From NCBI GenBank assembly GCA_015491955.1, contig WGFZ01000065.1, positions 1 through 34,307 of the forward strand: a stretch of DNA of 34,307 nucleotides. The letters run 5' to 3'. Numbering within the stretch: the stretch's first letter is position 1; each line of letters starts with the position of its first letter. Source of the DNA: Nitratifractor sp. Lineage in GTDB: Bacteria > Campylobacterota > Campylobacteria > Campylobacterales > Sulfurovaceae. A model generated the notes under the pieces. That model had not been told where the DNA came from. It saw only the letters and a program-made list of their open reading frames with translations, and did no database searches. Shown here piece after piece: positions 1 to 34,307 of this stretch. The translations under genes were made by a program, and so were the position numbers.

Positions 1-260
1 AAACGATTTGTAAAATATTGTAATTGTGTTAATAGAGATGGTTTTAATCGTTTTTTATATAGATTACTATAGACTCTCTCACCCTCTTGGGTAAGCTGCC
101 AACTATTCTTATTATTAATCTCCTGCCCTCTTCTAATAATACCCGTTAACTCAAATCCAAGAAGTAACTTTTCATCAAGATATCCCTCTAACTCATCTAA
201 ATAACCTCTTTTATGCTCATATAGATACTTTAAGGCTTCTTTTCTCGATAGATTACCCAC
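1..260 (-). CDS. Unknown protein, partial, winged-helix-like
   Basis: The first 86 residues of a minus-strand gene whose 3' end lies outside the window. It begins with GTG at 260, preceded by AAGGAG at 267-272 (6-base spacing) and by an in-frame TGA at 264-266, so the start is well fixed. The visible part is short, charged and mostly helical. The stretch around residues 35-70 (GFELTGIIRR, then NSWQLTQEGERVYSNL) resembles the last helix and wing of a winged helix-turn-helix protein, as in small MarR/PadR-like regulators. This is a fold-level impression only; I do not recognise the family. It is co-directional with ileS, about 120 bases downstream of the 39-residue peptide gene. Confidence 0.6.
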   Translation of the reverse strand, partial: MGNLSRKEALKYLYEHKRGYLDELEGYLDEKLLLGFELTGIIRRGQEINNKNSWQLTQEGERVYSNLYKKRLKPSLLTQLQYFTNR

Positions 261-381
261 CTCTCACTCCTTGAGATTCATTTGGGTAGGAGTTTAAATC
301 AAACCCATCTAGCCTTTTAGGCAATTTAAAAATTTTATATGGGCTATGCCCCTACTCTTCACTATTCTAACATATTTTTTA

Positions 382-501
382 CTATTTTATTCTTCTTTTA
401 TAGTAAGAGACTAGAGCTAAACCTACAGCTATACAGACAATAATAAATCCAATAGAGGCTTCAATTACCCACAACGGTACTGGCTGAGAGAGATTAGGCA
501 T
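382..501 (-). CDS. 39-residue single-pass membrane peptide overlapping ileS
   Basis: A 39-codon gene whose ATG (501-499) lies inside the last codons of ileS, overlapping it by 8 bases in another frame, and which ends with TAG at 382-384. A GAGG ribosome site at 508-511 sits 6 bases upstream of the ATG. The product has a short polar N-terminus ([11 protein letters not shown]), one hydrophobic helix of about 20 residues ([15 protein letters not shown] in its middle) and a basic tail YYKRRIK, so it should sit in the inner membrane with the tail in the cytoplasm. Translational coupling to ileS is likely. Function unknown; no family recognised. Ribosome site, overlap and clean membrane-peptide design together support a real gene. 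Confidence 0.6.
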
Positions 502-3250
502 TGAGTACCTCAGCACAACGTGTACAAACTTCGCCCTCTTCCTTAGCACTATAACGCCAACATCTTGGACATTTATATCCTGTGGCTATATTTATTGTAA
601 AGTGGCGATTATCTACATCAAAACTTGCTAACTCCTCTCCCTTACTTTTTCTTTTAATTGCACTAACTACAAACCAATCTTCTAAATCTTTGCTATCTTT
701 TAGTAATATATCATCTATATCACCAGCAATCTCTAACTCTAGTGTAGCTTTGATAAGCTTCTCTTTTTTCAACCTATCAACTATCTCAAAGAATGACTCA
801 CGAACTTCCAATAACAACTCTGCATTAATTGAAGATTCAATATAAGGAAGCTCCTCATACACCAAATCAAATACATCTTCAATATCTCTTTTAATAAGAG
901 CTGGAGCATACTCTAATACTTCATCAGCTGTATATGTAAGTGTTGGAGCTATTAGTCCTAGCATACTACGAGCAATCATAGCCATTGCTATTTGAGCTCC
1001 TCTTCTTGATGTGGAGTTTGGGGCATCACAATATAGGCGGTCTTTACAAATATCCATATATATACCACTAAGCTCATTTGTAAGGAAGTAATTTAAAGTA
1101 GAGAATCCTCTTGCAAACTCATAATTATCAAAAGAGTTTTTAACACTAGCAAATACCTCATACGCCTTAGCTAATATCCATCTATCTAACTCACCTAACT
1201 CTTCTAATGGAAGTAAACTATCTAAATCATTGACATTAGCAAGAAGAAATCTAAAGGTATTACGGATTTTTCTATACTGTTCTGCTGTCTGCTTCAAGAT
1301 TGAATCACTAATTTTTAAATCACTTTGATAATCACTAAGTGCTACCCAAAGGCGTAAAATCTCAGAGCCAAACTGCTGTGTTACCTTTTTAGGTGCTACA
1401 ACATTTCCTTGAGATTTTGACATCTTCTCGCCCTTCTCATCAACAGTAAATCCGTGGGTTAGAATTGATTTATAAGGTGGAGTGAAGTTGATTGCTGAAC
1501 TAAGGAGTAGTGAACTTTGAAACCAACCTCTATGCTGGTCGCTACCTTCTAGGTACATATCAGCAGGAAAAGCTCCAGCATCATAGTTTCTTGATTTAAG
1601 TACTGCATTCCAAGTAGAACCACTATCAAACCAGACATCTAAAATATCATCTACTTTCTCTAATTCATCTGGCTTATATCCACTTCCTGGATATAGAAGT
1701 TCAGCAATAGGACGGTCATACCAAGCATCACACCCCTCTATCTCAAAGATACTAGCAATAAAGTTTAATACCTTCTCATCTAAAATTACCTCTTTAGTCT
1801 TTTTGATACGGAAAAATGCGATAGGTACTCCCCAAGTACGCTGACGAGAGATACACCAATCAGGTCTCCCCTCTACCATAGAACCAAGACGGTTGCGTCC
1901 CCAATCAGGATAGAAAGTAGTATCTTTAATACCCTTTAGTGCTAATTGTCGAAGAGTATCATCACTACCTTTTGGATTCTCATCAACAGCTATAAACCAC
2001 TGTTTAGTTGCTCGATAAATTACTGGTTTTTTTGTACGCCAACAGTGAGGATATGAGTGAGTAAACTTACTAACTTTTAGTAATGAATCACCAAGAAGCT
2101 CTAAAATCTCCTCATTAGCTTTAAATATGTGCATTCCTACAAATTTCTCTGGATTTGGTAAGAGTTGATGCCCTATAATACTCTCATCATAACAACCCTT
2201 ATCATCAACAGGCATTAAAACCTCTAAACCATATTTAAGTCCTGCAAAGTAGTCATCTTCACCGTGTCCTGGAGCTGTATGGACGGCTCCAGTCCCACCA
2301 TCAAGTTCTACGTGTTCACCTAAGATTATGTGTGAGCTTCTTCCATTGAGTGGATTTATCGCTAACTTATTCTCCAACTCTTTTGAAGAGAATTTTCTAA
2401 TACTATGACCAGATACTACACCCTCTTTAATCAATTCATCATAACGACTTTGAGCAACTATATATCCATCATCAGTTAATACGTAGAGTTCATCATTAGC
2501 TAAAGCTATTCCACTATTTGCCGGTAGTGTCCAAGGTGTTGTTGTCCAAATTACAATTGAGGCTTTAGAGTGTAAATCTAGCTCCTCTTTAGCCTTATCA
2601 GAGAGTTCAAAAGCTACATATATAGAGTAATCCTCTTTGTCTTTATACTCCACTTCCGCATCTGCCAAAGCACTCTCAGCCGACCAAGACCAATACACAG
2701 GCTTATTTCTCTCTACTAATAGACCTCTTTTAGCAACTTCACAAAGAGTTCTATAGATATTGGCTTCAAATTTAAAATCCATAGTTACATAAGGATTTTC
2801 CCAATCACCTATAACACCCAAAGATTTAAAACCCTCTTTTTGAATAGAGATATATCTACTTGCGTGTTCTCTACACAATGCTCTAAACTCACTTACTGGC
2901 ATAGAGTCTTTTTTTGCCTTACCTATACGCTCTTCAACCTTTTGCTCAATTGGTAAACCATGACAATCCCAACCGGGAGTATATCTGACTGCTTTACCTT
3001 GAAAATAGTGATATTTAATGATGAGATCTTTTAGAATTTTATTTAAGGCATGACCTATATGAATCTCTCCATTGGCATAAGGAGGTCCATCGTGTAAGGT
3101 AAACATCTCACACCCTTCTCTTTTTGCCTTCATCTTCTCATAAACACCCTCATCAAACCATTTTTTATAGCGTAAAGGCTCATTTTTAGGAAGATTTCCT
3201 CTCATTGGAAAGTTAGTTTTAGGTAGTAGTAGAGTATCTTTGTAATCCAT
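494..3250 (-). CDS. ileS: Isoleucyl-tRNA synthetase
   Basis: Charges tRNA-Ile with isoleucine in the cytoplasm and edits mischarged valine. At 918 residues it is normal length for the bacterial enzyme. The class I HIGH motif is at residues 64-67 and KMSKS near residue 605. Between them lies the CP1 editing domain, including [11 protein letters not shown] and the [15 protein letters not shown] stretch. A C-terminal zinc ribbon has Cys at about 894, 897, 909 and 912 (CPRC...CTRC), typical of the bacterial zinc-containing type. The ATG at 3250 is preceded by AAGGA and by a TATAAT -10 box on the minus strand at 3286-3291. It is divergent from the cinA-like gene and its stop overlaps a small membrane-peptide gene. 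Confidence 0.98.
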
Positions 3251-3285
3251 TTTATTCTATCCTTCTCATCTATATAATTGGGGCG

Positions 3286-3291
3286 ATTATA
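3286..3291 (-). promoter_or_regulatory. Probable -10 box of ileS
   Basis: Minus-strand TATAAT, 36 bases before the ileS ATG, in the 103-base divergent spacer. No convincing -35 was seen, which is usual for Campylobacterota sigma-70 promoters. Confidence 0.5.
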
Positions 3292-3315
3292 TCTTAAAGA
3301 GGGTTAGGAGTTCGT

Positions 3316-3321
3316 TATAAT
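3316..3321 (+). promoter_or_regulatory. Probable -10 box of the cinA-like gene
   Basis: TATAAT 33 bases before the ATG at 3354, with AAAGG at 3341-3345 as the ribosome site. It lies about 25 bases from the opposing ileS -10, so the two promoters are almost back to back. Confidence 0.5.
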
Positions 3322-3353
3322 TATCTATCATATCCTGATTAAAGGTTCTTATT

Positions 3354-4424
3354 ATGGATAATCTATTAAAACTGATTTATATAGGAACACAAAACTATAA
3401 TAATCCTATTTTAAAATCATATTTACAAAGAGAGCTAGATGAGATAGGTCAAAGAGTTAAATCCATAGACTTTTGGCACACCTCAGATTCAAATATCATA
3501 TCAAGAGTTAAAGAGATAATAGAAAATAGAGGCTTATATTTGATTGCTACAGATAGAGAGCATTTTGCTCTACTTAATCAAATACTATTAGAACTTAATG
3601 CAAAGATACAAAAAGATAGCACTCTAAATAAAAATAGCTATCTTTATAAAATTAATGACTCCCTAATTAATCTAATTAGTATTGAGCTAAATCAAAAGAT
3701 ACCAAAACTACTTTTAAACTCTGAAAGCTCTTATACGTGGCATATTTTTCCAAAGACCTCATTAGAGCTAAAAAGATTAAGAGAACTTCTATTAAAAAAT
3801 CCTGATAACTTAGAGCTAATAGAGCTTATTGAGGGGTGGATAAAAATAACAGCTTATGGTAAAGATACTATAGAACTTATTCAAAGAGAACTAAAAGCGA
3901 TAAGTAAACAGATAATCCCTAAAAAATCTATAGTTGAATCTCTTATAATCTATCTATCAGAGCAAAAAAAGAAGATAACTTTTGCAGAAAGTTGTACAGG
4001 GGGGCTACTTGCAAGTGCTTTTACTGCTAAATCTGGTGCTTCAACTATTTTAGAGGGTTCATATATAAGCTATGCCAATCGTATAAAATCAAATTGGCTG
4101 GGAGTAAAAGAAGAGACGCTTATTAAATATGGAGCTGTTAGCAAAGAGTGTGTAGAGGAGATGGCATTAGGTGCTCAAAAAAACTTAATGGCTGATATTG
4201 CTATTGCTATTAGTGGTATTGCTGGTCCAACAGGTGCGACAGAGGGAAAGCCAGTAGGAACAATATATATATGTTTGAGAAATGAAGAGAATAGTCAAGT
4301 TATCCGTCTAAACATAAAAGGAGACCGTAATGCTATACAGTATCAAACCCTCTTATATAGCCTCAAATATTTAGTTGAAAGTGAAAAAAATAAAATTTTT
4401 GATTTTTTTTTGAAAAACCCTTGA
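3354..4424 (+). CDS. CinA family protein with degenerate N-terminal half
   Basis: 356 residues. The C-terminal 160 residues are a clear CinA/PncC domain, the NMN deamidase that recycles nicotinamide mononucleotide in NAD metabolism: TFAESCTGGLLA carries the catalytic serine, followed by GSYISYANRIKSNWLGV, YGAVSKECVEEMA and AISGIAGPTGATEGKPVGT. The first about 190 residues occupy the place of the MoCF-like (COG1058) domain of full-length CinA, but I cannot find that domain's usual nucleotide-binding glycine motifs; only the opening LIYIGTQ is faintly similar. This half may be degenerate or replaced. ATG at 3354 has a good ribosome site. The stop codon at 4422-4424 overlaps the -35 box of the tRNA promoter. 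Confidence 0.85.
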   Translation: MDNLLKLIYIGTQNYNNPILKSYLQRELDEIGQRVKSIDFWHTSDSNIISRVKEIIENRGLYLIATDREHFALLNQILLELNAKIQKDSTLNKNSYLYKINDSLINLISIELNQKIPKLLLNSESSYTWHIFPKTSLELKRLRELLLKNPDNLELIELIEGWIKITAYGKDTIELIQRELKAISKQIIPKKSIVESLIIYLSEQKKKITFAESCTGGLLASAFTAKSGASTILEGSYISYANRIKSNWLGVKEETLIKYGAVSKECVEEMALGAQKNLMADIAIAISGIAGPTGATEGKPVGTIYICLRNEENSQVIRLNIKGDRNAIQYQTLLYSLKYLVESEKNKIFDFFLKNP

Positions 4425-4449
4425 CATAAGTATATTCTTGCGATATACT
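4421..4449 (+). promoter_or_regulatory. Strong sigma-70 promoter of the tRNA operon
   Basis: TTGACA at 4421-4426, a 17-base spacer, then TATACT at 4444-4449. This is a perfect -35 and a 5/6 -10 at ideal spacing. The -35 box overlaps the stop codon (TGA, 4422-4424) of the cinA-like gene. The start point would be near 4456, about 30 bases before tRNA-Lys. It is by far the best -35 seen in the window, fitting a need for high, unregulated tRNA transcription. Confidence 0.88.
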
Positions 4450-4485
4450 TCTGCCCACATAAGCCAACAGGTGCTTATCAAGTAC

Positions 4486-4561
4486 GACCCGTTAGCTCAG
4501 TCGGTAGAGCAACTCCCTTTTAAGGAGTGGGCCCTTGGTTCGAATCCAAGACGGGTCACCA
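4486..4561 (+). tRNA. tRNA-Lys (TTT)
   Basis: 76 bases with encoded CCA. The acceptor stem GACCCGT (4486-4492) pairs with ACGGGTC (4551-4557); the D arm contains TAGCTCAGTCGGTAGAGC; the anticodon stem ACTCC/GGAGT encloses loop CTTTTAA with anticodon TTT at 4519-4521; the T arm contains GGTTCGAATCC. First gene of the four-tRNA operon. Confidence 0.97.
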
Positions 4562-4598
4562 TCATATAGATGATTTTTGATGACTGTTTGGACTAGAT

Positions 4599-4674
4599 GA
4601 CCCTTTCATCTAGTGGCCAAGGATGCTGTGTTTTCCGCACAGATACAGAGGTTCAAATCCTCTAAGGGTCGCCA
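4599..4674 (+). tRNA. tRNA-Glu (TTC)
   Basis: 76 bases with encoded CCA. The acceptor GACCCTT (4599-4605) pairs with AAGGGTC (4664-4670). The anticodon stem CTGTG/CACAG encloses loop TTTTCCG with anticodon TTC at 4633-4635; the T arm contains GGTTCAAATCC. The loop is odd: position 37 is C rather than the usual purine and position 38 is G, so a T-G pair could close the loop further. Confidence 0.95.
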
Positions 4675-4699
4675 AAATATAAAAACATAAATTACAGTT

Positions 4700-4775
4700 G
4701 GTCGCTTAGCTCAGTTGGTAGAGCGCCACCCTTACAAGGTGGATGTCAGTGGTTCGAGTCCACTAGCGACCACCA
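4700..4775 (+). tRNA. tRNA-Val (TAC)
   Basis: 76 bases with encoded CCA. The acceptor GGTCGCT (4700-4706) pairs with AGCGACC (4765-4771). The anticodon stem CCACC/GGTGG encloses loop CTTACAA with anticodon TAC at 4733-4735. D and T arms are standard. Confidence 0.97.
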
Positions 4776-4788
4776 TCTTTTAGTCAAT

Positions 4789-4865
4789 GCGGCGGTAGTT
4801 CAGTTGGTTAGAATACCTGCCTGTCACGCAGGGGGTCGCGAGTTCGAGTCTCGTCCGCCGCGCCA
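4789..4865 (+). tRNA. tRNA-Asp (GTC)
   Basis: 77 bases with encoded CCA. The acceptor GCGGCGG (4789-4795) pairs with CCGCCGC (4855-4861). The anticodon stem CCTGC/GCAGG encloses loop CTGTCAC with anticodon GTC at 4823-4825. Last gene of the tRNA operon. Confidence 0.97.
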
Positions 4866-4943
4866 CGATTTATTTTTCTCCTTTTGATTGATTTATTTTA
4901 TAGTGATCCCTCCTCCTTTATGTTAAACTATAAAATCTTTTAT

Positions 4944-4967
4944 GAGCCTCTACCTAGGCTCTATTTT
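4944..4967 (+). terminator. Rho-independent terminator of the tRNA operon
   Basis: GAGCCT (4944-4949), a 6-base loop, AGGCTC (4956-4961), then TATTTTT. The stem is a perfect 6 bp with a T-rich tail, 79 bases past tRNA-Asp. The rest of 4866-5011 holds only a T-rich stretch and the next gene's promoter. Confidence 0.75.
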
Positions 4968-4974
4968 TATCTGT

Positions 4975-4980
4975 TATAAT
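4975..4980 (+). promoter_or_regulatory. Probable -10 box of the 5012 gene
   Basis: TATAAT, directly after the tRNA terminator and 31 bases before the ATG at 5012. Confidence 0.55.
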
Positions 4981-5011
4981 TGTCTTTAAAATAAATTAAG
5001 GGATTGTAATA

Positions 5012-5356
5012 ATGTCTATACCCTCTGAGCCTATTAAAAATGGAACTCTTCTAACTATAACTGCTGAAATTGTCTCTATTGAGCCTAAAGGTTTTATCAT
5101 AAAGATTCATAATAGTGAAACAGACGAAACATTTGAAGCCAATAGTGTACGTGAGTATGCTGAATATCTAATACAAAGTGTAAATCAATCTAGTAAAGAT
5201 AATTTTGTAGCAAATTGGATACCTTCTCCAAATGCACGAAAATATGATATTGATTTAATCGGAATGCAACTAGGAATGATGCAAGAGTGGATGGATAAAG
5301 AGTTGTCAGGTATAGAAGATGATGGAGATATAAGTGAGGCTATAAAAGAGGACTAG
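5012..5356 (+). CDS. Unknown small acidic protein
   Basis: 114 residues, no signal peptide or membrane helix, acidic at the C-terminus (GIEDDGDISEAIKED). The first about 55 residues alternate hydrophobic and polar residues (LLTITAEIVSIEPKGFIIKI), suggesting a small beta barrel or OB-like sheet. The middle has helical, Met-rich DLIGMQLGMMQEWMDKEL. The start at 5012 follows GGG plus a TATAAT -10. It ends 4 bases into the 3' end of the convergent pbp1A gene, so the two genes share their stop region. I do not recognise the family; it looks like a conserved hypothetical of this phylum. Confidence 0.7.
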   Translation: MSIPSEPIKNGTLLTITAEIVSIEPKGFIIKIHNSETDETFEANSVREYAEYLIQSVNQSSKDNFVANWIPSPNARKYDIDLIGMQLGMMQEWMDKELSGIEDDGDISEAIKED

Positions 5357-7629
5357 AATAGAGTATCACCATTGGCGTTTTCATCCTCTTGTGTAGGAGT
5401 TATTGGAGTATCCTCTTCTTGTATTGATGGTGGATTATTATCAATAGGTTCATCTTTTACACCATAGTCAGTAGTTGAAGAACTACTTTGAGTTGGATTA
5501 TCTTCTGGTATAGAGGTATCGCTACTATTATAATTATCTTCTTGATATGTATCTGATTTATAATCTCTTTTAGGAGTTGTGTCTATAATATCTTCTTGCA
5601 ACTTAGCAGGTTCTCTATTTATATAATTTCTTTTACTTTTAGGAGGAGTATCCTCTTTAGTAGTATTCTTTGAATATTTTGTTGGGTTAAAGCCACCATC
5701 TAATATACTTTTATGCTCTTTAGTTGGAAAAGGTGAGAGATTAGTGTATAACTCTCTTTTGCCTTCAAACTCACCAAACTTAACACCTTTTGGTACCCAA
5801 AAGTCTCTAGGAATTGCTGGTTTAAATTTGATAAGTTTTTTATAAAAATATGAAAAAACTGGTGCAGATACATAACCTCCTGTTGCCCTATGTCCAATAG
5901 GTTTATTATTGTCTCTACCATACCATATAATAGTTGTAATAGAAGGAGAGTAACCACAAAACCAAGCATCAACATTATCATTAGTTGTTCCTGTTTTTCC
6001 TGCTAACTCTATCCCTTTAACCTTTGCCTTTCTACCAGTACCTCTTTTAATAACATCTTCAAGAATACTAGTCATTAAATAGGCTTGAGCTGGTGTAGTA
6101 AAGTTTGCAATCTCTTTTGGCTTAGTCTCATAAAGCACAGCTCCCTCTTTCGAGACAATTTTACTTACTAATCTTGGTGCAATAATATGACCATAGTTAG
6201 AGAATACTGTATAAATTTCTGCCATCTTTTCTGGACTAATTGCTAAGTTTCCTAAAGAGATTGATAAGTTATGAGGAATATTTTTTACATCTAAAAGTGC
6301 TAAACGTCTGCGAATTGTCTCAACACCCAAATCATCAACTAGATTTATTGTTGCTAAGTTACGTGATTCAATTAAAGCTTCTCTTAAGGAAATCAAACCT
6401 TTAAAATTATTCTCATAATTCTTAGGAGCCCATATCTTTCGTTTCCCATTTTTATAATATGAAAATGTTCTAGCAAGGTCTGTTAATTTACTAGCTGGAT
6501 TATATCCCATATCTAGTGCTGTTTGATAAATAAAAGGCTTAAAAGAAGAACCTGGTTGTCTTCTACTCATAGTAACACGGTTAAAACTACTCTTTTTATA
6601 ATCTACTCCTCCAACCATTGCTAAAATATCACCACTAGAGCTATCTACTGAAATTAAAGCTCCATTTAATTTCGTCTTTTTAGGATTCTCTTTATATCTT
6701 TTTATAAGTCTATTAAATCCATACTTAACCGATTCTCTTGCTATATCTTGCATCTTTAAATCTATAGTTGTATATATTTTATATCCGCCTGTACGTAAAT
6801 CTCCCAATCTTCCTTTAAAACGACGCAAAACTTCATCTACAATATAAGGAGCAATATTTTGAGTAAGAGTAGTGTTATATATCTTTGGAGTCTCTTTTAT
6901 AGCCTTTTTATACTCTTTATATGTAATCCAACCTAAACTCTTCATACGATAAAGGATTGCATTGGCTCTATTTAAAGCTCTTTTATAGTGGCGACGAGGA
7001 TTATAATAACTTGGTGCATTTGGTAATCCTATTAATATAGCTATCTCTTTTAATGTTAAATATTGGAGTTTTTTATGAAAATATCCTTGTGATGCTGTCT
7101 TTACTCCATGGTAATTATTACCATAAGATATCTCATTTAAATAACGTTCAATAATTTGTTCTTTAGTCAATACACGCTCAATCTTGATTGCTAAAATAGC
7201 CTCTTTTATTTTACGTAATAATTTCTTTTTATTAGATAGTAGTTTATTTTTTACAAGTTGTTGAGTTAGAGTTGAACCACCCTCAACAAAATGCCCAGCC
7301 TTAATATCGGCAATCACAGCACGAAAAATTGCATCTGGATTTATACCGTGATGCTCAAAAAATTGAGTATCTTCTGTAGCAATCAGAGCTTCAATAAGTT
7401 GTGGGGGAAACTCTTCAAATGTAGCATACAGACGATGGTAACGTTTAAAAACATAGGCTATGTGTTTTCCATGTCTATCTAAAATCTCACTAGATAGTTC
7501 TGGGTGATAATCTATGATCTGTTTTGCATCAAGTTTAATCTCTTGATAGGCATATATAAAAACTCCAATGAGTGATGCTAAAAAAAGAGCAGTAAGTAAA
7601 ATAAATCCTTTGATAAAACGGTTTATCAT
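5353..7629 (-). CDS. pbpA: Penicillin-binding protein 1A, bifunctional
   Basis: Polymerises and cross-links peptidoglycan at the outer face of the inner membrane. 758 residues: N-terminal anchor at about 7-28; GT51 transglycosylase with EDTQFFEHHG (86-95), GGSTLTQQLVKN (117-128) and KEAILAIKIE (142-151); transpeptidase with S361SFK364, S422RN and K545TGT. All key residues are present. After about residue 640 it has a long Ser/Thr/Pro/Asp-rich low-complexity tail (for example QSSSSTTDYG), probably unfolded in the periplasm. ATG at 7629 overlaps the upstream ABC gene's stop by 4 bases (ATGA). Last gene of the alaS operon. Confidence 0.95.
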   Translation of the reverse strand: MINRFIKGFILLTALFLASLIGVFIYAYQEIKLDAKQIIDYHPELSSEILDRHGKHIAYVFKRYHRLYATFEEFPPQLIEALIATEDTQFFEHHGINPDAIFRAVIADIKAGHFVEGGSTLTQQLVKNKLLSNKKKLLRKIKEAILAIKIERVLTKEQIIERYLNEISYGNNYHGVKTASQGYFHKKLQYLTLKEIAILIGLPNAPSYYNPRRHYKRALNRANAILYRMKSLGWITYKEYKKAIKETPKIYNTTLTQNIAPYIVDEVLRRFKGRLGDLRTGGYKIYTTIDLKMQDIARESVKYGFNRLIKRYKENPKKTKLNGALISVDSSSGDILAMVGGVDYKKSSFNRVTMSRRQPGSSFKPFIYQTALDMGYNPASKLTDLARTFSYYKNGKRKIWAPKNYENNFKGLISLREALIESRNLATINLVDDLGVETIRRRLALLDVKNIPHNLSISLGNLAISPEKMAEIYTVFSNYGHIIAPRLVSKIVSKEGAVLYETKPKEIANFTTPAQAYLMTSILEDVIKRGTGRKAKVKGIELAGKTGTTNDNVDAWFCGYSPSITTIIWYGRDNNKPIGHRATGGYVSAPVFSYFYKKLIKFKPAIPRDFWVPKGVKFGEFEGKRELYTNLSPFPTKEHKSILDGGFNPTKYSKNTTKEDTPPKSKRNYINREPAKLQEDIIDTTPKRDYKSDTYQEDNYNSSDTSIPEDNPTQSSSSTTDYGVKDEPIDNNPPSIQEEDTPITPTQEDENANGDTLF

Positions 7630-8318
7630 TTACGAAACTCCCTTTTAGCAAAACTAGCCTCTATTAACTTTTTTGTATAGATATTTTTGGGATTATTTAT
7701 AATAGAGGCACTATCTCCACTCTCAACAACCTTACCATCTTTAATTACCAACATATCGTTACAAATTTTTGATGCTAGATTGATGTCGTGTGTAACAAAA
7801 AGCATACTAAAGTTAAAGCTATCTTGTAATTTTATTAAAAGATTACTCAACTCCTCTCTAAGTTTTGGGTCAAGTGCTGTTGTAGGTTCATCTAATAGTA
7901 TCAATTTTGGATTGTTACTTAATGCCATTGCTAAAATAATACGTTGTAATTGACCCCCACTTAATTGAGGTGGATATGAGTTTAAAAGAGTAAAATCAAG
8001 TTTTAATAGTTCAAAAAGCTCTTTAGCTCTATCAATATGGTTAAACCACTGTTTAGATATTTTTGTCATAGGAGATAGAGCTGTAAATGGATTTTGGGGT
8101 ACAAAAGATATTGTTTTGCCTCTAATTAAATCAAAAGCTGATTCAATCTCTAATTTAAGTTCAAGATTAGTAGGTAATAATCCTAATAGTGCTTTTAGGG
8201 TAAGAGATTTACCACTACCACTTTGTCCAACTAATGCTAAAGATCTCCTTATTGAAAATGATAAATCTACAATAGGAGTACTATTTTTACTAATTAAAAC
8301 TCTCTTTATATCTATCAT
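7626..8318 (-). CDS. Orphan ABC-type ATPase, peptide/nickel-importer-like
   Basis: 230-residue ABC nucleotide-binding domain with all motifs: Walker A GQSGSGKS (about 32-39), Q-loop FVPQNPF, signature LSGGQ, Walker B LILLDEP, D-loop ALDP and switch His in VTHD. The sequence is closest in style to the OppD/DppD/NikD subfamily (GLLP after Walker A, FTALSPM after the Q-loop), but shorter and without their C-terminal extension. No permease or binding protein is nearby, so the partner is elsewhere or it does a non-transport job. It overlaps the bioF-like gene (ATGA, 8315-8318) and pbp1A (7626-7629), so the three are translationally coupled. Confidence 0.88.
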   Translation of the reverse strand: MIDIKRVLISKNSTPIVDLSFSIRRSLALVGQSGSGKSLTLKALLGLLPTNLELKLEIESAFDLIRGKTISFVPQNPFTALSPMTKISKQWFNHIDRAKELFELLKLDFTLLNSYPPQLSGGQLQRIILAMALSNNPKLILLDEPTTALDPKLREELSNLLIKLQDSFNFSMLFVTHDINLASKICNDMLVIKDGKVVESGDSASIINNPKNIYTKKLIEASFAKREFRK

Positions 8319-9406
8319 AGTGATACTCTTATCAAATTTAACATAGCTTTTAAACTCTTTTTTGAAACAGATAATCTTGGGATAACTCTTAAAATTGGAC
8401 TCTTAACTGTTGGCTGACGAATAGCACCAACAATATACCCTCTCTCTTTTAATAGTTGTTGAATATATAAAGCTTCTCTATTTGAAGAGATAGAGATAGG
8501 AAGAATCTGAGAAGAGATAGAGATACCTAAAATATCTTTTACAATCTTACGACGTTTAATAAGTTTATAGTTTAGTTTATAAGAGTGTTTTTTAATATAT
8601 TTGAGATTTTCTAATGCTAAGGTAGTATCAATTACAGATGGAGCTGTAGAGTATATTATGGGTTTAGCTCTATTTTCAAGAAAACTTATAATAGAGTTTG
8701 AAGCTAATATATAGGCTCCATAACTACCATAAGCTTTTCCAAGTGTACCCATCTTTATATGCCAAGCTTGAGGAGTAATTTTATAAAAATCAAAAATACC
8801 TAAAAGCTTATCTCCTAAAACTCCTGAGCTATGTGCTTCATCTACAATCATCAAAGCCCCAAACTCTTCAACTACATCAAAAATTTCACGATTTAGTAGC
8901 TCTCCACTCATAGAGTAAACAGCCTCTACGGCTACAATCTTACGTTTAGCTTGACTCTTTAAAAGCAGATTACGTAGAGCTTTAGGATTATTATGAGAGA
9001 AGTAGTTCACCCTATTATCCAATAATCTAGTAGCAACCATTCCACTAGCGTGGTACTCTTCATCTATAAATAGCTCATCACCCCTTCTTACCAAAGCTTC
9101 AATAAGTCCAAAATTTGCAAGAAACCCACTTCCTACAACAATAGCACTCTCAAAACCATTCAATAAGGCTATCTCCTCTTCAAACTCTTTATGAATTGGG
9201 TGGTAACCATTTACAAGCATACTTGCTTTAGGAGAGAAGGAATCAAATCTATCAAGATATTTTATAGCTTTTTTTAGTTGAGATTTTTTTTGAGATAGCC
9301 CTAAGTAGTCATTAGATGCAAAATCTATAAGCTCTTTATCGTAAATATAACGCTGACGAAAACGCCCAGCCTTTTTGAGTGTATTAATCTCTTTTGTATA
9401 AGGCAT
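8315..9406 (-). CDS. bioF: 8-amino-7-oxononanoate synthase-like PLP enzyme
   Basis: Alpha-oxoamine synthase family, fold-type I PLP enzyme; BioF condenses pimeloyl-thioester with alanine in biotin synthesis. Seen: SNDYLGLS near the N-terminus, GSGFLANFG, DEEYHASG (PLP-stacking His), VDEAHSSGVLG (Asp and His at the cofactor) and GTLGKAYGSYG with the Schiff-base lysine. I chose ATG 9406 (MPYTKEINTL), preceded by AAGGA at 9417-9421; an in-frame TTG at 9424 would add six residues and overlap maf. About 363 residues, slightly short of the usual 380-390. No other biotin gene is in the window, so the exact substrate is inferred from family only. Confidence 0.82.
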   Translation of the reverse strand: MPYTKEINTLKKAGRFRQRYIYDKELIDFASNDYLGLSQKKSQLKKAIKYLDRFDSFSPKASMLVNGYHPIHKEFEEEIALLNGFESAIVVGSGFLANFGLIEALVRRGDELFIDEEYHASGMVATRLLDNRVNYFSHNNPKALRNLLLKSQAKRKIVAVEAVYSMSGELLNREIFDVVEEFGALMIVDEAHSSGVLGDKLLGIFDFYKITPQAWHIKMGTLGKAYGSYGAYILASNSIISFLENRAKPIIYSTAPSVIDTTLALENLKYIKKHSYKLNYKLIKRRKIVKDILGISISSQILPISISSNREALYIQQLLKERGYIVGAIRQPTVKSPILRVIPRLSVSKKSLKAMLNLIRVSL

Positions 9407-9413
9407 AAAAATT

Positions 9414-9965
9414 TTATCCTTCAATCCAAGGAAGAATAATCTCTACTTGAAGCCCCATCGCTGTAGTCTCTAAACCACGTACCTCTTTAATAAAAGATTT
9501 ACAAAATCCCTCAACCATACAAGCACCAGCTTTACCCTCCCACTCTCTACTCTCAAGATAACCTTCTAATGAGTTATCATCAAATTTATTAAAGTGATAG
9601 TGTGTAGCAGACGTATCTATAAAGTGATATTTTGATGATTTAAGATGAGTACAACTAATAATAGCTATCCTATTACCACTTATTAAATGTAAAATTTCTC
9701 TAGCATCTTCAAGAGATTTTGCCTTACGTAACATCACTCCAGACTCTGTTGATATAACACTATCTGCTGTTAAGAGTGGAATATCCAATCCAAAAGTCTC
9801 CTTAGCACTCTCAAGCTTCCCTTTAGAGGCGTGATATACAAAACGGTATGGATTATCAAAATTTAGGCTATCCTCATCAAACTCTATAGGAGATTGAATA
9901 AAATCAATACCAAAACTCCTAAGAAGTTTTGCACGACTTGATGAAGCAGAGCAAAGACGTATCAT
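9414..9965 (-). CDS. maf: Maf family nucleotide pyrophosphatase
   Basis: About 183 residues. Maf/YhdE-type enzymes hydrolyse non-canonical or modified nucleoside triphosphates and affect septum formation. Seen: N-terminal LCSASSSRAKLLRSFGI (equivalent of the usual S-x-S-x-R-x-x-L-L), SKGKLESA, and LLTADSVIS carrying the catalytic Asp. The end is LETTAMGLQVEIILPWIEG. ATG at 9965 forms a TGATG overlap with the stop of the upstream 4-TM gene; a TTG one codon earlier is the alternative. The gene order alaS-maf-pbpA is shared with Campylobacter, as I recall. Confidence 0.9.
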   Translation of the reverse strand: MIRLCSASSSRAKLLRSFGIDFIQSPIEFDEDSLNFDNPYRFVYHASKGKLESAKETFGLDIPLLTADSVISTESGVMLRKAKSLEDAREILHLISGNRIAIISCTHLKSSKYHFIDTSATHYHFNKFDDNSLEGYLESREWEGKAGACMVEGFCKSFIKEVRGLETTAMGLQVEIILPWIEG

Positions 9966-10444
9966 CAATAGCCTCTCAAACTAACCCCTAACCAAATAGC
10001 TACTACTCCTAAAATAATATTAATAGGTAGTAGTAGATTGGGGATATTTGCTATAAGTGCTTTAGCTTGTATAAGTTCTCCACTATCAAAGAGCTTTTTA
10101 GCTTTTGAACGTTTAAAGTACATAAAGGAAAAATTTAGTGTCATAACTGTCCAAATTGCCTCTTTCGCAATAAATAAAAATTTATTTGAACCGTGATGAC
10201 CATTCATAGCAACACTCATAATCAAAGCTGTTAATAAAATTAATACTATAAATGGTAGTACTAAGTTAAAAAGTTTTCCTGTAATTTCAAGTATCTTTCC
10301 TAACTTTATCTTAGGCTCTTCAATACTTTGCATTACAGGGTGTACTGCAACACGCACAGCAATCATTCCACCAATCCAAATAATTGCTCCTAATATATGA
10401 ATAAATACAATTAAATGAGCATAATTTTGAAATAGACTCTGCAT
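9965..10444 (-). CDS. Four-helix membrane protein, CopD/HemJ-like
   Basis: 159 residues with four predicted membrane helices (about 9-31, 56-80, 90-108 and 133-155). The first helix carries FIHILGAIIWIGGM, the His plus WIGG pattern seen in CopD and in the HemJ/UPF0093 group of four-helix heme-related proteins. The loop after helix 2 has MNGHHGSN. I cannot tell whether it binds heme or copper. ATG at 10444 has GGAT upstream. It lies 16 bases after alaS and overlaps maf by 1 base (TGATG), so it belongs to the operon. Confidence 0.75.
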   Translation of the reverse strand: MQSLFQNYAHLIVFIHILGAIIWIGGMIAVRVAVHPVMQSIEEPKIKLGKILEITGKLFNLVLPFIVLILLTALIMSVAMNGHHGSNKFLFIAKEAIWTVMTLNFSFMYFKRSKAKKLFDSGELIQAKALIANIPNLLLPINIILGVVAIWLGVSLRGY

Positions 10445-10460
10445 AATAATCCCCTTTTTC

Positions 10461-13028
10461 CTATTTTAATTTTTCATCTATATAGGTTCTTGAAACCTCC
10501 ATAGCTTCAGAAATTTTTTCAGGCTCTTTACCTCCAGCTTGAGCAAAATCACTACGACCACCTCCACCTCCACCAAGAACTGGAGCTACTTGCTTAATCC
10601 AATCACCAGCTTTAATAGGACTATTTTTACTTCCACAAGCTAAGAGTACCTTATTACCTCTCTTTTGAAAAAGCATTACCACTACTTTTTCATACCTATT
10701 TTTAATATCATCAATAAGCTTTTTAATATCTCCTACATCTACCTCATCAATAACTACAACAATATCACCAATCTTATCTATCTTTAACTCTTTAGCCCCA
10801 CTAGCTAGAGCTTTATCTAGTTCACCCTTAAGGTTCTTAATCTGCTCTTTTAGTTTTTGAACCCCCAAAAATGGATCTTGATTTTTAAGTTCATCTACTA
10901 AGGTACTTCTCTCTTGACGTAAAATAGCTACTTGACGAAGAGCCTCTTTGCCACAAATTGCCTCAATTCTTCTAACTCCAGCACTTACACCAGACTCCTT
11001 AGTAATTAAGAAGAGTCCAATCTCTGAACTATTATTTACGTGAGTTCCACCACAAAGCTCTATAGAGGCTTCCCCCATTTTAACTACACGAACTTCATTA
11101 CCATACTTCTCACCAAAAAGAGCCATAGCCCCTACTCTTTTAGCATCTTCAATATTCATTATTTGAGTATTTGTAGGAATAGCTCTATCTACTTTATCAT
11201 TTACCCACGCTTCAACCAAACGAAGCTCCTCACCACTCATAGCCTTAGGGTGAGAAAAGTCAAACCTAAGACGATTTTCTTCAACTAATGAACCAGCTTG
11301 AGAGACATGCTCACCAAGAATCTCTCTTAATGCTGAGTGTAGTAAGTGTGTAGCACTATGATGTTTAGCAATTTGATGACGTGAATCATCTACTTTTGCC
11401 TCTAGGCTCTCACCTACTCTTAATATACTCCCCTCTGTATCGATAAGAGATAGATTTAAGTTATTAAACTTTCTAGTATCTAAAACTTTAATATTTGGTC
11501 CACCATCATTTACAATAAGCTCACCTCTATCTCCAACTTGTCCACCAGAGAGTGCATAAAAAGGGGTAGGATTTAACATTACCCAGCCCATACCACTAAG
11601 CTCTTGAACCTCTTTGTAGTTATTATCAAGAAGTGCTACAACCTTAGTATCTACATCTTTTAAATCATATCCAACAAAGTGATTAACTCCATACTTCTCT
11701 TCAAGAGCTTTAAAGTCTCCACTTACACTAGCATCACCACTACCCTTCCAAGCAGCTCTTGACTTTGCCTTTTGTTCTGCCATTTTAGCTTCAAAAGTAT
11801 CAATATCAAGAGATACACCCTTTTCTCTTAGCATATCTTGAGTTAAATCAAGTGGAAAACCATAAGTATCATAGAGTTTAAATGCCACTTCCCCACTAAA
11901 TATATTTTTAGTACTATCTAACTCTTGAGCAAAGAGTTTTATACCAGCTTCAATAGTCTCAAAGAAACGCTCCTCTTCAAGCTTCATAGCCCCCTTCACA
12001 GCCTCCATTCTTTTAGGAAGATAATCATAATGCTCTCCCATCTGCTCTACAAGGATATCAACCAATTTATACATAAAAGGCTCTCTAAGTCCTAAAAGAT
12101 AACCGTGCCGAATGGCTCTACGCATAATTCTTCTAAGCACATAACCTCGCCCCTCTTTATCAAAGTTTACACCCTGAGCAAGAAGAAAAGTGGTTGAGCG
12201 TAGATGGTCAGCTATAACACGATAACTAGCTATTGTATCTTGAGTTGGTTCTTCACCTACAATCTCTATAATCTTTTTAATCAATGGAGTAAATAGTGAA
12301 GAGTCATAATTATTAAATACTCCCTCTTTGATTGCTACAACTCTCTCCAAACCCATTCCTGTATCAATAGATGGTTTAGGAAGTGGATGAAGTACACCTT
12401 CACTATCACGCTCATACTGCATAAAGACAAGATTCCAAATCTCTAAGAAACGGTCTCCATCTCCACCCATATAATCTTCTGAACTATGAAAATTCTCTTC
12501 ACCTTGGTCATAAAAAATTTCACTACAAGGTCCACAAGGTCCAGTATCTCCCATTTGCCAAAAGTTATCTTTATCCCCAAAACGCATAATTCTATCTTCG
12601 CTTATATGCTCTTTCCACAACTCATAAGCCTCATCATCACTATCGTGAACAGTTACCCATATACGCTCAATAGGAAGATTTAAATACTCTTTCCCTGTTA
12701 TAAACTCCCAAGCATAAGCGATGGCATCTTCTTTAAAATAATCACCAAAACTAAAATTCCCTAACATTTCAAAAAAAGTGTGATGACGAGCAGTATAACC
12801 GACATTATCTAAGTCATTATGCTTACCACCTGCTCTAATACAAGTTTGAGAGCTTGTAGCACGAGGTGGATTTGGTATAGATGCCTCTCCTGTAAAGATA
12901 CTCTTAAACTGCACCATACCAGCATTTGTAAATAGGAGTGTCGGGTCTTCAGGAACTAAAGGAGAGCTAGATACAATCTTATGCCCCTTTGAAGCAAAGT
13001 AATTAAGAAACTTATTTCTAATATTCAT
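10461..13028 (-). CDS. alaS: Alanyl-tRNA synthetase
   Basis: 855 residues. Class II synthetase that charges tRNA-Ala and edits Ser/Gly. The N-terminal aminoacylation domain has [23 protein letters not shown] and [18 protein letters not shown]. The editing domain has the zinc-site motifs HHSATHLLH and ELCGGTHV. The C-Ala domain ends with a Gly run ([15 protein letters not shown]). ATG at 13028 has AGGAA upstream. It heads the operon leading to pbp1A. The 113-base gap before it (13029-13141) holds its leader; a TAAAAT-like -10 at 13091-13096 (minus) is possible but unconvincing. Confidence 0.98.
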
Positions 13029-13141
13029 ATTTTTTCCTCAATAATCGGATACACCTAGACATAAAAAAGTGCCTTGGTTTATTGCTTGATATTTTAGCGA
13101 AAAGGACTTTATTAAGGTAGATTTTATAGAATAGAAAACTC

Positions 13142-14158
13142 TTATTTAGCTACAGACTCTATTAGCTTGGCTATCTCTTTAGCACCATTGGGTAAGAGAA
13201 CTTCCATTAGACCTCGACTAATCCTATTTAAATCTTCATCAAAAAGCTTTAATATATCATAGTGATTTAAATCATCTTCACGTTTGAGCCAAGCAAGATT
13301 TTTATCTACTAAAAATTTTGCATTATAGTACTGATGGTCTTTTACAGCATAAGGGTATGGTATAAATAGTGTAGGTAGAGCATTGGCAACTAACTCCCAA
13401 AGGGTTGAAGCTCCTGCTCTTGCTATAGCAAAATCAGCTCTTGCCATAAAATTTGGAATATCTCTACTAAATCCAAAGACTTCAGCTTCAATTCCCATCT
13501 CTTCATAAGCACTCTTTACACTATCAAGATGTCCCTCACCTGCTTGATGAGTAATTTTTATACCACGCTCATTTAGAGCAGGAGCTAAAGCTAGGGCTAG
13601 ATTATTTATAGCTAATGCCCCTTGAGAACCTCCTAAAAATAGAATCTCTTTAACTCTATCACGAACTCTAGCTTTTTGAAAAAAGATATATTTTACAGGA
13701 TAGCTATGAATTGGACTATCCACTTCATAAGAAGATATAAAATATTTTGAATATGGACGAAGTAAGCGATTTAAAGTTCCCAAAACTGCATTTTGTTCGT
13801 GAATAACAAGAGGGATTCCAAAAAAAACAGCAGATAGTGAAGCAGGAGCAGAAGAGTATCCACCAACAGAAAAGACTACATCTACTCTCTCTTTCTTAAA
13901 TATCTTTTTAACTTTTAAAATAGCTTTTATTAGGATAAAAATAGAGATAATCTTGCCTAAAAATCCCTGATTTACTACTCCCCGACTCTTAAGAAAATAT
14001 TTTGAACTAAAATCCTCATCATCACCAAACCACGCTCTATCTTGTCCTCTAGTTGAGCCTATGTATATTAGATTATGCTCTTTTAATTTAGATTTTACTG
14101 CATCAACAATAGCAAGATGTCCACCTGTTCCACCACCTGTCATTAAAATAGTTGCCAT
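13142..14158 (-). CDS. murG: UDP-GlcNAc:lipid I N-acetylglucosaminyltransferase
   Basis: Adds GlcNAc to lipid I to make lipid II on the cytoplasmic face of the membrane. 338 residues, GT28 fold: MTGGGTGGHLAI (6-17) is the first glycine loop, VFSVGGYSSAPASL and IPLVIHEQNAVLG follow, then LFLGGSQGALAINN (third glycine loop) and ARAGASTLWELVANALPTLFIPYP (donor-binding site, with the conserved E). ATG at 14158 overlaps the ftsW stop by one base (TAATG). Two-gene unit ftsW-murG. Confidence 0.96.
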   Translation of the reverse strand: MATILMTGGGTGGHLAIVDAVKSKLKEHNLIYIGSTRGQDRAWFGDDEDFSSKYFLKSRGVVNQGFLGKIISIFILIKAILKVKKIFKKERVDVVFSVGGYSSAPASLSAVFFGIPLVIHEQNAVLGTLNRLLRPYSKYFISSYEVDSPIHSYPVKYIFFQKARVRDRVKEILFLGGSQGALAINNLALALAPALNERGIKITHQAGEGHLDSVKSAYEEMGIEAEVFGFSRDIPNFMARADFAIARAGASTLWELVANALPTLFIPYPYAVKDHQYYNAKFLVDKNLAWLKREDDLNHYDILKLFDEDLNRISRGLMEVLLPNGAKEIAKLIESVAK

Positions 14159-15318
14159 TAATCTTCAATCCTCTTAGAGACCATTAAGACCATACCAATA
14201 GCAATAGAGTTTGCAAGAATTTGAGAGCCACCATAACTTAAAAATGGTACAGCAATACCCTTAATAGGAGTAATTCCAGCAATTCCATAGCTATTTACAA
14301 CAAAGGCAAAAAAGATTAAAAGTCCTATACCTATTGTAAAGAGGTAATAAGTAGGCTCTTTTAATCTAGCTGCAATTTGAAAAAGCCTAAATGTGATAAA
14401 GGTCAAAAGAGCTACAACAAAAGCTAAAGTTATAAAGCCAAGCTCTTCAGAGAGACCTGATAAGATAAAATCTGTATGAACTTCACTAAGATAACCTAGT
14501 TTAAATTGACCATTACCCAATCCCTGTCCAAACCAACCACCATTATAGATAGCATTAAGTGAGTTTGAGATTTGATATGGTTCACTTACCTCTGGTACTC
14601 TTAAATTTGCAACCATATCAGCTGGGAAAAAACTCAAAAAGTGGTCTTGGACTGTGGACCACCACGTCTTAATCCTATACATTCTATGAGGAGCTATCAA
14701 AACAAGTACTACTATTCCAATAATTCCTAAAAAGACTGAAGTTACAAAAAATTTAACACTACGTCCTGCCATTAGTGTTAAAAATAGTATGGTACTTGCT
14801 AAAACAATAACTTGACCAAGGTCTTTTTGAAAAATAGCTATTAAAACAACTGCCAATGCAAATAGAAGAAAATATGGTAATAAGATAATAAACTCTTTCC
14901 AAAGAGATACCACACCGTGTTGTATAACTTTCCTAGCAAAACTCCAAGATATAAAAAATATAAATCCAACTTTAAAAAATTCCACAGGAGCTAAAGAGAA
15001 TGAGCCTATACGAATCCAACGCTTAGCTCCTAATACTGCATTTACAAGAGAAGATGGTAAAAATGGCATAAGTATCATTGCTACTAATGATACAAAGAAG
15101 AGTCCTAATCCAATTCTTACAAACCAGTGTTCTGGCTCAAGCCAACTCAATCCAAACATAATTAAAATACCTATTATTGTTGCAAATAGTTGTCTAAGAA
15201 AAAAATGAAAATCTCCATATCCATAATAGTGTACAGTAAATACTGAAAGGGAGTAGGTCATAATTAATGATATTGTCATTAAAATTGAAACTGCATAAAA
15301 GAGTGCTTTATCCGCCAT
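14158..15318 (-). CDS. ftsW: FtsW, septal peptidoglycan polymerase
   Basis: SEDS-family lipid II polymerase for the division septum. About 386 residues with around ten membrane helices. Seen: LGAKRWIRIGSFSLAPVEFFKVGFI, family hallmark with the conserved Arg and Glu; QKDLGQVIVL carrying the catalytic Asp region; SEELGFI; and GIAVPFLSYGGSQILANS near the end. Start chosen at ATG 15318 (MADKALF): a GTG at 15375 would add 19 residues but lies upstream of the likely -10 (TATAAT, 15347-15352). Its place beside murG and the divergent ftsI favours FtsW over RodA. Confidence 0.92.
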   Translation of the reverse strand: MADKALFYAVSILMTISLIMTYSLSVFTVHYYGYGDFHFFLRQLFATIIGILIMFGLSWLEPEHWFVRIGLGLFFVSLVAMILMPFLPSSLVNAVLGAKRWIRIGSFSLAPVEFFKVGFIFFISWSFARKVIQHGVVSLWKEFIILLPYFLLFALAVVLIAIFQKDLGQVIVLASTILFLTLMAGRSVKFFVTSVFLGIIGIVVLVLIAPHRMYRIKTWWSTVQDHFLSFFPADMVANLRVPEVSEPYQISNSLNAIYNGGWFGQGLGNGQFKLGYLSEVHTDFILSGLSEELGFITLAFVVALLTFITFRLFQIAARLKEPTYYLFTIGIGLLIFFAFVVNSYGIAGITPIKGIAVPFLSYGGSQILANSIAIGMVLMVSKRIED

Positions 15319-15346
15319 TAAAATTCCATTTTTTTTATAGTATATA

Positions 15347-15352
15347 ATTATA
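15347..15352 (-). promoter_or_regulatory. Probable -10 box of ftsW-murG
   Basis: Minus-strand TATAAT 29 bases before the ATG at 15318. It argues against the upstream GTG as the ftsW start. Confidence 0.45.
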
Positions 15353-15407
15353 GTCAATCTGAAGATAATTTTCACTAAAATACCATTTTATCTTTTTTAT
15401 CTTTGAG

Positions 15408-15413
15408 TATAAA
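15408..15413 (+). promoter_or_regulatory. Probable -10 box of ftsI
   Basis: TATAAA, 38 bases before the ATG at 15451, divergent from the ftsW promoter. Confidence 0.4.
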
Positions 15414-15450
15414 AAGTAAAGTTAGGCTAAAGCTATTAGTATGGAGATTT

Positions 15451-17547
15451 ATGGGTAGTCAGCATTTTCATAATACAAGGAGTATTAAACTCCTATTCCT
15501 TTTTTTTATTGTTCTTATCTTAGCAATGGGATTTCTTAGTTCTATTTTTTATACTCTTAAAACAGATAGAAAACTTCCTCCTCATACAGCAGTAGTATAT
15601 GATAGAGCATTAAGAGGAGCTATATTTTCAAAAGATGGGTATATAATTAGTCGTTCAAATAAAAGATATACTGCAACTATCAATAGTAAAAGTATCGATT
15701 CATCTAAAAAAGAACTTTTTATAAAACTATTTTCTATATATAGTGGCATAAGCATACAAAAGATTCAAGCTGCTTTTTTAGATAGAAATGGAAATCCTAA
15801 AAAGGGATTTATTACACTTAGCAAAAAAATTAATGCAACTACTGCAATCCAACTTAAATATCTTGCATATCAACTTAGAAGATTAAATGTGTTTCGTTCA
15901 TTTACAAATAGTCATGGTGTTCAGATTCTTTATGGTCTTGATATTTTAGAAAATGGTGAAGAGCGTGAATTTCAGTTAAAAGATACACTAACTCCAGCTA
16001 TAGGATATGTACGAAGAGACAATGTTGGAAGATATAAAAAAGTCTATGGTGTAAAGGGCTTAGAGAAGTACTACGAAAAATATCTTAATAAGAGTCAAGA
16101 TGGAATGGTTCGTGGGAAAAGAGATGTTATAGGTACTATTATTAGAACAAAAAGTAGTATTCATATACCTCGCCAAGATGGGTATAGTCTTCATCTAAAT
16201 ATTCTTATGAATCTACAAAAGTATGTAGAGGCAACTCTTGATAAGATGAAACGTGATACTCATGCAAAAGAGATTATTGCTGGTGTAATGAAGAGTAAAA
16301 CAGGAGAGATTATCGCTTTAGCTAGTAGTAATCGTTATGACCCAACTCATATTACTAAAAAAGATATTTCTAAACTAAATGATAAATTTACTGAATACCC
16401 TTATGAACCAGGTTCTGTCATCAAACCTATAACTTTAGCCATTGCTTTAGATAGTGGTAAAGTTACTCCAAAAACTATATTTAATACACACAATGGTGGT
16501 CCTTTTAACATTGGTAAGAGACAAAGGATTCACGATGATACACCATACAAATCTCTAAGTGCTACTGATATTATTGTCCACTCCTCCAATATTGGTATAT
16601 CTCAAATTGCTTGGCTTTTAAGTGGAAAGGAGTTTTATGAAGGACTTAAATCATTTGGTTTTTCTCAAAAGAGTGGGATTGATTTATCAAGAGAGCTTGT
16701 TGGTAAGATTAAACCAATAAAACTCCTCTCTCGTAAATCTCACTCTGCCAATCAAGCCTATGGTTATGGAATGGAGGCTACATTTATACAGCTTCTAAAA
16801 GCACATAATGTATTTAATAATAATGGAGTGATGGTAACTCCCCATCTAATTGACTATTTAGAAAACTCTAAAGGTGAACATTTTAAACTTAAATCAAAAA
16901 CTTTCCCATCAAAACGTATAATTAGCTCTAAAACTGCTAAACAGATGCATAAAATTTTACAAAAAGTTGTACTTGAAGGTACTGCTAAAGCGACTATATA
17001 TCCTGGACTTGATGTAGGAGGTAAAACAGGAACTGCTCATATTGCTCAAAATGGTGGATATAGCCAACGCTACAACAGCTCTTTTTTTGGATTTGTAAAT
17101 GATAATAAGGGTAATAAGTATGAGATAGGTGTTTTAGCTATTGAGCCTAGTGTAAATATGAATAAATATTTTGCCTCAAAAAGTTCTGTTCCCACATTCA
17201 AGGCTATTATAGATGATTTGGTAGATTTAGGCTATCTATACTTAAAACTTACACCTGAGCAAAAAGCTCAAAAGATAGCATTGGAGAAGAAAAGAAGAGA
17301 GACTCAACGTAAAATCCAACAAGAGAGAACTCGTAAAATTAAGGAAATATTAAGAAGACAAAGAGAAAAAATTCATCAAAAAGAATTAGAGGAGAAAAAA
17401 ATAAATGACTCTTATAATCTTAATAACAAAAGTAACTCTTCGCTAGATAATATAGATAAAAATAACTCCTCTTCATCCTCTACTCCAAAGACTCCAAAGG
17501 AGGTAGCTCCTGATGTATTTGACACTTCTCCACCTGATGTATTCTAG
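15451..17547 (+). CDS. ftsI: FtsI, division-specific transpeptidase (PBP3/PBP2 class B)
   Basis: Cross-links septal peptidoglycan. About 698 residues from ATG 15451 (MGSQHFHNTR), with GGAG at 15443-15446; an in-frame TTG at 15403 would add 16 residues but lies ahead of the likely -10. Short cytoplasmic N-terminus, one membrane anchor (about 13-34), pedestal domain with YGVKGLEKYYEKYL, then the transpeptidase: EPGSVIKP (active-site serine about 322), HSSNIG, and VGGKTGTAH. After the catalytic domain comes a Lys/Glu/Arg-rich, probably helical stretch of about 60 residues and a Ser/Asn/Pro tail that repeats PDVF. FtsI usually ends soon after the catalytic domain, so the tail is unusual. Confidence 0.93.
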   Translation: MGSQHFHNTRSIKLLFLFFIVLILAMGFLSSIFYTLKTDRKLPPHTAVVYDRALRGAIFSKDGYIISRSNKRYTATINSKSIDSSKKELFIKLFSIYSGISIQKIQAAFLDRNGNPKKGFITLSKKINATTAIQLKYLAYQLRRLNVFRSFTNSHGVQILYGLDILENGEEREFQLKDTLTPAIGYVRRDNVGRYKKVYGVKGLEKYYEKYLNKSQDGMVRGKRDVIGTIIRTKSSIHIPRQDGYSLHLNILMNLQKYVEATLDKMKRDTHAKEIIAGVMKSKTGEIIALASSNRYDPTHITKKDISKLNDKFTEYPYEPGSVIKPITLAIALDSGKVTPKTIFNTHNGGPFNIGKRQRIHDDTPYKSLSATDIIVHSSNIGISQIAWLLSGKEFYEGLKSFGFSQKSGIDLSRELVGKIKPIKLLSRKSHSANQAYGYGMEATFIQLLKAHNVFNNNGVMVTPHLIDYLENSKGEHFKLKSKTFPSKRIISSKTAKQMHKILQKVVLEGTAKATIYPGLDVGGKTGTAHIAQNGGYSQRYNSSFFGFVNDNKGNKYEIGVLAIEPSVNMNKYFASKSSVPTFKAIIDDLVDLGYLYLKLTPEQKAQKIALEKKRRETQRKIQQERTRKIKEILRRQREKIHQKELEEKKINDSYNLNNKSNSSLDNIDKNNSSSSSTPKTPKEVAPDVFDTSPPDVF

Positions 17548-17553
17548 GTATTC

Positions 17554-18381
17554 TTATAGCCATAGATTATCAATGAGGCGAGTATCTCCTACCCAAGCTG
17601 CAATAAGAACTATTGTATTACCCTCTTCTATATCTTTAAGTAGTTTAAACTCACGATTTACAATAGCAATATAGTCTAAACAATCTACATCTTTTTCTAA
17701 TATACTTTTCATAGCCTCCTTGATAACATCTACACGATATTCACCACTTTGAACTAACTTGACACCTCTCTTTAGAGAACGAGATATACTTAAAGCTCTT
17801 TTTCGCTCACTTGAACTTAGATATACATTACGACTACTTAGTGCCAAACCATCACTATCTCTAACTATTTCACAAGGAACTATCTCAATATTCATAAAGT
17901 AGTTACGTACCATCTGCTCTATTAACAGTAACTGCTGTGCATCTTTTTTACCAAAATATGCTCTATTAGCTTGAGTTATATTTAGTAATTTCATAACAAC
18001 TTGAAGCATTCCATCAAAATGACCAGGGCGTTTTGCACCCTCAAGAATATAACCTCTTATCTTTGGAGCCGATATTAAAAGTTCATCTTCCTCATAGATT
18101 TGTTCAACTGTTGGCAGATATAGTAAATCTACACCAGCTAATTGGCATATCTTTTTATCTGCCTCCTCTTTTTTTGGATATTTATCTAGGTCTTCACCCT
18201 CAAGGAACTGTGTCGGATTTACAAAAATTGAGACAATTACATAATCATTTTCTTCTTTAGCTCTACGGATTAAGGATAGATGTCCCTCGTGTAAAGCCCC
18301 CATTGTTGGAACAAAGCCAACACTTCCTTTTAATTTTTCTCTGACTTTACTAAAACTTATATAATCTCTTGCTACAACCAT
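17554..18381 (-). CDS. panC: Pantothenate synthetase
   Basis: Joins pantoate and beta-alanine with ATP to form pantothenate, the coenzyme A precursor; cytoplasmic. 275 residues, normal length. [17 protein letters not shown] near residues 20-36 carries the nucleotidyltransferase H-x-G-H motif; [28 protein letters not shown] and [11 protein letters not shown] are family signatures. ATG at 18381 with AAGG upstream. It ends 6 bases from the ftsI stop, convergent, with no terminator room between them. Confidence 0.97.
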
Positions 18382-18451
18382 CTGCCTACCTTCTATAAAA
18401 TTTTGCTAAAATCTTACCTCAAGTTATATCACCAAATGTTAAAAAATTCTT

Positions 18452-18457
18452 TATTAT
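18452..18457 (+). promoter_or_regulatory. Possible -10 box of prfB
   Basis: TATTAT followed by AAAG, 35 bases before the prfB ATG, in the 105-base divergent spacer with panC. Weak: several AT-rich alternatives overlap. Confidence 0.3.
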
Positions 18458-18486
18458 AAAGTATGAAATGAAAAAGGATTATTTCA

Positions 18487-19593
18487 ATGGACGCATATGA
18501 ATATAGTGAATTACTCAAAAGTTTGAGTACAAAGATGCAAAATATTACAAATATTGTCAAGCCAAATCTTATTCAAGATAGACTAGATGAAATTGAAAAT
18601 ATGCAACAAGAGCCTGAGTTTTGGAGCGATTCAGATAGAGCTGGAAAAATTTCTCAAGAGAAGACTCGACTAGAGAGAACACTAAACAAGTACCAAGATG
18701 CAAATGGTGCTTTAGAGGATGCTCAAGAGTATTTTGAACTAGCTAAAAGTGAAAATGATGAAGAGACACTAGAGATGCTATATGATGATGCACCAAATCT
18801 AAAAGAGCATATCCAACAACTTGAAATTGCTATTATGCTTAGTGGTGAACACGATGGTAACAATGCCATTGTAACAATTCACCCAGGAGCTGGTGGAACA
18901 GAGAGTCAAGATTGGGCAAGTATGCTATATAGAATGTACTTAAGGTGGGCAGAACGCCACAACTTTAAAGTAGAGGTTCTTGATTATCAACCAGGTGAAG
19001 AGGCTGGAATAAAAGATGTGAGTTTTATCATAAAGGGTGAAAATGCCTATGGCTATTTAAAAGTAGAAAATGGAATCCACCGTTTGGTACGTATTAGTCC
19101 ATTTGATTCAAATGCTAAACGCCACACCTCCTTTAGTTCTGTAATGGTATCACCTGAAGTTGATGATGATATAGAGATTGAGATTGAAGATAGAGATATA
19201 CGAATAGATACATACCGTGCTAGTGGTGCAGGTGGACAACATGTCAATAAGACTGAATCGGCAATCCGTATCACTCACGAGCCAACTGGTATTGTAGTAC
19301 AGTGTCAAAATGACCGTTCACAACACAAAAATAAAGCTTCAGCTATGAAAATGCTAAAGTCTCGCCTATTTGAGTATGAAATGGCAAAAAAACAGGCTGA
19401 GATTGATGGTATAGAAAAGAGTGAAATTGGTTGGGGGCATCAAATTAGAAGTTATGTACTTCAACCATATCAACAGGTAAAAGATAGTAGAAGTAATCAA
19501 GCTTTTAGTAATGTAGATGCTATTTTAGATGGTGATATTGACAAGATGCTAGAGGGTGTATTAATTGCCCAAGCTAGAGAAGTACAAGAGTAG
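18487..19593 (+). CDS. prfB: Peptide chain release factor 2
   Basis: Recognises UGA and UAA stop codons and triggers peptide release. 368 residues: helical domain 1 (1-110), SPF tripeptide at 204-206 that reads the second and third stop-codon bases, and [12 protein letters not shown] with the catalytic GGQ at 249-251. The whole gene is one open frame from ATG 18487 (AAGGA 8 bases upstream). The programmed +1 frameshift at an early UGA that autoregulates prfB in E. coli and many other bacteria is absent here. Confidence 0.97.
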
Positions 19594-19595
19594 AA

Positions 19596-19614
19596 GCTAA
19601 GGAGATACCTTAGC
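19596..19614. terminator. Stem-loop between convergent prfB and lipoprotein gene
   Basis: GCTAAGG (19596-19602), loop AGATA, CCTTAGC (19608-19614): a perfect 7-bp stem just after the prfB stop that includes the last codons of the lipoprotein gene. Neither strand has a clear T-run after it, so it may be a transcript-end stabiliser rather than a classical terminator. Confidence 0.4.
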
Positions 19615-20158
19615 GAAATTTCAAGATAAGATTACCTCTTTGGACTTTAATCCATTGTAAAGAGTGTCCTTGGAATGTCATACCCATTTGATAGAGTGGA
19701 ATTTTGGATAAATCACTTTTTATCAATATTGGAATATTTCTTCTTGCCGAAGATGATACATAGGATATAACAGATGGATTTGCTTTGAAGTTTATATTAC
19801 GTGCTTGTAGATTGGAAAAGTATAATATTCTCGTATTTGGGTCATAGCTTAAAGTTCCATCATATCTAACAAGACCTGCAATACCTTCTGGAATCTCAAA
19901 ACTCTTCATAAAGAAAGATGCACTAACACTCAATGGTAACTTACCATCTCCATCTTGGATAACCACACTCAATAATTTAACTTTTCCAAAGTGCTTTTTA
20001 TGCGTTATAGGTAAGACCCTTTGACAACTATTTGCCATATCACTCAACGCAATGGTTGTCTTTAAACCGTCATCTTTATTACCTAAAATAGCTGGTTCTG
20101 GAACTGAACAACCACTTATAAAAAATAGTAATCCTAAAATAAGATAAACTCTTTTCAT
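19610..20158 (-). CDS. Outer-membrane-type lipoprotein, YceB/DUF1439-like
   Basis: 182 residues. The N-terminus MKRVYLILGLLFFISGCSVP is a lipoprotein signal with lipobox ISGC (Cys 17), so the mature protein is lipid-anchored. The body is a beta-rich domain: VVIQDGDGKLPLSVSASF, then GTLSYDPNTRILYFSNLQ and a final IKVQRGNLILKF strand. This pattern (strand, 'Y.p....iyf..l', helix, strand) resembles DUF1439 lipoproteins such as YceB, which belong to the lipid-binding tubular fold group. The assignment is tentative. ATG 20158, 53 bases after the YggU gene; last gene of the long minus-strand run. Confidence 0.75.
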   Translation of the reverse strand: MKRVYLILGLLFFISGCSVPEPAILGNKDDGLKTTIALSDMANSCQRVLPITHKKHFGKVKLLSVVIQDGDGKLPLSVSASFFMKSFEIPEGIAGLVRYDGTLSYDPNTRILYFSNLQARNINFKANPSVISYVSSSARRNIPILIKSDLSKIPLYQMGMTFQGHSLQWIKVQRGNLILKFR

Positions 20159-20211
20159 ATCTCTCCCTCTTTTTATCTTTTACTACTAAATTATAGCCAT
20201 TTTATTATTTA

Positions 20212-20502
20212 TTATTCTTCTATTTGCCCTAGAAATAGTTCAAATTTTTCAGTATATGGAAACTCTAAAATTTTAATTTTAGCTGTTTTACCACTTCTAA
20301 ATTTAATAGAACTTTTAGGAACTTTAAATCTCTTAGATAAAAATTTTACCAACTCTTTATTAGCCAAACCTTCAACAGCGGCTGCTGCTATACGAATTTT
20401 TATAGCTTCATCTCCATAAAGTCCAGAAAATTCACTACGACTAGCCCCCGGCTGAGCCTTTATTTTAAGAGATACTAAATCCCCTCTTCTTTCATAAAAC
20501 AT
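20212..20502 (-). CDS. YggU/DUF167 family protein
   Basis: 96 residues. The family signature is clear: LKIKAQPGASRSEFSG, IKIRIAAAAVEGLANKELVKFL and IKFRSGKTAKIKIL. Members are small alpha/beta proteins of uncertain function. ATG 20502 has GGAGGAG 7 bases upstream, inside the end of waaA, which it overlaps by 11 bases; coupled translation is likely. Confidence 0.9.
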   Translation of the reverse strand: MFYERRGDLVSLKIKAQPGASRSEFSGLYGDEAIKIRIAAAAVEGLANKELVKFLSKRFKVPKSSIKFRSGKTAKIKILEFPYTEKFELFLGQIEE

Positions 20503-21658
20503 TACGAATCTCCTCCTCTATAATCTCTATAGGGTCTTTAACAAATTTTAAACGAGTCTTAGGTAAAAGTTTTGGATATTTAAGAGTATCGACCAAGCTA
20601 TCACGCTCAATAATAGTTATACCTTCAATATTGGCAAATAAATCTCTTTGATTAAAGAAATGCTCTCCTGTAATGATAGGAATTTCAAATTGGGCTACTT
20701 CAGCTGCATTATGTCCACCAATTGGCTCAAAAGCACCACCTAAAATAACTAAATCGCTTATGGCATAACAATTTACCAATTCACCCATCTTATCTACTAA
20801 GATTAAGTCAGCCTCCATATTTTCATTCTCACTAAAACGCTCAATCTTCCAATTTTGGAACTTTGCAAAGGAACGAATCATACGCCATACACTATCAAAT
20901 CTCTCTGGGTGGCGAGGAACAATTAACATTTTAGCTTCTGGACGAATAGATTTTAATTCACGGAAAGCTTGAATAATCTCACTCTCCTCACCCTCGTGTG
21001 TACTTCCTGCACATACTAAAAAGCCATTAGGTTTTTTAAGCTCTCTTGTTGGTTTTGATATTTGTGATAATTTAATACTACCTAATACTTTTATATTATA
21101 TGCACCTAGTGCTTCAAGACGTTCTCTATCAATTTCAGATTGGGCATACACATAATCAATCTTAGAAAATATATATCTATAAAACCATCTAAAGCGGTAA
21201 TATTTTGACCAAGAACGGTCACTAATACGTGCATTTATTAAAAATGTTTTAGCACCTTTTGCCTTTGCTAAGGCGAAGAGTAGATACCAAAGTTCAGCCT
21301 CTACTACTACCAAAGCTCTTTGAGGTCGTATCCAAAACCAAAGAAGAGGTTCAAATGGTAGATAACGACTCTCATTAGGAGTAAGCTCTTTAATGACATC
21401 AAAACCTGTTTTAGTAGTAGTACTCAAGCGATATAATTTAGAGTCAAAACGTTCAATTAAAGGCTTTGTTGCACGTGCCTCTCCAAAACTACATATATGG
21501 AACCAAATACCATTAGATTCAAATGGAGGATTACGCCAAAGTAAAAAACGAGCTGGAAGTGAAGAACGATATTTTTTTTTAAAGGATAAAATTAAAATAA
21601 ATGGAAAAGATATAACATATAAGATAGTAAGTAAAAAAGTATAAATATAGAGAAACAA
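20492..21658 (-). CDS. waaA: KDO transferase (lipid A Kdo transferase)
   Basis: Transfers 3-deoxy-D-manno-octulosonate to the lipid A precursor, making the LPS inner core at the inner membrane. About 388 residues: N-terminal membrane anchor, then a GT-B fold of family GT30. Seen: WFHICSFGEARATKPLI with the catalytic-base Glu, TTTKTGFDV, VEAELW, LINARISDRSW, FLVCAGSTHEGEE, VPRHPER and GGAFEPIGGHNAAEVA. I chose TTG 21658 (GAGG 7 bases upstream, 2 bases after the preceding stop) over an ATG-like start at 21721 that would overlap the zinc-ribbon gene by about 60 bases. Confidence 0.93.
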   Translation of the reverse strand: MFLYIYTFLLTILYVISFPFILILSFKKKYRSSLPARFLLWRNPPFESNGIWFHICSFGEARATKPLIERFDSKLYRLSTTTKTGFDVIKELTPNESRYLPFEPLLWFWIRPQRALVVVEAELWYLLFALAKAKGAKTFLINARISDRSWSKYYRFRWFYRYIFSKIDYVYAQSEIDRERLEALGAYNIKVLGSIKLSQISKPTRELKKPNGFLVCAGSTHEGEESEIIQAFRELKSIRPEAKMLIVPRHPERFDSVWRMIRSFAKFQNWKIERFSENENMEADLILVDKMGELVNCYAISDLVILGGAFEPIGGHNAAEVAQFEIPIITGEHFFNQRDLFANIEGITIIERDSLVDTLKYPKLLPKTRLKFVKDPIEIIEEEIRNVL

Positions 21659-21660
21659 GA

Positions 21661-22386
21661 CTATGCCTCTAGGTCTTCTCCTGTCTCTTCTATATATAAG
21701 ATACGTCCACAATGAGGGCAAGTTACAATCTCTTCACCTCTAATTAAATCAGAGTATGTCTTATCATTAATCTTTAGATAACAACCATAACAAGCCTGTT
21801 TCCTAACAGGAACTACTCCAGTATTACCAGCCCATTTACGAATTTTCTCATAAAAGGATAGAATCTTTTGATCCATTTTATGAATTTTATTTTCACGAGC
21901 TTTATATAGAGTCTCTTTCTCTTTCTCTATTGCTTGAAGCTCTTGATTTGCATCACTCTTTACAGTTTCAAAAACCTCTTCAAGAGCCTTTAACTCCTCT
22001 TTTGCCTCCTCAATAAGAGCTGTCTTTGTCTCAATAACTCTATTTAAACGCTCAATCTCTTCATTTGCAAAACTTAATTTCTCTTTAGCAATCTCCTCCT
22101 CAATAGAGAGAGCTTTCATCTCTCTTTCAGTGGAAATCTCTTTACCCTTTTTTTGAATATCTTTAAGTTGCTTACTCAAAGAGCCAATCTGCTCTTCATA
22201 ACTAACAATTTTATCTTTACTCTCATCTATCTGTTTTTGTAGAGTATCTATTCTAGATTGGACACTATCAACTTTATCTTTCTCTTTAGAGACTCTATTT
22301 TGGGCATTATCTATTTGAGGAGTAAAGCTATCTAAGCCTTTATCAATAGTAGAGAGTTCAACTAGCTCTTTGAGGTACTTATTCAA
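21661..22386 (-). CDS. flgZ: Coiled-coil zinc-ribbon protein, HP0958/FlgZ-like
   Basis: 241 residues: a long coiled coil (about 20-175, rich in Glu/Lys/Ser heptads) followed by a C4 zinc ribbon, CYGCYLK (near 202) and CPHCGRILY (near 224). The arrangement SFYEKIRKWA-N-T before the ribbon is that of Helicobacter pylori HP0958, which I recall as needed for flagellum formation, stabilising RpoN and binding flagellin mRNA. The neighbours waaA and nif3 are the same as in H. pylori. The start is TTG 22386 with AAGGA 7 bases upstream. The role here is inferred; no flagellar gene is in the window. Confidence 0.87.
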   Translation of the reverse strand: MNKYLKELVELSTIDKGLDSFTPQIDNAQNRVSKEKDKVDSVQSRIDTLQKQIDESKDKIVSYEEQIGSLSKQLKDIQKKGKEISTEREMKALSIEEEIAKEKLSFANEEIERLNRVIETKTALIEEAKEELKALEEVFETVKSDANQELQAIEKEKETLYKARENKIHKMDQKILSFYEKIRKWAGNTGVVPVRKQACYGCYLKINDKTYSDLIRGEEIVTCPHCGRILYIEETGEDLEA

Positions 22387-22434
22387 TATATATCCTTTTA
22401 TTCAATGAAAGGTCTTGAAGGAAACGTTACACTA

Positions 22435-23157
22435 TTAGATAATAGTAAACGGATTTTTCGATGGCGTGATTATAACCGAAATTGGCAAAGTTTTCAATAA
22501 TTTATATAATAACTTAGCAAAAAAGTGTTCACTCTCCCAATGACCAATATCAACCATCATCAACCCTTGACTCATCGCCTTCATAGCTTCGTGATATTTA
22601 ATATCTCCTGTTAAAAAGCAATCTGCCTCTACACTATCTATCAAAGATGCTCCAGAGCCTGTACATAGAGCAATAGATCCTATATTATCTTTTGGTGAGA
22701 CTATACGTAGGCTATTTAAGCCAAAAGCCTTTTTTATTTTTTCTTGAAGTTCCATAAGAGTCCAATTAACCTTAGCTTCACAAAGAAAGGGCTTTTCCCT
22801 CTCTATCTCTAACTCTAAAACTTCGCGAAATACATAACTATTTAGATGAGTCTTATCAAAATTTGTATGCATTGCTATTAGAGATTGTCCCTTTTGAATA
22901 AGTTTTTCTATGAGATTAGCAGGATATAGCTCAAAATTTAATGATGTAAGTTTTCCAAAAATTAGTGGGTGGTGTACTATAAAAAGAGTTCCCTCTTTTG
23001 CTCTTTCAATCATCATCTCATCAATATCCAAAGATAAAACAACCTCATCAACCTCTCGATTCATATCACCAATAATCAAACCGCTATTATCCCACTTCTC
23101 TTGTAATTCAAAGGGGCTAATAGTATTTAGATACTCATATATTTCACCTATTTTCAT
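22435..23157 (-). CDS. Nif3-like dinuclear-metal-centre protein
   Basis: 240 residues, Nif3/YbgI (GTP cyclohydrolase I type 2) family; forms hexameric rings with a two-metal site, with unclear role. Seen: EKWDNSGLIIGD, FIVHHPLIFGKL (metal-binding His pair), IAMHTNFD, FLTGDIKYHEAM and DIGHWESEHF. ATG 23157 overlaps the regulator's stop by 4 bases (ATGA), so it is translationally coupled to the Crp/Fnr gene. Confidence 0.93.
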   Translation of the reverse strand: MKIGEIYEYLNTISPFELQEKWDNSGLIIGDMNREVDEVVLSLDIDEMMIERAKEGTLFIVHHPLIFGKLTSLNFELYPANLIEKLIQKGQSLIAMHTNFDKTHLNSYVFREVLELEIEREKPFLCEAKVNWTLMELQEKIKKAFGLNSLRIVSPKDNIGSIALCTGSGASLIDSVEADCFLTGDIKYHEAMKAMSQGLMMVDIGHWESEHFFAKLLYKLLKTLPISVIITPSKNPFTII

Positions 23158-23849
23158 TTAAACCCTTTATTACAATTAACCATACACCTAGTACAAGTTT
23201 TTATTTTATTGTTTTCAATAACCTCTTCCAATGCACAAGTATCTAAAATCGTAATCTTATGCTCTTTATCTATTGAAATCAATCCCTCTCTTTTCATCTT
23301 ATTAAATATACGAGAGAGTGTCTCTGGAGTTAAATTTAAAATAGCAGCTATCTCATTATATTTTAGAGTAGTAAATATATCAATATTTTCTAAAAGAATC
23401 TTAGCCACTTTTGCTTCAGAAGAGAGAATAGTCTCTTTTTGAATAAGAGATGATAAAACCATTATTTTAGATGTAAGAGACTTAATAAGTTCAAGAGAGA
23501 AATCACTATTTGATAGATTTTTATATATATAATCATAAGGTATTAGTGCCATTTTCCCATCTGAAACAAATTCACAAGTGGCAGGGAAAGGCATACGCTC
23601 AAAACAGGCATACTCTCCTATAATTGAAGGTTTATCAAAACGATTTATTTGAATTTGGCTACCTTTTGGAGACGTTTTGTAAAGTTTAACACTACCTTCT
23701 ATAAGAATATATAGATACTCTCCAATATCACCCTCATAAAATACAATTCCATCTTTACTATAACTCTTAATAATAGAGTTATCTTCAATCTCACGAATAT
23801 GATTTTGAGATAGTTTTGAGAAGAGTCCTATTTGACTTAAATCAACCAT
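23154..23849 (-). CDS. Crp/Fnr-type regulator with C-terminal cysteine cluster
   Basis: 231 residues. A cyclic-nucleotide-binding-type sensor barrel (about 8-115), a long dimer helix, then a winged helix-turn-helix with YNEIAAILNLTPETLSRIFN (164-183). ETLSR matches the Glu/Ser/Arg pattern of the E. coli FNR recognition helix (ETISR), which reads TTGAT. It lacks FNR's N-terminal cysteines; instead Cys 205, 219, 222 and 226 sit at the C-terminus (CTRCMVNC), with Cys 82 and 92 in the sensor. A redox, Fe-S or NO-sensing role is plausible but inferred. It lies directly after the heme d1 genes and before nif3 (ATGA overlap), and a 9/10 FNR box covers its own first codons. Confidence 0.88.
   Translation of the reverse strand: MVDLSQIGLFSKLSQNHIREIEDNSIIKSYSKDGIVFYEGDIGEYLYILIEGSVKLYKTSPKGSQIQINRFDKPSIIGEYACFERMPFPATCEFVSDGKMALIPYDYIYKNLSNSDFSLELIKSLTSKIMVLSSLIQKETILSSEAKVAKILLENIDIFTTLKYNEIAAILNLTPETLSRIFNKMKREGLISIDKEHKITILDTCALEEVIENNKIKTCTRCMVNCNKGFK
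23832..23845 (-). promoter_or_regulatory. FNR-like box over the regulator's first codons
   Basis: On the coding strand TTGAT-TTAA-GTCAA, 9 of 10 matches to the FNR consensus TTGAT-N4-ATCAA, at codons 2-6 of the Crp/Fnr gene. If bound, it would act as a roadblock or repressor site. It could also be chance, since it encodes VDLSQ. Confidence 0.35.
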
Positions 23850-23891
23850 AAATATCTAGCCTTATATATATTCGTTAATATTATTAAATTA

Positions 23892-24623
23892 CTATTTTTC
23901 AAACCAACTCAAATCTTTATGTAGTTTAACAACTTTACCTACAACAATAAGTGCTGGTGTTGGTAAATCCTTTGCTTTTTCATAAATATTGCTAAGTGTA
24001 CCTATAACTGTCTTCTCCTCTGCCCAAGTTCCTTTACTAATTACAGCTATTGGAAAATCTTTTGGCTTCCCAATTTCTAATAATTTCTCTGTAATATGTT
24101 TAAGGCGATGTAAGCCCATTAAAAAGATAATCGTATCATCACTTTTATAATTTTCCCAAGGAATTTGGCTCTTATTTTTACTAGCTTCATGACCTGTAAC
24201 AACTCTAAAGCTTACTGTAATTCCTCTATGAGTTACAGGAATACCCGCATACTCTGGAACTGCAATAGCTGATGTAATTCCTGGAATAAATTCAAATTTT
24301 ACTCCTCTTTGCTTTAGGTATATACCCTCTTCTCCCCCACGTCCAAAAACTAAAGGATCGCCACCTTTTAGGCGAACAACAATATCATATTTTAAAGAGG
24401 CTTGATAGATAAGCTCATTGATCTCATCTTGTGGAAGTGTATGGTGGCTATCAGCCTTACCAACATATATAAACTCACACCCATCTTTTGCCTCTGATAG
24501 AATCTCTGGATTAGCAAGACGGTCATATATGATAACATCAGCCTTACGAATTACTCTAAGAGCCTTTATTGTTAAAAGTTCTAAAGCTCCAGGACCTGCA
24601 CCTGTTAAATATACTCTACCCAT
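23892..24623 (-). CDS. cobA: Uroporphyrinogen-III C-methyltransferase
   Basis: SUMT (CobA/NirE) methylates uroporphyrinogen III twice with SAM to give precorrin-2, the branch point to siroheme, heme d1 and cobalamin. About 243 residues: VYLTGAGPGALELLT (SAM-site loop), YDRLANPEIL, VRLKGGDPLVFGRGGEE, GITSAIAVPEYAGIPVTHRG and the TPALIVVGKVV ending. Start ATG 24623 (MGRVYLTG) fits the family; an ATG six codons earlier has no ribosome site. It overlaps nirJ by 8 bases. Its place in the d1 operon suggests the NirE role. There is no fused HemD or siroheme-synthase domain. Confidence 0.92.
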   Translation of the reverse strand: MGRVYLTGAGPGALELLTIKALRVIRKADVIIYDRLANPEILSEAKDGCEFIYVGKADSHHTLPQDEINELIYQASLKYDIVVRLKGGDPLVFGRGGEEGIYLKQRGVKFEFIPGITSAIAVPEYAGIPVTHRGITVSFRVVTGHEASKNKSQIPWENYKSDDTIIFLMGLHRLKHITEKLLEIGKPKDFPIAVISKGTWAEEKTVIGTLSNIYEKAKDLPTPALIVVGKVVKLHKDLSWFEK

Positions 24624-25740
24624 TAGCTCTCTCTTTATCATTTAAATAACAAGATGGGTCTTCTTCCCAAAGTTCTCCTGATATAGCATAGGCTCTACTT
24701 CTACTACCACCATTACAGATATTCACTACTCCACAATTAGCACAATTACCAGATAATTTTCGTGGGTGTTCTCTTAAACGTCTTAAAATATCATTATCTT
24801 CATCTAGCCAAATTTCACTAAAGGGCTTTTGAGTCATATTTCCAATGGTAAAATGGAAAAATGGATCTGGTTTAACATTACCCTTCCAATCGATATTAAC
24901 AAGCCTCCGCCCTGCACTATTACCTCCCCATTTAAGCAGACGCCTACGCATCTCATCTTTTAAACTTGGATAACGATTAGAGAACTCTTCTAAAAATAAA
25001 ATAGAATCCATCTCCATATTTCCAGTAACAATATCAATACCTCTTCCTTGCTCATAATATTCAAATGCTTTATCTATAATAAATTTTACATAAGTGCGAC
25101 GCTCATCTTTAGAGATGTCAATCTTTAGATTATCTAAGCCTCTACCACTATATACAAGATGAGAGATATATATCTTATCTACACCAATATCTTCAGCCAA
25201 TTTAAAAATATCATAAAAGCTAGATTGTGTCTCTTTAGTTAGGGTGAAACGGATACCTGCATTACCTTGATGTTTTTGAATTAGTGCAATAGCTTCAAGA
25301 CTTCTTTTATATGCTCCTTTAAGCCCTCTAAACTCATCGTGAATAGTCTCTATCCCATCTATACTAATTCCAATATAGTTAAAAGTTTCAATAATCTCAT
25401 CTACATTTTTATCATTTATATATAATCCATTTGTAGATAGATATGTAATAATCCCAACCTTACGCATAGCTTGAGCAATTTGAAAAATATCTTTACGAAT
25501 TAGTGGTTCTCCACCACTAAATATTACAAAACGAACCCCACCTTTTAAAAGTTCAGGAATAGATTCTAAAATAAATTCAGTACTCAAAAAATCCTCAGAG
25601 TTAGCATCAGCATAACTATAACAGTGTTTACAAGCAAGATTACATCTATTTGTAAAATTCCAAATAGCAATAACGCCATCTAAAGAACGCTCCCTTTTAC
25701 CCTCAACTACTGAAGATATTAAATTTGATAAGCGAAACAC
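24616..25740 (-). CDS. nirJ: Heme d1 biosynthesis radical SAM protein NirJ
   Basis: 374 residues. Radical SAM enzyme that removes the propionate side chains of 12,18-didecarboxysiroheme on the way to heme d1. The Fe-S motif is C33NLAC37KHC40; FSGGEPLIR follows (SAM site). A C-terminal SPASM-like region has CANCGVVNICNGG and a last Cys in DPSC. The start is GTG 25740, immediately after the nirF stop; the opening MFRLSNLISSVVEG aligns with the usual NirJ start as I remember it. AhbC-type heme enzymes are similar, but the neighbours nirF and SUMT decide for NirJ. Confidence 0.92.
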   Translation of the reverse strand: MFRLSNLISSVVEGKRERSLDGVIAIWNFTNRCNLACKHCYSYADANSEDFLSTEFILESIPELLKGGVRFVIFSGGEPLIRKDIFQIAQAMRKVGIITYLSTNGLYINDKNVDEIIETFNYIGISIDGIETIHDEFRGLKGAYKRSLEAIALIQKHQGNAGIRFTLTKETQSSFYDIFKLAEDIGVDKIYISHLVYSGRGLDNLKIDISKDERRTYVKFIIDKAFEYYEQGRGIDIVTGNMEMDSILFLEEFSNRYPSLKDEMRRRLLKWGGNSAGRRLVNIDWKGNVKPDPFFHFTIGNMTQKPFSEIWLDEDNDILRRLREHPRKLSGNCANCGVVNICNGGSRSRAYAISGELWEEDPSCYLNDKERANG

Positions 25741-26880
25741 TTAATGACTCACTTTTGATGATTTTTTTAGATAGTCATCTGGTGCTTCAAAAAGAAAGAT
25801 TCCAGAGGGTTTACGTACTGGCCACATAAAGTGCTTCCACCACTTTTTGGGGTCTGGGTCAGATACTCTATAGGCTAACACTTCATTTTTAGTATTTACA
25901 CTAAAATAGATATGTGGAGTATCTTTTGACCAACGAAGATGTAAAATCCAACCATCAAACTTAAAGGTACGCATAATTTTAAATGTTTTTGTATCTATAA
26001 TCTGTACATAGGGAAAATCCTTACCACTAAAACTAACAGCTAACCACTTTTGATTTGGACTCATAGCAGTAAATACAGGATTTCCTTTAACCTCAATAGC
26101 GCTTATTGGCTTAAAGTTATGGTCAAAGACAAAGACCTTTTTAGCTCCAACAGCTGGAATAAAGAAGTAATCCTTTGAGATACTCCAAAAACCAAAGTGA
26201 GGAACTTTTAAGATTCTATCTTTCCTACCAAGATTTAGAGGAATCTTTTTATACTTCATAGTATCAAGGTTTAATAGACCAACATCAGGAGAGTTAAATA
26301 GCCCTGCTACATATAGATTTTTATGAATCATAGCATCAAAAGGGACTTTTCCAATATCTTTAAACTTCTTAAATAGAACAAAGTGAGCTTTAGCTTTACT
26401 AAGATTTTCATTCTTCATCACCCAAATCTCATCACTATCCATCAATTCAAAGATTAAATAGTTTTTATAAATCTTAATTCCAACATTTCTACTACCTGTT
26501 TTGATAGTTTGTAATGGATTTAAATCTCTATCTAAAATTTCAACTGTCTTATTATCATAGTTGGCTACTGCTAAAAAATTACTCCCTATAATAAATCCAA
26601 TTGCACTTTTAGATGTTTTATACTCTTTTAGCTTTTTGTTATGAATGGGGTCAAATTTGATAACATATCCATCTCTAGTAATGACATATCCATCATTATC
26701 ACGAAACTTAACAACAGCATGATTAAAATTGTGCATATTTTTAATCTTATCTACTAAGAGATTATGGTCAATTACTGCTAAAGCAGAGTTTTCACGCTCA
26801 ACAACAAAAATCTTCTCTCTTGCACTTAAAGAGCTAATAGTAGCTCCTAGTATAAATAGTAAAAAGAGCATCTTTTTCAT
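25741..26880 (-). CDS. nirF: Heme d1 biosynthesis protein NirF
   Basis: 379 residues with a signal peptide (MKKMLFLLFILGATISSLSA), so periplasmic. The rest is an eight-bladed propeller of the cytochrome d1 type without the heme c domain: repeats such as VERENSALAVIDHN, FLAVANYDNKTVEILD, VFTAMSPNQKWLAVSFSG and VQIIDTKTFKIMRTF. NirF catalyses a late step in heme d1 formation in the periplasm. No lipobox Cys is visible, unlike some NirF. ATG 26880 overlaps the cytochrome c stop by 4 bases. Confidence 0.92.
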   Translation of the reverse strand: MKKMLFLLFILGATISSLSAREKIFVVERENSALAVIDHNLLVDKIKNMHNFNHAVVKFRDNDGYVITRDGYVIKFDPIHNKKLKEYKTSKSAIGFIIGSNFLAVANYDNKTVEILDRDLNPLQTIKTGSRNVGIKIYKNYLIFELMDSDEIWVMKNENLSKAKAHFVLFKKFKDIGKVPFDAMIHKNLYVAGLFNSPDVGLLNLDTMKYKKIPLNLGRKDRILKVPHFGFWSISKDYFFIPAVGAKKVFVFDHNFKPISAIEVKGNPVFTAMSPNQKWLAVSFSGKDFPYVQIIDTKTFKIMRTFKFDGWILHLRWSKDTPHIYFSVNTKNEVLAYRVSDPDPKKWWKHFMWPVRKPSGIFLFEAPDDYLKKSSKVSH

Positions 26881-27212
26881 TTCTTATCCTTAAATGAGAT
26901 TATAAAATCTGTTAATATCTTAATTTGACTAGCATTTAAATCATTAAAAGCTGGCATAGAGTTACGTTTGTAACCAAGTGTTTTATAGACAGCTTGAGGA
27001 TTAACAATTTGAGCCATTATCTGCTGTGGTGTACGCCTATTTGCAATTGAACGAAAAGAGGGACCAAATGCTTCAGCACTTTGATGATGACAACCCCAAC
27101 AGTAACTTTTAAATAGTTTCAATCCAGCCTTTTGCTCAATATCTAAATCACTAGCTAATATTACATAAGGTAATAGCAATATAACGATAACTCTAATAAT
27201 ATTAAAACTCAA
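26877..27212 (-). CDS. Small periplasmic c-type cytochrome, NirC-like
   Basis: 111 residues. An N-terminal signal helix (about 4-20) precedes a class I cytochrome c with one heme site C38WGCH42 and a likely Met axial ligand in NSMPAFNDL. Size and position ahead of nirF match NirC (cytochrome c55x), an electron carrier or late d1 maturation partner, but a NirM-like donor to nitrite reductase is also possible. The start is TTG 27212 with AGGGG upstream; no better start precedes the signal helix. First gene of the d1 operon. Confidence 0.85.
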   Translation of the reverse strand: MSFNIIRVIVILLLPYVILASDLDIEQKAGLKLFKSYCWGCHHQSAEAFGPSFRSIANRRTPQQIMAQIVNPQAVYKTLGYKRNSMPAFNDLNASQIKILTDFIISFKDKK

Positions 27213-27233
27213 GATAGCCCCTTTTTTATTTGC

Positions 27234-27270
27234 AAAGTTATAATAGCAACTATTTTGTTATTATAACTTT
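27234..27270. promoter_or_regulatory. 12-bp inverted repeat in the nir operon promoter
   Basis: AAAGTTATAATA (27234-27245) and its exact reverse complement TATTATAACTTT (27259-27270) are separated by 13 bases. It starts 22 bases upstream of the cytochrome c start codon. Each arm contains TATAAT when read outward-in, so the minus-strand -10 (27260-27265) lies inside an arm. Likely operator plus promoter. Confidence 0.6.
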
Positions 27271-27277
27271 ATATAAC

Positions 27278-27294
27278 TAGCTTGATTTAAGCTA
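27278..27294. promoter_or_regulatory. Palindrome upstream of the nir operon
   Basis: TAGCTT-GATTT-AAGCTA, a perfect 6-bp inverted repeat. It contains one FNR half-site (TTGAT at 27282-27286), but the opposite half is poor (GCTAA), so it is at best a weak FNR-type box. Confidence 0.35.
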
Positions 27295-27347
27295 ATTGTT
27301 ACTCAGTATTACATATATAATATTAATTCTTGATATAAAAGTAGTGA

Positions 27348-27353
27348 TATAAT
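27348..27353 (+). promoter_or_regulatory. Probable -10 box of trkA
   Basis: TGATATAAT context with TATAAT 36 bases before the trkA ATG. No clear -35. Confidence 0.5.
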
Positions 27354-27388
27354 GAACTCTTGTATTGATACTTCTAAAGGATATTTAA

Positions 27389-28708
27389 ATGGATATCATA
27401 ATAGCAGGAGCTGGGAAGGTCGGTTATAATCTTGCTCGTACGCTCTCACCTATTCATAATGTTACTGTTATAGACCGTAATTCTCAAGCACTTAATCGTT
27501 TACAAGAGAACCTTGATATTTTACCTGTAAATGGAGATATTGAAGACCCATTAACTTATAAAAAACTTATAGATAAAAAAGCTGACCTTTTTATTGCCGT
27601 TACTGATATTGATGAAGCAAATATTATCTCAACTCTTATTGCTGGTGATACTATAGATGTAAAGAAAAAATATATACGATTACGTAATGATTTTTTTGCC
27701 AAAAGCTCCATAAGAGAGAAATTGGAGATTGATGAAGCTATTTTCCCTCTACAACTAAGCTCTGAGACTATTGAACAACTCTTTGAGTACCCAAGAGCAA
27801 ATAATGTAAAAAGCTTTGCTTATACAGATTTTAAACTTGTATCTATTCGTGTAACAGCCCAAATAGATGAGATTATACTAAAACCAAATGGTTACATTAT
27901 TGTAGGTATAGAGCGAAATAAGAGATTTATCATACCTAAAGATAGTAATAGCAAAATTTTTAATGGAGATTTAGTCTATCTATTTGGAAGTGAAGATAGC
28001 ATTAAAGAGATATCTCCTAAGCTAGATATAGAGGCTCCAGAAAATATTGAACGCTGTGTTATATTTGGAGGTGGAGATTTAGGAATTGCCATTGCTCGTA
28101 AACTTCTTAAATATGGTAAAGATGTAAAAATTGTTGAAGAGGATATTAATCAATGCAATATTACAGATGAGATTTTAGGTGGTGAAGCTATGACTCTAAG
28201 TTCTAAATATGGAACGAATGAGCTATTTGAAGAGGAGGGATTAGCACACGCTGATATGATGATTTCAGCCACTAGTGATGATGAATATAACATTATTAAG
28301 TGTCTTGAAGCAAAAGAGCGTGGTATTAAGAAAGTTATGGCTATCAATAATGAGATGGAGTATTACAATCTTATGCACTCCTTAGGTCTAATTGTCGTAA
28401 GGGGTCCTAAGATGAGTGCTTATAATACTATTATTGAGAAGATTCACTCAAGTAAGGTTACAACAGAAAGAAAATATTGTGGAGGTCAAGGCTCTGTATA
28501 TCTACGAAAAATATTTACTGATTCATCTTTAATAGATAGGAGAGTTAAACCATATAAAGCTACAAAAGATACTCTAATGTATCTTATTCGCTCCAAAAAA
28601 CTTATACCGTTTATAGAACCTCAAAGAGTAAAAGAAGATGATATATTAGTAATATTTACTCACAATGAAGAGTCTCAAAAAGTAGAGAGTTGGTTAAATG
28701 GACTTTAA
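27389..28708 (+). CDS. trkA: Trk potassium uptake regulator TrkA
   Basis: 439 residues, cytoplasmic NAD/ATP-binding gating ring of the Trk K+ transporter. Two RCK units: the first begins IIAGAGKVGYNLARTL with VTVIDRN, the second begins CVIFGGGDLGIAIARKLL with VKIVEED; each is followed by a TrkA-C domain. Length matches double-RCK TrkA. ATG 27389 has AAAGGA 8 bases upstream. Its 3' end overlaps trkH by 11 bases, so the two subunits are coupled. Confidence 0.95.
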   Translation: MDIIIAGAGKVGYNLARTLSPIHNVTVIDRNSQALNRLQENLDILPVNGDIEDPLTYKKLIDKKADLFIAVTDIDEANIISTLIAGDTIDVKKKYIRLRNDFFAKSSIREKLEIDEAIFPLQLSSETIEQLFEYPRANNVKSFAYTDFKLVSIRVTAQIDEIILKPNGYIIVGIERNKRFIIPKDSNSKIFNGDLVYLFGSEDSIKEISPKLDIEAPENIERCVIFGGGDLGIAIARKLLKYGKDVKIVEEDINQCNITDEILGGEAMTLSSKYGTNELFEEEGLAHADMMISATSDDEYNIIKCLEAKERGIKKVMAINNEMEYYNLMHSLGLIVVRGPKMSAYNTIIEKIHSSKVTTERKYCGGQGSVYLRKIFTDSSLIDRRVKPYKATKDTLMYLIRSKKLIPFIEPQRVKEDDILVIFTHNEESQKVESWLNGL

Positions 28709-30140
28709 GAGTATCTTTAAGGTTATGAGCCTTATTGGAATGGCTGTTGGAGCTTTTTTCCTTACTGAAATTCCAATAGCAATCTATTATAAAGAAAATA
28801 GCGACCGTTTAATACTCTTCTTGGCACTATTTTTAATTATTAATGCTCTTATTTGGATAATACTAAGAGAACATCGTATAGATTTAAAGATTCGTGAGAG
28901 TATTTTATCAGTCAATTTACTTTGGATTTTACTTGGAATTGCTGGTGGAGTTCCACTATATCTATATACACTAATCTCTCCAGCCTCTGCATTTTTTGAA
29001 GCAATTAGTGGTTTTACCACAACAGGGGCAACTATATATACTGATATTGAATCACTTCCTCATTTTATTCTATTTCATCGTAGCTTGATGCACTGGATGG
29101 GAGGAATGGGGATTATTGTTTTAGGTGTTGGTCTATTGTCTATGATAAATCCCTCAGGAAGTCTTAGCCTATTTAAGGCTGAATCTACAGGCATTCAAAT
29201 TGAAAAACTTCGTCCAAAGATTAAAGATACAGCTCTTAGCCTTTGGGGTATATATTTAGGACTTACTATTATAGATGCTATATTACTTCATATATTTGGA
29301 ATGGGTTGGTTTGATGCAATAAATCACGCCTTCTCAACCCTATCAACAGGAGGGTTTTCTACTAAAAATGCCTCTATTGGAGCTTTTAATAGTAATGGGA
29401 TTTTGTGGATAACTACTATATTTATGTTATTAGCAGGTATAAACTTCTTAGCTCACCTACGACTCTTATATAAAGATCCAAGTGGATATTGGAGTGAAGA
29501 GGTTAGATGGTATCTTATTATATTTTTTGCTATATCTATCGCTTTAACACTAACTCATCAAATAGTAGATAATGCTACTTTTCAATTCTCTGTAACGCAC
29601 TCATTCTTTACAGTAGCCTCAGTAATGACTACTACAGGCTTTGCATCTACCAATTATGGAGTATGGGGGCATAATGCAATCGCTTTAATATTTTTAGCAA
29701 TGCTAGTTGGTGGAAATGCTGGTTCAACTGCTGGTGGTGTAAAAGTTATACGCTATGTTGTTATAATAAAGACCCTATTTGCCGAAATGAAGCGAACTCT
29801 TCATCCTCGTGCTTTAATCGCTGTATATGTTGATGGTAAAAAATTAAAAGAGAGTATCTTAGCCTCAACATTTGGATTTTTTGTATTATATATTTTTACC
29901 AATGTTTTACTATCTATTTATCTATATGGACGTGGATTTGATACGATGACCTCAATATCAGGAGCTTTAGCAATAGTTGGAAATATTGGTCCAGGTTTTG
30001 AAAAAGTTGGACCAGCAGATAATTTTGCCTTCTTTAGTGATATTGATAAGATAATTCTATCTATTGGAATGATTATAGGTAGGTTGGAGTGTTATACAGT
30101 CTATATACTCCTTAGCCTCTCATTTTGGAAACGTTTTTAA
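28698..30140 (+). CDS. trkH: Trk potassium uptake membrane subunit TrkH
   Basis: 480 residues, about ten membrane helices arranged as four M1-P-M2 units. The four selectivity-filter segments are visible: TTTGATIYTD, STLSTGGFST, TTTGFASTNY and VGNIGPGFEKVGP. GGNAGSTAGGVK (about 345) is a TrkH hallmark. Forms the K+ pore gated by TrkA. ATG 28698 inside the end of trkA. Confidence 0.95.
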   Translation: MDFKSIFKVMSLIGMAVGAFFLTEIPIAIYYKENSDRLILFLALFLIINALIWIILREHRIDLKIRESILSVNLLWILLGIAGGVPLYLYTLISPASAFFEAISGFTTTGATIYTDIESLPHFILFHRSLMHWMGGMGIIVLGVGLLSMINPSGSLSLFKAESTGIQIEKLRPKIKDTALSLWGIYLGLTIIDAILLHIFGMGWFDAINHAFSTLSTGGFSTKNASIGAFNSNGILWITTIFMLLAGINFLAHLRLLYKDPSGYWSEEVRWYLIIFFAISIALTLTHQIVDNATFQFSVTHSFFTVASVMTTTGFASTNYGVWGHNAIALIFLAMLVGGNAGSTAGGVKVIRYVVIIKTLFAEMKRTLHPRALIAVYVDGKKLKESILASTFGFFVLYIFTNVLLSIYLYGRGFDTMTSISGALAIVGNIGPGFEKVGPADNFAFFSDIDKIILSIGMIIGRLECYTVYILLSLSFWKRF

Positions 30141-30160
30141 ACAAGAGTAAAATTATCAGG

Positions 30161-30187
30161 TATAATACATTTATCCTATTTTATAGG
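30161..30187 (+). promoter_or_regulatory. Promoter with inverted repeat before the Cys/His-rich gene
   Basis: TATAAT at 30161-30166 and, at the expected start point, CCTAT-TTT-ATAGG (30175-30187), a 5-bp inverted repeat. This suggests an operator at the transcription start or a short leader hairpin. Confidence 0.45.
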
Positions 30188-30212
30188 TAAAAAATCTTAG
30201 AAAGGGTTGTCT

Positions 30213-30452
30213 ATGTTTAATATAAAAGTTGAAAAAGAGTGTGGTTGCTTTAAAAAGAGTTCAATACAAAATAATCAAAGAGTTGATAATAAAGATGATG
30301 CTTTATTCAAAGCTCAAAATATGGCTAAAGAGATGAATGAGACTTTCTGCCAAAAACATAACTTTAAAGTAGTTGAAAGTGATAATGACTTTATAATAAA
30401 AGTTGAGGAAAATAAAGCATCTACTTGTTGTGGAGGTGGACACTGCCACTAA
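30213..30452 (+). CDS. Small Cys/His-rich protein, possible metal binder
   Basis: 79 residues from ATG 30213 (AAAGGG 6 bases upstream); a TTG two codons earlier is less likely. No signal peptide. Cysteines: ECGCF near the N-terminus, FCQKHNF in the middle, and a C-terminal CCGGGHCH, a compact thiol/imidazole tail like those of metal chaperones. The body is helical with beta (NFKVVESDNDFIIKVEEN). It has its own promoter and lies after trkH, convergent with acpS. Family not recognised; metal binding is inferred from the tail alone. Confidence 0.75.
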   Translation: MFNIKVEKECGCFKKSSIQNNQRVDNKDDALFKAQNMAKEMNETFCQKHNFKVVESDNDFIIKVEENKASTCCGGGHCH

Positions 30453-30471
30453 ATCTTAGGTGGCAAGTTTT
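30444..30471. terminator. Possible bidirectional terminator
   Basis: TGCCAC (30444-30449) and GTGGCA (30460-30465) form a 6-bp stem around a 10-base loop over the convergent stops of the Cys/His-rich gene and acpS. A short T-rich run (AGTTTTA) follows on the plus strand. Confidence 0.4.
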
Positions 30472-30818
30472 ACTACAACTACAGCCATAGCTACGCCACC
30501 ATCGTGAGTAATTGATAGTGAACTCTCCTCTATTGGAAAATATTCTAAAGCCTCTTTACTAAGCTCAAAAAATGGAGCACCTTTTTTATCCTTTTTTATT
30601 GTAATATCAAGAAAGGACAACTCTGAGCCAATACCACAGCCCAAAGCCTTAGCTATCGCCTCTTTAGATGCCCAAAGTCCAGCTAATGTTGCATCTGATG
30701 TAGAGGAGTTATACTCATCATCATTTAAATAGTGCCTTAAAAAACGCTCTTTAAACCGTTTTTTACTATTTGCTATCCTATCTATTACAGTAATATCTGT
30801 TCCTACTCGTATCATCAT
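30456..30818 (-). CDS. acpS: Holo-[acyl-carrier-protein] synthase
   Basis: 120 residues. Transfers 4'-phosphopantetheine from CoA to acyl carrier protein. RVGTDITVIDRI holds the metal-binding Asp; WASKEAIAKALGCGIG holds the conserved Glu/Lys; LSITHDGGVAMAVVVV is the C-terminal signature. Two ATGs in a row (30818 and 30815) are possible starts; GAG lies just upstream. First of the plus-convergent minus genes; separated by 8 bases from the small membrane protein before it. Confidence 0.95.
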   Translation of the reverse strand: MMIRVGTDITVIDRIANSKKRFKERFLRHYLNDDEYNSSTSDATLAGLWASKEAIAKALGCGIGSELSFLDITIKKDKKGAPFFELSKEALEYFPIEESSLSITHDGGVAMAVVVVKLAT

Positions 30819-30826
30819 ACTCTACC

Positions 30827-31015
30827 CTATCCAAACTCTAAATATCCTGCAACAATTAAAGAAAATAATATAGTAAAACCAATAACCATAACTTTATACC
30901 ACTTATCACCAATACAATAACGCTCTTGTAACCAATCACTAATCCTCATAGCAGGATAGGCAAAAAATAGAAGCAAAACAGACGTATATACAAGTGTCAA
31001 AACAATATTAATCAT
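30827..31015 (-). CDS. Small two-helix membrane protein
   Basis: 62 residues with two hydrophobic helices (about 3-22 and 42-59) joined by a polar loop, SDWLQERYCIGDKWYK. No signal for cleavage. ATG 31015 overlaps the stop of the preceding gene by 4 bases. A similar small membrane gene next to acpS occurs in Campylobacter as I recall. Function unknown. Confidence 0.7.
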   Translation of the reverse strand: MINIVLTLVYTSVLLLFFAYPAMRISDWLQERYCIGDKWYKVMVIGFTILFSLIVAGYLEFG

Positions 31016-31398
31016 TTATCTTTCACCTGATAGTAATTTTCAATAAAATGTTTCTCTTTCTCACTTTTTAGTGGTATTTTCTTTAACTCTTTAGAACTAC
31101 TATCTAAGATAATCAAAGTTTCACCTTTAAGTTTTAAATGTTTACTCGCCCATTCACGCTCTAACTCTTGAAGCCTAGAATAAAAATGTATAGCATCTGG
31201 CTCCTCTTTAAATTTAGGATTATCCTTACGAAGAATTTTAAGACCACCAAGAGTTTTTTCAATTACAAATGGAGTATATTGCCGTATTATAGGATAAAGA
31301 CGTGCATCACGGTGGGCTGGTCTTCCCAAAATAAAGGCTACAGCTACTAAAAAAAGGACAACCGCCCCCAATCCAAATCCAACTCTTTTACTTAACAT
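31012..31398 (-). CDS. Unknown single-pass membrane protein
   Basis: 128 residues from ATG 31398 (AAGGA 7 bases upstream); a TTG one codon earlier is the alternative. One N-terminal helix (about 6-25, GLGAVVLFLVAVAFILG) anchors a charged domain with DARLYPIIRQYTPFVIEKTLGGL and REWASKHLKLKG, probably periplasmic. Position upstream of acpS recalls fliL in Campylobacter, but I see no FliL signature, so I leave it unnamed. Coupled by ATGA overlap to the two-helix protein. Confidence 0.7.
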   Translation of the reverse strand: MLSKRVGFGLGAVVLFLVAVAFILGRPAHRDARLYPIIRQYTPFVIEKTLGGLKILRKDNPKFKEEPDAIHFYSRLQELEREWASKHLKLKGETLIILDSSSKELKKIPLKSEKEKHFIENYYQVKDK

Positions 31399-31455
31399 CA
31401 AAAAATCCTTTTAATAAATCAAAACTAAGTATAGAGTCTCATATATTATAAATAG

Positions 31456-31498
31456 TTGATAAATATCAAGCCAATAACTGCTCCCCTTGCGATACACT
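31456..31498 (+). promoter_or_regulatory. FNR-type class II promoter of the 31528 gene
   Basis: TTGAT-AAAT-ATCAA at 31456-31469 is a perfect FNR/DNR box. A -10-like TACACT lies at 31493-31498. With a start near 31504, the box centre (31462.5) is at -41.5, the classical position for FNR activation. No -35 is needed or seen. Confidence 0.82.
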
Positions 31499-31527
31499 AA
31501 CATTTTAATATAAATAAGGAGTAGAGT

Positions 31528-31902
31528 ATGTTAAGAGATTTTTTCTATTTAGAGGGAGCATATTTAATCTTAGCGGTTATTATTATACTAATTACAATTT
31601 TTGTAACTACCCGCCCTTTTATGTCTCCATCTGCTCCTAAAAAAGGATTAGTGGCTGTTAGCTTAATTCTTAGTTTTTTTATAGGTATCCATTTTTGGAT
31701 TACAACCTCACGTATAGCCTATGTAAAAAAAGCATTTTATGAGAATAAACCTATTCTTTGTGAAAGTAGAATGTTACGTAAAATGGCTCAATCTATTGAG
31801 ATTCGTAAATCAACATTATCTAATTGGCAAATAAAAGGTGATAATTTTGTATCTCCTGAGTATAATCGACCTTTTCACCTTGCTCGTTGTATTGTTAAAT
31901 AG
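31528..31902 (+). CDS. Unknown membrane protein under FNR-type control
   Basis: 124 residues, ATG 31528 with AAGGAG 6 bases upstream. Two hydrophobic helices (about 10-28 and 40-60), then a soluble basic tail with two Cys (LCESRML and LARCIVK) and KSTLSNWQIKGDNF. No heme or metal motif. It has its own FNR-type promoter, followed 120 bases later by a second one for the norC operon. I do not recognise the family. Placement suggests a role in nitric oxide reduction or nitrosative-stress response; that is inference only. Confidence 0.75.
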   Translation: MLRDFFYLEGAYLILAVIIILITIFVTTRPFMSPSAPKKGLVAVSLILSFFIGIHFWITTSRIAYVKKAFYENKPILCESRMLRKMAQSIEIRKSTLSNWQIKGDNFVSPEYNRPFHLARCIVK

Positions 31903-31936
31903 CTACTGTTGATAATTTTAAATATTAATAATATAC

Positions 31937-31978
31937 TTGATTACTATCAACTCTATTTGACGAAAAAATTCTTATAAT
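31937..31978 (+). promoter_or_regulatory. FNR-type class II promoter of the nor operon
   Basis: TTGAT-TACT-ATCAA at 31937-31950, a second perfect FNR/DNR box, and TATAAT at 31973-31978. A start at about 31985 puts the box centre (31943.5) at -41.5. Spacing from box to -10 is almost the same as in the promoter 480 bases upstream. Confidence 0.87.
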
Positions 31979-32021
31979 ACCCTGTGCTTGTTGAGGCATA
32001 AAGTCAAAAGGAGTCCATATT

Positions 32022-32366
32022 ATGGGAAATTTTATTGGGTGGCCAGAGATTGCACCAGAGCAGTTTTTACCTATTTTCATTATTTCAACACTAGTTTTAA
32101 TATTTGGAGTAGGATATGCCTCAATCATTACACTGGCAAAAATGGGATTTTTCTCAAAAAGATGGATGACTCTTGGCTACTTGTTTTGGGGCTTACAAAC
32201 ACTTAGTCTATATAAGCTTGCCATACTTATACATAGTAATCACTATACAACAAAAGTATTACTAGTAACTATGATAGCTTATCTCTTCGTACCTCATCTG
32301 TACTTCTACCTAATATCAGAGTCAGATAAGCGTTACGAACAAGACAATGATAATCAAACAAAATAA
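32022..32366 (+). CDS. Small membrane protein, first gene of the nor operon
   Basis: 114 residues, ATG 32022 with GGAG 8 bases upstream. Three hydrophobic helices (about 14-37, 47-66 and 76-97), the last ending in a charged cytoplasmic tail ESDKRYEQDNDNQ. Histidines in LIHSNHY and VPHLYFY lie at helix ends, but no known heme or metal motif is present. It is 10 bases upstream of norC and under the same FNR-type promoter, so it is probably made together with the NO reductase. Not recognised as NorE, NorF, NorD or NorQ. Confidence 0.78.
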   Translation: MGNFIGWPEIAPEQFLPIFIISTLVLIFGVGYASIITLAKMGFFSKRWMTLGYLFWGLQTLSLYKLAILIHSNHYTTKVLLVTMIAYLFVPHLYFYLISESDKRYEQDNDNQTK

Positions 32367-32376
32367 AGGAGGAAGA

Positions 32377-33045
32377 ATGGCTAAAAAACAAGCATCAGTT
32401 TGGACAAGTATTAGCTTTTGGCGTCGTTCTGCAGCTTGGGTAACAGGCTTTGCGACAATTTTGTTAATCTGGCTAACATTTGATACTATAGGTCAGATTC
32501 GTATGGGTACTAACGATGAGTTGGTAAAGGGGATAAAAAGGAGAGTTCCTGCTCCAACTGTAGTTAATTATAAAATTGGCTACAAATATGATGCAAAACG
32601 TGGTTTAGAAGCTCCTGTAATAGGACCTCAAAAACAGCCACTATTTGGTAAAGAGTTGAGTCCAAAAGAGGCAAGTGAGATGCTTCATCTAGGAAAACTT
32701 ACATCTCAAGCTAAGAACTGTATGGATTGCCATACACTACTTGGAAATGGTGGCTATTATGCACCAGATTTAACAAAAGCTTGGCTAGACCCAATGTGGG
32801 AAAAGACTATGCCTGCTATTACAAATACAAAGACAAAAGAGGATGCTATGGTGGCATTTTTAATGCACCCTGAACTATTTGCTACACATGCTAGACGTAT
32901 GCCAAATTTGGGAATAACCAAAAAAGAGGCAAAGGCTCTTGTTGTATTCTTGAAACATATGTCCTCTATTGATACAAATGGATATCCTAGAGGATTCTCT
33001 AAAACAGTAGAACAATACAAAGCAGGAGGGACCTATGCTAAGTAA
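32377..33045 (+). CDS. norC: Nitric oxide reductase cytochrome c subunit NorC
   Basis: 222 residues from ATG 32377 (AAGGAGG 4 bases upstream). N-terminal membrane anchor (about 20-36), then a periplasmic cytochrome c domain: C115MDCH119 heme site followed by TLLGNGGYYAPDLTKAW, a NorC hallmark, and Met 175 in RRMPNLGI as axial ligand. It passes electrons to NorB. Typical NorC has about 150 residues; here about 50 extra lie between anchor and heme site (GLEAPVIGPQKQPLFGKE) and a further tail follows. The stop overlaps norB by 11 bases. Confidence 0.93.
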   Translation: MAKKQASVWTSISFWRRSAAWVTGFATILLIWLTFDTIGQIRMGTNDELVKGIKRRVPAPTVVNYKIGYKYDAKRGLEAPVIGPQKQPLFGKELSPKEASEMLHLGKLTSQAKNCMDCHTLLGNGGYYAPDLTKAWLDPMWEKTMPAITNTKTKEDAMVAFLMHPELFATHARRMPNLGITKKEAKALVVFLKHMSSIDTNGYPRGFSKTVEQYKAGGTYAK

Positions 33046-34307
33046 AACTGCACACTTATCACCTTCTAAACAGTTGGCGATGAACTACTTTAGAGTGGCA
33101 ATTGTACTATTTGGTGCACAATTACTAATGGGATTAATTGCTGGATACCAATTCTTAAATCCTAGCTTTTTATATGGTATTTTTGATTTTAGTGTAGCCC
33201 GTATGATACATATCAATGCACTTGTTGTCTGGATGCTCTATGCAATGATAGGCTCAGTCTATCTAATGTTACCAGATGAGACTGGTATTGAAAATCCTGT
33301 ATATATAGGACTGGGTAAACTAGCATTTTGGATATTAACTATTGCTGTTGCTATTGTTGTATTAGTCTTTATCTTTGTTCAAGTTGGACCTGGTAAAGAG
33401 AGTACTATTTGGTTTATTAATGAGGGTCGTGAGTATCTTGAGGCACCACGTTGGGCTGATATTGGTATTGTTGTAGTTGTTTTAATCTTCTATGCTAATG
33501 TATTCTTTACCTATCTCAAAGGTAAGAGAACTGGAATTATGACTGTTATGGTTGCCAACTTGATGGCTGTAGCTGGTCTATATCTTGCTGGAATGTTCTT
33601 TACTGATAATATATCTATGGATCAATACTGGTGGTGGTGGGTTATTCACCTTTGGGTAGAAGCTACTTGGGAAGTATTTGTTGGAACACTAGCTGCTTAT
33701 GCCTTGATTAAAGTAATCGATGCTAAACGTGAAATTGTTGAGATGTGGCTATGGATTGAAGTATTGATGCTATTTGGTTCTGGAATTTTAGGACTTGGGC
33801 ATCACTACTTTTGGATTGGAACTCCTGAATATTGGTGGGAAATTGGAGCCCTATTTAGTTCTCTTGAACCTGTTCCTTTAGTTGCAATGTTTGTTCACGT
33901 ACTCTATGATTGGGGTAAAGAGCAAGGTCAATGTGAAGCACATGGTGAAAAGAGTACTATAAAAAATGGTCCTGTAATGGCTTGGCTTGTTACAAATGCC
34001 TTTGGAAACTTCCTAGGTGCTGGTATTTGGGGATTTTTCCATACACTTCCTCAAGTAAATATCTATACACACGGCTCACAATTTACAGCAGCTCACGGAC
34101 ACTTAGCATTCTTTGGTGCCTATGCAACAATCTTGATTGGTATGATGTATCTTGGTATCCAAGAGAACTATGGAATCAAAAGAATGAAGATGACTTTCAA
34201 CTCTAAAATGGCAATAAGTTTAATTACATTTGGAGTTTTAGGAATGACTGTAGCCTTGACAATTGCTGGATATGAGCAAGTACTTATAGAACGTGCTGAA
34301 CTTGGTG
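33035..34307 (+). CDS. norB: Nitric oxide reductase catalytic subunit NorB, partial
   Basis: The first 424 residues; the gene runs off the window. ATG 33035 with AGGAGG 5 bases upstream, overlapping norC. Reduces 2 NO to N2O in the inner membrane (heme-copper oxidase superfamily). Ligands line up with Pseudomonas NorB: His 59 (heme b); His 205 and Glu 209 in HLWVEATWE plus His 256 and 257 in GHHYFWIGTPEYW (FeB); Glu 213 and Glu 278 (SSLEPVPL); His 354 and 356 in AAHGHLAF (hemes b3 and b). The QVGPGKES...NEGREYLE segment is also typical. This is the cytochrome-c-dependent type, matching the norC just before it. Confidence 0.96.
   Translation, partial: MLSKTAHLSPSKQLAMNYFRVAIVLFGAQLLMGLIAGYQFLNPSFLYGIFDFSVARMIHINALVVWMLYAMIGSVYLMLPDETGIENPVYIGLGKLAFWILTIAVAIVVLVFIFVQVGPGKESTIWFINEGREYLEAPRWADIGIVVVVLIFYANVFFTYLKGKRTGIMTVMVANLMAVAGLYLAGMFFTDNISMDQYWWWWVIHLWVEATWEVFVGTLAAYALIKVIDAKREIVEMWLWIEVLMLFGSGILGLGHHYFWIGTPEYWWEIGALFSSLEPVPLVAMFVHVLYDWGKEQGQCEAHGEKSTIKNGPVMAWLVTNAFGNFLGAGIWGFFHTLPQVNIYTHGSQFTAAHGHLAFFGAYATILIGMMYLGIQENYGIKRMKMTFNSKMAISLITFGVLGMTVALTIAGYEQVLIERAELG

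Follow-up and report, generated by a model that had tools for sequence, protein, structure and literature searches.

Among the chemolithotrophic denitrifiers of vents and redox gradients, Sulfurovum and Sulfurimonas (Campylobacterota) are important members. Related promoters have been described in Nitrosophilus labii: the distance from the first nucleotide of an exact TTGA-N6-TCAA box to the transcription start predicted from RNA-seq is 48 nt for norE and nosB and 49 nt for napA (PMC11539149). The two Crp/Fnr regulators of this bacterium are homologous to NssA and NssB of Wolinella, and the first gene of its nor unit was called norE (PMC11539149). The Wolinella proteins respond to nitrate and NO (PMC6682613). 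For the reductase itself, cNOR of Paracoccus denitrificans made without NorQ/NorD is fully hemylated, has no FeB and is inactive (PMC9976466). In the literature on Sulfurimonas and Sulfurovum nor clusters we found no paper naming the protein called C1 below, and none addressing the supply of non-heme iron to a Campylobacterota cNor without NorQ.

The DNA studied is a 34,307-nucleotide contig (34.3 kb, hereafter the window) from a Nitratifractor draft genome. The initial annotation described a perfect FNR box giving C1, a small membrane protein, its own promoter next to the NO reductase genes. This finding is real; as a promoter it is stronger than first stated, but it is shared and two-way. 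The features discussed are collected in Table 1.

Table 1. Positions of boxes, -10 hexamers and genes discussed in the text
Feature	Position	Strand	Remarks
Crp/Fnr-family regulator, candidate reader of the boxes	23154..23849	-	sole HTH_Crp_2 match in the draft genome
C4, membrane protein of about 62 aa	30827..31015	-	downstream of C0 and often its neighbour
C0, divergent 129-aa protein, single TM and mixed alpha/beta domain	31012..31401	-	ATG likely at 31398; co-conserved with C1
-10-like TATACT for divergent C0	31428..31433	-	inferred start ~31421, -41.5 on the C0 side
FNR/Dnr/Nss-type box, perfect TTGATAAATATCAA	31456..31469	.	centre 31462.5; common to both divergent genes; in 71/80 relatives
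-10-like TACACT for C1	31493..31498	+	inferred transcription start ~31504 (-41.5)
C1, 124 aa, two TM helices and small beta domain	31528..31902	+	invariant C78/C121; no Pfam/NCBIfam family
Second perfect box TTGATTACTATCAA, nor unit	31937..31950	.	box in the C1-C5 interval at 54/68 loci
-10 TATAAT of the nor unit	31973..31978	+	22 nt from the second box
C5, membrane protein of 114 aa encoded ahead of norC	32022..32366	+	in 67/68 cNorB+ genomes
norC, cytochrome c subunit of cNor	32377..33045	+	PF00034
norB, catalytic subunit of cNor	33035..34307	+	PF00115, 1.3e-56; continues past the window end

Promoter of C1 and the nor unit

Only two exact boxes occur in the window (31456 and 31937), and box sites in the 1.11-Mb draft genome number 12, versus 2 for a reversed control pattern. 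The perfect box reported earlier is indeed at 31456-31469, reading exactly TTGATAAATATCAA, and the 124-residue gene at 31528-31902, with an RBS-like GGAG preceding its ATG (31528), is the only gene ahead of the second box at 31937-31950, again as annotated. TACACT stands 23 nt 3' of the first box. If it is taken as the -10 hexamer, the computed distance from the box centre (31462.5) to the inferred start (31504) is 41.5 nt, which reproduces the spacing first proposed. The 48-49 nt from box start to transcription start in N. labii likewise put the centre at about -41.5, matching the value obtained here.

Conservation was scored at 80 loci of C1 homologues, mostly from Sulfurovum, Nitratifractor, Hydrogenimonas and Arcobacter-type MAGs. 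Within 200 bp upstream of C1, 71/80 loci have a box with no more than one mismatch, compared to 3.7% of 200-bp windows drawn at random from these loci; for perfect boxes the values are 40/80 and 0.54%. A TAnnnT hexamer follows 21-24 nt downstream in all 72 boxes scored (those of the 71 relatives and that of the window), control offsets giving 6-20 of 72. This combination of a TTGAT-N4-ATCAA palindrome at about -41.5 and, 21-24 nt further on, a -10 hexamer is that of class II FNR/Dnr-type promoters, and the box at 31456-31469 very probably acts as such a promoter for C1.

The nor unit has a box of its own. Fifty-two of 55 nor-unit boxes have a hexamer matching TATAAT in at least 5/6 positions at exactly 22 nt, usually CATAAT or GATAAT. 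The conserved box and -10 on the C1 side, together with the separate nor-unit box, indicate that C1 has a promoter of its own that is under selection. We also considered that C1 might merely open the nor operon; this is ruled out, as far as sequence conservation can tell, by the second box and -10 that precede C5.

Divergent use of the box

The hexamer TATACT on the minus strand (31433-31428), absent from the earlier reading, lies 22 nt from the box edge and faces the divergent gene C0. On this side, the distance of TAnnnT from the box is exactly 22 nt at 58/59 loci with a box and an adjacent C0, and at 1/12 loci that have the box but no adjacent C0; at one further locus C0 is at -379. A class II -10 on both sides of the box with the divergent gene adjacent is thus the arrangement of 58/59 loci, and it is also that of four loci from deeper lineages (L069, L070, L073 and L074). 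The presence of a -10 at 22 nt on the C0 side as well points to one palindrome at -41.5 for two divergent starts, and it is highly likely that the box serves C0 in addition to C1. That the box drives C1 alone, the C0-side TATACT being unused, is very improbable: the hexamer keeps its exact place where C0 is adjacent and is nearly always missing where it is not, and the two-way layout recurs in the deep lineages though other genes flank the box there. The proposal that C1 has its own promoter holds insofar as a class II box is conserved separately from the nor promoter, but this box appears not to be dedicated to C1, since C0 would use it too.

At the four deep loci the distance from C1 to a perfect upstream box is about 1 kb; the box comes immediately before a gene for a nirDL-like siroheme decarboxylase and has -10-like hexamers at 22 nt on both sides. 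In L070, L073 and L074 it stands between nirDL and a cysG-like gene (precorrin-2 dehydrogenase type), both names being assigned by reading the sequences. The deep-lineage order is then C0 and cysG leftward, the box, and nirDL and C1 rightward, C1 overlapping or abutting nirDL. Comparison of this layout with that of the window shows C0 and C1 staying at the outer ends of the divergon, with different genes between them. The genome of the window has its nirDL at another place (C67:93588), preceded by a box and a -10 of its own, and the window layout may have derived from the nirDL layout. One box for two divergent starts, kept as the inner genes change, represents a regulatory core that outlives its gene neighbourhood.

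Candidate regulator

The Crp/Fnr protein encoded at 23154-23849 is free of N-terminal cysteines and does not conform to the 4Fe-4S cluster of FNR; an O2-sensing FNR is therefore not indicated. The name FNR given initially to the box holds for the palindrome, which is of FNR/Dnr type, but not readily for the regulator, as the sole Crp/Fnr protein found lacks the N-terminal cysteines. The draft genome is 73% complete and further Crp/Fnr regulators may be missing from it. Judging from its sequence, a Dnr/Nss-type protein that senses NO or another nitrogen oxide is no less likely than a sensor of O2. The protein carries a C-terminal cysteine cluster, CTRCMVNC. Beside its gene, on the same strand, 23892-27212 (-) holds one run of heme d1 genes (SUMT/NirE-like, NirJ, NirF-like and a small cytochrome c). 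NirS was not found in the draft genome at its 73% completeness.

Association with nitric oxide reductase and heme d1 genes

The initial annotation placed C1 next to the NO reductase genes. This is so at 52/61 testable loci, where norCB is beside C1, but in other lineages the gene is found behind nirDL. Co-occurrence was counted in 180 genomes of the order, where all counts are inflated by shared ancestry. C1 and cNorB are both present in 66 genomes and both absent from 109, with 3 and 2 discordant cases, numbers to which the same inflation applies. The exceptions G072, G090 and G166 are genomes 82-89% complete, while G046 and G113, which are nearly complete, are real exceptions having C1 without cNorB. 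In G113, cysG and nirE are near C1; in G046, nirDL-cysG-C0 is on a separate contig from C1. C1 and C0 give 64/5/5/106 (both, first only, second only, neither), and C5 and cNorB give 67/0/1/112. Occurring in 67/68 cNorB+ genomes and never without cNorB, C5 has the distribution of a constant subunit or factor of cNor. The initial annotation had raised the possibility that C1 homologues stand mostly away from denitrification genes and without the box; instead, they have it at 71/80 loci and track cNorB throughout the order. The link of C1 to denitrification is well supported, and we hold it likely that C1 has an accessory role in this process.

Proximity to nirDL leads to another assignment, in which C1 and C0 would serve the heme d1/NirS branch (siroheme-to-heme d1 conversion, d1 export or cd1 maturation) and the closeness to norCB in Sulfurovum/Nitratifractor relatives would be secondary. 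C1 directly follows or overlaps nirDL in L069, L070, L072-L074, L158 and L159, several of these loci having nirF, nirE and nirJ-like genes nearby; C0 often comes after cysG; and co-occurrence of C1 with NirDL in the 180 genomes (64/5/7/104, in the same order as above) is close. Since C1 is coupled to nirDL, and not to nor, in many lineages, a heme d1/NirS role fits as well. In genomes that have only one of the two branches, C1 goes with cNorB. In G003 and G077 (99-100% complete), NirS and NirDL occur without either cNorB or C1. Conversely, G042 has cNorB, C1, C0 and C5 but no NirDL and no NirS. C1 is present in 4/5 NorB+ NirDL- genomes and in 2/8 NirDL+ NorB- genomes, so that it tracks Nor more than heme d1. 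A role of C1 and C0 in the heme d1/NirS branch appears rather unlikely to us, and we moderately favour a C1 that serves cNor rather than NirS or heme d1.

G013, G043, G053 and other genomes code for a second cd1 nitrite reductase, ~30% identical to Sulfurovum-type NirS and missed by a NirS search at E <= 1e-100, often in tandem pairs beside norB.

Properties of C1, C0 and C5

C1, C0 and C5 match no family above the curated cut-off in Pfam, NCBIfam or PADLOC. Weak hits to BILF1, ATP_synt_H and DUF4131 were set aside, as they look like transmembrane noise. The AlphaFold model of C1 (pLDDT 92.9, pTM 0.79) has two transmembrane helices and a small C-terminal beta domain. Residues invariant in 33/33 relatives include Cys78, Cys121, His55, Arg29 and Phe107. 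The mean net charge of +3.4 in the inter-helix loop weakly favours an inner position of the loop and an outer one of the C-terminal domain, which makes a periplasmic disulphide plausible. The beta domain with its invariant cysteine pair is thus probably periplasmic, and Cys78-Cys121 could plausibly form this bond.

A PDB sequence search with the C1 profile gave no match, and Foldseek and VIA-align with C1 gave nothing at E <= 0.001, the rows being mostly helix hairpins that allow no interpretation. Best among these structures above E 0.001 is the helix hairpin of YbiO (Z 7.7, rmsd 2.7, 59 aligned residues); the C-terminal domain aligns, also above E 0.001, with an SH3-like designed barrel (Z 4.3, rmsd 2.9, 56 aligned). 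The fold search with C0 returned nothing informative (best Z 3.8, rmsd 2.7, 57 aligned). Elsewhere in the window, 30207-30452 codes for a 79-81-aa protein ending in STCCGGGHCH, of no Pfam family, between TrkH-like and acpS-like genes.

The C1 profile has weak matches (E 1e-7 to 1e-3) in other genomes, and 9/11 of the loci read are one and the same place, between murC and mutS2 (L171, L172, L174, L175 and L177-L181, neighbours being named by reading the protein sequences). In L174 the gene is just upstream of mutS2 only, and the contig of L180 shows murC only. Coordinates of the small protein are 1919-2251 in L171, 2005-2343 in L172 and 1124-1453 in L174. The murC-mutS2 proteins are small, with two transmembrane segments, an AFxxxKxxxC motif and, close to the C-terminus, another cysteine, features that C1 has in common with them along with the profile match. 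Alignment by hhalign gives a probability of 97.3 and E 2e-11, a figure that is partly circular because the comparison set came from C1 hits; no such circularity affects the repeated finding of the gene at a single independent locus. G041, G057 and G187 hold both proteins. From these sequence traits C1 is a distant paralogue, not an orthologue, of a widespread protein of the phylum. The latter, unnamed and without Pfam family, differs from C1 by its low identity (~14%), its other locus and its lack of nor linkage, and the conserved N-terminal half of C1 (FFYLEGAYL, TTRPFM) is particular to C1.

This kinship allows an explanation by which C1 and C0 would be general nitrosative-stress or envelope proteins, C1 being an NO-induced copy of the murC-mutS2 protein that maintains an envelope function in the presence of NO and makes no contact with Nor or Nir. 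The homology to a phylum-wide protein, with two invariant cysteines in common, and the strict Dnr-type control of C1 and C0 speak for this explanation. It is unlikely, given the large divergence of C1 from the murC-mutS2 protein (14% identity in the profile alignment) and a C1 distribution that closely tracks cNorB.

Proposed role

The NorQ domain PF08406, the one Pfam domain used as probe, is absent from 28/30 C1+ genomes, and the constant companions of cNor in this clade are C5, C1 and C0. G152 (G152:C1:393098-397055, NorQ hit L165) has a second, ~40%-identical cNorB a few kb from a NorQ-like gene, and has the NorQ-free cNor type too. The explanation we retain for the whole, at about an even chance, is that of a bidirectional box controlling C1 and C0 as accessories of a cNor that lacks NorQ. 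A Dnr/Nss/FNR-type activator bound at 31456-31469 would switch on C1 and C0 together, and the second box would switch on C5-norC-norB in parallel. C1, with C0 and perhaps C5, would then help to make, metallate or protect cNor in the mostly NorQ-less Campylobacterota. The distinct function in NO handling suggested initially for C1 would be of this kind, and its biochemical role may lie at any of these steps.

More specific versions are less secure. That C1 acts specifically for FeB or for assembly without NorQD is doubtful. The most elaborate version, to which we give a low probability, is a NorQD-independent maturation system composed of C1, C0 and C5 that would load or stabilise FeB, be co-induced by Dnr/Nss-type boxes, and include a C1 recruited from a housekeeping membrane protein, with its invariant and probably periplasmic cysteine pair. 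The conservation of both divergent genes and of their box across denitrifying Campylobacterota makes C1 and C0 strong candidates for a helper function in nitric oxide reduction that has gone unrecognised. C1, C0 and C5 form a short list of co-regulated, co-inherited and unnamed proteins that makes the question of iron supply to a NorQ-free cNor directly testable.

Comparison with known systems

The promoter resembles the class II Crp/Fnr denitrification promoters of the Dnr, NnrR and Wolinella/Nitrosophilus Nss systems, with the same TTGA-N6-TCAA about 41.5 bp from the start and the same regulon content. It differs from them in that one box would lie 41.5 bp from each of two divergent starts and in that both targets are unnamed membrane proteins. 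The likeness of C1, C0 and C5 to Paracoccus NorQ/NorD is one of proposed role only, that of a needed companion of cNor. NorQ and NorD are soluble MoxR AAA+ and VWA proteins, whereas C1, C0 and C5 are membrane proteins of 114-129 aa and have no Pfam match to a MoxR AAA+ ATPase (CbbQ_C) or VWA domain. NorE/NorF and NorH of other nor operons are likewise small membrane proteins beside norCB, and norE of N. labii probably belongs to the C5 family. The distinction of C1 from NorE, NorF and NorH drawn here is one of location: C1 stands outside the nor transcription unit.

Follow-up and report, generated by a model that had tools for sequence, protein, structure and literature searches.

A NorH-like membrane protein as a probable third subunit of Thermus-type nitric oxide reductase in Campylobacterota

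Campylobacterota figure prominently among the denitrifiers of vents and sulfidic water. Their nitric oxide reductase commonly goes by the name NorCB or NorBC. The closest described system is that of Thermus, whose operon includes a further gene, norH; Bricio et al. (2014) reportedly found norH in Thermales and Aquificales and are said to have described co-purification of tagged NorH.

In the Thermus locus the end of norB is overlapped by a 98-aa ORF, after which comes a nitrite reductase gene. Two papers identify this ORF as NorH, part of a heterotrimeric reductase (PMC5748679, PMC5015936), and a third describes the norCBH product as heterotrimeric (PMC7694296). A review of respiration in Campylobacterota speaks of NorBC, with no third part mentioned in the sections available (PMC6682613). 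In a search of the open-licence literature NorH came up in Thermus papers only, or was absent among the 30 of 167 matches listed. A three-part cytochrome c-type reductase (cNOR) has already been published for Thermus, and no report of one in Campylobacterota, nor of biochemistry for this phylum, was found; because only open-licence papers were covered, this is weak evidence of absence.

The nor locus of the window and its promoter

The stretch of DNA analyzed, referred to here as the window, comprises the 34,307 nucleotides of contig C65 (1–34307), from an assembly of 1.11 Mb that is 73% complete. Its features of interest are collected in Table 1. Read 5' to 3', the window sequence presents a dyad, 22 nt, the hexamer TATAAT, the 114-aa ORF, norC and norB, with norC starting 10 nt past the stop of the 114-aa ORF and the start of norB overlapping the end of norC; this spacing suggests that the genes are cotranscribed. 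Window NorC is 49% identical to Thermus NorC. No nirS was found in the window's own genome; with an assembly at 73% completeness and a contig that breaks off inside norB, this is not evidence of absence.

Table 1. Features of the nor region in the window
Feature	Position	Strand	Basis or remark
Small divergent ORF, 62 aa	30827–31015	-	upstream of nor region
Small divergent ORF, 129 aa	31012–31401	-	upstream of nor region
First FNR-type dyad, TTGATAAATATCAA	31456–31469	.	5' of 124-aa ORF
Conserved ORF of 124 aa with two hydrophobic segments and two conserved Cys	31528–31902	+	relatives; own FNR-type dyad upstream
Second FNR/DNR-type dyad, TTGATTACTATCAA	31937–31950	.	perfect match; TTGAYN4RTCAW form common upstream of relatives
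-10 hexamer TATAAT	31973–31978	+	22 nt past dyad end at 31950
Shine-Dalgarno AAGGAG of three-helix gene	32008–32013	+	window sequence
NorH-like three-helix membrane protein, 114 aa, ATG start (proposed third cNOR subunit)	32022–32366	+	homologues, model, profiles
Shine-Dalgarno AGGAGG of norC	32367–32372	+	window sequence
norC, membrane-anchored cytochrome c subunit, 222 aa	32377–33045	+	PF00034, E 1.1e-6
norB, catalytic subunit, cut by contig end	33035–34307	+	PF00115, E 1.3e-56

A first-pass annotation of this DNA had placed a 114-residue three-helix protein at the head of the operon, 10 bases before norC, and both the coordinates and an AlphaFold2 model bear this out; the model has helices at residues 12–40, 48–70 and 74–112 (mean pLDDT 76, pTM 0.59). 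The ORF is a real gene, homologues being found in 74/150 genomes of the family and 74/397 of the phylum, the latter by alignment profile and with one doubtful case (G210, E 0.004).

The same annotation had called TTGAT-TACT-ATCAA a second FNR box lying at class II spacing from TATAAT. It is indeed the second, the sole other exact TTGATNNNNATCAA in the window being that at 31456–31469, and the 22-nt spacer places the dyad centre 32 bp 5' of the centre of the -10 hexamer, that is, at about -41.5, in class II geometry. A TTGAT-N4-ATCAA dyad so placed relative to a sigma-70 promoter is the arrangement looked for in Crp/Fnr-type control. The two exact dyads in the window compare with 0.12 expected, and none of 100 shuffles reached two; a single copy of the composite TTGAYN4RTCAW-N22-YATAAT is present, at 31937, against none in 60 Markov-1 null windows. 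There is no TATAAT at 22-nt spacing from the first dyad.

Upstream of the relatives of the 114-aa gene the relaxed dyad TTGAYN4RTCAW was present in 87 of 92 distinct regions, the five in which it was not found being L046, L078, L083, L084 and L115. A -10-like hexamer lies at exactly 22 nt from 76 of these 87 dyads, and at any other spacing in seven or fewer. When the best match to the ten fixed dyad positions was scored over 83 distinct loci, 18 had all ten, 41 had nine, 21 had eight and three had seven, scores of eight or less being often attained by shuffles. In each of four loci checked (L047, L087, L088, L099) the operon has Crp/Fnr-family genes close by. The putative regulator of the operon is predicted to belong to this family.

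Distribution of the gene and of two kinds of reductase

The NorH-like gene lies immediately 5' of norC, on the same strand, in 110/110 fetched loci holding it (51/51 among the first loci examined), a set in which duplicates are counted, 91 distinct proteins are represented and two Thermus loci are set aside. These loci extend across six family-level groups (f1, f6, f7, f8, f9 and f11). Homologues were found at 21 loci in contigs of named genomes, with the titles Campylobacteraceae, Nitratifractor, Sulfurovum, Sulfurovaceae, Hydrogenimonas and Epsilonproteobacteria, and the assignment of the phylum to Campylobacterota is based on these relatives. The gap rule is satisfied by 104 of the 110; the other six have gaps of 0 to -14 because the alignments extend beyond the stop. 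Downstream of norC is norB and then, in 42/44 loci with room, nirS, the identity of which was established in two loci by the cytochrome d1 domain (PF02239); nirS is absent within 6 kb in L032 and L042.

By identity to the window NorB, the NorB proteins of the phylum fall into sets of 68–100% (74 genomes), 37–41% (15 genomes) and 31–33% with long, qNOR-like frames (11 genomes). The NorH-like gene occurs in 73/74 genomes of the first set, in 0/10 of those whose only NorB is the canonical, 37–41% type, and in 0/11 of those with the qNOR-like type. Within the family it accompanies window-type NorB in 70/72 genomes and is present in 4/78 without it (Fisher 4e-35, uncorrected for genome relatedness). 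In the three genomes having this NorB and no NorH-like gene (G005, G104, G341) norB or norC is at a contig edge, while among those with the gene and no such NorB the contigs of G110 and G145 break off within norC, that of G063 just past the gene. A survey of Campylobacterota cNOR operons, which had been proposed beforehand as a check, thus placed the gene in essentially all operons of the window's NorB type and in none of the canonical norCBDQ(EF) type.

A few single occurrences should be recorded. Locus L127 (G057 contig 367, 2658–2816) holds only residues 1–53 of the NorH-like gene, inside the contig, and the 4 kb read there showed neither norC nor norB; it would be a broken copy or a misassembly. 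The G210 match was treated as chance, that genome being without NorB and no nor query having matched the 4 kb fetched (L134). On contig 58 of G101 (L115) a second, diverged copy stands 5' of an additional norB, which is of the window type (68% identical); its NorB groups with f8 genomes in the tree described below, which suggests that the whole unit was transferred.

NorB of the 37–41% set resides in canonical operons, norCBDQ, usually with norEF. By tblastn, L104–L111 contain norC, norB and norD in 8/8, norQ in seven and norE-norF in six, with no E/F matches in L105 and no Q/E/F within the 8 kb fetched for L111. The domains identified in L104 are NorQ (PF08406), NorD (VWA), NorE (PF00510) and NorF (PF03626). 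NorQ (PF08406) was detected in 18/150 genomes of the family, 14 of which have canonical NorB; in the other four (G088, G097, G106, G131) it lies beside canonical norD/norE/norF on contigs which end inside that cluster. One genome with canonical NorB, G141, yielded no NorQ. From this distribution NorQ tracks the canonical nor clusters and the NorH-like gene the other NorB, and no NorQ of their own is seen in genomes with window-type NorB alone, so that this type of NorB occurs without NorQ. The first-pass annotation had set the operon, in this phylum, against standard norCB(E/F)QD. As a contrast between the phylum and the standard this does not hold: since standard norCBDQ(EF) operons also occur in Campylobacterota, the phylum has two kinds of cNOR. 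Eight of the 150 genomes in the family carry both.

Comparison with NorH and with other small Nor proteins

The nearest NorB outside the phylum, in the plasmid collection, is that of Thermus (eight records, 53.5% identity), followed by canonical alphaproteobacterial proteins at 41% or less. In a NorB tree of 39 rows, made up of 27 from Campylobacterota of the window type (the window and 26 of the 51 others of the type), two from Thermus, eight canonical Campylobacterota and two alphaproteobacterial, a branch with 100/100 support unites the window type and Thermus against canonical NorB.

The 114-aa protein resembles T. thermophilus NorH in being a small membrane protein encoded beside norC-norB, with three hydrophobic segments, read from the 98-aa ORF in NorH and from the model in the window protein. 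Both have the motifs Y-x(5)-L-x-[KR]-M, Y-x-F-x-x-LQ and YLFVP, in both systems nirS comes after the operon, and the NorB that NorH accompanies is the closest outside relative identified. They differ in length, 98 against 114 aa, and in gene position, which in Thermus is 3' of norB and here 5' of norC. Regulation in Thermus is through DnrS/DnrT/NsrR (PMC5748679), whereas here there is an FNR-type dyad.

Similarity of sequence to NorH is remote. NorH, represented by one distinct sequence (eight plasmid records, all at least 99% identical), scored 16.8 bits in hmmsearch against a profile of the 91 distinct proteins, higher than any of 3000 block shuffles, which reached 16.5 at most, and higher than the 146 other membrane ORFs taken from the loci, which reached 12.8. 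With hhalign the same profile gave E 1.6e-4, score 29.2 and probability 50.9%, against a best score of 21.4 and a best E of 4.7e-3 in 150 shuffles; a narrower, 39-row alignment gave E 0.0066 and a probability of 5.8%, the divergent members having raised the latter to 50.9%. Against NorH, 88 family members outscored the 146 other membrane ORFs (p 1.5e-32, overstated because the family members are related). Direct identity of the window protein to NorH is 16/98 aligned positions. Conserved residues retained in NorH are Y32, K/R40, Y53, L58, Y87, L88 and P91; those invariant or nearly so in Campylobacterota and changed in NorH include F15, F19, W56, Y64, K78 and H92. The protein adjoins norC-norB of the Thermus-type NorB clade, shows this remote similarity and has three helices; homology to NorH is likely, though not proven.

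Pfam and NCBIfam gave nothing credible for the protein and its relatives, the scattered sub-threshold matches being chance; no solved structure in the PDB matched the 114-aa sequence, nor was there a credible PDB match to Thermus NorH. Foldseek and VIA-align on the model returned generic helical bundles only (best Foldseek E 1.4), which is not informative. Four tblastn matches on Paracoccus plasmids at E 0.3–0.6 were likewise dismissed as chance.

Two other accessory proteins of nor operons were considered as identities and rejected. NorF (prokaryotic COX subunit IV, PF03626) is also a small nor-operon membrane protein and occurs in the canonical operons of Campylobacterota (L104). PF03626 matched neither the window protein nor 39 relatives, while NorF of L104, as positive control, matched at 6.7e-11; moreover the window gene is absent from canonical-only genomes (0/10). 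NorE (COX3, PF00510) is likewise an accessory membrane protein, but larger, and PF00510 too was unmatched by the window protein and the 39 relatives, with the L104 NorE control at 4.7e-12.

Possible roles and neighbouring ORFs

That the protein is an extra subunit of nitric oxide reductase is, as a prediction, well supported by its co-occurrence with one NorB type and its remote similarity to NorH. Co-occurrence alone is not proof of a subunit, because within the family the 124-aa ORF shows almost as close an association. The first-pass annotation had offered an extra subunit or assembly factor in this phylum. The extra subunit is supported; a novelty of the phylum it is not, because Thermus, which has the nearest outside NorB found, possesses NorH as a counterpart, encoded last in its operon. 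We consider it probable that the 114-aa protein represents NorH in Campylobacterota, a small third subunit of Thermus-type cNOR, whose gene would have been relocated to first place in the operon (norH-norC-norB, usually then nirS, against norC-norB-norH). A regulator of the Crp/Fnr family bound at about -41.5 would activate the operon, and the three-helix protein, judging from the 5' position of its gene, would be made ahead of NorC and NorB. It presumably inserts with its N-terminus outside and its K/R-rich loop inside, and may pack against NorB/NorC, there stabilizing the complex or aiding assembly or electron input.

Assembly alone would be a different role: the protein may serve cofactor insertion or NorC-NorB docking in the window type and be absent from the mature enzyme, accomplishing by another route the task of NorQ/NorD. 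The lack of an own NorQ in genomes with only window-type NorB and the position of so small a gene at the operon head agree with this, and we retain it at lower weight because this kind of NorB occurs without NorQ; yet the Thermus counterpart is described as a subunit (PMC5748679, PMC7694296, PMC5015936) and Pfam and NCBIfam searches recognized no ATPase domain or metal-binding motif in the protein, so that we regard a pure assembly factor as unlikely. A wider scheme would assign separate helpers to the two kinds of cNOR, the canonical one being matured by NorQ/NorD and the Thermus/Campylobacterota one, free of these, relying on a NorH-type protein (made first in Campylobacterota) which docks NorC to NorB and enables insertion of the non-haem iron; this we put forward tentatively, as a rather unlikely possibility.

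The resemblance to NorH could also be one of architecture, a phylum-specific, non-homologous subunit of NorH-like role having the three helices in common with it. The 16/98 identity, the many conserved residues that differ, a best shuffle close to the NorH bit score and the opposite gene positions would all fit. Against this, the hhalign score exceeds the best of its shuffles by 29.2 to 21.4, the family members beat the other membrane ORFs against NorH, with a p that is overstated, and the two proteins accompany sister NorB types in the tree, which makes non-homology distinctly improbable. Very improbable indeed is a separate membrane protein for NO stress or sensing which merely uses an FNR-type promoter. 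The adjoining 124-aa ORF with its own dyad does hint that the region collects small proteins, but the gene is beside norC in every locus holding it, across six family-level groups, and its second copy in G101 travels with a second norB.

By these data the Campylobacterota enzyme of the window NorB type is probably three-part, with an unannotated subunit in essentially every such operon. That subunit would be a concrete missing component for purification or expression of these reductases, and the operons would offer a natural system for how cNOR gains iron without NorQ/NorD.

The 124-aa ORF has no Pfam family; its C-terminal part reads W-x(4)-D-x-F-x-SP-x-Y-x-R-x-F-x-x-ARC. It is present in 76/150 genomes of the family, including 72/74 of those with the NorH-like gene (sometimes on another contig) and four without it. 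The 62-aa and 129-aa ORFs likewise had no Pfam match. Lookalikes of both occupy a similar place in L031, L035, L037, L042 and others, and the two possibly belong to a conserved group of membrane proteins linked to denitrification.
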